A stretch of 64,000 nt of DNA from Brevibacillus sedimenti. Its GTDB lineage: Bacteria; Bacillota; Bacilli; Brevibacillales; Brevibacillaceae. The stretch's first letter is position 1, and every line of letters begins with the position of its first letter. The notes beneath the pieces are model-generated. The model did no database searches and had not been told where the DNA came from. It saw only the letters and a program-made list of their open reading frames with translations. The translations under genes and the position numbers were made by a program. Below are positions 1 to 64,000 of the stretch, piece by piece. Location: positions 707,501 through 771,500 of the forward strand of contig NZ_CP064048.1 of the NCBI RefSeq assembly GCF_020923495.1. The letters are read 5' to 3'.

Positions 1-1948
1 CGCCGCGCATTTTGAAAAATTGATACATCAATACGGCGGCCAGCGCAACCAGTCCAGCGACCATGTAGACCGCTTCCGGGAAGATCAGCAGAACGCCGGC
101 ACCGATCAAGACGAAGCGTATCGCCCAGTTCATTCTGGTGAAGAGATACCCTTCGGTGGCAGCAGCCAGCGCCAGAACGGCCAGAATGGTGGTGACGGCA
201 GCAACGGTGATGTCCAACACGCTGGAGTTGAGAATCATCAGGCCCGGTTTGTAGATGAAAATAAACGGAACGATAAACCCGGCCAGGGCCAGCTTGCAGG
301 AAATCCAGCCAGTCCGCTGCGGATCGGAACCGGCAATGCCCGCTCCGGCAAAAGCGGCCAGCGCAATGGGCGGCGTCAGATTGGCAATCGCCCCAAAGTA
401 GAAAACAAACAGATGGGACGCCAGCGGATCGACGCCAAACGTGGACAGTGCCGGTGCGGCCATCGTCGCGGTGATGATGTAGCAGGGGATGGACGGCAGG
501 CCAAGCCCCAGAATGATCGAGGCAATCATCGTGAAAAACAGCGTCATGAACAGGCTGCCCGAGCCCATCATCAGGATGATGTTGGCCAGTTTCAGGCCCA
601 GTCCGGTGAGGCTGAACACGCCTACGGTAATCCCGACGGCCGCGCAGGCAGCGGCCACGCCCAGCGTATCGCGCACACCGGTTTCCAGCGCTGCCAGAAT
701 GTCGCGGAACCCCATCCGGCTGGACGGACGCAACGCAGCGATGATCACGGTAGCCACGATCGTCACTACCGCTACGAGCGTGGGCGTGTAGCCCATCATC
801 AGCAGCACCACCAGCAGGATCAGGGGCAGCAGCAGATGTCCGCGCTCGCGCAGGACGTCCTTTACCTTTGGCAGTTCGTCCTTGCTCAGTCCTTGCAGGT
901 TGTCGCGGTCCGCGCGCAGGTGCACCTGGACGAGCAGGCCAAAGTAATACATGATCGCCGGAATCAGCGCCGCGATGGCAATCGAGACGTACGGCACTCC
1001 CAGCGTCTCGGCCATGATAAAAGCAGCAGCTCCCATGACCGGCGGGAGGATTTGCCCGCCCACGGCAGCTGTTGCCTCCACTGCCGCAGCAAACTCCGGC
1101 TTGTAGCCGACGCGTTTCATCATCGGAATGGTAAACGAACCGGTCGTCACCACACTGGCTACAGCCGAGCCGTTGATCGATCCGTGAACCGCGCTGGCAA
1201 TCACCCCTACTTTTGCCGGACCGCCCTTGCTGCTGCCGGCCAGAGCCAGCGACAGATCGTTAAACAGCGTGCCCATGCCGGATTTGGAGAGAAACGCACC
1301 AAAGATGATGAACAAAATGATAAACGACGCGGATACCGAGATGGCGTCGCCAAAAATCCCTTCCGTCGTCACGTACATGTAGTTGAAAATATCGCTCAGC
1401 GTATACCCCCGGTGACCAAATTCGCCCGGCAGGTACGGACCAAGATAGGCGTACGCGACAAAAATGGCGGCCATCGCCGTCAGCTCCCAACCGGCCACGC
1501 GGCGGGACGCTTCCAGCACCAACAGACAAGTGATCGTAGCAAAGGTCACGTCAAGCGCAGATGGAATCCCTCCGCGGTTGACGATGTCCAGGTAATAGAT
1601 AAAAATATAGCCGGCCGTGCCCAGCGACACTACGGCAAACACCGCATCCAGCAGCGACAGATGTTTGCGGGACGCCTTTTTTCGGCCTGGATACAACAAA
1701 AAAATAAGGCATAACACAATGGCCACATGCAGCGACCGATGCTTCAAGGTCACAAACGGAATCGCGTACGCGGCGTACAAGTGATACAGGGCAAAAGCGA
1801 TCGCCACGCCGGAGACCAGGAGACGCAGCCACTTTTTCTCAAACACGCGGTAGCGTGCTTCCATGTCGTACTCCTCCAGGACAGCCTGGGCCTTGCTCTC
1901 GTTCAAGCGGATTTCCTCCTGGCTGGGCATGTTTGCCTGCGTGCTCAC
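1..1948 (-). CDS. TRAP transporter permease, 4TM/12TM fusion (TAXI type), 3' end outside window
   Basis: Large polytopic membrane protein; about 649 codons are visible and the frame is still open at base 1. Long runs of hydrophobic helices and conserved stretches such as GSINGSAVASVVTTGSFTIP and GGQILPPVMGAAAFIMAE are typical of the fused small-plus-large permease of TAXI TRAP systems, which import organic acids with a sodium gradient. The start is a GTG directly abutting the TAG stop of the DUF1850 gene. An ATG at 1864 has a strong-looking SD, but the residues before it (KAQAVLEEYDMEARYR) match the usual family N-terminus, so I prefer the GTG. It is the third gene of the binding protein-DUF1850-permease unit. 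The substrate cannot be read from sequence. Confidence 0.92.
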   Translation of the reverse strand, partial: MSTQANMPSQEEIRLNESKAQAVLEEYDMEARYRVFEKKWLRLLVSGVAIAFALYHLYAAYAIPFVTLKHRSLHVAIVLCLIFLLYPGRKKASRKHLSLLDAVFAVVSLGTAGYIFIYYLDIVNRGGIPSALDVTFATITCLLVLEASRRVAGWELTAMAAIFVAYAYLGPYLPGEFGHRGYTLSDIFNYMYVTTEGIFGDAISVSASFIILFIIFGAFLSKSGMGTLFNDLSLALAGSSKGGPAKVGVIASAVHGSINGSAVASVVTTGSFTIPMMKRVGYKPEFAAAVEATAAVGGQILPPVMGAAAFIMAETLGVPYVSIAIAALIPAIMYYFGLLVQVHLRADRDNLQGLSKDELPKVKDVLRERGHLLLPLILLVVLLMMGYTPTLVAVVTIVATVIIAALRPSSRMGFRDILAALETGVRDTLGVAAACAAVGITVGVFSLTGLGLKLANIILMMGSGSLFMTLFFTMIASIILGLGLPSIPCYIITATMAAPALSTFGVDPLASHLFVFYFGAIANLTPPIALAAFAGAGIAGSDPQRTGWISCKLALAGFIVPFIFIYKPGLMILNSSVLDITVAAVTTILAVLALAAATEGYLFTRMNWAIRFVLIGAGVLLIFPEAVYMVAGLVALAAVLMYQFFKMRG

Positions 1949-2452
1949 CTACACGTCACTTCCTTTCTGCTTCAAGCTGTATAAATACCGGTACCACCAC
2001 GGAAACCACCTGACGGACAGTTCCAACGACGTACCCAGCGGCAATACGTCCGCCAAGTTCCACTGTTGGCCTCCTGCAGTCAGCTTGTAATCTTTCCGTG
2101 AGATGACATACAGGACACGATCCCGCTGTTCGTGCAAACCGGATACCGTGATCCATCCGTCGCGGACTGCGACAACCGCGTCGGCAAACGCGGCCGGAAC
2201 GCCCGCTCCAAACGATTGAAACGAGGTTTCGGCCAGCTCCATGCCGCGCAGACCATGGACACGGTACGTTTCCCGCCACGGGGTCAGCTCCACCGAATGA
2301 ACCCATTCGATTTCAAAGCAGTCGTCCATCCCGAGCGGTACCGCCCCGATGATCTCCTGCCGATGAAAGTCCTTCAGCAGCAAAAAGGGGTGGGGCCCTG
2401 TCAGGACGAGCCCCACAACGAGGAGGAACACGCGCATCGCCCATCTCTTCAT
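1949..2452 (-). CDS. DUF1850 family protein of a TAXI TRAP operon
   Basis: Small protein of 167 residues with an N-terminal hydrophobic segment (RVFLLVVGLVLTG), probably a membrane anchor or uncleaved signal, followed by a compact domain with the WVHSVELTPWRETY motif seen in DUF1850 proteins. DUF1850 genes are commonly found between TAXI binding proteins and their fused permeases, as here; their biochemical role is not known. The ATG has a GGGAGGG-type SD about 8 bases upstream. The stop codon is immediately followed by the GTG start of the permease, so the two are probably translationally coupled. Confidence 0.85.
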   Translation of the reverse strand: MKRWAMRVFLLVVGLVLTGPHPFLLLKDFHRQEIIGAVPLGMDDCFEIEWVHSVELTPWRETYRVHGLRGMELAETSFQSFGAGVPAAFADAVVAVRDGWITVSGLHEQRDRVLYVISRKDYKLTAGGQQWNLADVLPLGTSLELSVRWFPWWYRYLYSLKQKGSDV

Positions 2453-2503
2453 GCCGTCATCCCTCCCTGCTCCCTGGCGAATCGGTTCACAACATTATCG
2501 GGA

Positions 2504-3502
2504 TTAGTTGAGTGCGCCAATCTCCTTGAAGTATTTTTCGGCCCCCGGATGGAGCGGCACCACCAGATTGCTGCCCGCTTCCTTCGGTTCGATCTCCTTG
2601 GCCGCACTGTGGGCGCCCTTCAGCGTGTCGAGGTTTTCAAAGAACGTCTTGGTCAGCTTGTACACCTGATCGTCAGACAAGTCGCTGCGCACCAGCATCA
2701 GGTTGCGAATTGCAGCGGTCGGCACCGGCTGGTCGTTCTTGTACAGGCCCGCCGGAATTTCCGCCGACACGAAGAACGGGAACTGCTGCGCCATTTTCTC
2801 CACGTCTTCCTTGTTGATCGGCACGATCTCCACGTCCTTGGTGGTCATCAGGTCGATCACCGTGGAGTTCGGCAGCCCGGATGTAACGAAGGCGGCATCA
2901 ATCGTGTTGTTCTTCAACTGCTCGACCGCCTCGGCGTACGAGAGGTAGTCCGCCTTGATGTCGTTGTAAGTGAGGCCGTGCCCGGCCAGCACCATCCGCG
3001 CGTTTACCTCCACCCCGGAGTTGGGAGCACCCACGCCGACGCGCTTGCCTTTCAGGTCAGCCACGGATTTGATGTTGCGGTCTTTCAGCGTGACGATCTG
3101 CACGTAGTTGAGATACAGGCCGGCCATGGCCTTCAGGTCCTTGATGGCGCCGGCATCCTTGAAGTTTTCCTGGCCATTGTAGGCAAACGATGCTACGTCT
3201 GACATGACAAACGCCATGTCCGCTTTTTTGGTCTTCAACAGGTTGATGTTTTCCACGGATGCGCCGGTGGATTGGACAGAGGCGTTGTAGCCCAGCTTGT
3301 CCTTGTAAATCTTGGCCATCGCACCGCCGAGCGTATAGTACGGACCGGAGCTTCCGCCGGTGGCGATGGTCAAAAACTTCTGCTCGGAACCGCCGCCGGA
3401 TGCATTGTCTCCTCCCGGCGCAGGCGAAGATGGGCTGCTGCAGGCCGCCACGGAGAGCACCAGCAGCGCGGAAGACAAAATGGTCAGCATTTTTTTCAAC
3501 AC
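2504..3502 (-). CDS. TAXI family TRAP transporter solute-binding lipoprotein
   Basis: 332 residues. The N-terminus is a lipoprotein signal (LLVLSVAAC lipobox, then a Ser/Pro/Gly linker), so it should be tethered outside the membrane. The mature part has the TAXI signature region FLTIATGGSSGPYYTLGGAM, which gives the family its name, followed by a periplasmic-binding-protein fold. It delivers the substrate to the permease encoded downstream. The frame opens with GTG-TTG; GTG at 3502 sits behind a GGGGGA SD. A perfect sigma-54 promoter lies about 50 bases upstream (3550-3564), implying control by the neighbouring NtrC-type regulator. Confidence 0.93.
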   Translation of the reverse strand: MLKKMLTILSSALLVLSVAACSSPSSPAPGGDNASGGGSEQKFLTIATGGSSGPYYTLGGAMAKIYKDKLGYNASVQSTGASVENINLLKTKKADMAFVMSDVASFAYNGQENFKDAGAIKDLKAMAGLYLNYVQIVTLKDRNIKSVADLKGKRVGVGAPNSGVEVNARMVLAGHGLTYNDIKADYLSYAEAVEQLKNNTIDAAFVTSGLPNSTVIDLMTTKDVEIVPINKEDVEKMAQQFPFFVSAEIPAGLYKNDQPVPTAAIRNLMLVRSDLSDDQVYKLTKTFFENLDTLKGAHSAAKEIEPKEAGSNLVVPLHPGAEKYFKEIGALN

Positions 3503-3549
3503 GAATATTCCCCCTTACGCGTTTTGCAACCGTTTACAATTTTTTAAAA

Positions 3550-3564
3550 GCAAATGGCGTGCCA
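3550..3564 (-). promoter_or_regulatory. Sigma-54 (-24/-12) promoter for the TAXI TRAP operon
   Basis: Read on the minus strand the sequence is TGGCACG-CCAT-TTGC, an exact match to the sigma-54 consensus TGGCACG-N4-TTGC with the required GG and GC dinucleotides. Predicted transcription starts near 3538, 36 bases before the binding-protein start. The next gene upstream encodes a sigma-54 activator. Confidence 0.9.
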
Positions 3565-3586
3565 ACCGACACTCATGCCGAAACAC

Positions 3587-3600
3587 GGCGAAATTTTGCC
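3587..3600. promoter_or_regulatory. Candidate upstream activator site for the sigma-54 promoter
   Basis: GGCGAAATTTTGCC is a near-perfect palindrome 23 bases upstream of the -24 element. Related AT-cored GGC...GCC sequences occur at 3628-3640, 3650-3662 and 3668-3681, although the middle two also form a terminator stem. It could bind the NtrC-type regulator as a dimer. Inference only. Confidence 0.4.
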
Positions 3601-3620
3601 GTTTTCCTGCCGCCGCCTAT

Positions 3621-3662
3621 AAAAAACGGCAAAAAAATCCCGTCCATGCGGAATTTTTTGCC
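3621..3662 (-). terminator. Rho-independent terminator of the response regulator gene
   Basis: On the minus strand a CGGCAAAAAAT.. stem pairs with ..ATTTTTTTGCCG across a short loop and is followed by T6. It lies 31 bases after the regulator stop codon and before the sigma-54 promoter, insulating the TRAP genes from read-through. Confidence 0.7.
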
Positions 3663-3693
3663 GGTTCGCCAATTTTTCCGGGTTTCTGATAAA

Positions 3694-5070
3694 TTACGAG
3701 GTTGCCTCCGATTCCAGGTACTGTTTCAGTTTTTGCCGCAGCCCCCGCTCGCTGATGCCCAACTGATCCGCCGTCTTTTTCCGGTGGCCGCCGTTTTGCT
3801 CCAGGGTGTATAAAATGATCCGCCGCTCCGCCTCCTCCAGAGACATGCCGGCCGGGATCAGGACGCCCTCTTGTCCGGCAGGGACCGTCCGGCTGCCTGA
3901 TGGCCGCTCACTGACGGAAAACGGCAGGTCTTCTGTCGTGATGATCTCCCCCTGCGAAAGGGCGACCGCGTACTCGACGATGTTGGCCAGTTCCCGCACA
4001 TTGCCCGGATACGAATAGGCGTACAACCGTTTGAGCGCCTCCGGGCTGCACACTTTTTTCCCCTTGCCCAAATGGACGGCGTACAGGTCGAGAAAGTGCT
4101 CGATCAAAAGCGGGATGTCCTCGCGCCGCTCCCGCAGCGCCGGAGTGCGGATGGGAATGACGTTGAGACGGTAAAACAGGTCTTCGCGAAACGCTCCCCG
4201 GGCCACTTCCTCCTCCAGATTGCGGTTGGTGGCGGCGATAATGCGAATGTCCACCTCTTTTGCCTCGAAACCGCCGAGCGGCGTCACCGTTCGCTCCTGA
4301 ATGACGCGCAGCAGCTTGGCCTGCAGGGCAAGCGGCATTTCCCCGATCTCGTCGAGAAACACCGTGCCGCCGTGTGAGCGCTCAAACAATCCGGCTTTGC
4401 GCTGAAACGCTCCGGTAAAGGCTCCCTTCTCGTAGCCGAACAGCTCGCTTTCCAGGAGCTGCTCCGGAATGGCGGCGCAGTTGACCACCGAAAACGGCGC
4501 GTGGCTGCGTATGCCCTGGAAGTGGATGGCCCGGGCCACCAGTTCCTTGCCCGTTCCGCTTTCACCGGTGATCAGGATGCTGGAGGTGATGTCCTTCACT
4601 TTTTCGATCAACTGGTAGAGCTTCAGCATCGGCTGGCTTTTGCCGATGATCCCGGCATACGACTGCTGCTGTTTGACCGCTTCGCTCAGCACCTTTACCT
4701 GTCGGTGCAGATGTTGATATTCCAGCGCCTTGTTCAACAGCAGCCTGACCTCGTCCAGGTGCAGCGGCTTGGTCAGGTAGTGGTAGGCACCAGCCTTCAT
4801 GGCGGCGACGGAAGATTCGATCGTGCCGTACGCCGTCATTATGATCACGGTTACATCCGGTTTGACGCTTTTCAGCTTGGCGAGCAAATCCAAACCGGAC
4901 GTGTGCCCCAGGTTCAAATCCAGCAGGACGCAGTCGATCGCTTCCTGCCGGACGACGGCCAGCGCGCTCGGCTCGTCTCCGGCTGTCCAGACCGTGTAGT
5001 CGTCTTCCAGCGCAAACGACAGCGAGGCGCAGATGGCCGGTTCATCATCCACGATGAGCAAGTTGGGCAT
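3694..5070 (-). CDS. Sigma-54-dependent NtrC-family response regulator
   Basis: 458 residues in three domains. An N-terminal receiver (1-120) has acidic pocket DDE at 8-10, phospho-acceptor Asp51 in LLDLNLG and Lys in TKP near 101. The central AAA+ domain has Walker A GESGTGKE (169-176) and the sigma-54 contact loop GAFTGA (216-221). The C-terminal Fis-type helix-turn-helix contains [17 protein letters not shown]. The ATG at 5070, not the longer upstream frame, is preferred because it has GGAGGAG 4 bases upstream and yields a normal receiver start ([11 protein letters not shown]). It overlaps the kinase gene by 26 bases. Likely target: the TAXI TRAP promoter immediately downstream. Confidence 0.95.
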
Positions 5071-6985
5071 GGCTCTCCTCCTTTTCCTGTCGTTCAAACC
5101 ACAGCGTAAACGTGGTTCCCTTTCCCTTCGCACTGCTTGCCTCGATCCGGCCGCCGTGCTCCTGCATAAGCCTGTCGCTCAGGTAGAGCCCCAGGCCGAT
5201 TCCCTGGGCTTTGGTCGTATAAAACGGCTGGAACAGGCGGGACAGCTCCTCCGTGTCCATTCCTTCCCCGGTGTCGCCCACTGCCAGTTCCACGCCGCCC
5301 GCCCTGCTGTCAGCGCGGATGGTCAAGTGCTTGCGGGGACTGGATGCCATCGCTTCCAGCGCATTCATCACCAGGTTGATCAGCACCTGCTTCACGCGAG
5401 CCCGGTCGGCCCGGATCACCAGTTCGCCAGGCACGTCCACGACCACCTCCACCTGCTCGCGCTCCAACCGTCTGGCAAACAGGCCCAGTACGGAGCCGAC
5501 CAACTCCCGCAGATCGACGTTTTGCATTTGCAGCGGTTTGGCAAGGGAGTAGTCCAGCAGGTCCTCCAAAATGCGGTTCATCCGCTCCATTTCTTCCGGC
5601 ACGTACCGCAGCAGTTCCGCCCGGAAGCGCTCGTCGTCCAGCTTTTTGGGAAGCAGCTCGACAAATGTCTTGATCGCGGTCAGCGGATTGCGCAGTTCGT
5701 GGGCGATGCCTGCCACCAACTGGCCGAGCGCCCGCATCTTTTCCTGCGCGACCAGTTGGGCCTGCAGCCGCTTCTGCTCCGTTCGGTCCTGCAAGCTGAC
5801 GATCCAGCCCACGTGCTCATGGGAGGCGTTGACAAACGGCGCCATGTAGTAGTGAAAGACGCGGATGGAGCCGGGCTCCCACTGAAACTCCCCTTCGTAC
5901 TGACGAGGGGATAACTGCTCCAGCGGCGCCTCCAACGGCAATTGCGGTAAGAGGGAGGAGATGTGGCGGCCCAACACGCTGTCGGACAGGGACAGCATCC
6001 CGCGGGCCACCTGATTGACCAGCGTCACGTGGCCGCTCACGTCCAGCGCGAGGATGGCGCTCTCCGTGTTGTCCAGCACCTTGCGTTGAAACGCCAGCAA
6101 GTCGGCCAGTGCAGCCGTCTGCCGCCGCACTTCCTGCTGCAGCCGTTTGTTCCAGGTAAAAATGGTCACCAGCGTCACAACCACGATCGCCATCGCGATC
6201 ACCAGGGCGATGACCAGTTTTCGCCACCAGTCGGTGACATGCAACGAATACGGTTCGAAGTACTGGCTGTACAACCGCGTATAGGTGCCGTCCCGATACA
6301 GCTGGTTCAGTCCTTTGTTCAGCTTGTCCAGCAGCGCGTAGTTGCCCTCCCGCACGGCGAAGGCGTAGTCGGTCGGGTTGATCAGACCGGAACGCATCTC
6401 AAAGTCGTCGCTTCTGCCCGCCTTGTCGAGAAAGTAGGCGGCGGTCCAGCGGTTTCCGATAAACGCGTCGGCTCTCCCCCGCATCAGATTGTCCAGGGCG
6501 TCCCGCTGGTTGAAGGAGACGAGCAGCTTCACTCTGCGGATGTCCTGCACCAGATCCATGCCGGTATTCCCCCGCTGCACCGCCACCACCTTGTCCTTCA
6601 AGTGGTTCAGGGTGTAGATCTCGTTGTCGTCCTTTGGAACCAGCAGCACCTCCGACATGGTGAAAAACGATTCGCTGAAGTCGACGACCTGATCGTACCG
6701 GCTGGTGTATTTCATCCCCAGCAGGACATCCGCTTTGCCGTGCAGCAGGTAGGAGACAGCATCCTCCCACTCCAGCGGCACGAACTCCAGCTCAAAGCCG
6801 TTTTGCTCGGCGATGGCCTGGATCAACTCGATGTTAAATCCGGAGACGTCGCCGTGTTCGTCCGTGTAGGAAAACGGAGGCAGCTCCTTGTCAAAGACGA
6901 CCCTCAGCACGTCTCCGGCTGACGCATTCGCGGGGTACAGCCAGAGCACAGCCAGCAGGGCGATGGCCCACCATCGTCGGTTCAC
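5045..6985 (-). CDS. Sensor histidine kinase with extracytoplasmic solute-binding (PBPb) domain
   Basis: 646 residues. After a signal peptide or first membrane helix (about 1-23) comes a periplasmic-binding-protein type 3 domain (about 27-250; FDKELPPFSYTDEHGDVSGF), a transmembrane helix near 256-277, a PAS-like segment, then a HisKA domain with phospho-acceptor His429 in AGIAHELRNPLTA and a HATPase domain with N box NLVMNALEAM, G1 DTGEGMD and G2 GIGLGLYL. The GTG start at 6985 has a GGAGG SD and places the signal peptide at the N-terminus. It phosphorylates the overlapping NtrC-type regulator. The binding-protein-like sensor suggests it detects a small solute outside the cell, plausibly the TRAP substrate; this is inference. 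Confidence 0.93.
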   Translation of the reverse strand: MNRRWWAIALLAVLWLYPANASAGDVLRVVFDKELPPFSYTDEHGDVSGFNIELIQAIAEQNGFELEFVPLEWEDAVSYLLHGKADVLLGMKYTSRYDQVVDFSESFFTMSEVLLVPKDDNEIYTLNHLKDKVVAVQRGNTGMDLVQDIRRVKLLVSFNQRDALDNLMRGRADAFIGNRWTAAYFLDKAGRSDDFEMRSGLINPTDYAFAVREGNYALLDKLNKGLNQLYRDGTYTRLYSQYFEPYSLHVTDWWRKLVIALVIAMAIVVVTLVTIFTWNKRLQQEVRRQTAALADLLAFQRKVLDNTESAILALDVSGHVTLVNQVARGMLSLSDSVLGRHISSLLPQLPLEAPLEQLSPRQYEGEFQWEPGSIRVFHYYMAPFVNASHEHVGWIVSLQDRTEQKRLQAQLVAQEKMRALGQLVAGIAHELRNPLTAIKTFVELLPKKLDDERFRAELLRYVPEEMERMNRILEDLLDYSLAKPLQMQNVDLRELVGSVLGLFARRLEREQVEVVVDVPGELVIRADRARVKQVLINLVMNALEAMASSPRKHLTIRADSRAGGVELAVGDTGEGMDTEELSRLFQPFYTTKAQGIGLGLYLSDRLMQEHGGRIEASSAKGKGTTFTLWFERQEKEESHAQLAHRG

Positions 6986-7125
6986 AGTGCTGTCCTCCTT
7001 CCGTCGCGTCGTCGTTTCCACGGCCGCCAATCGAAAAAGGCCCCTGCCTGGCAGAAGCCCCCATCGCAGCGGCGTGTTCTCCTGTAGGTGTCCTTCGTGC
7101 TGGTGCTTGATCGGTCCGTTGTTTG

Positions 7126-7518
7126 TCATCTCATCCACCAAGTCCGACGCCTGTCCGATCTATCGATCCTGTCGTTCGTTTCCGTGGATCTGGCCGGCCG
7201 TTTGCGTTTGCCGAAAAAAATGCCGATATGCACGCCGTCCAGGGTGTAGACAGAAAATACGTACCCGCGCAAATTATCAGACGGAAGTGTGCTGCGCACG
7301 GCCTCTGCGTACATCGCCCGCAGCGATTCCAGCAGCAGGTTGCTGTACTCGACCGCCTCCGATCCGACCGCCCACTTGGCCACTTCCTCGTCGTATCGCC
7401 ATTCAAACTGCCGCACCAGGTCCGCTTCCGTGACCGGCCGCAGTTCCACTCGCTCTCCTTTGATCAATTGGCCCCCGCCTTTTGAAAAGATGTTTTGCGA
7501 AAGCGTTTGCAAATCCAT
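7126..7518 (-). pseudogene. GNAT acetyltransferase, truncated remnant
   Basis: The first ~95 residues (LIKGERVELRPVTEADL, WRYDEEVAKWAVGSEAVEY, VYTLDGVHIGIFFG) look like the N-terminal half of a RimJ/RimL-like GNAT protein. The acetyl-CoA binding half is missing: after GIFFGK the frame continues into a basic, unrelated tail and stops at 130 residues, whereas family members are about 170-190. No strong SD precedes the ATG. I read it as a deletion remnant rather than a working enzyme. Confidence 0.6.
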
Positions 7519-7585
7519 TTGCGATATTTCCGATATGCTGCATGATCACCACACCTTTCCATTCGGAGGATGTTTTCATTCTAGC

Positions 7586-7614
7586 AAAAAACCACTCCCC
7601 GGCAAAGTGAGTGG
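7586..7614 (-). terminator. Hairpin with T6 tail, first of two matching hairpins
   Basis: CCACTCaC-TTTGCCG-GGGAGTGG followed by TTTTTT on the minus strand. An almost identical 23-base hairpin occurs at 7945-7967, at the other end of the non-coding stretch. Confidence 0.5.
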
Positions 7615-7703
7615 TCGGCGTGTAGACAAAGTCCGCGGCGCATGGGAGATCGGGCCCGCTCGCTCGCTTGACGCCCAGCACAGAAGCGGATGAAGTCCGC
7701 TCC

Positions 7704-7791
7704 AAAACGAGACGCGGGCAGGGGACAAACATCTGGGTATTTCAAGGAAGTGAGACTTGTGTCCCCTGTTGAGTCCCGCGTCTTCGTTTTT
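7704..7791. repeat. Long imperfect palindrome, candidate structured RNA or REP/MITE-like element
   Basis: Outer arms AAAACGAGACGCGGG (7704-7718) and CCCGCGTCttCGTTTT (7775-7790), inner arms AGGGGACA (7720-7727) and TGTCCCCT (7760-7767), with a ~32-base apical region. The GGGGACA core resembles palindromes found in dispersed Bacillales repeats. Identity not established. Confidence 0.5.
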
Positions 7792-7944
7792 CCGCTGAGC
7801 AGGTCGTCAAAGGAGCTCGCTTGGCCCATCCCGCCATGCGATGCAGATTGTCTTTTCGCTTCGGTTGATGAATGGGCAGGCCTTTCGGCCTGGGAATCAT
7901 TTTTTGTGGACGCTTACTCAATGAACCGTTTGTCTTCAGTCTGA

Positions 7945-7967
7945 CCACTCCCCGGCAAAGGGAGTGG
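7945..7967 (-). terminator. Hairpin just after hisIE, second of two matching hairpins
   Basis: CCACTCCC-TTTGCCG-GGGAGTGG on the minus strand, a perfect 8-base stem 11 bases after the hisIE stop codon. There is no T tract, so termination here may be weak. Confidence 0.45.
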
Positions 7968-7977
7968 TGATGTGGCG

Positions 7978-8643
7978 TCAACGTCTTCTTCGCAGTTCGG
8001 CCAGCACGTCGTCCAGCGGCAGCTTTTGCTCCCGCAAGAGAACCAGCAGATGGTAGATCAGGTCGGCCGCCTCGTAGCGCAGTTCGTCGTGGCTGCGGTT
8101 CTTGGCGGCGATGATCACTTCCGCCGCTTCCTCGCCCACTTTTTTCAAAATCTTGTCGACGCCCTTTTCAAACAGATAGGTGGTGTACGCCCCTTCCGGC
8201 CGTTCCGCCTCGCGGGAGGCAATCAGCTGCTCCAGTTCGTTCAGGATGGCAAACCGGTCAGGGACAGTCGTCTGATCTGCCCCCTCCGCCGCTTCCCCTC
8301 CGGACGCAATCGTTTGGCCAAAGCAGGTGTACGAACCGGTGTGGCAGGCGGGGCCGTTGGGTATGACCTGCACGACCAGGGCGTCTCCGTCACAGTCGTA
8401 CCGCATGGACATAATCCGCTGGGTGTGGCCGGACGTAGCTCCTTTGTGCCACAGCTCTTGCCGCGAACGGCTCCAGAACCACGTCTCTCCTGTCTGAAGC
8501 GACTTTGCCAGCGACTCTTTGTTCATGTAGGCGAGCGTCAGCACCTCTTTGCTCACGGCGTCCTGCACGATGGCGGGAATCAGCCCGTTTTCATCAAAGC
8601 GCAGCTGCCCAAGCAGTTGCTCAAAGGAAACGGTTTGGGTCAT
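7978..8643 (-). CDS. hisIE: Bifunctional phosphoribosyl-AMP cyclohydrolase / phosphoribosyl-ATP pyrophosphatase
   Basis: 221 residues, last gene of the his operon. The N-terminal cyclohydrolase domain shows the metal-ligand region [21 protein letters not shown] and SCF-like YTCFG; the C-terminal pyrophosphohydrolase domain shows the helical [19 protein letters not shown] with acidic Mg-binding residues. It carries out the second and third steps of histidine synthesis. The ATG overlaps the hisF stop by 4 bases (ATGA), indicating translational coupling. Confidence 0.96.
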
Positions 8644-9398
8644 GGCCGCACGACAACTCCTTTCGCAAGCAGGTACTCTTTGACCGCCTGAATCGATGTC
8701 TCTTCGTAGTGGAAGATGGACGCGGCCAGGGCGGCGTCTGCCTTGCCCTCCGTCAGCACGTCGTAGAAATGCTCCCGCGCGCCCGCGCCGCCGGACGCGA
8801 TCACCGGAATGCCGACCGCCTCCGAGACCAGCCGTGTCAGCTGCACGCCAAAGCCTTTCTTTTCACCGTCGTCGTCCATGCTGGTGAGCAGGATCTCGCC
8901 GGCACCGAGCGCTTCCGCCTCCCGCGCCCATTCGATCACGTCCCGGCCCGCAGCGTTGCGTCCGCCGTGGGTGTACACTTCCCAGCGGTCAGGGCCGACA
9001 CGCCGGGCGTCGATGGCGACCACGATGCACTGCGAGCCGAACACGGTCGCCCCTTCGCGGATCAGCTCCGGCCGCAGCACGGCTGCTGTGTTGAGCGAGA
9101 TTTTGTCGGCTCCGGCGCGCAGGATGCGCTTCATGTCCTCCACGCTGTTGATCCCGCCGCCGACGGTAAAGGGAATCGTGATGTTGGCAGCCGTCCGTTC
9201 GATCACGTCCACCATCGTCTTGCGCCCTTCATGAGAAGCGGAGATGTCGAGAAAAACCAGCTCGTCCGCCCCTTCTTCGCTGTACTTTTTCGCCAGCTCC
9301 ACCGGGTCCCCGGCGTCCCGCAGACCGACGAACTGCACGCCTTTGACGACGCGGCCGTCTTTTACGTCCAAGCAGGGAATGATGCGTTTGGCCAGCAT
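8640..9398 (-). CDS. hisF: Imidazole glycerol phosphate synthase cyclase subunit
   Basis: 252 residues, the normal HisF length. It is a (beta/alpha)8 barrel with catalytic Asp in [14 protein letters not shown] near the N-terminus and Asp in LLTSMDDDG near 130, plus the phosphate-binding PVIASGGAG. With HisH it converts PRFAR to IGP and AICAR. A GTG three codons upstream lies too near the SD; the ATG at 9398 has GGAGGAG at about 10 bases, so I use it. HisA ends two bases before this start. Confidence 0.97.
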
Positions 9399-9399
9399 G

Positions 9400-10137
9400 C
9401 TACTCACGCTCCTCCATCCGGGATACCGCTTCCGCCAAGGTGAACGCGCCCGTGTAGAGGGCTTTGCCGACGATCGCCCCAGAGACGCCGTCCGCCGCGC
9501 AGGCTGCGAGCGTCAGCAGATCGTCGAGCGCGCTTACGCCGCCCGAAGCGATGACCGATTTGCCGGTGGCTTTCGCCAGCCCGGCGATCTCCTCCACGTT
9601 GGGTCCAGTCAGCGTGCCGTCCCGGGCGATGTCCGTGTAGATGAACGTCTCCGCTCCGTACGAGACGAGCCGCTTTGCCAGTTCCACCGCAGACACGTCC
9701 GTCGTGGTCAGCCAGCCGCGGGTGGCTACCATGCCGTTGCGGCAGTCCAGTCCGATCGCCACGCTGTTTTGGTACCGACTCAAAATCCGCTGTGTAAACG
9801 GCTCGTCCTCAATGGCCGCCGTGCCGAGAATCACGCGTGCGACCCCCGCCTCAAGATAGTCGGCAATCTGCTCTTCCGTGCGGATGCCGCCGCCCACCTG
9901 CACCGGTACCGGCACGGCGCGTGCGATCTCCTTGATCAGTTCGCCGTTGACCGGCTGCCCCGCCTTGGCCCCGTCCAGGTCGACCAGGTGCAGCCAGGAC
10001 GCTCCCTGAGACACCCACTGGCGGGCCATCTCCAGCGGCGAATCAGCGTACACCGTCTCCTGCGCGTAATCGCCCTGGAACAGCCGTACGCATTTGCCGC
10101 CGCGAATATCAATCGCCGGGTAGATTGTAAATGTCAT
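9400..10137 (-). CDS. hisA: ProFAR isomerase
   Basis: 245 residues. This barrel isomerase of histidine synthesis has N-terminal catalytic Asp in [19 protein letters not shown] and the second-half Asp in [14 protein letters not shown], with [13 protein letters not shown] for phosphate binding. The ATG at 10137 is preceded by GGGGGG and overlaps the hisH stop by 4 bases (ATGA), so the six extra residues of the longer frame are not needed. Confidence 0.97.
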
Positions 10138-10757
10138 GCTTTTCCCCCCTCGCACTGTCCGGCAAAGTTGCGCAGCAACCGCATGCCGGTGTCGCCGCTC
10201 TTTTCCGGATGAAACTGCATGCCGAACACGTTGTCCCGCCCGACAATGGCGGTGACGTCCTGATGGTAGTCGCTGGTCGCCAACAGCACAGCCGGATCGC
10301 TCACCCGCACGTGGTAGGAGTGCACGAAGTAGACGTAATCCCCGCTGTTCACGCCTTCCAGGAGGGGATGCTCCTGCTTTACCTGCAGCTGGTTCCAGCC
10401 CATGTGCGGCACCTTGTAGTCGCCGCGAAAACGGACGGCCTCCCCGCCCAACAGAGAGAGACCGGCGTGCGTGCCGTGCTCTTCGCTTTTTTCAAACAAC
10501 AGCTGCATGCCAAGGCAGATGCCGAGAACCGGCCGACCGGACGCCGCGTACGTGCGAATGCCCTCCTCCAGTCCAAGCCGGCGGATGTTGGTCATCGCGT
10601 CGCCAAACGCTCCCACCCCCGGCAGGATTACGCCGGCAAAGTCGTTCAGCCGCTCCGGGCGTGAGACAAACTCATAGGCGTACCCAAGCCGTTCCAGCGC
10701 TTTGCTCAAGCTGTACAAATTGCCCATGCCGTAGTCGATAATGCCGATCATCGTCAC
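10134..10757 (-). CDS. hisH: Imidazole glycerol phosphate synthase glutamine amidotransferase subunit
   Basis: 207 residues, class I glutamine amidotransferase. The nucleophile Cys lies in [13 protein letters not shown] and the His-Glu pair in [10 protein letters not shown] near the C-terminus. It supplies ammonia to HisF. Start overlaps the hisB stop by 4 bases and its own stop overlaps hisA by 4, part of an unbroken chain of coupled genes. Confidence 0.97.
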
Positions 10758-11350
10758 AAAACCCCTTTGGTGGACGGTACGCCTTTGACGCGCGGATCGA
10801 TCGTCGTCGCTTCGTCCAGGGCGCGGCCGAGCGCTTTGAAAATGGCTTCAATCATGTGGTGCGTATTGTGGCCGTAGTGCAAAATGACGTGCAGGTTGAT
10901 GCGCGCCTCCAGGGCGAACTTCCAGAGAAACTCGTGCACCAGCTCGGTGGGAAACTGCCCGACCACAGGCGACGGGTACGCCGCCCGGTACTCCAGGTGC
11001 GGCCGGTTGCTGATGTCGATGACCACCTGCGCCAGCGCGTCATCCATCGGCACGAAGGCGTTGCCGTAGCGCTTGATGCCCTTTTTGTCGCCCAACGCTT
11101 CGCGCAGCGCCTGGCCGAGGCAGATGCCGATGTCTTCGACGGTGTGGTGGTAGTCGATCTCGATGTCACCTTTTGCCTTCACGGTCAGATCAAAGTGACC
11201 GTGGCGGGTAAACAGGTCCAGCATGTGGTCGAGAAACGGCACGCCGGAATCCTGTCTGCTTTCTCCCGTGCCGTCAACGGCAAAGGAAAGGGCGATGTCC
11301 GTTTCGTTGGTCGTGCGCGCGATCTGCGCCGCCCGTCTGTTTTCACTCAT
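10754..11350 (-). CDS. hisB: Imidazoleglycerol-phosphate dehydratase
   Basis: 198 residues, monofunctional HisB as usual in Gram-positives (no phosphatase domain). The duplicated metal-binding motifs are visible: LDHMLDLFTRHGHFD with DYHHTVEDIGI in the first half and HYGHNTHHMIEAIFKA in the second. It dehydrates IGP to imidazole-acetol phosphate. Overlaps hisD and hisH by 4 bases each. Confidence 0.97.
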   Translation of the reverse strand: MSENRRAAQIARTTNETDIALSFAVDGTGESRQDSGVPFLDHMLDLFTRHGHFDLTVKAKGDIEIDYHHTVEDIGICLGQALREALGDKKGIKRYGNAFVPMDDALAQVVIDISNRPHLEYRAAYPSPVVGQFPTELVHEFLWKFALEARINLHVILHYGHNTHHMIEAIFKALGRALDEATTIDPRVKGVPSTKGVL

Positions 11351-12648
11351 GATTGGTCACGCTCCTGCTTTTCTTTGGTAAAGTCGTTGAGCCGCTCCAG
11401 AATGGCCCGTGCGTGAGCGGCCAGCCCTTCCTGTTCCGCGAGGGTGACGATTTTATGGCCGTGCTCGCGCAGGTCCCGTTTGCTGTAGGACACCACGCTC
11501 GATTTTTTCACAAAGTCGTCCACCGACAGCGGTGAGGAGAAACGGGCCGTGCCGTTGGTGGGGATGACGTGGTTGGTGCCGGCAAAATAGTCCCCGACCG
11601 GCTCCGAGCTGTACGGTCCGAGGAAAATAGCCCCGGCGTTTTCCACCTTGCCCAACTGGTCAAACGGGTTGTCGATCAACATCTCCAGGTGCTCGGGGGC
11701 GAGCCGGTTCACCACCGCAAAGCCCTCGTCCAGATCGTTCACCAGCAAAATGGCGCCATAATCGCGCAGCGCCGCTTCGGCGATGTGACGGCGGGGCAGC
11801 TCGGCCAGCTGCCGCTCCACTTCCTGCGCCACTGCTTCTGCCAGCGTGCGGGACGGCGTCACCAGCACGGCGGCCGCCATTGGATCGTGCTCTGCCTGGG
11901 ACAGCAGGTCAGCAGCCACGTAACGCGGGTTGGCCGTCTCGTCAGCCAATACGACGATCTCGCTCGGGCCGGCCACCATGTCGATGCTGACCAGGCCAAA
12001 CACCTCCCGTTTCGCCAGCGCCACAAAAATGTTTCCCGGCCCGACGATTTTGTCCACCGGCTTGATTTGCGCGGTGCCGTAGGTAAGCGCAGCGATCGCC
12101 TGCGCGCCGCCCACCTTGTAGATTTCGTGTACGCCGGCGATACTGGCAGCGACCAGAATCGCCGGATTGATCCGGCCATCCGCTCCCGGCGGAGTGACGA
12201 TGACCACTTCCGGGACGCCGGCGATCTTGGCGGGAATGGCGTTCATCAGCACGCTGGACGGATAGGCGGCTGTTCCGCCGGGTACGTACAGACCGACGCG
12301 CTTCAGCGGCCGGACAATCTGCCCCAGCACGGTGCCGCTTTCCTTGGCGGTAAACCACGACTGGCGCACCTGCCGCTGGTGAAAATCGCGGATGTTGGCC
12401 GCCGCTTCCGTCAGCGCAGCTTTCACCGCAGGGGCCACCAACGCCTCCGCCTCGGCGAATTCCGCCTCGCTTACCCGAAAGTTCTCCAGCCGGACCTTAT
12501 CAAACTGCTCCGTATACGCCCGGACAGCCTCGTCTCCCCGCTCCCGTACATCGGCCAAAATGGTCCGCACCGCTTCCTGCTGTTCGCGTGTTCCCGCTTC
12601 CACCGATCGTTTCGCGTCGAACTGATTGGCTTGCACAATTCGCATCAT
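11347..12648 (-). CDS. hisD: Histidinol dehydrogenase
   Basis: 433 residues, the zinc enzyme that makes histidine from histidinol with two NAD+. The signature ADLLSQAEHDPMAAAVLVT holds the Gln-His zinc and catalytic residues, and LAPEHLEMLI holds the conserved Glu-His pair. Two in-frame ATGs begin the gene (MMRIV). The 36-base gap to hisG is the widest in the operon and carries the GGAAAGGAGAGG SD. Confidence 0.97.
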   Translation of the reverse strand: MMRIVQANQFDAKRSVEAGTREQQEAVRTILADVRERGDEAVRAYTEQFDKVRLENFRVSEAEFAEAEALVAPAVKAALTEAAANIRDFHQRQVRQSWFTAKESGTVLGQIVRPLKRVGLYVPGGTAAYPSSVLMNAIPAKIAGVPEVVIVTPPGADGRINPAILVAASIAGVHEIYKVGGAQAIAALTYGTAQIKPVDKIVGPGNIFVALAKREVFGLVSIDMVAGPSEIVVLADETANPRYVAADLLSQAEHDPMAAAVLVTPSRTLAEAVAQEVERQLAELPRRHIAEAALRDYGAILLVNDLDEGFAVVNRLAPEHLEMLIDNPFDQLGKVENAGAIFLGPYSSEPVGDYFAGTNHVIPTNGTARFSSPLSVDDFVKKSSVVSYSKRDLREHGHKIVTLAEQEGLAAHARAILERLNDFTKEKQERDQS

Positions 12649-12684
12649 TGCCGGTTACCTCTCCTTTCCTGTTGTTGGGGGGCT

Positions 12685-13326
12685 TTAGCGGGGGATCGCC
12701 TCCCAGAATTTTTGCGCGATGTCGTCCACGGCCTCGCTCTTCATCCGGTAGCTGGCCCGGTTGGCGATCAGACGAGTGGTGATGTCGCAGATGTGTTCCA
12801 GTTCCACCAGCCCGTTTTCTTTTAGCGTCCGGCCGGTGGAGACGATGTCCACGATCCTGTCCGCCAACCCGATCAGCGGGGCCAGTTCGACGGAACCGTT
12901 CAGCTTGATCACCTCGACCTGCTGCCCCTGCTCGCGAAAATAGCGGGAGGCGATACGCGGGTACTTGGTGGCAACGCGGGGCGCCTCCGTCTGTCTCCAG
13001 CCGGGCAGGCCGGCCACCACCATGCGGCAGCGGCCAATGCGCAAATTAAGAAGTTCGTACACGTCCCGCTCCTCTTCCAGCAGCACGTCTTTGCCCACCA
13101 CCCCGACATCGGCCACGCCGTATTCCACGTAGGTGGGCACATCTGTCGGCTTGGCCAGGATAAACTCCAGACTGGTGTTTTCGACCGGGATGATCAGTTT
13201 GCGGGAATCCTGCAGTTCCCCCGTCACCTGCAAGCCGGCCTGCTGCAAAAAGTGAACCGCTTCCTCAAAGATCCGCCCTTTCGGCATGGCAATCGTCAAT
13301 TTTTGCGCATTGTCGGAAAAACTCAT
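12685..13326 (-). CDS. hisG: ATP phosphoribosyltransferase catalytic subunit, short form
   Basis: 213 residues, so it lacks the C-terminal regulatory domain of long HisG and should need HisZ. It carries [13 protein letters not shown] at the N-terminus and the PRPP loop in [16 protein letters not shown]. It catalyses the committed first step. It starts 4 bases from the hisZ stop, consistent with equal expression of the two subunits. Confidence 0.96.
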
Positions 13327-13329
13327 CTC

Positions 13330-14505
13330 CTACTCCCCCTGTTCCGTAAGGCAGATAAACTCGCCGTCGGCCTGCTCCCGGCACAACGCCGCCTCCGCCT
13401 GGTCGCGCACCAACCGCGTCACGACGACCCGCCCCTCCTGACGCAGCCGCTGCGCCTCGGCAAGCCCGTCCTTGCGCCGTCCTTCCGTGTAGCAGAGCAG
13501 CACGGGCGGCTGTTCCGGCGACGGGGCCAGCGACGTCACCTGCATCAGCCGGTCCATTTTAATGGCAAACCCGGTCGCCGGCGCAGGTCGTCCAAACTGG
13601 GCCAGCAGGCGGTCATAGCGTCCGCCTCCCACCAGCGGCGAGCCCAGATCGGCAGCATATCCCTCAAACACGACACCCGTGTAGTAGTCCAGATTGCTGA
13701 TCAGGTTGAAATCAAGCAGCAGCGCATCGGTCACGCCGTACGCCTCCAACGCCTCCCACAGTGCCGAGATATTCTCGACCGCCCGGCGCGCTTTGCCGTT
13801 TGTCGTCAGCTCGCGGGCTTCGTCAATCTTGCCTTTGCCCCCGCGCAGCCGCAGCAGCGCATGCAGGCGGCGACGGTCTTCCGCCGCGATGTCCAATTCG
13901 TCGGCCAACTGCCGGAATCCGACAAAATCCCGTTCGTACAGGAACCGGCGGAACTGGTCGCGCACCGTCTCGTCCGGCACCGTCTCCTCCAGCAGTCCCT
14001 CGACAAAATCAACATGGCCGATTGCGATCCGGAACGTCTCCACCCCGGCCGCACGCATACAGAACACGGCGAGGGCAATCGCCTCCGCGTCAGCGTCCAC
14101 GCTCCCGTCTCCGACCAGTTCGATGCCCGTCTGGAAAAACTCCGCGTTGCGGCCCGCTTCCTTTTCCTGGGCGCGAAATACATTCGTCTGGTAGTACAGG
14201 CGAATCGGCAGCGGCACGTCCTTGTACAAGGAAGACACGACGCGGGCAATCGGCGTCGTCATGTCCGGCCGCAGCACGACCGTGTGGCCCTGTTTGTCCA
14301 GCAGCCGAAACATCCGATCGGTCAGCGTCGCGCTCGCCATCCCCACTGTGTCGAAATATTCCAGCGACGGGGTGACGATCTCCCGGTATCCCCACCGTTC
14401 AATGCACTGCCGCAGCGCCCGCTCCAAATGCCGTTGTCTCGCCAGTGATTCCGGCAGTATGTCCCGCATCCCCAGCGGTTTTTCAAATCCCAACGGCTTT
14501 GTCAT
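13330..14505 (-). CDS. hisZ: ATP phosphoribosyltransferase regulatory subunit
   Basis: 391 residues, a histidyl-tRNA-synthetase-like protein (GMRDILPESLARQRHLE; motif-2-like VVLRPDMTTPIARVVSS; YYTGVVFEGYA) that lacks the anticodon domain. It forms the hetero-octamer with short HisG and provides feedback inhibition by histidine. The ATG at 14505 follows GGAGGGAAGAGCG; the longer frame begins with a GTG inside that SD and is rejected. It is the first gene of the operon; hisC and a histidinol-phosphatase gene are not in this window. Confidence 0.94.
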   Translation of the reverse strand: MTKPLGFEKPLGMRDILPESLARQRHLERALRQCIERWGYREIVTPSLEYFDTVGMASATLTDRMFRLLDKQGHTVVLRPDMTTPIARVVSSLYKDVPLPIRLYYQTNVFRAQEKEAGRNAEFFQTGIELVGDGSVDADAEAIALAVFCMRAAGVETFRIAIGHVDFVEGLLEETVPDETVRDQFRRFLYERDFVGFRQLADELDIAAEDRRRLHALLRLRGGKGKIDEARELTTNGKARRAVENISALWEALEAYGVTDALLLDFNLISNLDYYTGVVFEGYAADLGSPLVGGGRYDRLLAQFGRPAPATGFAIKMDRLMQVTSLAPSPEQPPVLLCYTEGRRKDGLAEAQRLRQEGRVVVTRLVRDQAEAALCREQADGEFICLTEQGE

Positions 14506-14673
14506 CGCTCTTCCCTCCACACCGATTTTGCTTTACTCTGATAATATGGTAGCAAACTAAAGTGTTATGTAGAAGATTATCACGGAACCCCCTGACCGTC
14601 AACCGCAACAGGAATTATCAAGCAATTCAGTCATCTTACCCCGCAACGTGCGCATCTTCCGAAAAAAACAGCA

Positions 14674-14718
14674 CAAAAAGCCCCGGACGCTCTGTTCACG
14701 ACACAGCGTTCGGGGCTT
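14674..14718 (-). terminator. Terminator after the yvoF-like gene
   Basis: AGCCCCGAACGCT / AGCGTCCGGGGCT stem followed by TTTTTG on the minus strand, 23 bases after the acyltransferase stop. It separates the hprK unit from the his operon. Confidence 0.85.
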
Positions 14719-14741
14719 CAGACGAAACAATTATTCCGCGA

Positions 14742-15242
14742 CTACTCCGGCCGATCGGTGCTTGCTTCCCGAATGATCTGCATCGGATTGCCGCCGACAA
14801 ACGCACCGGGGGGAACGTCCTTGTGCACGACGGTACCTGCGGCGACAATTGCTCCATCGCCGATCGTCACGCCCGGCAGAATGGTGGAGTTGGCTCCCAC
14901 CAGCACGCGGTCACCGATGCGCACTTCGCCCAGCCGGTATTCATCCACCAGGTATTCGTGGGCAAGGATCGTGGTGTTATAGCCGATGACACAGTTGCGG
15001 CCGATTTTGATCAGCTCAGGAAACATGATGTCCATCATCACCATCAGGGCCACAGCTGTTTGCTCCCCCACCTCCATGCGCAAAAAGGTCCGATAGAGCC
15101 AGTTTTTCCAGGAGAGAAACGGCGTATAGCGGGCAATCTGAATCACGAGAAAGTTTTTGACCACTTTCCAAAAACTCACAGTCCGATACAACTGCCACAA
15201 CGAGTTGGCCCCGTGGACGGGAAAACGCCTGGTCTGTCTCAT
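14742..15242 (-). CDS. Hexapeptide-repeat acyltransferase, YvoF-like
   Basis: 166 residues. The C-terminal two thirds is a left-handed beta helix of hexapeptide repeats (IGRNCVIGYNTTILAHEYLV, VRIGDRVLVGANSTILPGVT, IGDGAIVAAGTVVHKDV) ending in GNPMQII, as in maltose/galactoside O-acetyltransferases. Position next to hprK and upstream of hisZ matches yvoF of B. subtilis; its acceptor is unknown. lgt and ppaX, which lie between hprK and yvoF in B. subtilis, are absent here. Confidence 0.8.
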   Translation of the reverse strand: MRQTRRFPVHGANSLWQLYRTVSFWKVVKNFLVIQIARYTPFLSWKNWLYRTFLRMEVGEQTAVALMVMMDIMFPELIKIGRNCVIGYNTTILAHEYLVDEYRLGEVRIGDRVLVGANSTILPGVTIGDGAIVAAGTVVHKDVPPGAFVGGNPMQIIREASTDRPE

Positions 15243-15266
15243 CTGCTTGTCCTTTTGCCTCGCCTT

Positions 15267-16202
15267 CTACAAGTCGGAATCGCTGTCTTCCAAAATCATG
15301 TCAGACTGCTTCTTGGAAAAGTGGACGGCAGCATTGTAGCCCATCCGCTTCAAACGGAAATTCATCGCCGCCACCTCGATGATGACGGCCAGGTTGCGTC
15401 CAGGGCGGACAGGCACGGTGATGATCGGGATTTCCGTGTCCATGATCTTGATCTTTTCCTCATCCAGTCCCAACCGCTCGTACTGCTTGTGCGGTTCCCA
15501 CAGTTCCAGCTGGACCACCATGGCAATGTTCTTGACATTGCGCACAGCCCCGGCACCAAACATCGTCATCACGTTGATGATCCCGACCCCGCGGATCTCC
15601 AGCAGATGCTGAATCAGCTCGGGGGCACTGCCGACCAGTTGGCCGCCCTGGGTCTGGCGAATCTCCACGGCGTCATCCGCCACCAAGCGGTGCCCCCGCT
15701 TCACCAGCTCCAGCGCCGCCTCGCTTTTGCCAATCCCGCTGGAACCGATAATCAGCACGCCCACCCCGTAAATATCGGTGAGCACGCCATGGATTGTCGT
15801 CGTCGGCGCCAGCCGGTTTTCCAGGTAATTGGTCACTTTTCCGACCAGAGTGGTCGTCGCCAGCGGGGATTGCAGCACGGGAACGCCGCGTTCGTTGGAG
15901 ACCATCAGCACTTCTTCCGGGACCGGCTGGTTGCGCGTCACACAAAAACAGGGTGTCCGCTCCTGCATCAAAAAGCGCATCCGTTCCAGCCGTTCTTCCC
16001 GGCTCAACGTCTGAAAAAAATTGATTTCCGTCAAGCCGAGGAGTTGGATCCGCTCGTCCGCGTAATAGGAATAGTAGCCGGCGAGTTGCAGTCCCGGCCG
16101 GCTTAAATCCGTCACGGTAATCTCCCGGCCCAGCCCTTCCTCACCGCTTAATACTTTCATTTGGAAATGCTCTGCGAGATGACTCACTTTAGTCTTGCGC
16201 AC
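15267..16202 (-). CDS. hprK: HPr kinase/phosphorylase
   Basis: 311 residues. It phosphorylates and dephosphorylates HPr Ser46 and so drives CcpA carbon catabolite control. Walker A is GSSGIGKS at 153-160, the same position as in B. subtilis, and the family signature [11 protein letters not shown] follows. The C-terminal helix segment [15 protein letters not shown] is also present. The start is the GTG at 16202 ([13 protein letters not shown]) with AAGGGGGA upstream; a longer frame adds 25 non-conserved residues. Transcribed divergently from the agr-like unit. Confidence 0.95.
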
Positions 16203-16429
16203 GTTTGATCCCCCTTGGGCAAATCCTCGTCCTGTTCTTGTAAGTTCATTGTAGCGAAACCGCCGCCGACACGACAACTCTTGACCAAAGACGGAATTGT
16301 CCGATCATTTACATTTTTCGACTTATTTCATAAGATAGAAATGATGCCGCTCTGGCGTGTTATATATATTATTATAGAAGCAATACATTCAGTTACATAC
16401 CCTGGTCAAGATTGAAAGGAGGCAAGACC
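16203..16429. promoter_or_regulatory. Divergent intergenic region, hprK / agr-like operon
   Basis: AT-rich (ATATATATTATTATAG around 16362-16377), clearly different from the GC-rich coding DNA, so it likely holds promoters in both directions. I cannot assign -35/-10 pairs with confidence. Confidence 0.4.
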
Positions 16430-17773
16430 TTGGAGTTCCTCTTGCGATTCGTACTTATTGACGTACCCGAAGCCTTCCTATTGCTGGCCATAGGTTTTGC
16501 CATCTTCAATCGCTCTGTCTTCGAAGATTGGAAAAAAGCCTTGTTATTCAGCATGCCGTTTTCCGCTCTCGGCGAAATGCTGGGCTTGTTGCAGGTCGCG
16601 TATCAACCGAAAATCTTGTTGATGTTTCTTTTTTTCATTCTCTTGCTGCGTGTTGTTTACCACACGAAGCTGCTGCCGTCCGTAGCGATGGCGACGATCG
16701 CCTTGGGCAGCACGATCGTGGCGGAATTTGTTCTCATCTTGATCTTTAACAGTCAACAAATCTACTGGATCGACATCCTGGAAGGAAAGTGGTTGCAGTA
16801 CGTCGGCAGTTTACTCTATTTGCTCGTCCTGTTCCTGTTTTGCAGTATCATGCGCGTGCTAAAAGTAGACCTGGGACGGCTCATCCCCCGACATCGGCAC
16901 AACCGCTACCTGTTCATGCTGATTCTGATGGGCAGCGTCGAGTTTTTGCTGATCCTGTTTATGAATACGTCCTTTTTCATCCGGGACAACAACTCGCCGC
17001 TCTTCCAATTTTACACGCCCCAATTTCAATTGGTCTTTCAGCTTTTTATTTTGGCCTTTTTTATCGTCATCGTGATTTTGTTCCGAATTTATATCAATTT
17101 GACGATCAACCGTGTGGAAGAAGAGACGGAAACGCCCTATTTGCAAAACATAAACGACCTGCTGACGGCCATCCGTTCGCTCAAACACGATTCACTCAAC
17201 CATTACACGGCGATCAACGGTTTTATCAAAGAAGGATTGTTCGATCACGCTCGCGAATATGTACAGCACATCCTGAAGGAGACCGTCTCCATCGAACAGG
17301 CGGCGGAGGCGAGCGTTCAGGTGCTGAAAGGCATCAAAAATCCCGCAGTCTGTTCCCTGCTTCAGTCCAAAATGGCAGTCTGTCTGGCCGAACGGATCTC
17401 GTGTACCATTACCATCTCCGGCTCCGGTCAGTTTTCGTTTATCAAGACCTACGACTTGATCAAGATCCTGGGCAATCTGTTTGACAATGCCATTCGGGCC
17501 ACCTCCCACGAGTTGGAGGAGGATCGTTACATACATTTCGAGTGGGGGCAGACCAAACGGGAACAATACCTGTACATCGAAAACAGCGGTCCGACAATCC
17601 CAAAAGAAAAACTGCAGGAAATCTTTCAACTGGGCTATACCACGAAAAAGGACGGTGAGGGCGGAGTCGGTCTGGCGGTGGTCAAATCAGTGACCGAACG
17701 CTACGGCGGCAAGATTGCAGTGAAGTCTGAGAATGGCGTGACCAGTTTCCGCATTTCCTTTCTCTCCAGATAA
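16430..17773 (+). CDS. Membrane sensor histidine kinase, GHKL/AgrC-like
   Basis: 447 residues. The N-terminal half is six or seven hydrophobic helices (about 1-220) with no extracellular domain, as in peptide-sensing AgrC-type kinases. It is followed by a dimerisation helix with candidate phospho-acceptor His in RSLKHDSLNHYTAINGF, and a GHKL ATPase with N box LGNLFDNAIRA and G boxes ENSGPTI and GEGGVGLAVV. The TTG start at 16430 has a perfect AAAGGAGG SD 7 bases away; the upstream in-frame TTG would place the SD inside the protein. First gene of a plus-strand unit with agrB-like and agrD-like genes. No response regulator is encoded nearby. Confidence 0.88.
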   Translation: MEFLLRFVLIDVPEAFLLLAIGFAIFNRSVFEDWKKALLFSMPFSALGEMLGLLQVAYQPKILLMFLFFILLLRVVYHTKLLPSVAMATIALGSTIVAEFVLILIFNSQQIYWIDILEGKWLQYVGSLLYLLVLFLFCSIMRVLKVDLGRLIPRHRHNRYLFMLILMGSVEFLLILFMNTSFFIRDNNSPLFQFYTPQFQLVFQLFILAFFIVIVILFRIYINLTINRVEEETETPYLQNINDLLTAIRSLKHDSLNHYTAINGFIKEGLFDHAREYVQHILKETVSIEQAAEASVQVLKGIKNPAVCSLLQSKMAVCLAERISCTITISGSGQFSFIKTYDLIKILGNLFDNAIRATSHELEEDRYIHFEWGQTKREQYLYIENSGPTIPKEKLQEIFQLGYTTKKDGEGGVGLAVVKSVTERYGGKIAVKSENGVTSFRISFLSR

Positions 17774-17790
17774 ATCAAGGAGGGGTGCTG

Positions 17791-18402
17791 ATGGGTTGGA
17801 CCCGAAACGTATCCAATCGCATCGCCAAACGCCTGACCATGGAAGGTTCGCCTTATACGGCGGGCCAAATTTCCCACGGCATCGAGATTTTTCTGCTCAA
17901 TCTGATCAATGCCGCCGTGCTGCTGCTCGCAGCCTGGCTGTTGGGAATCTTCCTGGAAACCCTGTGTTTTTCCCTGGTTCTTTTCCTGCATCGCGTGATT
18001 ACCGGGGGCGTCCACTTGAAAAATCCGTGGACATGCCTGATCGTCGGCCTGCTGATAATGCTGGGGGGCGGCTATCTGGTCAAACACTTCCCGCTGCTCC
18101 CCCTACCAGCGGCCTATGCGCTGATCCTGCTCGGGTTTGGCACGGCGTTTGTCATCTACTATCGACACGCACCCGCTGCGCACAGCTACGTCAACTATCA
18201 GCCAAGCTTTAAGCAAACAAGCAGAAAAGTTGCATTCAGTCTGCTGGGATGCGCTTGCATTATATCGTTTGTACTGGTAGAATTATCCTATAGACTAGCA
18301 ATGACCTACACACTGGCTGTATTTCTTCAGTCCTTGTTGCTCCATCCGGTAGCATTCCGGTTGGTAGCCCGCCTGGAAACAACCATTTTGAAAGGGTGGT
18401 AG
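17791..18402 (+). CDS. AgrB-like pheromone-processing membrane protease
   Basis: 203 residues, several transmembrane helices. The AgrB catalytic pair is visible: His75 in VITGGVHLKN and Cys82 in PWTC, seven residues apart as in Staphylococcus AgrB. AgrB proteins cut the C-terminal tail of the AgrD precursor and help form the cyclic peptide. The ATG at 17791 has AAGGAGGGG 5 bases upstream. It lies 17 bases after the kinase gene and is followed after 2 bases by the short AgrD-like gene. Confidence 0.9.
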   Translation: MGWTRNVSNRIAKRLTMEGSPYTAGQISHGIEIFLLNLINAAVLLLAAWLLGIFLETLCFSLVLFLHRVITGGVHLKNPWTCLIVGLLIMLGGGYLVKHFPLLPLPAAYALILLGFGTAFVIYYRHAPAAHSYVNYQPSFKQTSRKVAFSLLGCACIISFVLVELSYRLAMTYTLAVFLQSLLLHPVAFRLVARLETTILKGW

Positions 18403-18404
18403 TG

Positions 18405-18534
18405 ATGAAGAAACTCGTAAAGCTGACGTGTGGTTTTTTTTGCTTCCCTGTCAGCACTGAATCTTGCTGGCATTCTGAAAGTTGGCGTCTTTTATGAACC
18501 GCTTCCCCCGGAACAACGAGAAAAACTGGTATAG
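18405..18534 (+). CDS. AgrD-like pheromone precursor gene, reading frame interrupted at a T8 tract
   Basis: ATG at 18405 directly behind agrB. As written, the frame reads MKKLVKLTCG and then drifts into unrelated codons and stops at 18497 (30 residues). If one T of the run at 18434-18441 is omitted, the frame becomes 42 residues: a basic/hydrophobic leader, LNLAGILKVGVFY, then the acidic proline-rich tail EPLPPEQREKLV ending at TAG 18532-18534. This architecture, helix then core then E-P-x-x-P-E tail, is that of AgrD pro-peptides. There is no Cys or Ser in the expected core, so a normal thiolactone ring could not form. Sequencing error, slippage-dependent expression, phase variation or decay are all possible. 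Confidence 0.65.
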
Positions 18535-18548
18535 TTCATATACAGAAG

Positions 18549-18583
18549 CAGGTCCACTCGCTGCACGAGTGGACCTGTTTTTT
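18549..18583 (+). terminator. Terminator of the agr-like operon
   Basis: Perfect 12-base stem CAGGTCCACTCG / CGAGTGGACCTG with a 5-base loop, followed by T6 on the plus strand. It lies 14 bases after the shifted-frame stop of the AgrD-like gene, supporting that the gene extends to 18534. Confidence 0.93.
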
Positions 18584-18641
18584 CATTCGCGTTATCTTGT
18601 TCGCAGGTTGAGAAAGCATCTACGGACCGGCTGTCCGTTGT

Positions 18642-19271
18642 TCACCGCTTCCCGCGCAATTCCTGCTCCCATCGCTCAAAAAATTGCACCATGAAGCGGT
18701 GCCGCTCTTCGGCAATCCGCCGGGCAGCCGGTGTCATCAGCTTGTCCTTCAAGCGGCTCAACTTCCACTCGAATTCCTTTGCCGGTGTGTGCTGGTCAGG
18801 GTCGTCGGAATGGATCGGCTGACCGATTACCCCGGAATAAGCAAATGCTCGAGCCACGCCGATCGCACCGATGGAATCCAGTTTGTCGGCATCAAACAAA
18901 ATCTGCTCTTCCCTCGTCACTGGCGGTCTGTCCTTGCGATAGCGGTGAGCGAGAATCGCGCTCTGGATGCGGGCAATCACACCCTCGTCCATCCCTTCGT
19001 CGCGCAACAGTACAGCTGCTTCACGCGCGCTGATTTCCGCGTGGCACTCTCCGGTCCGCTTCTCCTCGGCACGGCCAATGTCGTGCAGGAGCGCGGCGAG
19101 ACGAAGGACGGTCATGTCCGCTCCTTCCTCCCGTCCGATTCGCTCGCACAAGGCGACCACCCGCAGATTGTGCTGCCAGTCGTGGGCCGGGTCCTGTCCG
19201 TCAAAATAGCGCCGCGCCGTTTCCACCAGCCGCGGCGGCAGCGAAGCCAACGCCTCTGCCGCGTACTCCAT
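18642..19271 (-). CDS. HD domain phosphohydrolase
   Basis: 209 residues. The HD metal-binding residues are visible in order: DPAHDWQHNLRVV, AALLHDIGRAE, a later His in ILAHRY and Asp in LFDADKLDSIGAIG. This matches the small HD hydrolase family (YedJ/YpgQ-type), some of which cleave nucleotides; the substrate here is unknown. I prefer the ATG at 19271 (MEYAAEALA) because GAGGAG precedes it closely; an ATG 8 codons upstream lacks a good SD. It follows uvrA by 55 bases and may be co-transcribed. Confidence 0.85.
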   Translation of the reverse strand: MEYAAEALASLPPRLVETARRYFDGQDPAHDWQHNLRVVALCERIGREEGADMTVLRLAALLHDIGRAEEKRTGECHAEISAREAAVLLRDEGMDEGVIARIQSAILAHRYRKDRPPVTREEQILFDADKLDSIGAIGVARAFAYSGVIGQPIHSDDPDQHTPAKEFEWKLSRLKDKLMTPAARRIAEERHRFMVQFFERWEQELRGKR

Positions 19272-19326
19272 GCTCTCCTCGCCCCTTTGGTTCATGCGAT
19301 CCAGTTCCGCCCGGACTGCACCGCTC

Positions 19327-22194
<2,868 letters not shown>

Positions 22195-22210
22195 GTACAT
22201 ACCTCTTTTC

Positions 22211-24187
22211 TTAGAGCTCTGCCTTCAGCTCCAGTATCAAGTCTCGCAGTTCGGCCGCGCGTTCAAACATCAGATTTCGTGCTGCTTCCTTCATTTCTTC
22301 TTCCATCCGTTCAATCACGGCCAGGCGGTCTTTCTTCGGCATCTTCTTGAAGTCTGCATGCGGCAGGTATTCCGCTTTTTCTTCTGCCACCCGCGTCGCC
22401 TCGATCACTTCGCGGATGGCTTTCTTCACGGTCTGCGGCGTAATGCCGTGCTTTTCATTGTACGCGATCTGGATGGAACGGCGCCGCTCCGTCTCCCGGA
22501 TGGCTGCCGCCATGGAGTCGGTGATCCGGTCGGCGTACATGATGACGCGTCCCTCGGCGTTGCGGGCCGCCCGGCCGATCGTCTGGATCAGCGAGCGTTC
22601 GTTGCGGAGGAAGCCTTCCTTGTCCGCGTCGAGAATCGCCACCAGCGACACTTCGGGAAGGTCAAGCCCCTCCCGCAGGAGGTTGATCCCGATCAGCACG
22701 TCAAATTCCCCAAGTCGCAGGGAGCGCAATATCTGCATCCGCTCGATCGTCTTGATGTCGGAGTGCAGGTAGCGTACTTTGATCCCGATTTCCTTCAGAT
22801 AGTCGGTTAAGTCCTCGGCCATCTTTTTCGTCAGCGTCGTGACCAGCACGCGCTCATCCTTGGCGATCGTGGCCCGGATCTCGCCGATCAGGTCGTCGAT
22901 CTGCCCCTTGATCGGCCGCACGGAAATGGTCGGGTCAACCAGGCCGGTGGGACGAATCACCTGCTGCACCAGGACCGGGCAGTGCTCCAGCTCATACGGG
23001 CCAGGCGTGGCAGAAATGTAGATGGCCTGATTCACCTTTGACTCAAACTCTTCGAAGGTGAGCGGACGGTTGTCCCGCGCCGACGGCAGACGGAAGCCGT
23101 GTTCGACCAGGACGTCCTTGCGCGCCCGGTCCCCGTTGTACATCCCGCGAATCTGCGGCAGGGTCATGTGCGACTCGTCGATGATGACGAGGAAGTCCTT
23201 GGGGAAATAGTCGAGCAGCGTGTATGGCGGATGTCCCGGCGGCAGCCCCGTCAGGTGGCGGGAGTAGTTTTCGATGCCGGAGCAGAAGCCCATCTCCGCC
23301 AGCATTTCCATGTCGTAGCGGGTGCGCTGCTCCAGGCGCTGCGCCTCCAGCAGCTTGCCTGCGGCGCGCAGTTCGGCCAGCCGCTCTTCCAGCTCCGCTC
23401 CAATGCTCTGGATGGCCCGCTTCATTTTCTCGTCGCGGGTCACGTAGTGGGATGCCGGAAAGATGGCGACGTGGTCGCGCTGGCCGATAATCTCTCCGGT
23501 CACCACGTCAATCTCCGTGATCCGTTCGATTTCGTCTCCGAAAAACTCCACGCGGATCGCATGTTCGCCGTGGGACGCGGGGAAAATCTCCACGACGTCG
23601 CCGCGGACGCGGAAGGTCCCGCGGACGAAGTTGATGTCGTTGCGGTCGTACTGGATGTCCACCAGCCGGTGCAGCACCTCGTCCCGGCTTTTCTCCATCC
23701 CGACGCGCAGCGACAGCACAAGCTCCCGGTACTCTTCCGGAGAACCCAACCCGTAAATGCACGAGACGGACGCGACGATGATCACGTCCCGCCGCTCGAA
23801 CAAGGCGCTGGTGGCCGAGTGGCGCAGCTTGTCGATCTCGTCGTTGATGCTGGAGTCTTTTTCAATATAGGTATCTGTTTGGGGAATGTACGCTTCCGGT
23901 TGGTAGTAGTCGTAGTAGCTGACGAAGTATTCGACGGCGTTATGGGGGAAAAACTCCTTGAACTCGGCGCACAACTGTGCAGCCAAGGTCTTATTGTGGG
24001 CGATCACCAGCGTCGGTTTGTTCACCTGGGCGATCACCTGCGCCGCCGTATAGGTTTTTCCCGTACCGGTCGCCCCCAGCAGCGTCTGGTGACGCTTGCC
24101 CGCTTTTACGCCCTCCACCAGTTGGGCAATGGCGGTTGGCTGGTCACCGGACGGCTGATACTCCGATACCAATTCAAAACGGTCCAT
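22211..24187 (-). CDS. uvrB: Excinuclease ABC subunit B
   Basis: 658 residues. DNA helicase-like damage-verification subunit: Walker [16 protein letters not shown], the beta-hairpin region [24 protein letters not shown]-like [10 protein letters not shown] and helicase motif [11 protein letters not shown], ending in a UVR domain ([20 protein letters not shown]). Three in-frame ATGs begin the frame; I use the one giving [17 protein letters not shown], the family N-terminus, though SD spacing does not decide. An SOS-type operator and an extended -10 promoter lie upstream, so the uvrBA pair is probably LexA-controlled. Confidence 0.97.
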
Positions 24188-24222
24188 TCCCTCGTTCATC
24201 TCCTTGTCACATGTCATTTCCC

Positions 24223-24228
24223 ATTATA
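24223..24228 (-). promoter_or_regulatory. Extended -10 element of the uvrB promoter
   Basis: On the minus strand TGTGC-TATAAT, a perfect -10 with the TGn extension, about 36 bases before the uvrB start. No strong -35 is present, as often with extended -10 promoters. Confidence 0.6.
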
Positions 24229-24258
24229 GCACAATCGTTCAAAAAATAAGCGGAAATT

Positions 24259-24272
24259 CGAACAAATGTTTG
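24259..24272. promoter_or_regulatory. LexA (SOS) box upstream of uvrB
   Basis: CGAACAAATGTTTG matches the Bacillus SOS operator CGAAC-N4-GTTCG at 9 of 10 defined positions. It lies about 30 bases upstream of the uvrB -10 element, in the region shared with the divergent FlgD-like gene. Confidence 0.75.
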
Positions 24273-24294
24273 TCTTCACCCGCAGTCAGCTTCT

Positions 24295-24302
24295 GCCGAT
24301 AC
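24295..24302 (+). promoter_or_regulatory. Possible sigma-D -10 element for the FlgD-like gene
   Basis: GCCGATAC matches the flagellar sigma-D -10 (GCCGATAA/T) and is identical to that in front of the YjfB-like gene at 62109. The -35 position holds only TTCA (consensus TAAA), so this is tentative. Confidence 0.4.
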
Positions 24303-24361
24303 TGATAATGAGTCTCTACGTATGTGTAAGCGACACACCCGACATGTCAGGGAGGATCGTC

Positions 24362-25294
24362 ATGGCAGGTACAGGAAGCGTTAACAACAATCCATACATA
24401 CAGCCCAGTTGGAGCTACAAAGGCAAAAAAGAGTTTACCACCGAGATGGACCAGAACGCCTTTATGAAACTGCTGCTGGAGCAGTTGAAAAACCAGGACC
24501 CGCTCTCTCCGATGGACAACACGCAATTTATCCAGCAGACCAGCATGATGACCATGGTGGAAAAGATCACGAAAATGGCCAACCTGATGGAGCAGTCCAA
24601 CAACAGCATGCTCACCCTGCGCGAGTATGAGGGCCTGATCGGAAAGACAGCCACCTACGATTTGCAGCTGGTGGACGAGCTGACCGGCGAAGTGATCCAC
24701 GAGAAAAAGTCGGGCGTCATCGAATCGGTCTCCATGGATAACGGCAAAATCTACTTCCGGATCGCGGGCGAACAGACACCAATCCCGCGCGAATGGGTGA
24801 AGGGCCTGGAGTCCAAAGGCTTGACCGGAGCCGAACTGGACAACAGTCTGAAGTACGCGGACATGATCGGCAAGCAGATCTCCTACAAGGAGACGCGGCA
24901 GGTGGACAGAGACGGCAATCCGGATACGACAGACGACATCACCACCATTGAAGAGATCAAGGACGGCGTGATTGTCGGCTTTGCGATGAAAAACGGCAAA
25001 GTGGAATTCCAGTTGGACAACGGCAAGACCATCAAGCTGGAAGACGTGGTCGGCATGTCGGTGAAGCCGGACAATCTGCCGATGAACAACACGCTCCAGT
25101 ACGCGCAGATGATCGGCTACACGATCACCTACACCGAGACGTCCACCAACCCGGACGGCACCACGTCCACCACCGAGAACACCGGCGTAATCAAAGCGGT
25201 CAGCATGAAGAACGGCGTCGTGGAGTTCGTCCTGGAAGGCGACAAAAAAGTGAAGCTGAGTCAAATTGTCGGGTTCGAGGCCACCGCGCCATAA
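24362..25294 (+). CDS. FlgD-like flagellar hook capping protein with three C-terminal repeats
   Basis: 310 residues. Residues ~20-90 form the FlgD N-terminal domain (NAFMKLLLEQLKNQDPLSPM, DNTQFIQQTSMMTMVEKI), which in hook assembly interacts with the growing rod/hook tip. The rest is three tandem units of ~60-70 residues, each with MIGK-xxxY, then GVI-x(4-6)-M-x-NGK/V-x-x-F and a closing V-V/I-G: starting near LREYEGLIGK, LKYADMIGK and LQYAQMIGY. The ATG at 24362 has GGGAGG 6 bases upstream. No other hook or rod genes are nearby, so it is an orphan or second copy; it may be expressed with motility genes. Confidence 0.8.
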   Translation: MAGTGSVNNNPYIQPSWSYKGKKEFTTEMDQNAFMKLLLEQLKNQDPLSPMDNTQFIQQTSMMTMVEKITKMANLMEQSNNSMLTLREYEGLIGKTATYDLQLVDELTGEVIHEKKSGVIESVSMDNGKIYFRIAGEQTPIPREWVKGLESKGLTGAELDNSLKYADMIGKQISYKETRQVDRDGNPDTTDDITTIEEIKDGVIVGFAMKNGKVEFQLDNGKTIKLEDVVGMSVKPDNLPMNNTLQYAQMIGYTITYTETSTNPDGTTSTTENTGVIKAVSMKNGVVEFVLEGDKKVKLSQIVGFEATAP

Positions 25295-25319
25295 TCCGGG
25301 TGCCTCCCCTCACACAAGA

Positions 25320-25363
25320 CAAAAAAAACAGCCGTACCGGCCGAACAGGCTGGTGCGGCTGTT
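25320..25363 (-). terminator. Convergent bidirectional terminator
   Basis: Stem AACAGCCGtACC / GGTGCGGCTGTT with a long A run on the left (T run on the minus strand). It lies between the FlgD-like gene and the convergent YcdB-like gene. Confidence 0.75.
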
Positions 25364-25382
25364 TGACTTTCGCTGGCCCGTT

Positions 25383-27098
25383 TCATTCACGGACGACGAC
25401 GCTCCCGGTATGTCCATCCACATAAACGGTCAGGTCCACCTTCGGTTTCACGCCGCAATAGCAGTAGGAACGCGACTGCCGGAACGAGAGATCATAGGCA
25501 AGCTGCCAGGTCTGCCCTTCCGTATGCAGCCAATCACCGCGGACGTACATCAGTTCCAGCGGGTACGCATCGAGCAGGGCCGACACCGCCTGCTGTTCAG
25601 AGACAGCCGCTGCGGGCGAGGGATAGCGGACGTCGGCCCAGTCTGGTTGAGCGAGCCACACTTGCTTGATCGAACCGTCCAGCGGATTGACGGAAATGGT
25701 GTACGCCCCCTCTTCCTCCATTTCGTCCTCCCAAACGACGGGAATGCCATTGACGATCGGATCGGCTGTGATCGTGGTCCAGTTTTCCCCTCCCGTATCC
25801 TGTACGCGCAGCTTGTGCGTACCAGCGGGCAGCAAGCGCTCCAGCAGGGCGGTGGCAGCCGCCCAATCCCGCTTTTTGTCCGTTGGGGGCCCCCCATGCA
25901 ATCCATCGTCCAGCACGACGTTGATGAGCCGGCCTGTTGCGGCGTCCGTCTTCAGCAGGACGTGGGTGCGCAATGCCGGACTCAGACCGCTGGGAAACTG
26001 GCCCAGGGCATATACCTTGTCCCGGTCGCCCACGCCCTCTTCAAAAAACCCCCAGATAAAAAAGCGGTGCTGCTCGCCGTTGTCCAGCATGTCCGTATAG
26101 ATGGTCACCGGCAGCTTTTGCACATCCGCCCCCAGTGCCCGCTTGACCAGTGCCTGCGCTTCCGCTTCTGTCCGCGCTGTCCATGCTTCGCCTGTTCCCG
26201 TCACGGTCAGCGTGCGAACCTCTGCTTGTTGACGGGATGCTGCCAGTCGGCTCCCCTTCACGGCATCCAGCGCGCTGCCGGAGTGCGGGCCGTGCACCAC
26301 GCCATCCCTGATCGCGTAGACCAGCCGGGCCTCGACCGGTGTGCGGCTGTCGGATCGACTCGGCAGCAGATAGACGGGCTCCAGCGGATGACTCTGGACG
26401 TAGCGCTGCTTGGCTGTCTCGGGGGACATCGCCCGCTGCGCGGAAGGAAACGACGCCGGGCTCCATTCTTGATAAAGGGCGCCGTCAAAGGTGCGAAACC
26501 CGACAATCCGGCCGGACTTGTCTGCCGTGACGAAGCAATCGTAGCCATCATCAAGCGGGATGTCGTGGATGGTGCGAACGAAACGGATCGTCCTGAGTTC
26601 GCCCTGGCGCGTCACGCCGCGGGGACGGTACGACAAACCGTTCGGATGCAAGCGGGACAAAAATGCCGATGCCTTTTCGATCACCTGCTGATCTTCAAGC
26701 GCGGGTCCCGTATTGGGCTGCTCCGGCGCAATCTCCAGGCTCAGCAGATCGCCCGTCTGCGGATGAAAAACGGCCCAGTCCCTGCTCTCCTCCGCATCGC
26801 CACGGATCCCAAACGTGACCCTATCGCCGCTGATGCCGGGTCCGTCGACAGGTCCGGAGTAGACGACAACGCGGCTGGCCAGCTCCGGAACGAGCCTGAC
26901 CAGATGCTGTATGCCTTTGGAGACCGGCGCGGGGATGGGATCGGGTGCCTTCTGCGTCTGTGCAGACTCTGCATGCGGCGCAACATCTGCATGCGGCTTC
27001 GAAAGAGGGGTGGCCGCCGCCATTTGCGAAACAAGCAGGCTTGCCGCCGTAAGCGCCCCTGTCCAGAACACCGCCGCATACTTTCGATATGCTCCCAT
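25383..27098 (-). CDS. Secreted YcdB/YcdC (PepSY-like) domain protein
   Basis: 571 residues with a signal peptide (FWTGALTAASLLVSQMAAA). The mature protein has repeated segments in which a helix is followed by a strand hairpin, each with patterns such as VIEKASAFLSRLHP, SPETAKQRYVQSHPLEPVYL and SEQQAVSALLDAYPLELMYV next to WQLAYDL or RLVYAI. This matches YcdB/PepSY-type repeats, thought to bind or inhibit proteases in the wall space; the actual function is unknown. A CYCG motif near the C-terminus is unusual. Of two nearby ATGs, 27098 has the better SD distance (AAAGG, 9 bases). Confidence 0.7.
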   Translation of the reverse strand: MGAYRKYAAVFWTGALTAASLLVSQMAAATPLSKPHADVAPHAESAQTQKAPDPIPAPVSKGIQHLVRLVPELASRVVVYSGPVDGPGISGDRVTFGIRGDAEESRDWAVFHPQTGDLLSLEIAPEQPNTGPALEDQQVIEKASAFLSRLHPNGLSYRPRGVTRQGELRTIRFVRTIHDIPLDDGYDCFVTADKSGRIVGFRTFDGALYQEWSPASFPSAQRAMSPETAKQRYVQSHPLEPVYLLPSRSDSRTPVEARLVYAIRDGVVHGPHSGSALDAVKGSRLAASRQQAEVRTLTVTGTGEAWTARTEAEAQALVKRALGADVQKLPVTIYTDMLDNGEQHRFFIWGFFEEGVGDRDKVYALGQFPSGLSPALRTHVLLKTDAATGRLINVVLDDGLHGGPPTDKKRDWAAATALLERLLPAGTHKLRVQDTGGENWTTITADPIVNGIPVVWEDEMEEEGAYTISVNPLDGSIKQVWLAQPDWADVRYPSPAAAVSEQQAVSALLDAYPLELMYVRGDWLHTEGQTWQLAYDLSFRQSRSYCYCGVKPKVDLTVYVDGHTGSVVVRE

Positions 27099-27249
27099 CT
27101 GGTTCATCCTTTCTCTCTTTCCAGTTCACACCCATTTGACGCAAAAACCGGTTGATTCGTTGCGGGCTGTCAAGCCCGCCGGCAATAAAAAACCGCCCGA
27201 AACCCGGACGGCCGCGCGTAAGCGGCAGGGTACGGGTTCAGGCGGCAGG

Positions 27250-28518
27250 TTACGCACCAATATGTAACTTTTCCAATTTTTGTTTGATCAACTCCACCAC
27301 GCCGACCCGCTGCATGTCCACGTACACCCGGGTAGAGGCGTCGGGAACGACGATGATGCCGAGCTGGTGGTGGTTGCCCGCGTAGACGGCGCACTGCACA
27401 AACTTGATCTCACCGTCGCGGGTGAGCACCTCCATTTTGCAAAAAGCCGGATTCACCTGCAGCGCCGGGTACAGGTCCTCTTTGTCGCGAACGTTTAGCC
27501 CGTTTACCTTGACGATGACCTCTCCCGGCCGAATGCCGATCTCTTCCGCCGGCGTTCCCGGTATGATCGCCATCACCTTGACCCCTCGGGACGAAGGGAC
27601 AAAATACGGCGCCCGCTGCCGTTCCTGCCATTGGCTCAACAGGAACAGTCCTTCATGCCCCAGGAGGGCAAACAGCGCGGCCAGCAGCGTCAACGGAGCC
27701 CACAAGACGGCCAGCGCAGCCAGTCCGAGCAGCCCCACCGCGTACAGCGCCAACTGCCTGGCGATTTGACGCGCCTTCCCTTCCGGCGTCTGCGTCTGCG
27801 TCCAGTCGGAGTAACCCGTCACTGTCGGCAGCAGCAGGAGGCCGTACGATGCGGTCTCGGGCGAAAAGAACGGCCAGCCCGGATAAAGCGCTCCGCTCAG
27901 ACTGCCCGGCTCCACCTGCACAAACAGGGCCAGCGGTGTCAGCCAAAACGAATGCAGCAGGTACGCGCCCACAATCCGCCCCCGCTTTCCTTCGACAAAC
28001 AGGGGCGAGGCGTCCCGTCCCCCATTCCAGCTGACGAGCATGGCTTCGATCAGATGCATCACGGCGACCAGCGCCAGAAGCGGCAGCGGCTTTGCCTGTC
28101 CGATCGCATTCCACACCGGGCCGATCACCGGGATGTCCACCGCCCCCGGAGCCACCTGGACAATCATATGGAGCAGGGTCAGCAAGCCGGCTGCGTAGGC
28201 AAAACACAGAAAGCGCAGTCGAATCAGGGCGAGCAGCAGCGCCAGCCCCCACAGCAGCCAGAGGTCCTGCACCTGGACCACGATACCCAGCCCCACGGCC
28301 AACAGGGAGACCAGCAGCCCTCCCGCTGCTCCCATGCCCAGGGAACGCATCGTCTGGAGAAAGGGCGTCTGGATGCGCACGGCAAACAACTGCCGTTCCA
28401 GGTTCATCTGCTTGCGATAGTGCAGGTAAATGACGAACAGAAACAGATAGAAAAACGGGTGGAGAAAAAACTGCCCAAACCCGTATGCAATCGATAGGAG
28501 ATCGCCATGTAATGCCAA
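27250..28518 (-). CDS. Polytopic membrane protein with C-terminal PDZ domain, MinJ-like
   Basis: 422 residues. About eight hydrophobic helices (first near GFGQFFLHPFFYLFLFVIYL) are followed by a PDZ domain (about 330-410: VMAIIPGTPAEEIGIRPGEV, VKVNGLNVRDKEDLYPAL). MinJ of B. subtilis, which links DivIVA to MinCD, has this layout and lies near ctpB and uvrBA, so orthology is likely. The start appears to be TTG at 28518 (M-A-L-H-G-D) behind GAGGTGA with 5-base spacing; the longer frame would read through the ctpB terminator. Confidence 0.8.
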   Translation of the reverse strand: MALHGDLLSIAYGFGQFFLHPFFYLFLFVIYLHYRKQMNLERQLFAVRIQTPFLQTMRSLGMGAAGGLLVSLLAVGLGIVVQVQDLWLLWGLALLLALIRLRFLCFAYAAGLLTLLHMIVQVAPGAVDIPVIGPVWNAIGQAKPLPLLALVAVMHLIEAMLVSWNGGRDASPLFVEGKRGRIVGAYLLHSFWLTPLALFVQVEPGSLSGALYPGWPFFSPETASYGLLLLPTVTGYSDWTQTQTPEGKARQIARQLALYAVGLLGLAALAVLWAPLTLLAALFALLGHEGLFLLSQWQERQRAPYFVPSSRGVKVMAIIPGTPAEEIGIRPGEVIVKVNGLNVRDKEDLYPALQVNPAFCKMEVLTRDGEIKFVQCAVYAGNHHQLGIIVVPDASTRVYVDMQRVGVVELIKQKLEKLHIGA

Positions 28519-28536
28519 TTGCCTCACCTCTGTCGC

Positions 28537-28569
28537 AAAAAAGGAACCACGGCTTTCTCTGCCGTGGTT
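28537..28569 (-). terminator. Terminator of ctpB
   Basis: Perfect 9-base stem AACCACGGC / GCCGTGGTT followed by CCTTTTTT on the minus strand, 47 bases after the ctpB stop codon. Confidence 0.85.
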
Positions 28570-28615
28570 ACCATTTCTACGACTGGCAAGGGATTCCCTG
28601 CCTGGCTGGGCTGGA

Positions 28616-30097
28616 TTATTTTGCCTTCGCATCGCGGCTGACGACGTCCAGCGCCTTTTGCAGCTGGAGGTCGTTGTCCGGCTTTCTGATTTCTTCCCGC
28701 AGGCTGTCCTCCAGAGCCGTTCGCGTCGCCGCATCCACCTTGCCGGTGACCGGCAGTTTGTGCGCCGCCTGGAACTGCTTCACCGCCTGCTCTGTCTTTT
28801 CGTCGAAATAGCCGTCGTTTCGGCCCGGCGACAGCTTCAGGCCGCTGAGAATCAACTGCAGGTTTTTCACGTCGCTGCCGGCCATGTCGCGGGCCAGCAC
28901 CTTGTCCGTCGGCAGTTGGGTGGCGTTGAAGTAGTCAGGCTGGGAGACCTTCACGTCCGGTTCGATGCCCTTTTCGTGAATCCAGTTGCCTTTGGGTGTC
29001 AGCCACTTGGCGATGGTCAGCTTGAGCTGGCTCTTGTCCGCCATCTCCATCGTGCTTTGCACCGTGCCTTTGCCAAACGACTTCTCCCCGATCAGTTTAT
29101 AGCCGCCGCTCTCGCGCATCGCGCTGGCAAGAATCTCGGAAGCACTGGCGCTGCCTGCGTTGATCAGTACGGCGATCGGATATGGTTTGGCCTCGTCGGC
29201 CTTGGAGAAGTATTCTTCCTTCTCCTTGCTGTTCGATCCGTATTCGATCTGGACAATCTTGCCCCGATTCGGGATGAGCACTTCGCCGATCTCTTTGACG
29301 GCCAGCAGATACCCGCCGGGGTTGCCGCGCACGTCGATGACCAGGCCGCCGATCCCCTTTTTCTCCAGGTCGGCCAGTTGTTCCTTGAAGTGGTCCGCCG
29401 TATCGCTGGAGAATTGGGTCAGGCTGATTACGCCGATCTTGACCCCGTTCTTCTCAATGATCTGACTGGTGACCGTCTCAATCGGGATGTCGTCCCGAAT
29501 GCAGACGATGGTCAGCGGCTCCGGCACGCCCGGCCGCATGATCTTGAGCACTGCTTTGGTGCCTTTGGGCCCGCGGATTTTGGTGACCGCCTGATGCAGG
29601 TCCAACCCTTCCAGCGACTCGCCGTTGACGCTGATAATCTGGTCGTTTGGCTTAAGCCCCGCCTTTTCCGCCGGGGAATTTTTGAACGGGGAGACGACGG
29701 TCACGCGTCCGTTTTGCATCGTCACTTCCGTCCCGATTCCCTGAAAGGTGGAGTGAAGCGTCGAGTTGAACTCTTCCGCTGTCGCGGGGTCCATGTAGTC
29801 GCTGTACGGATCTTTCAGCGAACCGACCATGCCGCTGATCGCCCCTTCGACCAGTTGGCCGGTTGACACGTTTTCAATGTACTCCTGCTTGATGGCCGAA
29901 TAGGCTTCCAGCAGCTTTTTAAACTCTTGCGGATACTCCTGGCTGCCTCTGAACAGCGAGCTTGCCGAAGCAGTTATCGTCCCGTTGCTGCTCCCGCCAG
30001 ACCAGTTTTTCATCAGACCCATGGTGAGAAAACTGCTGGCGACCATGGAGACAAGCACAAGCGCAAGCACGGAACGTCCATTCCATTTCATCGTCAC
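28616..30097 (-). CDS. ctpB: C-terminal processing serine protease, S41 family
   Basis: 493 residues: an N-terminal membrane anchor or signal (LALVLVSMVASSFLTMGLM), a PDZ domain (about 110-190; VVSPFKNSPAEKAGLKPND), the S41 core with catalytic Ser in INAGSASASEILAS and Lys in GEKSFGKGTVQ, then a C-terminal peptidoglycan-binding domain (LQLILSGLKLSPGRNDGYFD). In B. subtilis CtpB acts in the intermembrane space in sigma-K activation. GTG at 30097 gives better SD spacing (AAGGA) than the ATG two codons on. Confidence 0.92.
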   Translation of the reverse strand: MTMKWNGRSVLALVLVSMVASSFLTMGLMKNWSGGSSNGTITASASSLFRGSQEYPQEFKKLLEAYSAIKQEYIENVSTGQLVEGAISGMVGSLKDPYSDYMDPATAEEFNSTLHSTFQGIGTEVTMQNGRVTVVSPFKNSPAEKAGLKPNDQIISVNGESLEGLDLHQAVTKIRGPKGTKAVLKIMRPGVPEPLTIVCIRDDIPIETVTSQIIEKNGVKIGVISLTQFSSDTADHFKEQLADLEKKGIGGLVIDVRGNPGGYLLAVKEIGEVLIPNRGKIVQIEYGSNSKEKEEYFSKADEAKPYPIAVLINAGSASASEILASAMRESGGYKLIGEKSFGKGTVQSTMEMADKSQLKLTIAKWLTPKGNWIHEKGIEPDVKVSQPDYFNATQLPTDKVLARDMAGSDVKNLQLILSGLKLSPGRNDGYFDEKTEQAVKQFQAAHKLPVTGKVDAATRTALEDSLREEIRKPDNDLQLQKALDVVSRDAKAK

Positions 30098-30670
30098 GAC
30101 ACCATCCTTTGTGCTCCCGTAAGAAAAGGTATGCAGCTAGTGTATGCAACTGCGCATGGCAATATTTGCCGAAAAACCGTTACCGCATGCAGGGGAGCAA
30201 GGTCGACAGCTGCTTACGTACCGAACAAATGAAGACGTCTGCCCGATTATGCGTTTTCTCGGACCGCTGACCCATTCACCCTGTTCATATCTGCCAGTCT
30301 GGCCGCTTCTTGGTTGATTGATGCAAGAAACAGCAAACTTTTCTTCTTTAAATTTTATGGCCGCAAAGCCTGTTCTCCTGCTTGTTCCGTTGCGCTTGCT
30401 CATCTGTTGCTGTCTGCGGCCGCCTTCCTCCTGCATAAGCCGGCGAAAAACTGCGGTATAATGGCACACCTCTCTCATTGTACCACACGCGCAGGGGGCG
30501 GCAGAGAGTTGACGGAAACTTCCAATCACCGACTGTGTGGGGAGGAGAAAAGGGATGAGCGTCAGGCGGTACCCCACCGCAAACAGCAGCCGATTGAACA
30601 ATCGGGAAGCCCGGAAAGTGACCGTGATTCCTTCTTTCCGTGCTTCCCGTTTCTGCGAGAACGCGTATGG
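30098..30670. other. Intergenic region between ctpB and the EnvC-like gene
   Basis: No convincing minus-strand gene. On the plus strand there is a TATAAT at about 30453 and a short ORF with a good SD at 30555. A long hairpin (CGGGAAGC at 30603 pairing with GCTTCCCG at 30645, plus an inner CGGAAAG stem) follows the EnvC-like gene and may terminate it. Confidence 0.5.
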
Positions 30671-30716
30671 TTATCTGAGATACGGCATCGGGTCAACGGC
30701 AACGTCATTGCGATAG
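30555..30716 (+). CDS. Candidate small ORF, 53 residues, unknown
   Basis: ATG with an ideal SD (GGAGGAG, 7-base spacing) and a TATAAT about 95 bases upstream. The product is basic (MSVRRYPTANSSRLNNREAR...) and resembles nothing I know. Its 3' end is antisense to the last 46 bases of the EnvC-like gene, and a terminator-like hairpin lies inside it. It may well not be translated. Confidence 0.2.
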   Translation: MSVRRYPTANSSRLNNREARKVTVIPSFRASRFCENAYGYLRYGIGSTATSLR

Positions 30717-31873
30717 ACGGTAAAGTGCAGATGGTTGCCGGTGGAGCGTCCCGTGGAGCCGACTTTGGCAATCACCTGACCGGTTTCGACTCGTTGTCCC
30801 ACTGACACCAGGATACCGCCTTCCATGATGTGGCCGTAGAGCGTGGTCAGCTCATTGTTGTGCTTGATCATCACCGTGTTGCCGAATCCGCGGGCATAAC
30901 CGGCAAACATTACGATGCCAGGTGCTGCCGCCTTGATCGGTGTCCCTTTGGGCGCGGCCATATCCACGCCGTTGTGTCCCGCCGAGCGGCCGGTGAACGG
31001 GTCGCGGCGCACGCCGAAACCGGACGAGAAGCGGAACAGTCCGTCATCGATCGGCAGCGCCAGGCGTCCGCCCTTGTAGCCGCTGCCGCTGGAAGTCATG
31101 GCGCGGAGCCGTTCCGCCAATTTGGCCTCTTCCTGCTTCATCAGGGCGAGCAAGCTTTGTTCCTCTTCTTCGAGAATTTCGTGGAGCTCGCTTTCTTTCT
31201 TTTTCAGCTCTGCCTTGACCGCGACGCTCCGCTTGTACTGCTTGTCCAGTTCAGCCTTGAGCCTCTCCGCCTCTTCGTACATGTCAGCGTAGACGGCCAG
31301 TTGATGGTCGATCTCTTTCTTTTTCTTTTCGATGGTTTCCTTGTCGCGGATATTGTCCTCCAGAATGCGGGTGTCCTGTTCGGCAATCAGCCTGAGCCCC
31401 TGCATCCGGGTGAGGAAATCGCCGAAGTCGGAGGCGCCGAGCAGCACGTCCAGATACGAGACGTTGCCGCGTTCGTACATGGATTTGACGCGCGTCTTGA
31501 GCAGGGCATCACGTTTGGCCACGCGCTCCTTGGCCTCATCCAACTGATCCTGCGCCTCGGCCGCCTTTACCTTGGTCTCTTCCATCTGCTTTTCCAGCTT
31601 GTTCAGCTTTTTTTGCGTCTCGTTGCGCTTCAGGTCGATGTGCATCAGCTCGTTCTCCAGGTCAGCCTGCTTGCGCTGAAGCGACGAAATCTCCCCTTCG
31701 ATCGCTTTTACCTGGTTTTGCTGTGCTTTTTTCTTTTTCTTGATCTCATTCAATTCCTGGTTGATCTTGTCTAGGGATGCCTTACTCGCTGCCAGGCCCA
31801 CGGTCGCCGGTACGGCTGCCGCACTCAACAGGCCCGTCACCAAGAGTGATAGCAGAATCTTCTTCTTCCTCAT
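30671..31873 (-). CDS. EnvC-like murein hydrolase activator / M23 peptidase
   Basis: 400 residues: signal peptide (ILLSLLVTGLLSAAAVPATVGLA), a long Lys/Glu-rich coiled coil (about 30-255), and a C-terminal LytM/M23 domain. Unlike degenerate EnvC, the zinc ligands look intact: GHNGVD (His, Asp) and HLHF (His), so it could cut peptidoglycan itself. Being next to ftsX suggests control by FtsEX, as for CwlO-type hydrolases in Bacillus. ATG 31873 has GGGAGGAG upstream; the longer frame runs into the ftsX stop region. Confidence 0.88.
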   Translation of the reverse strand: MRKKKILLSLLVTGLLSAAAVPATVGLAASKASLDKINQELNEIKKKKKAQQNQVKAIEGEISSLQRKQADLENELMHIDLKRNETQKKLNKLEKQMEETKVKAAEAQDQLDEAKERVAKRDALLKTRVKSMYERGNVSYLDVLLGASDFGDFLTRMQGLRLIAEQDTRILEDNIRDKETIEKKKKEIDHQLAVYADMYEEAERLKAELDKQYKRSVAVKAELKKKESELHEILEEEEQSLLALMKQEEAKLAERLRAMTSSGSGYKGGRLALPIDDGLFRFSSGFGVRRDPFTGRSAGHNGVDMAAPKGTPIKAAAPGIVMFAGYARGFGNTVMIKHNNELTTLYGHIMEGGILVSVGQRVETGQVIAKVGSTGRSTGNHLHFTVYRNDVAVDPMPYLR

Positions 31874-31916
31874 GGTACTCCTCCCTAGTGAAATGTGTTG
31901 TCTCTTTTCACACGCC

Positions 31917-32813
31917 CTAGATGCGCAGGAAGCGGCGGACAGACACGAGGCTGCCCCAAATGCCGATAAACGCGCCAATGGCGGCCAGGATTAGCGCCAC
32001 CTGGTAGGCGAGCGGGAACAACGGCAGCAGTTTGAAGAGTTGGACAGCCGGCATGCTGCCGTAGACGGCGTCCAGCAAATAGTAGTAGCTGACGGTGAGC
32101 AGCACGATCGGGATCAGCGCACCCAGCAGTCCCATCAGCAGACCTTCGACAAAAAACGGCCAGCGGATAAACCAGTTGGTCGCGCCCACCAGCTTCATGA
32201 TCTCAATCTCCCGTCGGCGGGCCACGATGGTCAGCTTGATCGTGTTGGCAATCAAAAACATCGCGGTAAAGCCCAGACCGACGATAAAGGCGATGCCCAC
32301 GTTACGAATCGTACTGGTAGCGGCAAACAGCTTTTCGACTGTGCCTTGGCCGTAGTTGACGCTTTCGACGAACTCCAGCTTTTTGATCTGCCCGGCCACG
32401 TCGGCGGTGTCCTGCGGCAGTTTGGTCTTGACGACGTACGAGTCGGGGAGCGGGTTTTCCTTTTCCAGTCCGTCAAACAGGTACGCCTTCTCGCCCATGC
32501 TCTCCTTTAGCTGCTTGAGCCCCTCGGCTTTGGGAATAAACACAACTGATTCCACTTTGGGAATCGCGCGAATGTTTTGTTCCACTTCCTTGACGTTTTC
32601 CGGAGTGGCCAGCGTATCCAAAAAGACGCGAATCTCCACCTGCTTTTCCACTGTTTGGGCCAGATGGTTGACGTTCATTGCCAGAATGAGAAAGACGCCG
32701 AGAATCAGCAGGGTAATGGTCACGGCACTGATCGAAGCGAACGTCATCCAGCCGTTCCGACCGAGGTTTTTGACCCCTTCGCGGACGTGGCGTCCCAGCG
32801 TTCTAATCTTCAT
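31917..32813 (-). CDS. ftsX: Cell division ABC transporter-like permease
   Basis: 298 residues, four transmembrane helices (one after the N-terminal tail, three in the C-terminal half) with an extracellular loop of ~110 residues between the first two. Typical features: MKIRTLGRHVREGVKNLGRN at the start, and RRREIEIMKLVGATNWFIRWPF before the later helices. With FtsE it transmits ATP hydrolysis to cell-wall hydrolases outside. The start overlaps ftsE by 11 bases. Confidence 0.95.
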   Translation of the reverse strand: MKIRTLGRHVREGVKNLGRNGWMTFASISAVTITLLILGVFLILAMNVNHLAQTVEKQVEIRVFLDTLATPENVKEVEQNIRAIPKVESVVFIPKAEGLKQLKESMGEKAYLFDGLEKENPLPDSYVVKTKLPQDTADVAGQIKKLEFVESVNYGQGTVEKLFAATSTIRNVGIAFIVGLGFTAMFLIANTIKLTIVARRREIEIMKLVGATNWFIRWPFFVEGLLMGLLGALIPIVLLTVSYYYLLDAVYGSMPAVQLFKLLPLFPLAYQVALILAAIGAFIGIWGSLVSVRRFLRI

Positions 32814-33498
32814 AACCGTATTCCCCTCTCTGCTCGTCACGGACAATCTGTCCCGCTTCAATGGCAATTACCCGTTTTCTCATCGTGTTGACAATTTCGC
32901 GGTTATGCGTAGCCATGACCACTGTGGTGCCGCGCTGGTTGATCTCTTCAAACAGATTCATGATCTCCCAGGAGGTGTCCGGGTCCAGGTTGCCTGTCGG
33001 CTCATCGGCAATGATGATCCCTGGATTGTTGACCAGCGCCCGCGCCAGAGCGACGCGCTGCTGTTCGCCGCCGGACAGTTCGTTCGGCAGCATTTTGGCC
33101 TTGTGCTTCAATTTGACCAGGCCCAGCACATCCATCACCCGCGGCCTGATTTGCTTGGGGGGCGTCTCGATCACTTCCATGGCAAACGCCACGTTCTCGT
33201 AGACGCTGAGCGTCGGCAGCAGTTTGAAATCCTGAAACACCACGCCGATGCTGCGGCGCACCATGGGAATCTGCCGCTCCTTGATCCGGCTGACATTAAA
33301 ACCGCCCAGGAAAATCTGGCCTTTGGTCGGTTTTTCTTCCCGGTACATCAATTTGATAAACGTGGACTTACCTGCACCGCTTGGTCCCACCACGTAGACA
33401 AATTCGCCCTTTTCGATGCGAACATTGATCCCTTTCAACGCATTGGTCCCGTTGGGGTAGGTCTTCCACACGTCAAACATCTCGATCAAGCCAATCAC
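32803..33498 (-). CDS. ftsE: Cell division ATP-binding protein
   Basis: 231 residues, ABC ATPase with Walker A GPSGAGKSTF, signature LSGGEQQRVALARA and Walker B IIIADEPTGNLDP. In Bacillus FtsEX activates the CwlO-type endopeptidase; here an EnvC-like M23 gene follows directly. GTG at 33498 has AAGG with 6-base spacing; a TTG three codons later would give the more typical N-terminus (M-I-E-M), so the exact start is uncertain. Confidence 0.95.
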   Translation of the reverse strand: MIGLIEMFDVWKTYPNGTNALKGINVRIEKGEFVYVVGPSGAGKSTFIKLMYREEKPTKGQIFLGGFNVSRIKERQIPMVRRSIGVVFQDFKLLPTLSVYENVAFAMEVIETPPKQIRPRVMDVLGLVKLKHKAKMLPNELSGGEQQRVALARALVNNPGIIIADEPTGNLDPDTSWEIMNLFEEINQRGTTVVMATHNREIVNTMRKRVIAIEAGQIVRDEQRGEYGYED

Positions 33499-33835
33499 AT
33501 CCTACCTTGTCAGTTCCTTGTTATGTAGTACAAAATCAGTCCGCATCCATCCATGTATCTGTTGGTTGATTGTTTCTCTATGTTTCTCTTTCCGACAAAG
33601 CTCGCACGGATCCGTCGTCCGCTGACGCTTGGTGCCAAAACACAGCGGCGACCGCTATCTCTCCTATTATACCACCCGATTTCGATGTGGGAATCCACAA
33701 AATCTCTCATTTCCTGTCGATTTCCAAAAACTTTGGCACCAATCCGACAGATTCGGCCCTGCACTTGCAAACTGGTTCCATCTACGATGATGGTCTACAA
33801 TATAAGGGAATCCGCTCGGAAAGGAGACGTTTTCC
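33499..33835. promoter_or_regulatory. Divergent region ftsE / alcohol dehydrogenase with paired palindromes
   Basis: Contains TTGGTGCCAA (33629-33638) and TTGGCACCAA (33733-33742), 10-base near-palindromes that are reverse complements of each other and 94 bases apart. A TACAAT near 33797 may be the -10 of the plus-strand gene. No gene seen. Confidence 0.4.
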
Positions 33836-34993
33836 ATGGACAATTTTGTCTATCATAATCCCACCGAATTGATCTTTGGACGCGGGCAGCTGGAAAAGCT
33901 GAAGGAAAAAGCCGCCCAACTCGGCTCCACCGTCCTTCTGGTCTACGGCGGCGGCAGCATCAAGCGTAACGGCCTGTACGACAAGGTCATCGCCCTGCTG
34001 CAGGCGGCGGGCTGCACCATCCACGAACTGCCCGGCGTGGAGCCCAACCCGCGGCTGTCCACAGTGAAGAAAGGGATTGAACTGTGCCGCCGCGAACGGG
34101 TGGACTGGATTCTCGCGGTGGGCGGCGGCAGCGTGATTGACGCCTCCAAAGCAATCGCGGTTGGCGTGCCGTACGAGGGAGACGTCTGGGACTTCTACAC
34201 TCGCAAAGCCCAACCACAGGCAGCACTGCCGCTGGGCACCGTACTGACGCTGGCAGCGACCGGCTCGGAGATGAACCGGGGCAGCGTCGTCACCAACTGG
34301 GAGACGAAAGAAAAATTTGGCGCTGGCACAACCTTCCCCACCTTCTCCATCCTCGATCCGGAGAATACCTTCAGCGTCCCCCGCGACCAAACGGTATACG
34401 GAATCTGCGACATGTTGTCGCACGTGTTTGAACAGTATTTCACCCACACGCAGGAGATTCCGCTGCAGACCCGCTTTGCCGAGTCGATTATGAAAACTGT
34501 AATCGAATACGCCGAACGGGTGCTGGCCAATCCGGAAGACTACGACGCTCGGGCCACCATTCTCTACTGCGGCACGATGGCCCTGAACGGCACCCTGCCG
34601 GTCGGCGTGGAGACGGACTGGGCCACCCACTCCATCGAGCACGCGGTGAGCGCCGTCTACGACATCCCGCACGGCGGCGGACTGGCCATCATTTTCCCGA
34701 AATGGATGCGCTACGTCTACCGCGAAAACGTGGAGCGCTTCAAGCGCTTCGCCGTGGAAGTATGGGGCGTCGACCCGTCCGGCAAGACGGACGACGAAGT
34801 GGCGCTGGAGGGCATCGCCGCCACAGAAGCGTTCTTCGCCCGCATCGGAGCCCCGACCCGTCTGGCCGACTACCAGATCGGCGACGAACATCTGGAGCTG
34901 ATGGCGGAAAAAGCAACGCCGTTCGGCCCGATCGGCCGTTTCAAAAAGCTGACCAGCGACGACGTGGCCGCCATTTTGCGGATGTGCCTGTAA
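33836..34993 (+). CDS. Iron-containing alcohol dehydrogenase, butanol dehydrogenase (YugJ/BdhA) type
   Basis: 385 residues. NAD(P)-binding [15 protein letters not shown] near 95-110 and metal-ligand Asp/His residues in [11 protein letters not shown] and [20 protein letters not shown]. Length and motifs match the BdhA/YugJ group, which reduce aldehydes to alcohols, likely during oxygen limitation. Good SD (AAAGGAG, 9 bases). Followed 17 bases later by the 3' end of the group II intron on the other strand. Confidence 0.92.
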
Positions 34994-35010
34994 CGTCAGA
35001 ACAAAATCGA

Positions 35011-36895
<1,885 letters not shown>

Positions 36896-36897
36896 CG

Positions 36898-36943
36898 AAA
36901 AAAACGGATAGGAGCCTCATCAAGGCTTCTATCCGTTTTTTTT
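36898..36943 (-). terminator. argH terminator, target of the intron
   Basis: Stem AACGGATAGAAGCCT / AGGCTCCTATCCGTT, loop of 6, followed by T7 on the minus strand (and a mirror A/T run on the other side, so it could act both ways). The group II intron begins directly downstream. Confidence 0.93.
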
Positions 36944-37086
36944 GTCTGTGGCTGCCGATCGGCTGGCACGAATCTGTCGCTGCCGGCCGGCAACGATTAT
37001 GGCCGAAGTCCACCGTTGCCGGCCCGTCTTGGCGATCAGGTGAGCGTCAAGGTACGGGACGTACTCCCACTCCCGCGCAATCCTGC

Positions 37087-38532
37087 TCACACCGGCGAAC
37101 CGACGTCAATCAGCGATTCAATCATCACTTTTTGGCTGTTTTTCTCCACCCACGCGTGCGTCTCAGCCAGCAGGCTGCGATACGCGGCGATCTGCGCCTC
37201 CACCTGGCTGCGGGCGGTGCCGCCCAGCACGTTGCGCGCATTGACGACCGTTTCCACGGCCAGCGCCTCGTACACGTCCTCCCCGATTGCCTCGGAGAAC
37301 TGCCGAAACTCATCCAGGCTCAGGTCCAGCAGGTATTTTTGATGCTCAATGCAGTAGAGCACCGTGCGGCCCACCACTTCATGCGCCTGACGGAACGGCA
37401 TGCCTTGGCGAACCAGGTAGTCGGCCAGATCGGTGGCGTTGGAAAAGTCCTGCGTCACTGCCTGGCGCATCCGGTCAGCTTTCACCTGCATCGTCTGGAT
37501 CATCGGCGTCAACAGGGCGAGCGCCCCGTGCAGCGTTGCCACCGTGTCAAACATGCCTTCCTTGTCTTCCTGCATGTCTTTGTTGTAGGCGAGCGGCAGC
37601 CCTTTCAGCACGGTCAACAGGCCGATTAAGTTCCCGTAGACGCGTCCGGTTTTGCCGCGCACCAGCTCGGCCACGTCGGGATTTTTCTTCTGCGGCATGA
37701 TGCTGGAGCCGGTGCAAAACGCGTCATCCAGTTCCACAAACGAAAACTCCTGGCTGCTCCACATGACCAATTCTTCGCAGAGGCGCGAGAGATGGGCCAT
37801 CAGGAGGGAAGCGTCCGCCAGAAATTCGACGATGAAGTCCCGGTCGCTGACAGCGTCCATGCTGTTCAGGTAGATGCCGTCAAACTGAAGCAATTCGGCT
37901 ACAAACGTCCGGTCGATCGGGAATGTCGTGCCGGCCAGGGCGCCAGCGCCGAGCGGCAGGATGTTGACCCGTTTCCAGCAGTCGCGCATCCGCTCGATGT
38001 CGCGCTGCAGCATCGAGACGTACGCCATCAGATGGTAGCCGAACAGGACTGGCTGGGCCCGCTGCAGATGAGTGTAGCCGGGCATGACCGTGTCGAGATG
38101 GCGGTTGGCCTGTTCCAGCAGTGCCTCCTGCAGGTACGTGGCCAGCTGGATGATCTCCATCAGCTTCTCCCGCAGATAGAGGTGCATGTCGAGCACCACC
38201 TGGTCATTGCGGCTGCGCCCCGTGTGCAGTTTGCCCCCCACCGGGCCGATTTCCTCGATCAGCAGCTTTTCGATGTTCATGTGCACATCCTCGTGCTCGA
38301 CGAGAAACTGCACCTGTCCCCGCTCGATCTTCTCCTTTACCTTTTTCAGACCGGCGATGATTTGTCTGACTTCCTCCATCGGCAGGATGCCGCACTTGCC
38401 CAGCATCGCCACGTGTGCCAGGCTGCCGACGATGTCTTGCCGCCACATCTGCTTGTCGAAGGTAATGGAAGCGGTATATTCCTCCACGAGCTGGTTCGTC
38501 GGCTTCGTGAAGCGTCCTCCCCAGAGTTTCAT
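37087..38532 (-). CDS. argH: Argininosuccinate lyase
   Basis: 481 residues, last step of arginine synthesis (argininosuccinate to arginine and fumarate). Starts [14 protein letters not shown]. The fumarase/aspartase superfamily signature [12 protein letters not shown], with the catalytic Ser loop, lies near 280, and [18 protein letters not shown] and [14 protein letters not shown] carry active-site residues. The start overlaps the argG stop by 4 bases. Its terminator is interrupted by nothing but followed at once by the intron. Confidence 0.97.
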
Positions 38533-39788
38533 TGCACGATCGCATCCTTTTCGTCCAAGATCTTAATTGCCGTTTTCGCATTTTCGCGGAGCACGCCTTC
38601 ATTCACCTGGGCGTACACCTTGGTCGGCAGGCCCCACAGCTTGATGAAGCCAAGTGCCGCCTTGTGGTCAAACTGATCGCCCGCCGCATAGGTGGCCAAC
38701 TCGTGGCTGTAGAGCGACGACGTCGATTTGCGTCCGACGACGATGGCGTGTCCCTTGTGCAGCTTGACGCGCACGACACCGGTAACATACTGCTGTGTTT
38801 CCTCGATAAACGCCTGCAGCGCGCTGCGGATCGGCGAATACCAGAGACCTTCGTAGATCACCTGGGCCATCTTTTGCTCGATGATCGGCTTAAACTGAGC
38901 TACTTCGCGCGGCTGCGTCAAGAACTCCAACTCGCGGTGCGCCAGAATCAGCGTGGTTGCCGCCGGCGTTTCGTACACTTCGCGGGACTTGATGCCGACC
39001 AGGCGGTTTTCCACGTGGTCGATTCGGCCGACGCCGTGGTTGCCGGCGATTTTGTTCAGCTTGAGAATCAGCTCGGCCAGCGGCAGCTCTTCCCCGTTCA
39101 GCGCGGTCGGCACTCCTTTGACAAAGGTGATCTCAATCTCCTCCGGCTGGTCCGGAGCATCAGCGATCGATTTGGTCAGCTCGTACGCACCCTCTGGCGG
39201 GGCCGCCCAGGGATCTTCCAGAATGCCGCACTCGCAGCTTCTGCCCCAAAGGTTTTGGTCGATGCTGTACGGATTGTCCAGATCGATCGGAATCGGAATG
39301 TTGTGCTTTTTCGCGTACTCGATCTCTTCGTCACGGGACCATCCCCATTCGCGAACGGGCGCGACGATTTTCAGATTGGGGTTCAATGCCGTAAACGACA
39401 CGTCGAAGCGCACCTGGTCGTTCCCTTTCCCGGTGCAGCCGTGGGCGACCGCCACCGCTCCCTCTTTTTCCGCGATCTCCACCAGCACGCGGGAGATCAG
39501 GTAACGGGACAGCGCTGACACCAGCGGATACTTCCCTTCGTACATGGCGTTCGCTTGCAGTGCCGGCAGCACGTACTCCTGGGCGAACGCATCCTTTGCA
39601 TCCACCACGATCGATTTCAGCGCCCCCACCTGCAGCGCCTTTTTCTGCACGAACTCCAGGTCCTTGCCCTCACCCACGTCCAGCGCGACTGCGATCACGT
39701 CGTAGTTGTACGTTTCCTGCAGCCACTTGATTGCTACCGATGTATCTAAACCGCCCGAATAGGCCAATACGATTTTCTCTCTAGCCAT
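38529..39788 (-). CDS. argG: Argininosuccinate synthase
   Basis: 419 residues. N-terminal PP-loop ATP site [16 protein letters not shown]; citrulline/aspartate region [14 protein letters not shown] and [20 protein letters not shown]. It joins citrulline and aspartate with ATP. The ATG at 39788 has GGGAGAGGGA upstream and matches the family start; the longer frame is spurious. A strong promoter with an arginine operator lies 40-65 bases upstream. Forms an argGH operon. Confidence 0.97.
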
Positions 39789-39802
39789 CGTTCCCTCTCC
39801 CT

Positions 39803-39854
39803 GTGTGAAAATTTGTTCATGAGTAATTATACAAACTAACTTATAAAAATACAA
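39803..39854 (-). promoter_or_regulatory. argG promoter with ArgR/AhrC boxes
   Basis: Minus strand: -35 TTGTAT (39849-39854), 17-base spacer, -10 TATAAT (39826-39831). A downstream ARG box CATGAACAAATTTTCACA (39804-39821) matches the Bacillus box CATGAATAAAAATKCA well, and the -35/spacer junction TTGTATTTTTATAA is a second half-box. Same design as the carA and argC promoters. Confidence 0.8.
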
Positions 39855-39938
39855 CCACTTTTCTATGCTGTCCTTTTCACTGCCTATTACCTGCTTACCT
39901 GCATCAGGCTGCGAGGGCGTAAAGCTGTTCTGCCATGC

Positions 39939-39970
39939 AAAAAGCCGGACCCCCCTGATGGTTGTCCGGC
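39939..39970 (-). terminator. Terminator of the 142-residue hypothetical gene
   Basis: Stem GCCGGAC / GTCCGGC followed by TTTTT on the minus strand, directly after the stop codon at 39977. Confidence 0.8.
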
Positions 39971-39976
39971 GCTTCC

Positions 39977-40405
39977 TTACTTGCGGGCGTAAGGTACCTC
40001 GGGAACGTATTCTTTTCCTTTGTGCGTGCCGATCCACTTCAATTCGGCCACGGCCAGCCGTTCAAAATTTTCCGCCACGTGAATGTCGCCCTGCGCCCTC
40101 CATCCGACGAAAATCGGATACATCCGGCGGTAAAAGCCGTTGATAAACCACATGTCAAACAGCAGGTCGGGATGAACGAGGCCGTTTTTATGCAGCACAC
40201 CTACCATCTCAAAAAAGCCGTACAGCGTCACAAAGTGGTTATAGCCTTCGCTGCCGCGCGGAAAGTGGCGCAAAAACGCGTCGTAATCCAGCCCCTCTTC
40301 CGCCAGCGAGGTGTCGAACCACTGTCTCGCGGCCCGCAGCCGTTCCGATTCAAACTGATCATACAATTTCAGAATAATGTCCGCATCTTTGTACGTAGGA
40401 ATCAA
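39977..40405 (-). CDS. Hypothetical protein, soluble helical, 142 residues
   Basis: I do not recognise it with certainty. It is mostly helical, with many aromatic residues ([50 protein letters not shown]). This pattern of a helix, then a short 'FFE..G.L...GL' segment, resembles DUF4760-type proteins of unknown function. No signal peptide or membrane segment. It has its own terminator and lies behind the HD-GYP gene on the same strand with a 171-base gap. Confidence 0.65.
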
Positions 40406-40563
40406 GCGCCATCACCTCACAAAAAGCTGCAATTCGATTCCAGTATGTCCCAGTCCAGGTAAAATGACAAGCATTGGTTGGTATTTTTCCACAAATGACC
40501 GGCATGTGAACAGCAAAATCCCCGTCTCGTCCGAGCTCCGGGGCCTTGCTGATGAAAAAGTAA

Positions 40564-40595
40564 GCAGGAGGCTACCCTATCGGGCCACCTCCTGC
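40564..40595 (-). terminator. Hairpin spanning the stop codon of the HD-GYP gene
   Basis: GCAGGAGG / CCTCCTGC stem with the stop codon in the loop, followed by TTACTTTTT on the minus strand. A plausible terminator. Confidence 0.55.
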
Positions 40596-41911
40596 AGATG
40601 CCGCTGCGGCTGCGCGTTCTGCCGAATAATCGTTTCCAATTCATCGCGGGGCAACTCCCTGATGATGCGAATGAAATGATAGGCCAGTTCGGCGTCGAAC
40701 TGCGTCCCCGCCCCGCGGCTGATCTCCTGCAGGGCCTCCTCCACCGGCAGTCCTTTGCGGTACGGCCTGTCCGCCACCATCGCGTCGAAGGCGTCAGAGA
40801 TGGCCAGAATGCGGGCCATCAGCGGAATCTCTTCGCCAGCCAATCCGTCCGGATAGCCCTTGCCGTCGATTCGCTCATGGTGCGAACGGATGGCCGGCAG
40901 CAGTTCGTGAAACATGCCCGCCTGCAGGATGATATCATATCCAATCACCGTGTGCTGCTTGATCTTGTCGTACTCCTCCGGTGTTAATTTTCCACGTTTG
41001 TTGAGAATCTGATCCTCAATGCCGATTTTGCCGATGTCGTGCAAAATCCCGCCAAAATACACCTCCGCCGCCTTCTCCTCCGACAGCCCGATCGCCCGGG
41101 CAATCTCCCGTCCCCAGTGAGCCACCCGCTGGGAATGGCCGCTCGTGTAATGGTCACGGGCATCGATGGAAGCAGCCATGGCAGTGAGGAACTTGTGATT
41201 GAAGGATTTGATCTCGTCCATTTTTTGAGCGAGTTTGTGAATGCTTTCATAATATTGCCGTAAGACGATACTAATAATGACAAAAGCCGCTACCAAAGGG
41301 ATGAGTGCAAGTACTCCGTAGTGATCAACCAGTCTTGCTCCCATACCCCCTATTATCAAAAGCATAATGTAGGTAGCGGAACCGCGTGTCAACATGTTTT
41401 TCACAGCAGTCGTCCAGAGAACACCGCTGTAGAAAGCGATCAAAATGGCACATAGCAGAGTGTTTACAAGCCAATATGCAAGGATCAGCAACAGGTCGGA
41501 AATCGCCCAAGGAACATGAAGTGTTTGCAAGCAGGTATGCACCCAGCCAACAATCCAGACCGTCGACAGCATTTGACCCGCGTTGGCCATTGTACGAGCA
41601 ACGGAAGATCGAAACAAGAACCCAAGGATGATAACCTCCAGCAAACAAGACCAAACGGCTACCCATTCTCCCCACAGTAAAAGGCCCGACAGGATCACGG
41701 CATTATTAAGCGTTAACGTCGCATCAGGCGTCCGGAACGGAGCAAACGAACAGATAATGGTAAGCAGTGTAAAAGCAACCAAAACAGGCAAGTGGCTTTT
41801 TGGCTCCCAATACGGCAGCGCCAACAAGACCATGAAAATAACTACCGCAGGAAAAACTGCATGGATAATCAGACGCTGCAACAGTTTATCACCTTGAGTG
41901 TTTACCTGCAT
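40577..41911 (-). CDS. Membrane HD-GYP domain protein, probable c-di-GMP phosphodiesterase
   Basis: 444 residues. The N-terminal ~215 residues form six to eight transmembrane helices (MASE-like sensor). The C-terminal HD-GYP domain has all motifs: HSQRVAHWGREIA, GGILHDIGKIGI, HTVIGYDIILQ, HHERIDGKGYPDGL and ISDAFDAMVADRPYRKG. HD-GYP enzymes hydrolyse c-di-GMP. The ATG is preceded by AGAAGGA and lies inside the end of the DUF5317 gene (23-base overlap), so the two are coupled. The DNA of the membrane part is visibly AT-richer than its neighbours. Confidence 0.92.
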   Translation of the reverse strand: MQVNTQGDKLLQRLIIHAVFPAVVIFMVLLALPYWEPKSHLPVLVAFTLLTIICSFAPFRTPDATLTLNNAVILSGLLLWGEWVAVWSCLLEVIILGFLFRSSVARTMANAGQMLSTVWIVGWVHTCLQTLHVPWAISDLLLILAYWLVNTLLCAILIAFYSGVLWTTAVKNMLTRGSATYIMLLIIGGMGARLVDHYGVLALIPLVAAFVIISIVLRQYYESIHKLAQKMDEIKSFNHKFLTAMAASIDARDHYTSGHSQRVAHWGREIARAIGLSEEKAAEVYFGGILHDIGKIGIEDQILNKRGKLTPEEYDKIKQHTVIGYDIILQAGMFHELLPAIRSHHERIDGKGYPDGLAGEEIPLMARILAISDAFDAMVADRPYRKGLPVEEALQEISRGAGTQFDAELAYHFIRIIRELPRDELETIIRQNAQPQRHLQEVAR

Positions 41912-42443
41912 AATTTTTTCCTTCTCTCAGCCTTATTAAAGATACCGGCTTACTCATAAGTCGCTGCACTAATAAGAAGGCTCCCAACATGATGAACAGA
42001 TCACCGATGCTGATCACTCGAGGAATAATGAGAGGCTTGTAGATGGTGTCCGCTAGAAAAGGCAGGTTTGTATCCACAGTTAACGCAATGTGTTTGAAGT
42101 CTGTCCCATTCACCAGCGCATCAATGGGGTAGGACAATCGCTGCGCCTGCTCCAGATCAACCGGCATTTTCCCCATGTTCGCCCAAATGACCAACGCGTT
42201 TAACAACCAGCCAATCATGAATACACGCATATCCTCATGCTGACGGTTACTAAAGAAGAAATACAGCACAAACACATAGGATATGCTGACCAGCCACCCC
42301 GACCACTGGGGAACAAACTGTGACATGATTTGCAATCCAATACTGGCAATGAGACTCCACAATGCTGCAAACTTTGGCAACTCTTTTATCCGGCCGCCTC
42401 GGAAAAATCCAATCGCAAAAGAAAGAGCGACGACATCAAGCAT
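41889..42443 (-). CDS. DUF5317 family membrane protein
   Basis: 184 residues with about five hydrophobic segments; opening MLDVVALSFAIGFFRGGRIK and middle NALVIWANMGKMPVD are typical of DUF5317 proteins, which have no known function. It overlaps the HD-GYP gene by 23 bases. ATG 42443 has GGGAGGGG 5 bases upstream; an ATG 6 codons earlier lacks one. A terminator hairpin (42466-42494) lies just upstream, so expression probably depends on read-through from the peptide gene or an unseen promoter. Confidence 0.8.
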   Translation of the reverse strand: MLDVVALSFAIGFFRGGRIKELPKFAALWSLIASIGLQIMSQFVPQWSGWLVSISYVFVLYFFFSNRQHEDMRVFMIGWLLNALVIWANMGKMPVDLEQAQRLSYPIDALVNGTDFKHIALTVDTNLPFLADTIYKPLIIPRVISIGDLFIMLGAFLLVQRLMSKPVSLIRLREGKNYAGKHSR

Positions 42444-42465
42444 GTAAGCCCCTCCCAACACAGTG

Positions 42466-42494
42466 AAAAAACACCACTAAAAAGCGGTGTTTTT
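42466..42494 (-). terminator. Terminator between the small peptide gene and the DUF5317 gene
   Basis: AAAAACACCGCT / AGTGGTGTTTTTT stem with a 4-base loop; both flanks make it bidirectional. It ends the peptide transcript and would throttle expression of the DUF5317/HD-GYP pair. Confidence 0.8.
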
Positions 42495-42518
42495 CCGCGA
42501 ACAACGCTATTATGTCTA

Positions 42519-42596
42519 TTACCAAGACGTCCAGTTTGCAGAAGTTGCAGCAACAATACCGGCTACCAGCAGGACAGCAACGAACCATTTTTTCAT
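42519..42596 (-). CDS. 25-residue secreted peptide precursor, novel
   Basis: MKKWFVAVLLVAGIVAATSA followed by NWTSW and a TAA stop. The first 20 residues are a complete signal peptide (two Lys, hydrophobic core, A-T-S-A cleavage site), leaving a mature pentapeptide NWTSW. The SD GGGGGG has 7-base spacing to this ATG; an ATG two codons upstream is too close. Size and layout recall Phr-type signalling peptides, but I know no match. A leader of about 180 bases with two structured RNA repeats precedes it and a terminator follows, so it is a deliberate transcription unit, upstream of DUF5317 and HD-GYP genes. Confidence 0.7.
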   Translation of the reverse strand: MKKWFVAVLLVAGIVAATSANWTSW

Positions 42597-42624
42597 TCCC
42601 ATTCCCCCCTTTTCCATAGTGGAG

Positions 42625-42778
42625 AAAGCTGGTTTCGCTACTTGGGAAGACACAGGCCAAGCGACCACATACAGCCTGTGCCCGGCTTTCCTCTTTCCGT
42701 TCGAAAAGAGGGCGGATTCGCTACTGGCTCCGTACAGACCAAGCGACCAAATACAGTCTGTACCTCATCGCGCTTCCT
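42625..42778 (-). ncRNA. Tandem pseudoknot-like RNA motif in the leader of the peptide gene (candidate riboswitch)
   Basis: Two related units on the minus strand. Unit A: stem GTACAGAC/GTCTGTAC (42763-42756 with 42739-42732) closing the 16-base loop TGTATTTGGTCGCTTG, then GTAGCGAATCC (42724-42714). Unit B: stem CACAGGC/GCCTGTG (42680-42674 with 42657-42651) closing TGTATGTGGTCGCTTG, then GTAGCGAAACC (42641-42631). Loop TCGCT can pair with AGCGA downstream in both, forming a pseudoknot. The stems covary while loops are conserved (15 of 16). Unit B has an outer GAAAGC/GCTTTC helix, and a CTCTTT/AAAGAG hairpin lies between the units. It does not match the GEMM c-di-GMP or other riboswitches I know. 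Confidence 0.7.
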
Positions 42779-42784
42779 ACCTAT

Positions 42785-42814
42785 ATTTTACACGTTGATG
42801 ACAAATTTCGGCAA
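42785..42814 (-). promoter_or_regulatory. Promoter of the structured leader and peptide gene
   Basis: Minus strand: -35 TTGCCG (42809-42814), 18-base spacer, -10 TAAAAT (42785-42790). Start would fall near 42778, just before RNA unit A. Confidence 0.55.
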
Positions 42815-42882
42815 TGATAGATTCATAGTCTATTAGCTTCAATTTCCTGCTGGTAAGAAATTCCTATTACTCTCTGACAACA

Positions 42883-43854
42883 TTACAACAAGGTTGCCAA
42901 GACTGCCTTCTGCGCGTGGAGACGATTTTCCGCCTGGTCAAAGATGACGGAGTGGGGACCGTCAATCACGCCGGACGACACTTCTTCTCCGCGGTGCGCA
43001 GGCAGGCAGTGCATGAACAGGTAAGCGGGATCGGCGTGTTGGACAAGCTGCTCGTTTACCTGATAGGATGCAAAATCCTTGAGGCGCTGCTCGTTTTCCG
43101 CTTCAAAGCCCATGCTGGTCCACACATCCGTGTAGATGACGTCGGCGCCGTGCACCGCTTCGACGGGATCGTGCGTGACGACCACCTGGCCGCCGCTGGC
43201 CTGTGCGTACGCGACAGCCTTGTTCACGATGGCTCCGTCCATCTCGTAACCCGGCGGCGTGGCGACGCGCACGTCCAGACCCAGCAGTGCTGCCGCCAGC
43301 ACGAGCGAGTTGGCGACGTTGTTGCCATCGCCCACATAGGCCAGTTTGACGCCCTGCAGTGTTCCCTTGTGCTCCCAGATCGTCAGCATGTCGGCCAGCG
43401 CCTGACACGGGTGGAACTGGTCGGTCAGGCCGTTGATGATCGGAATGCTGGCGTGTTCGGCCAGCTCCTCCACCCTTGTGTGGGAAAACGTGCGGATCAT
43501 GATGGCGTCGACGTAGCGGGACATCACCTTGGCCGTATCGCTGATCGGCTCGCCGCGTCCGAGCTGCAGTTCCTTGCCGCTCAAAAACATGCTCATGCCA
43601 CCCAATTGGTACATGCCTACTTCAAAGGAAACGCGGGTGCGCGTCGACGATTTGTCGAAAATCATCCCCAGTGTCTTCCCTTTGAGCGGTTGATACGGCT
43701 GACCGCTTTTTTGCCGCTGTTTGAGCTCGGCGGCAAACTGCAGGAGCCAGGTCAACTCTTCTGCGCTAAATTCATCGACGCGAAGCAAATCTTTTCCTTT
43801 ACAACTGGCCAATTGCTCGCTTGCAAAGTGACCCAATATCTTCACAGGCTGCAT
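42883..43854 (-). CDS. argF: Ornithine carbamoyltransferase
   Basis: 323 residues. Carbamoyl phosphate motif DKSSTRTRVSFEVG (S-T-R-T-R), FHPCQALADMLT and ornithine-side HCLPAHRGEEV. It makes citrulline from ornithine and the carbamoyl phosphate supplied by CarAB. ATG 43854 has GAGGTGA 5 bases upstream and lies inside carB: the genes overlap by 56 bases, an unusually long overlap that should couple their translation. Confidence 0.96.
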   Translation of the reverse strand: MQPVKILGHFASEQLASCKGKDLLRVDEFSAEELTWLLQFAAELKQRQKSGQPYQPLKGKTLGMIFDKSSTRTRVSFEVGMYQLGGMSMFLSGKELQLGRGEPISDTAKVMSRYVDAIMIRTFSHTRVEELAEHASIPIINGLTDQFHPCQALADMLTIWEHKGTLQGVKLAYVGDGNNVANSLVLAAALLGLDVRVATPPGYEMDGAIVNKAVAYAQASGGQVVVTHDPVEAVHGADVIYTDVWTSMGFEAENEQRLKDFASYQVNEQLVQHADPAYLFMHCLPAHRGEEVSSGVIDGPHSVIFDQAENRLHAQKAVLATLL

Positions 43855-46800
43855 GCCCTTCACCTCTATTCTCCGTAATGGATTCCACGTACAGCGCAAA
43901 CGTCTCTACAGCAGTAAACAGCGGAACTCCCTGCTGGACCAGCCGGCTCCGCAGGGTAAAGCCGCTGCGTCCCCGCCGGTTCCCCTTGGTGGCAGTGATG
44001 AGCGAAAAAGCTACGACTTCCCTCTGCAGCAGCGCGGCCAGATCCTGTTCGTCCGCGACCACGTGCGTAACGGTAAAGCCGATTGCCCCCAGCCAGGCTG
44101 CCGTTCCCGCTGTGGCCGCCCAGACTGCGCCCTGTTCCTGCAGCTTCCGAATGACGGGCAGCACGCCGTCCGTCTTATCGGCATCGGCCAGGGAGAGGAA
44201 GCAGATCTGCCCCCTTTGCCACGGGCGGTGCACGCTGTCTTTAAAGGCGAACGCCTTGCGCGCCGCTTCCGGGAAGGAACGGCCCAGCCCCAGCACTTCC
44301 CCGGTCGATTTCATCTCCGGTCCCAGGGCCGGATCGACGCCGCTCAATTTCACGGTGGAAAAGACGGGTGCCTTGACGACGGCGAACGGAATGTCCGGCA
44401 GCAGCCCTGTCCCATAGCCCATGCCGGCCAGTTTTTCACCCAGTTGGGCGCGCACGGCCAGCTCCACCATGGGGATGCCGGTCACTTTGCTGGTAATCGG
44501 CACGGTCCGCGACGCGCGCGGGTTTACTTCCAGGACGTAGACCGTCTCGTCGTGAATCACGAACTGAATGTTGATCAGACCGACCGCCCCCATCTCGCGG
44601 GCGATCGCCTCTGTGTACCGTGCGATCGTCTGTTTGACACTATCGGACAGATCCGGCGCCGGGAAAAGCGCCACGCTGTCGCCCGAGTGGATGCCCGCCT
44701 TCTCCACATGCTGAAAAATGCCTGGGATGAGCACGGACTCGCCATCGCACACAGCGTCCACTTCTGCTTCCCGGCCGGGAACGAATTTGTCCACCAGGAG
44801 CGGGAAAAAGACCTGGCTGTCAGGGTGGTTGAGCCACTCCGCGATCGTGGCCGACAGCTCCTCGACGTTATGGGCGACCACCATGCCCTGACCGCCGATC
44901 ACGTAGGACGGGCGCAGCAGCACCGGATAGCCGATCGTTGCCGCCACCTCCGCCGCTTCCTCCAGGGAAGACACCCCTTTGCCCGGGATGTGCGGTATCT
45001 CCAGCTTGCGCAGCATCGCGTAGAACCGTTCACGATCCTCCGCCCGTTCGATCGCATCCAGCGACGTGCCGAGCACGGTCAGGCCGGCCGCAGCCAGCTT
45101 GGCCGCCAGGTTGATCGCCGTCTGGCCGCCGAACTGGACCATGACGCCATCCACACCCTCACACTCCGCCACGTGCAGCACGTCCTCCACGTGCAGCGGC
45201 TCAAAATACAGATGGTTGGCCGTCTCGTAATCGGTGCTGACCGTCTCCGGGTTGTTGTTGACGACGACAGCGGCGATGCCCTTGGCCTGGAGCGCCTTGG
45301 CCGCGTGAACGGAGCAGTAGTCAAACTCGATCCCCTGTCCGATGCGGATCGGGCCGGAGCCGAGCACCAGCACTTTGCGCCCGGTCAGCTCCTCTACTTC
45401 GTCGTCCCCCTGCCAATCGGAGTAATAGTACGGCGTCTGCGCGTCAAACTCGGCCGCGCAGGTGTCCACGATCTTGTACGACGGCCGGATGCCGGCCTGA
45501 TCCCGCAGCGCTTTGACTTCGGCCGTCGTGCGTCCGATCAGGGCGGCAATCGTCTCGTCCGCAAATCCGCGCCGCTTTGCTTCCGCCAGCAGCTCGGGGG
45601 CCAGCGTATCGCTCTGGGCCAACTGCTGCTCCAGCGCCACGATCCGGCCCACGCTGCGCAGGAAAAACGGATCGATGCCAGTCAGGGCGTGCAATTCGTC
45701 CTCGCTGAACCCTTGGCGGATCGCCTCAGCCAGTGCAAACAGGCGGACATCGGTCGCATCCCGCAGCAGCCCCGCCAGCTCGTCCCGGCTGCATGCAGCC
45801 AGCTCCGGACGGACGAGGTGGGTGCAGCCCTGCTCCAGCGAGCGGACCGCCTTGAGCAACGCCGCTTCCAGGTTGCGGGCAATCGACATCACTTCGCCGG
45901 TCGCCTTCATCTGCGTGCCCAACTGACGGTCGGCCAGCGGGAATTTGTCAAACGGCCAGCGAGGAATTTTCACCACGACGTAATCCAGCGTCGGCTCAAA
46001 GCTGGCGTATGTGTAACCGGTAATCGGGTTGAGCACTTCGTCCAGGTTGTAGCCCAGCGCCAGCTTGGCGGCGATCCGGGCGATCGGATAGCCCGTCGCT
46101 TTGGAAGCCAGCGCGCTGGAGCGGCTCACCCGCGGGTTCACTTCGATCAGATAGTAGCGATCCGACTTCGGATCAAGCGCAAACTGGATGTTGCAGCCGC
46201 CGACTACACCCAGCGCGCGGATGACCTTGGTGGAGACGCTGCGCAGCATCTGGTACTGCCGGTCGGTCAGCGTCTGCGACGGGGCGACGACGATGCTGTC
46301 CCCCGTGTGGATGCCCACCGGGTCCAGATTTTCCATGTTACAAACGATGATGCAGGTATCGTTCGCGTCCCGCATCACTTCATACTCGATTTCCTTCCAG
46401 CCCTTGACGCTGCGCTCGATCAGCACCTGGCCGATCGGGCTGGCAGCGATGCCTTGAGCCGCCACCGTGCGCAGTGACTGTTCGTCTTCGGCGATGCCGC
46501 CCCCGGCGCCCCCCAGTGTATAGGCGGGGCGCACGATGACCGGATACCCGATTGAATCGGCAAACGCGACGGCCGCTTCCACCGACTCCACGGTCGTGCT
46601 CTCAGGCACCGGTTCGCCGATTTGCTTCATCAACTGCTTGAACAGCTCCCGGTCTTCCCCGTTCTGGATGGCGGACAGCGGCGTGCCCAACAGTTCCACC
46701 CCGTATTGGGCGAGCACTCCCGCTTCGGCCAGGGCGACCGCCAGATTGAGCCCTGTCTGACCGCCCAGGGTGGGCAGGAGACCGTCGGGCCGCTCTTTGG

Positions 46801-47035
46801 CGATGATCGCCGTCAGGGACTCTACCGTGAGCGGCTCCAGATACACTTTGTCAGCTACGTGTTCGTCCGTCATGATCGTGGCCGGGTTGTTGTTCACCAA
46901 CACGACCTGCACCCCGGCTTCTTTCAACGAGAGGCAGGCCTGCGCCCCGGCGTAGTCAAATTCCGCCGCCTGGCCGATGACAATCGGCCCCGACCCGATG
47001 ACCAATACTTTGTGAATGTGCGGCAATTTAGGCAT
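43799..47035 (-). CDS. carB: Carbamoyl phosphate synthase large chain
   Basis: 1078 residues with the internal duplication: ATP-grasp domain 1 (HKVLVIGSGPIVIGQAAEFD at start, EVNPRVSRSSALASKATGYP) and domain 2 (RKVLVLGSGPIRIGQGIEFD near 555, EVNPRASRTVPITSKVTGIP), then a C-terminal MGS-like allosteric domain that is short and ends soon after FALYVESITENRGEG. It combines bicarbonate, ammonia from CarA and two ATP. It overlaps carA by 8 and argF by 56 bases. Being inside the arginine cluster marks it as the arginine-specific synthase. Confidence 0.97.
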   Translation of the reverse strand: MPKLPHIHKVLVIGSGPIVIGQAAEFDYAGAQACLSLKEAGVQVVLVNNNPATIMTDEHVADKVYLEPLTVESLTAIIAKERPDGLLPTLGGQTGLNLAVALAEAGVLAQYGVELLGTPLSAIQNGEDRELFKQLMKQIGEPVPESTTVESVEAAVAFADSIGYPVIVRPAYTLGGAGGGIAEDEQSLRTVAAQGIAASPIGQVLIERSVKGWKEIEYEVMRDANDTCIIVCNMENLDPVGIHTGDSIVVAPSQTLTDRQYQMLRSVSTKVIRALGVVGGCNIQFALDPKSDRYYLIEVNPRVSRSSALASKATGYPIARIAAKLALGYNLDEVLNPITGYTYASFEPTLDYVVVKIPRWPFDKFPLADRQLGTQMKATGEVMSIARNLEAALLKAVRSLEQGCTHLVRPELAACSRDELAGLLRDATDVRLFALAEAIRQGFSEDELHALTGIDPFFLRSVGRIVALEQQLAQSDTLAPELLAEAKRRGFADETIAALIGRTTAEVKALRDQAGIRPSYKIVDTCAAEFDAQTPYYYSDWQGDDEVEELTGRKVLVLGSGPIRIGQGIEFDYCSVHAAKALQAKGIAAVVVNNNPETVSTDYETANHLYFEPLHVEDVLHVAECEGVDGVMVQFGGQTAINLAAKLAAAGLTVLGTSLDAIERAEDRERFYAMLRKLEIPHIPGKGVSSLEEAAEVAATIGYPVLLRPSYVIGGQGMVVAHNVEELSATIAEWLNHPDSQVFFPLLVDKFVPGREAEVDAVCDGESVLIPGIFQHVEKAGIHSGDSVALFPAPDLSDSVKQTIARYTEAIAREMGAVGLINIQFVIHDETVYVLEVNPRASRTVPITSKVTGIPMVELAVRAQLGEKLAGMGYGTGLLPDIPFAVVKAPVFSTVKLSGVDPALGPEMKSTGEVLGLGRSFPEAARKAFAFKDSVHRPWQRGQICFLSLADADKTDGVLPVIRKLQEQGAVWAATAGTAAWLGAIGFTVTHVVADEQDLAALLQREVVAFSLITATKGNRRGRSGFTLRSRLVQQGVPLFTAVETFALYVESITENRGEGHAACEDIGSLCKRAIGQL

Positions 47036-48134
47036 ATCTCTTCGCTCCCACTACGCGCATCGACTGCAGGAATTGGTAAAAAACGTGCGTTGTGTCGTTT
47101 GGACCCGGATGCGCTTCCGGGTGAAACTGTACGCTCATGATCGGCAGAGAGGTGTGGCTCAGCCCTTCCACCGACCGGTCGTTGACATTGCGGTACGTCA
47201 CGGTCAACAGCCGTTTGTCCAGGGTTTCTTCCCTCACCACGTACCCGTGGTTTTGCGAGGTCATGTAGACTTTCCCGGTGGCCAGTTCCTTGACCGGATG
47301 ATTGCTCCCCCGGTGTCCGTAAGTCAGCTTTTCCGTCTTGGCGCCAAACATCAGCGCCAGCACCTGGTGTCCCAGGCAGATACCCAGCGTCGGATACTGT
47401 TCCGCCGCCTTCCGCCACTCGCCGCAGTAGGCGAGCAGGTCGGCCGGGTCGCCGGGCCCGTTGGAAAAGAGCAGGCCGTCCGGCTGCAGCGCCTGAATCT
47501 GTGAAAACGGGGTGTCAAACGGCACAACCGTCACGCGGCAGCCAAGTTCCAACAGCGATTCCAAAATCGACTGTTTCATGCCCAGATCGATGATCACCAC
47601 GTGTTCCTGATTCCCGGGGTAGCGCTGAATGTGACGGCTGGAGACGTCGGCGACCAGCGATTTTTTCCGATGCGCGGAGCCAAGCGCCGCCACCTCCTCC
47701 ACGCTCAACGGCCGGTCAGCAATCGCACCGTACAGCGGACCCGACTGACGCACCCGCTTGGTGATCGTCCGCGTATCGATCCCGGCCAGGATCGGGAAGC
47801 CAAACGCCTCCGCAGCTTCCGCCAGCGTGCGGCGGGATTGGTAGTGGCTCGGCGCACTGCACAGCTCGCTGACGACCATTCCCGCCAGGGCGGGCTTTGC
47901 CGCTTCGTAATCGGTGTCGTTTATCCCGTAATTACCGATCAGCGGATACGTAAAGGTGACGATCTGCCCCGCAAAGGACGGATCGGTCATCACTTCCTGG
48001 TATCCCGTCATCCCTGTATGAAAAACCACTTCGCCATATCCTGTGAGCGGAGCGCCGTACAGCGTCCCGGCAAATACTTCTCCGCTCTCCAGTGTCAAAT
48101 ATCCCGGGCCCAACCCTTTTCTCTCACCATTCAT
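47028..48134 (-). CDS. carA: Carbamoyl phosphate synthase small chain
   Basis: 368 residues. N-terminal CPSase domain (GEVVFHTGMTGYQEVMTDPS) and C-terminal class I amidotransferase with nucleophile Cys in LGICLGHQVLALM and His-Glu in VQFHPEAHPGP. It makes ammonia from glutamine for CarB. The ATG sits 12 bases from AGAGGAG, a longer spacing than usual; an internal TTG six codons on (after GAGAGAAAAGGG) is an alternative. Preceded by an arginine-type promoter. Confidence 0.96.
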   Translation of the reverse strand: MNGERKGLGPGYLTLESGEVFAGTLYGAPLTGYGEVVFHTGMTGYQEVMTDPSFAGQIVTFTYPLIGNYGINDTDYEAAKPALAGMVVSELCSAPSHYQSRRTLAEAAEAFGFPILAGIDTRTITKRVRQSGPLYGAIADRPLSVEEVAALGSAHRKKSLVADVSSRHIQRYPGNQEHVVIIDLGMKQSILESLLELGCRVTVVPFDTPFSQIQALQPDGLLFSNGPGDPADLLAYCGEWRKAAEQYPTLGICLGHQVLALMFGAKTEKLTYGHRGSNHPVKELATGKVYMTSQNHGYVVREETLDKRLLTVTYRNVNDRSVEGLSHTSLPIMSVQFHPEAHPGPNDTTHVFYQFLQSMRVVGAKRYA

Positions 48135-48197
48135 CTATGAAAGCCACTCCTCTCCAAAGGGCACTCTCTCACGAAAATTTATGCAACGTCATGTATT

Positions 48198-48227
48198 AAT
48201 ATACATTTTGAATTATAAAAATGCAAC
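48198..48227 (-). promoter_or_regulatory. carA promoter with ARG box
   Basis: Minus strand: -35 TTGCAT (48221-48226), 17-base spacer TTTTATAATTCAAAATG, -10 TATATT (48198-48203). The plus-strand ATAAAAATGCAAC over the -35 is the right half of the Bacillus ARG box. Drives carAB-argF. Confidence 0.8.
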
Positions 48228-48381
48228 GAGTTTTTTCAACGGGATCTGAAAGCCGCGTTCCGACTCGCTGCATGGATGTGCCCGATTCCCCTGCATCAGC
48301 GGCCAAGCCGGGTCACACTGCCGTTCCGCTCACACTGCCTTTCCCTGTCGGCCGTGTCCCCGGCATTGGAGCGCTTTTTTC

Positions 48382-49563
48382 TTACAAGTTCTCCACCGCC
48401 TCGCCGATCACCTCGATCACCCGGTTCACTTCTTCCTCAGTTGTGACAAACGAGGGCAGCAGGCGGACGACCTGAGGACCGGCCAGCAGGACGAGTACGC
48501 CTTTTTCGCGGGCGTAATCGACGATGGACGACGCCGGCACCGTCACTTCCACGCCCAAGAGCAGTCCTTTGCCGCGCACGGCCAATACTTTGCCGGGATA
48601 TTCTGCCCGCAATTTTTCCAGTCCGCTTACCAGATGCCGATGCAGGATGCCTACGCGGTTCAGCACGTTCTCCTCTTCCATCGTCTCCAGCGTGGCGATG
48701 GCAGCGGTCATCGCCAGCGGGTTGCCGCCAAATGTGGTGCCGTGGGTGCCGGGGGCAAACGCCTCGGCCGCCGCTTCGGTCGCCACCACCGCGCCGATCG
48801 GGAACCCATTGCCCAGCGCTTTGGCCAGCGAGATCACGTCCGGCTTGATCCCGTACTGCTGGAAGGCAAACCAGGTGCCCGTGCGTCCAATGCCGGTCTG
48901 GATTTCATCGATCAGCAGCAGCAGACCGTGTTCGTCGCACAGTTGGCGCAATCCCTTTACAAACGGCTCCTCTGCCGGATGTACGCCCCCTTCCCCCTGC
49001 ACCAGTTCGAGCATGATGGCGCAGGTCTTCTCCGTAACGGCGGCGCGCACCGCTTCCAAATCGTTGTAGGGCACGGTGACAAACCCGTCCGGCAGGGGGC
49101 CGAATCCGTCTTTCACCTTGTCCTGCCCCGTGGCTGTCAGGGTAGCCAGCGTTCGCCCGTGGAACGACTGCTGAAACGTAATGATCTCATATCGTCCGGT
49201 GCCTTGCACTTTTTGGGCGTAACGCCGGGCCAGCTTGATCATTCCCTCGTTGGCTTCCGCGCCGCTGTTGCAGAAAAACGCGCGGTCGAGGCCGGACAGG
49301 CCGCACAGCTTCTGTGCCAGCACCTCCTGCTGGGGAACGTGCATCAGATTGGAGCAGTGCCACAACGTGTCCAGCTGTTCGTGCAGCCGTTTCGTCACTT
49401 TGGGGTGTACGTGTCCCAGCGAGGTGACGGCGATTCCCGAGACAAAGTCGAGATACTCGTTGCCCTGATCGTCCCAAACGCGGTTTCCCTCTCCCTTGAC
49501 CAGCCGGATCGGCCATTTTGAATAAGTATTCATCAAATGCATAGGGGCAGCCATTGTGCTCAT
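48382..49563 (-). CDS. argD: Acetylornithine aminotransferase
   Basis: 393 residues, class III PLP aminotransferase. The PLP lysine is in VISLAKALGNGFPIGAVV, with LLIDEIQTGIGRTG and CNSGAEANEGMIKLAR. It makes N-acetylornithine, and possibly serves lysine synthesis too. SD AAGGAGG with 9-base spacing. The end is followed by a 247-base gap that contains the carA promoter, so argCBD and carAB-argF are separate units; no clear terminator was found between them. Confidence 0.95.
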   Translation of the reverse strand: MSTMAAPMHLMNTYSKWPIRLVKGEGNRVWDDQGNEYLDFVSGIAVTSLGHVHPKVTKRLHEQLDTLWHCSNLMHVPQQEVLAQKLCGLSGLDRAFFCNSGAEANEGMIKLARRYAQKVQGTGRYEIITFQQSFHGRTLATLTATGQDKVKDGFGPLPDGFVTVPYNDLEAVRAAVTEKTCAIMLELVQGEGGVHPAEEPFVKGLRQLCDEHGLLLLIDEIQTGIGRTGTWFAFQQYGIKPDVISLAKALGNGFPIGAVVATEAAAEAFAPGTHGTTFGGNPLAMTAAIATLETMEEENVLNRVGILHRHLVSGLEKLRAEYPGKVLAVRGKGLLLGVEVTVPASSIVDYAREKGVLVLLAGPQVVRLLPSFVTTEEEVNRVIEVIGEAVENL

Positions 49564-49624
49564 GTTACAATGCCTCCTTGTTTACGCTCCTTGATAGGGG
49601 GGAGTGCTGTACGCGGTGTCCACA

Positions 49625-50425
49625 TTACGCGCCTTTGGGGACGCCTGCCTGGATCACGGTTCCCGCCGATTGCCCGGCGCATACCGACCGCAATTCCTCC
49701 GCCGTTCCCCGGCAGATGACGACCCGGGGCACGCCTTGCGAGAGGGCGTCCAGCGCGGCCTGTACTTTCGGAATCATCCCGCCGGTAATCACCCCGTCGG
49801 CAATCATCTGGCCGATCTCTTCCGCGTCCGTCTGTGCCACCAGCGTCTTGGTGCCGTCCTGACCGGGGCGCAGGATGCCCGGCACGTCGGTCACCATTAC
49901 CAGACGCTCCGCCGCCAGGGCGGCAGCGATCGCCCCCGCCGCCACGTCTGCATTTACGTTGTACGTCTCCGCGCCGTCTGCGCTTACGGCCAGCGGCGCA
50001 ATCACCGGCACGTAGCCGCGTTGGAGGATGGCGGTCGGAATGGATGTGTCCACCCCTTTCACCTCGCCGACCTGGCCAAGCGGTTTTGCCGTCCGCTCTG
50101 CCGTCAGCATTGCGCCGTCAATCCCGCTGACGCCCCACGCCCTGGCTCCCGCCTGCGTCAGCCTGCGAACCAGCCGCTTGTTGATCTGTCCGCACAATAC
50201 CATCTCCACCACCTGCAGCGTCTCTTCGCAGGTGACGCGCAATCCGTCCACAAACGCGGGCGTAATGGACAGTTTCTCCAGCATGCCGTTGATTGCCGGA
50301 CCGCCGCCGTGCACGATCACAATCTGCCGTCCGGCCTGCTGCAGTTCGGCGATCGCCTGGAAAAACGCGTCGGGCAGCTGATCCATGGTGCTGCCTCCGC
50401 ACTTGATGACCACTGCGTCTTGCAT
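49625..50425 (-). CDS. argB: Acetylglutamate kinase
   Basis: 266 residues, amino acid kinase fold: IVIVHGGGPAINGMLEKL, NVNADVAAGAIAAALAAERLVMVTDVPGI and GGMIPKVQAALDA. Lacks the long N-terminal helix linked with arginine feedback in hexameric kinases, so it is probably not inhibited directly. It follows argC by 13 bases where argJ would normally lie. Confidence 0.95.
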   Translation of the reverse strand: MQDAVVIKCGGSTMDQLPDAFFQAIAELQQAGRQIVIVHGGGPAINGMLEKLSITPAFVDGLRVTCEETLQVVEMVLCGQINKRLVRRLTQAGARAWGVSGIDGAMLTAERTAKPLGQVGEVKGVDTSIPTAILQRGYVPVIAPLAVSADGAETYNVNADVAAGAIAAALAAERLVMVTDVPGILRPGQDGTKTLVAQTDAEEIGQMIADGVITGGMIPKVQAALDALSQGVPRVVICRGTAEELRSVCAGQSAGTVIQAGVPKGA

Positions 50426-50438
50426 GTCACATCCTCCT

Positions 50439-51479
50439 CTACGGAAACAGCGGCACCAGCGGCAATCCTGTCGCCTCCGGCCAGCCGAACATCAGGTTCA
50501 TGTTTTGGACTGCCTGACCTGCCGCTCCTTTGACCATGTTGTCGATCACGGAAAGCACGATGACCCGCCCCGTCCGCTCATCCACATGGACGGAGATATC
50601 GCAATAGTTCGAACCGTACACCTCTTTGGTCCGCGGATGGCTCCCCGGTTTTCGCAGCCTTACAAATGGCTTGCCTTCATACGCCGACCGGTAGAGCTGA
50701 TGCACCTCGTCTGTTGTCACCGCCCGCTCCAACTGGCCGTAGGCAGTGACGAGTATTCCCCGCGTCATCGGCACCAGATGGGGCGTAAACTGGACCACAT
50801 GCTCCACGCCGCCCTTTTTGCTCAACTCTTGTTCAATCTCCGGCGTGTGCTGATGCTGGGCCACCTTGTACGCATGAATGCTGTCGTTGATCTCGCTGAA
50901 ATGAACGCCCAGGGAGACGCCGCGACCTGCTCCCGACACCCCTGACTTGGCATCTACAATCCAACTGCGGGGGTTGACCCAGCCGCTTTGTGCCAACGGA
51001 ATCAGCGCCAAGAGCGCCGCCGTCGGATAGCAGCCCGGATTGGCCACCAACTGTGCGCCGGCCACCTGCGCCGCGTTCCACTCCGCCAGGCCGTACACCG
51101 CCCGATCCAGCCACTCACCGGGAGCGGGCTCTCGTTTGTACCACTGCCGGTACACCTTCCCGCTCTCCAGGCGAAAATCGCCCGACAAATCGATCACCCT
51201 GGCGCCGCGCTTGAGCAGTTCCGGCGACAGTTCCGCGCTGACGCCGGCCGGCGTGGCCAGAAACACCACGTCGTTTGCGGCGCTCATTTGCTCCGCGTCT
51301 ATCGCCGACAGCTGGGGCAAGGAAACATGCTGCACATGGGGAAGAACGCTGTCCAGCGCTTCTCCCTCCGCCGAACTGGAATACAGATTAGCCACCTGCA
51401 CGTGGGGATGGCCGGCAAGCAGACGGATCAACTCCACCCCGCTGTAACCGGTCGCCCCGACAATCCCGACCCGAATCAT
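50439..51479 (-). CDS. argC: N-acetyl-gamma-glutamyl-phosphate reductase
   Basis: 346 residues. Rossmann start MIRVGIVGATGYSGVELIRL, catalytic Cys in VANPGCYPTAALLAL, and His in VHFSEINDSIHAYKVAQHQH. NADPH-dependent reduction of acetylglutamyl phosphate. ATG 51479 with AGAGGGAGAG upstream; the longer frame runs through the promoter. First gene of argC-argB-argD. Confidence 0.96.
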   Translation of the reverse strand: MIRVGIVGATGYSGVELIRLLAGHPHVQVANLYSSSAEGEALDSVLPHVQHVSLPQLSAIDAEQMSAANDVVFLATPAGVSAELSPELLKRGARVIDLSGDFRLESGKVYRQWYKREPAPGEWLDRAVYGLAEWNAAQVAGAQLVANPGCYPTAALLALIPLAQSGWVNPRSWIVDAKSGVSGAGRGVSLGVHFSEINDSIHAYKVAQHQHTPEIEQELSKKGGVEHVVQFTPHLVPMTRGILVTAYGQLERAVTTDEVHQLYRSAYEGKPFVRLRKPGSHPRTKEVYGSNYCDISVHVDERTGRVIVLSVIDNMVKGAAGQAVQNMNLMFGWPEATGLPLVPLFP

Positions 51480-51491
51480 GGTTCTCTCCCT

Positions 51492-51530
51492 CTTTTGCAT
51501 TTTTATACATGAATCATAATAAAAATTCAA
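51492..51530 (-). promoter_or_regulatory. argC promoter with two ARG boxes
   Basis: Minus strand: -35 TTGAAT (51525-51530), 17-base spacer TTTTATTATGATTCATG, -10 TATAAA (51502-51507). CATGTATAAAAATGCAAAA (51493-51511) differs from the Bacillus ARG box consensus at very few positions and covers the -10; a second box covers the -35. Confidence 0.85.
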
Positions 51531-51620
51531 TCGAATGGCAACCCTTCTCCCCAAAAATCAAGCCCCTGCTTGCAGCTTCCGCCTTCTGCCCCGCAGCCGA
51601 CGCTCCTTGTATCCGTTGTC

Positions 51621-51656
51621 AAAAAAGAAAACGCCCGGCGATTTGCCGGACGCTTT
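51621..51656 (-). terminator. Terminator of the cytochrome c gene
   Basis: Stem AAGCGTCCGGC / GCCGGGCGTTTT followed by CTTTTTT on the minus strand, right after the cccB stop. Confidence 0.85.
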
Positions 51657-51665
51657 ACGTACCTG

Positions 51666-52025
51666 CTATTTCTTGTCGGCCAGCCAGGACGCGACGTTTT
51701 CAGCATCATCGTTCTTGACCAGTCCGCCTGGCATGCCGCCCTTCCCGTTCTTGAGGATTTCCAGGATTTGTTCCCGGGTGTATTTGCCGCCTACCTGTGT
51801 CAGGTTGGGGCCGACTGCCCCCTCAAGATTTTGACCGTGGCAGCTTGCACAGTTGTTTTTATACAACGTTTCAGCTGCCGCAGCATCGTAATTGCCCGAT
51901 GGAGCGGGTGATTCCGTATCGGGTTGCTGCCCGGCGGGCGGTTCTGCTTGATTGCCGCCAGAAGCACAGGCACCTGCGAAGAATACGAGCGCGATGAAAA
52001 GGATGGCAAACGGGAAACGCTTCAT
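51666..52025 (-). CDS. cccB: Cytochrome c-551-type lipoprotein
   Basis: 119 residues. Lipoprotein signal (IALVFFAGAC), a Pro/Ser/Gln-rich linker, and one heme c domain with CASCH binding motif near residue 61 and axial Met in KGGMPGG. It is membrane-anchored on the outside and carries electrons to terminal oxidases. In B. subtilis cccB lies between prfB and ftsE; here the arginine block separates it from ftsE. Confidence 0.9.
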   Translation of the reverse strand: MKRFPFAILFIALVFFAGACASGGNQAEPPAGQQPDTESPAPSGNYDAAAAETLYKNNCASCHGQNLEGAVGPNLTQVGGKYTREQILEILKNGKGGMPGGLVKNDDAENVASWLADKK

Positions 52026-52108
52026 GCTGTTCCCTCCTTTGTATGAGTATTCTTCGCTAAGTATTCCTCCGCTCGAAACAAATCATTCTTCCGCTCCGGA
52101 GAATCCGT

Positions 52109-52378
52109 CTAGGTCAGCGGAAATTCCAGCGGGCTCCACTCCCGCAGTTCCAGCGTTCGGGCGCCCTCCTTCACGACCGGATCGGCTTCTGCCAGGAGGC
52201 GCGCTTCCTCGGGCGATTCCGCTTTGTAGATGACCATTCCGCCTCGCTTGTCCGTAAACGGTCCGGCCATGACCACTTTCCCCTGCTTGTACAGGTCATT
52301 GAGGTAGCTCAGGTGGGCCGGGCGAAACTTGGTGTTCAATTCCTGGTCAACAATCGTCAGTATGGCAACGTACAGCAT
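52109..52378 (-). CDS. YciI-like (YCII superfamily) protein
   Basis: 89 residues, dimeric alpha/beta barrel-like fold. Conserved His-Asp pair region HLSYLNDLYKQGKVVMAGPF and later ESPEEARLLAEADPVV. Such proteins are small putative enzymes or regulators with unclear substrates. ATG 52378 has GGAGAGGAC upstream; the 60 residues that precede it in the frame are not conserved. Confidence 0.88.
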   Translation of the reverse strand: MLYVAILTIVDQELNTKFRPAHLSYLNDLYKQGKVVMAGPFTDKRGGMVIYKAESPEEARLLAEADPVVKEGARTLELREWSPLEFPLT

Positions 52379-52474
52379 GACGTCCTCTCCTTTGACAAAC
52401 AGTATGTTACTGGAAGTATAGCACAATTTCGACAACTGATTCGATCGTTTCGTCCAACTGCCCCAGACACAAAT

Positions 52475-52541
52475 CAGGCTCTCGCCGATGCTCCGTCGCC
52501 TAGACCTTGTGGTCAAACGAGGAGAGATCAGCGAGAGCCTG
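52475..52541. repeat. Long palindrome, candidate structured RNA
   Basis: Perfect 11-base arms CAGGCTCTCGC and GCGAGAGCCTG, 45 bases apart, with an inner GACC-ttgt-GGTC hairpin. TGTTTTC follows on the plus strand. It lies between prfB and the YciI-like gene. It could be a terminator or a repeat element. Confidence 0.5.
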
Positions 52542-52634
52542 TGTTTTCTAGGATTCATCCGTGTTTGCGACGGCAGAACCGATTACCGCCGTACCGGACA
52601 GTCCGTTATTGATTAGCATACCGCCGCTTGCCGC

Positions 52635-53748
52635 CTATCGCTTGATTTGCGAACGCAGATAGGCGTCGATAAACGGATCAATCTCCCCGTCCATTACCGC
52701 CTGTACATTGCCGACCTCCACGTTGGTGCGGTGGTCTTTCACCAGGCTGTACGGGTGGAAGACGTACGAACGGATCTGGCTTCCCCAGGCGATGTCTTTC
52801 TGCTCGCCCTGGATGGCCTGCAGCGTTTTTTCCTGCTCTTCCCGCTTCAGCTCAAACAGACGGGCTGCCAGCATTTTCATCGCTCGTTCCCGGTTTTTGA
52901 TCTGGGAACGCTCCGACTGGCAGGTGACGACGATCCCCGTCGGCAGGTGCGTGATGCGAACGGCGGAATCAGTCGTGTTGATGTGCTGACCGCCGGCGCC
53001 GCTGGAGCGGTAGGTATCGATTTTCAAGTCCTCGGAACGAATCTCCACATCGGTGTCTTCTTCAATCTCCGGCAGCACGTTGCAGGAGACAAACGAGGTG
53101 TGGCGTCGGCCCGAGGCGTCAAACGGGGAAATCCGCACGAGGCGGTGCACCCCTTTTTCCGATTTCAGGTAACCGTAGGCGTTGTGCCCCTTGATCAGCA
53201 GGGTGACGCTCTTGATGCCGGCCTCGTCGCCCGGCAGGTAGTCCAGCGTCTCCACCTTGAACCCTTTGGACTCCGCCCAGCGAGTGTACATGCGCAGCAG
53301 CATCGACGCCCAATCCTGGGACTCGGTGCCGCCCGCGCCCGGGTGCAGTTCCAGAATCGCGTTGTTCTTGTCGTATTGGTCGCTGAGCAGCAGCTCCAGC
53401 TCAAAGCTCTCAAATTCTTTTTTCAGCGCCTGGACACTCTCGTACAAGTCCTGGATCATCGATTCGTCGCCTTCTTCGATGACCAGTTCCAGCATTACCT
53501 GCAGGTCCTCGTACTGGGCGTCCAGTTTGGCCATGGTTTCCACCAGGCCTTTGAGCGCATTCAATTCGCTGATGGTTTTTTGTGCGGCCTCGTTGTTATC
53601 CCAGAAGTCGGGAGCGAGCATCCGCTCTTCCAGTTCGCCGATACGTTCCTGTTTCGCAGGGAGGTCAAAGAGACCCCCTGATATCCGCTAATCGCTTAGC
53701 CATGCTGGACATCTCTTGCTTGACGTCCGCAATATCAATCAATGCCAT
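52635..53748 (-). CDS. prfB: Peptide chain release factor 2, with programmed +1 frameshift
   Basis: 370 residues after frameshifting. The first 27 codons ([20 protein letters not shown]...) end at an in-frame TGA (53667-53665). The site AGGGGG-TCT-CTT-TGA-C has the internal SD and CUU-UGA-C slip site of RF2 genes, and +1 shift continues into [19 protein letters not shown]. The main frame has RF2 features: SPF tripeptide region ([15 protein letters not shown]) and GGQ in [17 protein letters not shown]2 reads UGA and UAA and so regulates its own synthesis. Start has AAGGTGA SD. Confidence 0.97.
53665..53670 (-). promoter_or_regulatory. prfB programmed frameshift site
   Basis: CTT-TGA on the minus strand with AGGGGG a few bases upstream, the standard RF2 recoding signal. 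Confidence 0.95.
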
Positions 53749-53844
53749 GTGCGAATCACCTTCTCTTCCTTGTGCTATGTTACATTGTACCGCAAATTGG
53801 CGGATTCGCAACCGGACAGCATCGATTCGGGCACAGCAGAAGCA

Positions 53845-54363
53845 TCAGCACAGCGTTAGCGGCTCAGACGCAGGTGGGGAGGGTGCCGATCGGATGTCCT
53901 GCGGTGTGTTTCCCATGTCCCCTGCATATGCCTGTACGAGCACTTCTCCAATGAACGGCACCGCCCACCTGGCCGCTGCTTCCTGGTGGAGTTCCGCCTG
54001 TGGCGCTTGTCTTCCTGCAACCTCACTCCCCGCTGCACCGCTGTGTCGGTCGTGCGTCCCGATTCGGGCGACACCCGCTCCGTCCGGTATGACGCATCCG
54101 GCCGGCGCCGCTTTTGACCAATTGGGCTCGGGAATTTCTCGCGTCAGCCTTTCATCGAGATAGACGACGTCCCTCGCGGCAAACACCACCTCCAGCTCTC
54201 TCTCGCCCTCGTCGGGTTCCGGCTTGTCCATATGTATCGGCCGGTCGGCAAGCAAATAGGCCGGTTTCTGCTGGTGACCTGCCTGTACCGCATCCAGCGT
54301 GGCCGCAATACGCTCCAACATTAATTTTGCTTGTATGCCCATCACGTTACTCGACGTTCTCAT
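53845..54363 (-). CDS. Hypothetical protein, 172 residues
   Basis: Not recognised. It has a normal start with GGGGGAATGAACC before the ATG. The N-terminal part (MLERIAATLDAVQAGHQQ) is a likely helix; the middle (GERELEVVFAARDVVYLDERL) is acidic; the C-terminal third is rich in Ala, Gly and Pro and looks disordered. No membrane segment or signal. It lies between secA and prfB, where B. subtilis has no such gene. Codon choice resembles the neighbours, so I think it is real but lineage-specific. Confidence 0.5.
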   Translation of the reverse strand: MRTSSNVMGIQAKLMLERIAATLDAVQAGHQQKPAYLLADRPIHMDKPEPDEGERELEVVFAARDVVYLDERLTREIPEPNWSKAAPAGCVIPDGAGVARIGTHDRHSGAAGSEVAGRQAPQAELHQEAAARWAVPFIGEVLVQAYAGDMGNTPQDIRSAPSPPASEPLTLC

Positions 54364-54556
54364 GGTTCATTCCCCCGCCTCTCGTGTGATTGATTTCCAG
54401 TGCAAGTTGGTGTACTTACGATTGTATTCATTTTGCCTGGTTTTTCCACGAGAATCGTTCGATGCCTTTTTCCAGTGTTAGACAAAACCGCCAAGTCTCT
54501 TCCGCCAGTCGCACCAAAAACGGGCGAATGCTGTCTAGCCTAAGGGAGACGGGGAG

Positions 54557-54595
54557 AAAAAAAACTGCTCCTCCCGACACGGGAAGAGCAGTTTT
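54557..54595 (-). terminator. secA terminator
   Basis: AAAACTGCTC(t)TCCC / GGGA(g)GAGCAGTTTT with a 5-base loop and a T run on the minus strand, 25 bases after secA. Confidence 0.88.
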
Positions 54596-54619
54596 GCAAG
54601 CTGCGTACTTTATAGGTTT

Positions 54620-57130
54620 TTAATGGCCTCGCTTCATCTGGCGGCGGCGCTCCTGTTCTTCCGCGCGGCGCTGGGCGCGGTTTTTCGGTTCCGCCTCACT
54701 CGCGGGGCGCTCCGATGGACCGGACGTTTGCAGCTGGGCCGGATCGACCGCCTGGCCGCGCACCACTTCCTGACGCTCCAGATTTTGGCTGACCTCCGCC
54801 TTCATGATGTACATCGCCACTTCTTCCTCGATGGCGGCAATCATGTTCTGGAACATCTGGTATCCTTCAAACTGGTACTCGCGTAGCGGATCGTTTTGGC
54901 CGTACGCGCGCAGGTGAATGCCCTGACGCAGCTGCTCCATCGCGTCGATGTGGTCCATCCACTTGCTGTCCACGGCACGCAGCACGACCACTTTCTCAAA
55001 CTCGTTCATCAACTCGCCGATTTCCGCTTTGCGCTTCTCAAACTGCTTCGCCACTTCTTCTTTCAACAGCTCGGCAATTTCCTCGGCCTCTTTGCCCTTC
55101 AGCATGGAGACAATAATCGTCTCGTTGTGCAGGAAGGTGTTGTTGGCCACTTCAACCAGTCCTTGCAGGTTCCAGTCTTCGGGCACCTCTTCCTGCGGGC
55201 AGTAGGCCTCCACGTTGCGGTCGACGACGCTGTAAATCATCTTGAGCACAACTTCGTCCAGATTGTCCTGCTCCAGGATCTCACGGCGCTGCTTGTAGAT
55301 GACGGCGCGCTGCTGGTTCATCACGTCGTCGTACTGGAGCACCACTTTCCGCGCGTCGAAGTTGGCCCCCTCCACCCGTTTCTGGGCGGACTCGACGGCA
55401 CGCGTCACCAGACGGCTCTCGATCGGCATGTCTTCCTCCATGCCGAGGCGTTCCATCATGTTCATGATGTTGTCCGCACCAAAGCGGCGCATCAGCTCAT
55501 CCTGCAGGGAGAGGAAGAACTGGGAGGAACCCGGGTCCCCCTGACGACCGGCACGGCCGCGCAACTGGTTGTCAATCCGACGGCTCTCATGCCGCTCGGT
55601 GCCGATGATGTGCAGGCCGCCCAGCTCCGCCACGCCTTCACCCAACTGGATGTCGGTACCGCGGCCCGCCATGTTGGTGGCGATGGTGACAGCACCGTAC
55701 TGGCCGGCACGGGCGACGATCTCCGCCTCGCGAGCGTGGTGCTTGGCGTTCAGGACGTTGTGCGGCACGCCTTTTTGCTTCAGCATTTGCGAAAGGCGCT
55801 CCGAGTTTTCGATCGAGATGGTCCCGACAAGCACGGGCTGCCCCTTCTTGTGCCGCTCGACGATGTCGTTGACGACGGCGCGGTACTTGGCCGCTTCCGT
55901 TTTGTAGATCAGGTCGGGCAGGTCTTTGCGGATGACCGGCTTGTTGGTCGGAATTACCACGACGTCCAGACCGTAAATTTTCTTGAACTCTTCTTCCTCT
56001 GTCTTGGCCGTACCGGTCATGCCGGACAGCTTCTCGTACATCCGGAAGTAGTTTTGCAGCGTGATCGTCGCCAGCGTCATGCTTTCGCTCTGGACGCGCA
56101 GTCCTTCCTTCGCCTCGATCGCCTGGTGCAGACCATCGCTGTAGCGGCGGCCCACCATCAGACGGCCGGTGAATTCGTCGACGATCACCACTTCGCCGTC
56201 CTGCACCACGTAATCCACGTCCCGTTTGAACAGGACTTGCGCTTTGAGCGCAATGTTGATATGGTGGTTCAGGGTCATGTGGGCGGTGTCGTACAGGTTC
56301 TCGATGTTGAACGCCTGCTCCACCTTGGCCACACCCTCGTCGGTCAGGGTGACGATTTTCAGCTTTTCATCAACGGTGAAGTCCTTTTCCGGCTCCAGCC
56401 GCTTTACAAAATGAGCACAGATGTAGTACAGCTCCGTGGAACGGTTGGCCGCCCCGGAGATGATCAGCGGCGTCCGCGCTTCGTCGATGAGGATGCTGTC
56501 CACCTCGTCGATGATGGCAAAGAACAGAGGGCGCTGCACCATTTGTTCCTTGTAGAGCACCATGTTGTCACGCAGGTAGTCAAAGCCGAATTCATTGTTG
56601 GTGCCGTACGTGATGTCGCAGTTGTAGGCGGCCCGTTTTTCCTCGGCGCTCATCCCGGCCTTGTTCAAACCGACGGACAAACCGAGGAAGTTGTACAGCT
56701 TGCCCATGATGGTCGCATCGCGCTCCGCCAGGTATTCGTTGACGGTAACCACGTGCACGCCCTTGCCCAGGAGCGCGTTCAGGTACGTCGCCAGCGTCGC
56801 CACGAGCGTCTTCCCTTCACCGGTCTTCATCTCGGCGATGCGGCCTTCCTGCAGCACCATACCGCCGATCAACTGTACGTCAAAATGGCGCATGCCGAGA
56901 ACGCGCTTGGAGGCCTCACGCACCACGGCAAACGCTTCGTTGAGTATATCGTCCAGCGTCTCTCCTTGAGCCAGGCGGTTTTTGAACTCCGTCGTCTTCT
57001 CCCGCAGTTGCTCGTCGGTCAACGCCGAAATGCTCGGTTCCAGCGCGTTGATCTTTTCCACGCGTTTAAACATCTTTTTGATTTCGCGTTCGTTGCTGTC
57101 GCCAAATATCTTCTTTACGAGTCCTAACAT
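54620..57130 (-). CDS. secA: Preprotein translocase motor ATPase
   Basis: 836 residues. Starts [18 protein letters not shown]. Walker A region [13 protein letters not shown] near 102, [19 protein letters not shown], helicase motifs [13 protein letters not shown] and [12 protein letters not shown]. It drives proteins through SecYEG. The C-terminus ends in Arg/Glu-rich [19 protein letters not shown] and has no Cys-x-Cys zinc motif, unlike B. subtilis SecA. ATG 57130 has AGGAAGGGG upstream; an extra 30-residue extension in the frame is not conserved. Confidence 0.97.
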
Positions 57131-57301
57131 AAGGACACCCCTTCCTAATGGCAAAGCTACTTCCAATACCTTTCTTGTGCAGCCATATCCAGGTCCCTGC
57201 AGGGGAGTCTTCTCCCACACGTTCCTAGCGAAAAAAGAATTTCTACTATTTATGTTCTCTAAAAAGCTATTTTATCAAATTACAACATGTGGATACAAGT
57301 A

Positions 57302-57334
57302 AAGGGGAGTTGCCAGAAGAAAGCAACTCCCCTT
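57302..57334 (-). terminator. Hairpin after hpf
   Basis: Perfect 12-base stem AAGGGGAGTTGC / GCAACTCCCCTT on the minus strand about 20 bases after the hpf stop; only a short T stretch follows (TTTACTT). Confidence 0.65.
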
Positions 57335-57354
57335 GGAGTTTATTTTTTGTCTCG

Positions 57355-57909
57355 TCATTTCGGCTCGATCAGCCCGTAGCGTCCGTCGTTGCGGCGGTAC
57401 ACCACGTTGACGTTATTGGTCTCACTGTTTTGAAAGACGAAAAAGTTGTGACCCAGCATATCCATTTGCAGGACCGCTTCATACGCATCCATCGGTTTCA
57501 AATCAAACCGTTTGGTGCGAACGATGTCGATCTCCACGTCATCTTCTTCGTCCTCAGTCAAGACAGCGATGGATTCATTATCACGAAGGAGGGCTTTATT
57601 ATTGGTATCAACGCGCAGCTTACGCATCAGTTTGGTTTTATGTTTACGGATTTGACGTTCCAGCTTTTCGGCCACCAGGTCGATGGCAGCGTACATGTCT
57701 TCATGGGTTTCTTCCGCCCGGATAATCACTCCGCCCAGCGGAATGGTTACCTCGATGGTGGCTTCGTTCCGCAGTACCCTCAAGGTGACTTGCGCTTCAG
57801 CAGGCTGCAGAGTTTCAAAGTATTTTTCAAGACGGCCGACTTTCTTTACCACATACTCACGAAGTGCTGCGGTGACTTCCATGTTTTCTCCACGAATATT
57901 AAATTTCAT
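57355..57909 (-). CDS. hpf: Ribosome hibernation promoting factor, long form
   Basis: 184 residues. The N-terminal RaiA/HPF domain (MKFNIRGENMEVTAALREYV, IRAEETHEDMYAAIDLVAEKL) binds the decoding center; the C-terminal domain (RTKRFDLKPMDAYEAVLQMD, NVNVVYRRNDGRYGLIEP) dimerises 70S ribosomes into 100S. Long-form HPF upstream of secA is typical of Bacillales (yvyD). The 1-codon start ATG has an AGGAGG-like SD (GGAAGGAGGTT). Confidence 0.96.
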   Translation of the reverse strand: MKFNIRGENMEVTAALREYVVKKVGRLEKYFETLQPAEAQVTLRVLRNEATIEVTIPLGGVIIRAEETHEDMYAAIDLVAEKLERQIRKHKTKLMRKLRVDTNNKALLRDNESIAVLTEDEEDDVEIDIVRTKRFDLKPMDAYEAVLQMDMLGHNFFVFQNSETNNVNVVYRRNDGRYGLIEPK

Positions 57910-58062
57910 GGTTCCAACCTCCTTCCGTCTTTACCTATGTTTATTCCGTACACATCGATAAAATCCTCCCTGCCGGCTTCAAAAAACCTTTACAAATCTT
58001 TTACATTACGACAAACCCCGACAAAGTTTTCTTCCAACAATTTCTAATAAGAAGGACGAACC

Positions 58063-58146
58063 GATGCGCCCGCTGGTCCGCCGCGGCGACGACTATCTCG
58101 ATCTGCGGCAGCACCGCACCCTGCACATACAGTCCATTATCGCGTA
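58063..58146 (+). CDS. Candidate small ORF, 27 residues
   Basis: ATG with an AGAAGGA SD, 7-base spacing, encoding a hydrophilic peptide (MRPLVRRGDDYLDLRQHRT...) ending IQSIIA. No promoter or homologue that I recognise, and it may be a decayed gene end. Confidence 0.2.
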
Positions 58147-58155
58147 ACAATAAAT

Positions 58156-58184
58156 AATCCCCCTGTCCTTGAACCAGGGGGATT
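58156..58184 (-). terminator. csp terminator
   Basis: AATCCCCCTG / CAGGGGGATT stem with a 9-base loop, followed by ATTTATTGTT on the minus strand. Confidence 0.75.
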
Positions 58185-58219
58185 CGCTTTCCCGTCAGGT
58201 AAGCGTTTGCAATTGGCGA

Positions 58220-58417
58220 TTAGCGCTTCACAACGTTAGCCGCCTGCGGGCCGCGGTCGCCGTCAACGATGTCAAACTCGACGGACTCGCCTTCTTCCAG
58301 CGTCCGGAAACCGTCAGCTTGGATCGCCGTGTAATGCACGAATACGTCGCCGCCGTCCTCCCGCTCAATAAATCCGTACCCCTTTTCTGCGTTGAACCAC
58401 TTTACCTTGCCATGCAT
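58220..58417 (-). CDS. Cold shock protein (CspA family)
   Basis: 65 residues, a single OB-fold. RNP1 [10 protein letters not shown] and RNP2 VFVHYTAI are both visible and the protein begins [16 protein letters not shown]. It binds single-stranded nucleic acids as an RNA chaperone. ATG 58417 is chosen by family length; SD spacing (AAAGGG, 12) is long. The 5' leader may fold as in other csp mRNAs, but I cannot test this. Confidence 0.92.
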
Positions 58418-58503
58418 CGAATAAAACAACCCTTTCTGTTGTAAAAACTTGGGATTGGCCATCCCTTGTGAATGACTATATCACCCGGAGAGACCAGAGT
58501 CAA

Positions 58504-58525
58504 ATTCCCCCTTATTTGGGGGAAT
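58504..58525 (-). terminator. Weak hairpin at the end of the permease gene
   Basis: ATTCCCCC / GGGGGAAT with the TAA stop in its loop on the minus strand; only a short T run follows. Confidence 0.35.
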
Positions 58526-59186
58526 ATTTCTTCTCCAGTCCCCTCACGACGACCCGCGACAGGAACAGGGTGAGCACCAGGTACACAGCCGCCTCCGTCA
58601 GGTACGGGGGATACCGCTCAAAAGTGTTTTTGGCCACGTTCATCGCCGCGTAGTTGAGCTCCGGGGTGGCGATGACCGCCGTCAGCGAAGAATCCTTCAA
58701 CAGGGCGATAAACTCGTTGCCCAGCGCCGGCAGCATGCGGGTAAACGCCTGCGGAATGATGATCAGCCGCATCGCCATGCCCTTGGTCATGCCGAGCGAA
58801 CGGGCCGCTTCCATCTGCCCCGGATCAATGGACTGAATGCCCGCGCGGAAAATTTCCGCGATATAGGCGGCGGCGTTCAGAGACAGGGCGATAAAGCCGG
58901 AGTAGATCGCTTCCGGGCTGCTTTCTCCCGGAAAAAAGGCTTCCCAGATTGAAGGAATGACGGCAAAGTGGATCAACAGGATCTGCACCAGCATCGGTGT
59001 GCCGCGAAACACCTCCACGTAAACCGCACTGGGAATGCGCAGCAGCCTGTTTTTCGACAGCTTCCCCAGACAGAGAAACAGTCCCAGCAAGGTCCCGACC
59101 ACCGTCGCGACGGTGGTGAGCAGGATGGTGTTCACGATCCCGCGCAGAAACAGCTCCCGGTACTCGTAGATGACACTCCAATCCAG
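58512..59186 (-). CDS. Polar amino acid ABC transporter permease
   Basis: 224 residues, five or six helices, with the HisM/GlnP EAA loop (MEAARSLGMTKGMAMRLIIIPQAF) and VYVEVFRGTPMLVQILLI. Family members begin MDWSVI; the matching codon here is CTG at 59186, positioned 7 bases after a perfect AAAGGAGG. So the start is probably CTG; the alternative is a GTG six codons upstream with no SD. It follows the binding-protein gene. No ATPase gene follows in this window. Confidence 0.88.
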   Translation of the reverse strand: MDWSVIYEYRELFLRGIVNTILLTTVATVVGTLLGLFLCLGKLSKNRLLRIPSAVYVEVFRGTPMLVQILLIHFAVIPSIWEAFFPGESSPEAIYSGFIALSLNAAAYIAEIFRAGIQSIDPGQMEAARSLGMTKGMAMRLIIIPQAFTRMLPALGNEFIALLKDSSLTAVIATPELNYAAMNVAKNTFERYPPYLTEAAVYLVLTLFLSRVVVRGLEKKYSPK

Positions 59187-59275
59187 AGGGATTCCTCCTT
59201 TCACATGATGCGTTCCGCCGGATGGAAACAGCAACGGGTACGCCAGTGGACGACGTACCCGGCCGGTTGCGCTGT

Positions 59276-60085
59276 TTACTCGTTACCGAAGTACTGGTTG
59301 TAGATTTCCTGCAATTTTCCGTTTTCCTTAATCTTTTTCAGGCCCTCGTTGATCTTGTTCAACAGCTCTGTATTGCCCTTTTTCACAATGATGCCGTAAT
59401 ACTCTTTTTCAAAGGAATCGTCCTTGATCATCTTGAACTTCTTGTCCTTGAATTTCTTGACGTAGTACTTGATCATGCCGTCGTCGCCCACTACGGCGTC
59501 GACCCGTCCGTTGTAAAAGTCGTCGATCGCGGACGGCATGTCGTCGTAGCCTTTCAGCCCTTCATAGGTGTTTCCGAACGCCTTTTGCACGACAAATTCG
59601 CCCGTCGTCGCCGCCTGCACGCCGATCTTCTTGCCTTTCAGGTCGGCCAGCTTGGTAACCGGAGAGTTCTCCGGCACGAGAATCAGCTGGTTGGCTTCAA
59701 AATAGGGTTCAGAAAAATCGTACTTTTGTTTGCGGTCTTCGCGAATCGTGATCGACGAAATCCCGATGTCCACGGTCCCCCTGTCCAGTCCGTCAAAGAG
59801 CGGGTCCCATCCTGTGTTTTTCCATTCGATCTTGAATCCGGCGGCTTCCGCGATGGCATTCATCACGTCAATGTCGTGACCGCTAATCTTGTCCGCCTCC
59901 ATCATTTGAAACGGCGGATACGCTGCGTCGGTACCGACCACATACACTTTTTCCGACGCACCGCCGCCCCCCGAGGAACTGCTACCGCTTGCAGCCTGCT
60001 TGTCACCCGCACCACAGGCAGTTACCAAGAGACCGACCCCAACCGTCAGCATCAACGACAACAACCATTTGCTTCCGCGTCTCAT
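59276..60085 (-). CDS. Polar amino acid ABC transporter substrate-binding lipoprotein
   Basis: 269 residues. Lipoprotein signal with LLVTAC, then a Gly/Ser linker and a family 3 binding protein domain: VVGTDAAYPPFQMMEADKIS, DIDVMNAIAEAAGFKIEW, VDIGISSITIREDRKQKYDF and later GKKIGVQAATTGEFV. Probably binds a basic or polar amino acid; the ligand is not clear. ATG 60085 has GAGGGGGTT upstream. The 5' region carries DnaA-box-like repeats. Confidence 0.93.
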   Translation of the reverse strand: MRRGSKWLLSLMLTVGVGLLVTACGAGDKQAASGSSSSGGGGASEKVYVVGTDAAYPPFQMMEADKISGHDIDVMNAIAEAAGFKIEWKNTGWDPLFDGLDRGTVDIGISSITIREDRKQKYDFSEPYFEANQLILVPENSPVTKLADLKGKKIGVQAATTGEFVVQKAFGNTYEGLKGYDDMPSAIDDFYNGRVDAVVGDDGMIKYYVKKFKDKKFKMIKDDSFEKEYYGIIVKKGNTELLNKINEGLKKIKENGKLQEIYNQYFGNE

Positions 60086-60135
60086 GTTTGAATAACCCCC
60101 TCGTCTGTATCTCTCTGCCTTGTTTTTCCCCAGCG

Positions 60136-60210
60136 CTGTCCACACCGAGATAACGGTCACTTCGCGTTCTCCACAAAGTTGTCCACATTATCCACAGACG
60201 GTTGTGCACA
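60136..60210 (+). promoter_or_regulatory. Cluster of five DnaA-box-like 9-mers
   Basis: Same orientation: CTGTCCACA (60136), TTCTCCACA (60167), TTGTCCACA (60179), TTATCCACA (60188, perfect consensus TTATNCACA) and TTGTGCACA (60202). The last four lie within 44 bases. Clusters like this outside the origin bind DnaA in B. subtilis. It lies upstream of the amino acid transporter genes. Confidence 0.6.
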
Positions 60211-60302
60211 AGCTGGGAATAACTCCCCCCGCCCCGCGTCCCTGCTGCCCTCGGTGCCTGGGACAGGAAAAACGAGGTTCGTTTTTTAAGAAATCCGAAA
60301 AA

Positions 60303-60355
60303 TGAAAAAAGGATTCCTGTCAGAGATAGTTCTCTCTGACTATACGGGAATCCTT
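60303..60355 (-). terminator. Terminator of the motAB-like pair
   Basis: AAGGATTCC / GGAATCCTT outer stem with inner CAGAGA/TCTCTG, and TTTTTTC on the minus strand, after the MotB-like stop. Confidence 0.85.
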
Positions 60356-60394
60356 CCGAAAAAAGCATTTTTATTGACAGAAAAATTTGAACTG

Positions 60395-61180
60395 TTATTC
60401 CTTTTCGACCAGGATGAGCAAATCCACGCCGCGGTTGCGAGAGCCGTTCCCTGTGTCGGTCGTGTCCACCTGCGCGGCGAGTTCCTCCCACCCCGCCACG
60501 GAAAAGCGGGAGGCCGGCAGATCGTGGGACTCCACCAGTTCACGCATCACGGCCAGCGCCCGCGCCGACGACACCTCCCAGTCGGAGCGGTACGGGCTTG
60601 AGGCGACAGGGAGATCGTCCGTGCAGCTTTCGATCCGGACGCGGTACGAATAGTGGCGCAAGACTTGGGCCACGACGTCCACCATTTGTCTTCCCTCGTC
60701 CATCAGCTCGGCGGAGCCGCGGCCGAACAAGCTCGTTTCCGGCAGGCGCACTCGCAGCCCGTCCCCGGTCTCTGTGAAATCGACTTGCTTCCCCCGCAGC
60801 GCGGAGGCGAGCTGCGTACGGATGCGCTCCATGTCACGCTTGGCCGCATCGGCTGCCGCTGACGTCGCATCCGGGCGGGGAGGGCTCTCTTCCGCGCTCT
60901 TCCCCTCCACTGCAGCTGCCAACGCTTCCCGCCTGGCTTCCAGTTGGTGAATCTCCCGCTCCAGCTCCAGCTTTTGCAGATTCAGCAGGTCGAGGCTTTC
61001 GTGCACCTGTTTCAAGCTGGCCTGCTGCCGCTCCACTTCGTCCATCTGCACCTTGATCTTGGCCGCGTGGGCCGCCGCGATGATCACGACGATCACAAAC
61101 AGCAGGGTAAACAAGTCGCTGTAGCTGATCAGCCAGCTCTTTTCCAGTTCCTTTTCGTCGTACAGCCGGTCGTCATGCAT
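60395..61180 (-). CDS. MotB-like flagellar stator/OmpA domain protein
   Basis: 261 residues. One N-terminal helix with the essential ion-conducting Asp in WLISYSDLFTLLFVIVVII, a coiled coil (about 45-95), and a C-terminal OmpA-like peptidoglycan-binding domain (GLRVRLPETSLFGRGSAEL, SARALAVMRELVE, NRGVDLLI). With the preceding MotA-like protein it should form a stator. It is translationally coupled to motA (8-base overlap). Confidence 0.88.
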   Translation of the reverse strand: MHDDRLYDEKELEKSWLISYSDLFTLLFVIVVIIAAAHAAKIKVQMDEVERQQASLKQVHESLDLLNLQKLELEREIHQLEARREALAAAVEGKSAEESPPRPDATSAAADAAKRDMERIRTQLASALRGKQVDFTETGDGLRVRLPETSLFGRGSAELMDEGRQMVDVVAQVLRHYSYRVRIESCTDDLPVASSPYRSDWEVSSARALAVMRELVESHDLPASRFSVAGWEELAAQVDTTDTGNGSRNRGVDLLILVEKE

Positions 61181-61982
61181 GGCGATCCTGCCTTTCGATC
61201 GTTCCTCTGACGCTGCCCGGCTGCTTGATCAGCACCAGCTTGCGGTCCCCGGGCAGGAACGAATTCAGTTTTTCAAACAGCAGACGCGGCGTCTCCATCC
61301 GCTGTAGCCCGACGCACCCTTCGATGTACAGCCGCTTTTCGAACATCTCCTGGTCGTGGATGTCCATCAGCCGGTAGTAGCACGGCAAGGCAATCAGGTT
61401 GGCCAGCAGCGCCCCGTACAGCGTCGCCACCACCGCCGAGCTGAGACTGTACCCGGTCGTGGTAAAGTCGGAAAGCGTCTTCAGCACCCCCGTCATCCCC
61501 ACAAGCGTTCCCACCAGTCCCATGCCCGGCGCCAGCAGACTGATCAATCGGAAGAAGCCCGCCGCCTGCTGGTACCGATACTGTTCCCCTTTCAGCTCGT
61601 TTTCCAGTATCATGCGCAGTTCATCCTCCGGCACGCCTTCAATCGCCAGCAAGCTGCCGCGGCGGACGAACGCATCCTGCTCGTTCTCCAGTTCTTTTTC
61701 CAACGCCAGATGCCCCCGTTCCTTCTGCACCAAGGCATAGTAGTAGAATCGTTTGATCGTCTCTTCCACGTTTCCCTCCCGGCCATGCATCAGAAGCCGG
61801 ATCAAGGAGCGCAGTTCCAGGTGCCTGCGCTTGATCGCATAGGCGATCAGCACGGCCAGCGCCACCAGCTCAATCGCCGTCATGTTCAGCAGATCGGCTG
61901 CGCTGCCGTTGAGGTAGATCGCGTGCACAAACATAAGCAAGACTGCTCCCACCAGCAGGAGCGAGCGATGTTTTGTCGACAA
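61173..61982 (-). CDS. MotA-like flagellar stator protein
   Basis: 269 residues, four transmembrane helices. The MotA-type proline motifs APGMGLVGTLVGM and LYGALLANLIALPCYYRL are present, with a cytoplasmic loop rich in charges. The TTG start at 61982 has GGTGA with 6-base spacing. Whether it uses protons or sodium cannot be told from sequence alone. It is probably an accessory pair, since no flagellar genes adjoin it except yjfB-like. Confidence 0.88.
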   Translation of the reverse strand: MSTKHRSLLLVGAVLLMFVHAIYLNGSAADLLNMTAIELVALAVLIAYAIKRRHLELRSLIRLLMHGREGNVEETIKRFYYYALVQKERGHLALEKELENEQDAFVRRGSLLAIEGVPEDELRMILENELKGEQYRYQQAAGFFRLISLLAPGMGLVGTLVGMTGVLKTLSDFTTTGYSLSSAVVATLYGALLANLIALPCYYRLMDIHDQEMFEKRLYIEGCVGLQRMETPRLLFEKLNSFLPGDRKLVLIKQPGSVRGTIERQDRHA

Positions 61983-62088
61983 GAGGTGTCACCATCCCGT
62001 TGAAGTAGTTCTGTTACGTGTATCGGTTAATCGCCCGTGGTTGATGAATGATAGTGAAGCGATGGGTACGTGCGAGATGCTTTTTTTC

Positions 62089-62116
62089 TAATCCGACGCA
62101 AGCAAAATGCCGATAC
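62089..62116 (+). promoter_or_regulatory. Sigma-D promoter for the YjfB-like gene
   Basis: TAAT (62089-62092), 16-base spacer, GCCGATAC (62109-62116), close to consensus TAAA-N15/16-GCCGATAT. About 57 bases before the GTG start. Confidence 0.75.
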
Positions 62117-62172
62117 CTGAAATAGTTCCCCATGTTTGTCCCATGAACCTGTACGGAAGAAGGTGACCGATC

Positions 62173-62352
62173 GTGAACATGGTCCAATTGAAGCAAGCCA
62201 TAGCCATCAGTCTGACGAAACAGGTGCAGTCCACCGCCCAGGCGCTGGCGTCTACAATGTTGGAGGACTTTGCCAAAACCCAGCAAACCATCCAGCAGGC
62301 GGCACAAGCTCCGCATCCATCGCTGGGAAAAGTGCTTGACGTACGGGTTTAA
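62173..62352 (+). CDS. YjfB family small motility protein
   Basis: 59 residues (V/M-N-M-VQLKQAIAISLTKQVQ...). Its ending QQAAQAPHPSLGKVLDVRV matches the YjfB family C-terminus (APHPHLG then V/I-D-V/I). YjfB-type genes belong to the sigma-D regulon in B. subtilis; function unknown. Start GTG at 62173 (AGAAGGTGA SD, 6 bases) or the ATG at 62179. It has its own sigma-D promoter and terminator. Confidence 0.8.
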   Translation: MNMVQLKQAIAISLTKQVQSTAQALASTMLEDFAKTQQTIQQAAQAPHPSLGKVLDVRV

Positions 62353-62363
62353 CCCGGGACATG

Positions 62364-62393
62364 GCAGGCTGTCGGACAGCCTGCTTGTTTTTT
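62364..62393 (+). terminator. Terminator of the YjfB-like gene
   Basis: Perfect GCAGGCTG / CAGCCTGC stem, 5-base loop, then TTGTTTTTT on the plus strand. Confidence 0.9.
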
Positions 62394-62405
62394 GTATACA
62401 CGGAA

Positions 62406-62438
62406 AAAAGGCCGCTGATCAACAGTCAGCAGCCTTTT
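62406..62438 (-). terminator. Terminator of the IPT-repeat gene
   Basis: GGAAAAGGC(t)GCTGA / TCAGC(g)GCCTTTTTT on the minus strand, 30 bases after the stop codon. Confidence 0.88.
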
Positions 62439-62467
62439 CCATCTACCATTTGCTTTAGTCTTTTGTA

Positions 62468-64000
62468 TCAAGGGTTATAAATCGAAAAGCCGAAGTGATA
62501 AACATCACGGTCACTTACATTCTCTATTTTTCTGGCCAACGATGGTTGGGCAGCGTCGTATATGCCCTCATAGAATTCAATATTTACAATGTCGTAGTAA
62601 TGTGTTGCCAGCGGCAAATAGTAGACGTGCTCTCCTTTTGCAGCCGGCAAGATCATCTGAAAGGCGAAGCGCCCGTTGTCGTCCGTGATGAACTCCATCT
62701 GTTTGACGGCTTCCGAATTGAGATGGCCAAGGAAACGGAAGGTCATCTTTTCATGGGGCAGCGGATTTCCGCTGTGGTCTGTAACAGTGCCTTCAAACGT
62801 TACCGGAACAAAATCATCCACCCGCCACTTGTCCCCGTAGCCATAGTTGATCGGGCCTCCCCCGCTTGGAGTAATGACATTGGTGATCTGAACGCTGCCT
62901 ACATCTGCAGGCGTGTCCACGCGGTCATTTGGATCTGGCGTGCTGCGATACGTAAATGCGGATTTCAGTGTGTAGAATTGCCCATCCGGGTTGACAACCG
63001 TGATATCAACCGTACCCTCTGTATTTGCCACAGGAGCTTTTACTTTTACGTAACCGTCCGTATAGTAAGCCAGAATATCTGCCTGGATATCCCCGAAGAA
63101 TACCTTGACATCCGGCTGCAGATATGCTCCCAGTACATATACCTCTTTTTCCTCTGTCAACAATCCACTGGATGGTGTCACACTTTTTACCTGTGGGGCA
63201 GAATCGGCCAAATAGGTATAGGCAGCGGTTAATGTTGCTTCTTTTCCGTCCGGATTTACTACTTTTACGTCAACGGTTCCTGGAGCATCGCCCGGCGGTG
63301 CTTTCACGTTTATTCGCTTGGTCCCGTAATAGGTGCTGAGTTGGGCTTCCTTCCCTCCCATGTATACTTTCAAACCTTCGACAAAGTCTTTCCCGTCAAT
63401 GTAAATGAGTTCGCCACCCTCAAGCTTTCCGCTCGTGGGGTAAATCTTGGTGATCGCCGGTATCATCTCCGGCGGTGCCTGGTAGGTGTAAGCATTGGCC
63501 AACACCGCTTCTTTTCCGTCCGGATTTACCACTTTTACGTCAACGGTTCCCGGAGCATCTCCCGGCGGTGCCTTCACGTTGATTCGTTTCGGCCCGTAAT
63601 AGGTGTATAATTGGGCTTCCTTCCCTCCCATGTATACTTTCAACCCTTCGACAAAGTCTTTTCCGTCGATGTAAATGAGTTCGCCACCCTCAAGCTTCCC
63701 GCTCGTCGGGGTAATCTTGGTGATCGCCGGTATCATCTCCGGCGGTGCTTGATAGGTATAAGCATTGGAAAGCACCGCTTCTTTTCCGTCCGGGTTCACC
63801 ACTTTTACGTCAACGGTTCCCGGTGCATCTCCCGGCGGTGCCTTCACGTTTATTCGGGTCTTCCCGTAATAGGTGTTGAGTTGGGCTTCTTTCCCTCCCA
63901 TGTATACTTTCAAACCTTCGACAAAGTCTTTTCCGTCGATGTAAATGAGTTCGCCACCCTCAAGCTTCCCGCTCGTCGGGGTAATCTTGGTGATCGCTGG
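62468..64000 (-). CDS. IPT/TIG-repeat surface protein, 5' end outside window
   Basis: 511 codons seen; the frame is open at base 64000, so the signal peptide and any further repeats lie outside. Tandem IPT/TIG immunoglobulin-like domains: at least three almost identical 90-residue units (PTSGKLEGGELIYIDGKDFV, VNPDGKEAVLANAYTYQAPP), a fourth diverged one (TPSSGLLTEEKEVYVLGAYL), then a different beta-rich C-terminal domain (PVTFEGTVTDHSGNPLPHEK). No LPxTG or other cell-wall anchor at the C-terminus, so it is either secreted or anchored at the N-terminus. Confidence 0.85.
   Translation of the reverse strand, partial: PAITKITPTSGKLEGGELIYIDGKDFVEGLKVYMGGKEAQLNTYYGKTRINVKAPPGDAPGTVDVKVVNPDGKEAVLSNAYTYQAPPEMIPAITKITPTSGKLEGGELIYIDGKDFVEGLKVYMGGKEAQLYTYYGPKRINVKAPPGDAPGTVDVKVVNPDGKEAVLANAYTYQAPPEMIPAITKIYPTSGKLEGGELIYIDGKDFVEGLKVYMGGKEAQLSTYYGTKRINVKAPPGDAPGTVDVKVVNPDGKEATLTAAYTYLADSAPQVKSVTPSSGLLTEEKEVYVLGAYLQPDVKVFFGDIQADILAYYTDGYVKVKAPVANTEGTVDITVVNPDGQFYTLKSAFTYRSTPDPNDRVDTPADVGSVQITNVITPSGGGPINYGYGDKWRVDDFVPVTFEGTVTDHSGNPLPHEKMTFRFLGHLNSEAVKQMEFITDDNGRFAFQMILPAAKGEHVYYLPLATHYYDIVNIEFYEGIYDAAQPSLARKIENVSDRDVYHFGFSIYNP

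Follow-up and report, generated by a model that had tools for sequence, protein, structure and literature searches.

The locus studied here raises the question of why a tandem structured RNA should precede a gene of just 25 codons, and what both have to do with the membrane-protein and phosphodiesterase genes that follow. All positions refer to the window, that is, the whole stretch of 64,000 nucleotides of Brevibacillus sedimenti DNA that was analysed (Table 1); loci and genomes from the comparison carry L and G numbers. The original prediction had placed at this locus a 25-residue peptide gene, then a terminator-like hairpin and genes for DUF5317 and HD-GYP proteins, and all of them are present.

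A permissive covariance scan of the region identified the feature, on the minus strand, as a tandem c-di-GMP-II riboswitch (RF01786) of two units. Both align to the model from end to end; against the curated (gathering) cut-off of 53.5 bits, unit 1 lies 0.3 bits below and unit 2 scores 27.1, its alignment missing six model positions on the 5′ side of the kink-turn. Orthologous copies of unit 1 pass the cut-off in G009, G016, G019, G010, G014, G023 and G003, and matches with an E value of 1 or better occur in 52 of 99 relatives' genomes, including all 26 of the own genus, Brevibacillus. P1, P3 and the loop-tail pseudoknot are all present. The pseudoknot differs from the Rfam consensus by compensatory substitutions (GCAC/GUGC to UCGC/GCGA), and its letters are nearly invariant within the family. 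P3 covaries between the units and between species: pair 4 of unit 1 is GC, AT or GT and pair 5 CG or TA, and pair 3 of unit 2 is GC or AT and pair 5 GC, CG or AT. Unit 1 was also compared with the c-di-GMP-II-GCG and -GAG variant families and stays below both cut-offs (RF03170, 38.9 bits against 47.9; RF03169, 34.7 against 40), scoring higher with RF01786 than with either. At curated cut-offs, Rfam reports no riboswitch in the whole window, only pieces of a group II intron elsewhere (36512-36811, minus strand; RF02001 149.3 bits, RF01998 70.3 bits). The RNA is a variant of the known class c-di-GMP-II and not a new class, and either unit is predicted to bind c-di-GMP.

The tandem is found in 25 of the 26 own-genus genomes, the exception being G015, where the peptide gene stands without such a riboswitch, and four further genomes of the family carry tandem (G028, G031) or single-unit (G027, G032) forms. 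The pattern TRTNTGGTCGCTTGG has two matches in the 3.93-Mb genome, only these two units; the core DNA pattern matches named Brevibacillus species, with scattered single matches in other phyla. Because plain fold stability is unremarkable (the single-strand folding energy of the two units is not unusually low, z -1.49), support for the RNA comes from comparison and not from energy. Much of what had been predicted from the letters was borne out: the 16-base loops (TGTATTTGGTCGCTTG, TGTATGTGGTCGCTTG) are identical at 15 positions, the closing stems GTACAGAC/GTCTGTAC and CACAGGC/GCCTGTG differ in sequence and keep their pairing, and the loop TCGCT can pair with the tail AGCGA in both units. A selected, covarying, pseudoknotted tandem RNA was likewise the right description, given the covariation of P3 and the 25 genomes with the tandem, and so was the guess that the ligand relates to c-di-GMP, the class being c-di-GMP-II. 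Two units were expected and found, but their length is about 80 nt once the outer P1 stems are counted, not ~55 bases. The original prediction did not include the kink-turn loss in unit 2, the joint exchange of peptide tail and HD-GYP sensory domain, or the occurrence of the peptide next to DUF5317 and HD-GYP genes across Bacillota.

Table 1. Features of the peptide locus in the window, with the evidence for each.
Feature	Position	Strand	Evidence
c-di-GMP-II aptamer unit 1, kink-turn motif kept	42701..42783	-	RF01786 53.2 bits, E 4.6e-11, model 1-84
c-di-GMP-II aptamer unit 2, kink-turn lost	42618..42696	-	RF01786 27.1 bits, E 0.0011
P1 3′ strand of unit 2, AGCTTTCTCC, candidate anti-Shine-Dalgarno	42621..42630	-	pairing prediction
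Shine-Dalgarno GGGGGG of peptide gene	42604..42609	-	sequence
Prepeptide MKKWFVAVLLVAGIVAATSANWTSW, 25 residues: signal-like codons 1-20 and tail NWTSW	42519..42596	-	ORF, conservation
Terminator-like hairpin, peptide gene to DUF5317	about 42466..42497	-	hairpin pattern
DUF5317 membrane protein	41889..42443	-	PF17248 E 6.5e-32
Membrane HD-GYP c-di-GMP phosphodiesterase (predicted), 444 aa	40577..41911	-	HD_5 E 1.4e-39
ECF-S-like domain of HD-GYP protein (predicted), residues 36-201	about 41806-41309	-	predicted structure match
Catalytic domain of HD-GYP protein, residues from about 232	41218-40580	-	HD_5; structure match
Exchanged block: tail codons 21-25, terminator, DUF5317, HD-GYP N-terminal domain	41216..42536	-	identity, trees, AU tests

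The two units are not equivalent in the own genus, where the 3′ kink-turn motif is kept in 25/25 unit 1 copies and in 0/25 unit 2 copies of the tandems. In other genera of the family the motif is present in 4/4 unit 1 and 2/2 unit 2 copies, unit 2 of the tandems of two such genera (G028 and G031) having retained it. The loop TGGTCGCTTGG is invariant in both units despite the kink-turn loss in unit 2. By eye, the linker CCTCTTTTCGAACGGAAAGAGG (42690-42711, minus strand) may form a hairpin competing with P1 of both units, and part of it, CCCTCTTTTC, might also pair with GAAAAGGGGG at the ribosome site; a competing linker hairpin is a possible logic between the two units. In other genomes of the family, L042, L044, L051, L057 and L069 carry a canonical c-di-GMP-II riboswitch with the core GTGGGCACTTGAATGG before a different gene, a terminator-like hairpin following the core. 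The gene start after the riboswitch resembles Protoglobin in L044, as in HemAT-like oxygen sensors (E 2.9e-5, just short of the cut-off), and the gene fragment downstream in L051 gave no domain match.

What the tandem may control is indicated by its 3′ end. In the predicted ensemble for the window, the Shine-Dalgarno sequence of the peptide gene is paired with the 3′ strand of unit 2 P1 at P 0.89, and the same pairing exceeds P 0.5 in 21 of 29 leaders and was not seen in 8. Because the anti-Shine-Dalgarno strand also builds aptamer P1, ligand binding should free the ribosome site, and in this pairing model c-di-GMP would turn peptide translation ON. A match to the terminator-like hairpin pattern lies 13-26 nt past the peptide stop in 28 of 29 loci.

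The peptide is 25 residues long in all 29 tabulated loci, 25 from the own genus and 4 from other genera of the family. It has the form MKK[WL]...IVAATSA followed by five tail residues, and the tails comprise NFHIG, NYNIG, NYHIG, NWTSW, NWHIG, NYNFG, NFNIG, NFHVG, NWYVG, HFNVT, AWNIT and NYHFG. With pN/pS at 0.19 over codons 2-20 (0.40 for the tail), the signal-like part is, as judged from substitutions, under purifying selection. Five representative tiny peptides fell below every Pfam and NCBIfam cut-off (best LptM, E 0.044, and DUF4148, E 0.43). The peptide is predicted to be exported and cleaved, and the product may diffuse between cells.

A domain scan of the neighbouring proteins returned DUF5317, HD-GYP, DUF4760, ArgG and ArgF. 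The HD-GYP protein carries the signatures HDIGK and HHERIDGKGYP in its translation, and the C-terminal half of its model matches the HD-GYP phosphodiesterase structures 4mcw and 9rbz; by these marks it is an HD-GYP c-di-GMP phosphodiesterase, predicted to hydrolyse c-di-GMP. Since the genome has 5 GGDEF genes, c-di-GMP is probably made. The HD-GYP gene is split over two frames in G031 (L067 / L092; 149 + 280 aa) and in L218 (254 + 161 aa), and these are perhaps broken genes or sequencing errors.

The N-terminal part of the HD-GYP protein has no Pfam match. In an AlphaFold2 model of moderate confidence (9 sequences, pLDDT 73.6, pTM 0.51), residues 36-201 match TmRibU with a Z of 15.0 and an rmsd of 3.1 (157 of 171 aligned), and other ECF S-components, PanT, BioY, FolT and ThiT among them, with Z 10-15, bearing in mind that helical models can score high Z by chance. 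The Foldseek E value for TmRibU is weak at 0.043, though its probability is 1.00. Among the first 25 structure-match rows, 20 are ECF S or Ni/Co M subunits. We propose that the N-terminal domain has an ECF S-component fold, as the model predicts. The start of DUF5317 was set at ATG 42443, the mechanical ORF beginning at GTG 42461. Its model reaches pLDDT 80.8; Foldseek gave no fold match at E 0.001 or better, there was no PDB sequence match, and the best VIA-align Z of 6.5 came from just 34 chains and is uninformative. D131 and S144-x-G146-D147 are invariant in 82 DUF5317 sequences, and this SxGD motif recalls the GxGD intramembrane aspartyl proteases, a likeness that is only a hint.

Parts of the locus are exchanged between species. 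Against G022 (B. thermoruber), the window shows 92-98% DNA identity in most 60-nt bins across argF, the riboswitch and codons 1-20 of the peptide, with three lower upstream bins (81, 80 and 65%). Identity then drops to 35-78%, beginning at codon 21 and covering the terminator, DUF5317 and the first 230 or so residues of HD-GYP, and is 92-98% again over most of the catalytic domain. A second case is provided by G013/G019 (tail NYNIG) against G005/G018 (NFHIG), with 98-100% in codons 1-20, then 43-83%, and 95-98% at about +1560. Trees of 27 rows, leaving out G007 (contig break), G031 (HD-GYP split) and G015 (not tabulated), follow the same division: the window joins G022 in the carB+argF tree and the HD catalytic-domain tree (98 and 99), and joins the other NWTSW species in the tree of DUF5317 with the HD N-terminus (100). 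AU tests reject the alternatives with p values of 6.9e-5, 6.0e-8 and 1.9e-5, and 1.3e-4 for the G013/G019 case, which are optimistic because the clades were named after the identities had been seen. Because the NWTSW blocks of the window and B. reuszeri are just about 73-74% identical in protein, the donor of the block is no sampled genome.

Beyond Brevibacillus, DUF5317 (PF17248) occurs in 101 of 348 sampled genomes of the phylum, and in 26/26 of the own genus. From 108 DUF5317 loci listed outside the own genome we examined 100, the 8 left out being 6 ordinary and 2 weak ones. An HD-GYP gene adjoins DUF5317 in 86 of the 100 loci examined outside the family. Beside these pairs a signal-like tiny ORF was found in 69 of 86 cases versus 11 of 107 control pairs, and the strict short-tail type in 54 versus 3, the control pairs being neighbouring genes taken from 13 stretches, each 20 kb long, of genomes in that same sample. 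A smaller first control of 47 genes in the same loci gave 7 loose and 2 strict matches, and DUF5317 loci without HD-GYP have the strict peptide type in 1 of 14. In many peptides outside the family, ...L-A-G-G-A is followed by N/S/H/T, by an aromatic or aliphatic residue, frequently by K/R/S/T/Q, and then by W/F/L/I with or without G; their tails are close to those of Brevibacillus.

The rule-based search found no peptide in 17 of the 86 DUF5317/HD-GYP loci, some of them at contig ends (contig ends cut L226, L136 and L168), and four rule-missed peptides were recovered by eye (L200, L184, L135 and L119). The rule-based matches in L169, counted among the 69, look spurious by eye, and by rule and eye a peptide is apparently lacking in L164, L165, L167, L169, L170, L183, L155, L172, L180, L181 and L218. 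In L192 (G216), DUF5317 and HD-GYP flank two near-identical tandem copies of the peptide gene, each ending SAWAGWRW. We scanned 99 of the 100 survey loci (L136 left out) and the Brevibacillus locus L159 for riboswitches. At Rfam cut-offs, a c-di-GMP riboswitch leads the module in 1 of the 99 survey loci outside the family, which rules it out as a general feature of the module. In that one locus (G206, L219:3638-3720, minus strand), a c-di-GMP-I-GGC riboswitch of 73.1 bits lies just upstream of DUF5317, the peptide (tail KVPWH) and HD-GYP, and is an independent coupling of a c-di-GMP riboswitch to the module. L143 has a c-di-GMP-I riboswitch on the opposite strand, near a DUF5317 gene without HD-GYP.

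The common gene order elsewhere is peptide, HD-GYP, DUF5317. With this order the low-identity region extends from the tail as far as about +720, where the HD N-terminal domain ends, and DUF5317 is for the most part unaffected. In L121/L122 the signal parts are identical and the tails are NYTWG and NLSWQ, with identities of 99% for the catalytic domain, 56% for the N-termini and 97% for DUF5317. The same dip is seen in L130/L223, L223/L135, L224/L148 and L224/L227, less clearly in L222/L119 and in part in L118/L121; L206/L211, whose tails are identical, has none. From 98 loci with a peptide and an HD-GYP gene (at least 380 residues or tabulated; 71 outside the family), 22 disjoint pairs have catalytic domains at least 88% identical. 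Across these, the more the tails differ, the further N-terminal identity falls below catalytic identity (rho -0.90, p 1.1e-8); for DUF5317 identity relative to catalytic identity the corresponding rho is -0.67. The parts are linked, and the identical-tail pairs are mostly the closest ones. Among the 13 pairs with catalytic identity of 96% or more, tail distance against N-terminal divergence gave rho -0.89. The 8 pairs with identical tails have N-termini 80-100% identical; for the 14 with different tails the range is 35-95%, and the N-terminal change can be small where tails differ (G020/G021 95%, L138/L146 85%, L127/L129 84%). These comparisons make the link between the tail and its presumed receptor well supported, and the HD-GYP N-terminal domain, which may bind the tail, is the candidate receptor.

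What comparison establishes, at the level of sequence, is which class the RNA belongs to, that the peptide is conserved, that the three genes form a module in Bacillota, and that tail and N-terminal domain are exchanged together. On this basis we think it probable that the peptide is pheromone-like and that a c-di-GMP phosphodiesterase senses it, with feedback by c-di-GMP at this locus. In such a system, c-di-GMP would be sensed by the two tandem c-di-GMP-II riboswitches, and formation of P1 in the last unit would free the ribosome site of the prepeptide, as in an ON switch. The prepeptide would consist of a signal sequence and a five-residue tail, which would be exported, released and recognised as cognate ligand by the ECF-S-like membrane domain in the downstream HD-GYP phosphodiesterase. 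Tail binding would alter c-di-GMP breakdown and so close a loop, whose feedback would be negative provided that the peptide activates the enzyme. DUF5317 could have an accessory role in the membrane, perhaps in processing or as a partner of the receptor. A wider claim, to which we give slightly less than even credence, is that the modules form a widespread Bacillota pheromone class. Bare signal sequences with tails of 4-10 residues would be cut, perhaps by DUF5317, and a domain of ECF-S fold, turned from vitamin capture to peptide sensing, would control the fused phosphodiesterase. Tail and receptor would be swapped between species as specificity types, and in Brevibacillus the tandem riboswitches, one without its kink-turn, would close the loop.

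The peptide might instead never be released, remaining a one-helix membrane subunit whose short tail points outward and sits in the sensory domain of the HD-GYP protein, acting there as a built-in ligand or regulator, with no cell-to-cell signal. Its size and hydrophobicity fit a single helix, and the coupling of tail and domain requires contact, not diffusion. The would-be signal peptidase site, however, has small residues throughout (ATSA in 29/29 family loci, GGA in many other loci), and a constant helix followed by a variable tail has the look of a cleaved signal, so that we hold a released pheromone to be the better reading and a retained subunit unlikely.

Another ligand for the riboswitch units, such as another cyclic dinucleotide, would change how the loop is fed. 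By our mapping of the numbering, positions 70 and 73 of the window units probably correspond to those of structure 3Q3Z. In the own genus, position 70 is U in 25/25 unit 1 copies, and at position 73 unit 1 has A in 9 copies and G in 16, whilst unit 2 has A in 24 of 25. Both positions are among the ligand contacts given for 3Q3Z (PMC7288161), and because they are changed, ligand affinity or preference may differ. That close relatives have either G or A at position 73 argues against a fixed switch of specificity, RF01786 outscores RF03169 and RF03170, and the module ends with a c-di-GMP phosphodiesterase, so that c-di-GMP stays our preferred ligand and a different one is improbable.

It is also quite improbable that the exchange stems from a hotspot of recombination, or from membrane domains being hypervariable in general, with the tail hitchhiking partnerless. 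Tail and receptor are physically linked, so recombination could couple them, and membrane domains evolve faster than catalytic ones; yet the block begins at the tail, the signal part just before it being 97-100% identical, and ends at the catalytic domain. It recurs in several lineages and spares DUF5317 where this gene lies outside it, and the absence of a dip in L206/L211 is likewise at odds with a hotspot. A leader peptide that controls terminator read-through by its own translation, or a small hydrophobic toxin, would be in keeping with the terminator-like hairpin past the stop and with the tiny, hydrophobic product. In G015 (L159:2966-3043), the peptide MKKIVYAFLLVAAIVGATSANWHIT with the tail NWHIT is followed by a terminator-like hairpin and DUF5317 without a c-di-GMP-II riboswitch, a canonical RF01786 match lying on another contig than the peptide locus; because the peptide stands there without the riboswitch, it is no by-product of the leader. 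Purifying selection on the protein, the occurrence of similar peptides in lineages that order the genes differently and lack this leader, and the coupling of the tail to the HD-GYP domain make either role highly implausible. Finally, the claim of the original prediction that the RNA fits no known class, which a unit 1 score just short of the cut-off and the departure of the pseudoknot letters from the consensus might seem to favour, is ruled out by the RF01786 match of unit 1 (E 4.6e-11), the end-to-end alignment, the compensatory pseudoknot changes and the orthologues above the cut-off, and a clear match to a known Rfam family was the very outcome that the prediction itself had named as refuting a new RNA class.

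If the proposed pheromone reading is true, peptide signals are tied directly to c-di-GMP breakdown in Bacillota, DUF5317 gains a setting, a group of membrane HD-GYP enzymes is supplied with an input, and the ECF S-component fold serves as a peptide receptor. The swapped types make the specificity of the tail directly testable by chimeras. The module of peptide, DUF5317 and HD-GYP appears to be undescribed. In the open-access literature we found no mention of 'DUF5317' (5.39 million papers) and, in the text available, no evident report of an HD-GYP protein as a peptide-signal receptor; Brevibacillus, riboswitch and c-di-GMP were not found together in open-access literature.

Among known systems, the window RNA shares with c-di-GMP-II (RF01786) the covariance match, P1, P3 and the pseudoknot, the kink-turn of unit 1 and the tandem form, but differs in the own-genus unit 2 without a kink-turn and in the changed pseudoknot letters and positions 70 and 73. 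Tandem c-di-GMP-II arrangements have been reported as 59 doublets and 9 triplets, and contiguous c-di-GMP riboswitches have been surveyed (PMC9481103, PMC12452182, respectively), with no mention of Brevibacillus in the available parts of either source. Most of those doublets and triplets precede a surface-anchor gene (PMC9481103), whereas the window tandem precedes a tiny peptide before an HD-GYP module. The HD-GYP residues 36-201 resemble the ECF S-components RibU, BioY, ThiT, FolT and PanT in predicted fold, but are fused here to an HD-GYP phosphodiesterase and have no Pfam match. In Thermotoga maritima, a short peptide, TM0504, is reportedly linked to exopolysaccharide and proposed to act together with c-di-GMP. 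The present module is similar in tying a short peptide to c-di-GMP, and the T. maritima genome has a DUF5317.

The Phr/PapR/Rgg-type (RRNPP) peptides are short tails released from signal-bearing precursors and have a cytosolic TPR receptor. The short tail on a signal-bearing precursor is common to both, but the presumed partner here is a membrane domain, and the six neighbouring products scanned include no cytosolic TPR receptor, so an RRNPP system with its receptor beside the peptide gene was rejected; a receptor encoded at a distance is conceivable. Agr-type quorum sensing was also rejected, with no AgrB or histidine-kinase receptor among the scanned neighbours and no cysteine in the tail NWTSW. 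In agr and comQXP loci, variation takes in the end of the pheromone, the processing or membrane gene and the N-terminus of the receptor as one block, and the receptor's catalytic part is conserved. Their output is a histidine kinase, whereas here it is an HD-GYP phosphodiesterase, and the tails of the module, 4-10 residues and nearly all without cysteine, end a prepeptide that is almost purely signal sequence; what the systems have in common is that the peptide tail and the N-terminus of the presumed receptor vary as a block and the catalytic part is kept.
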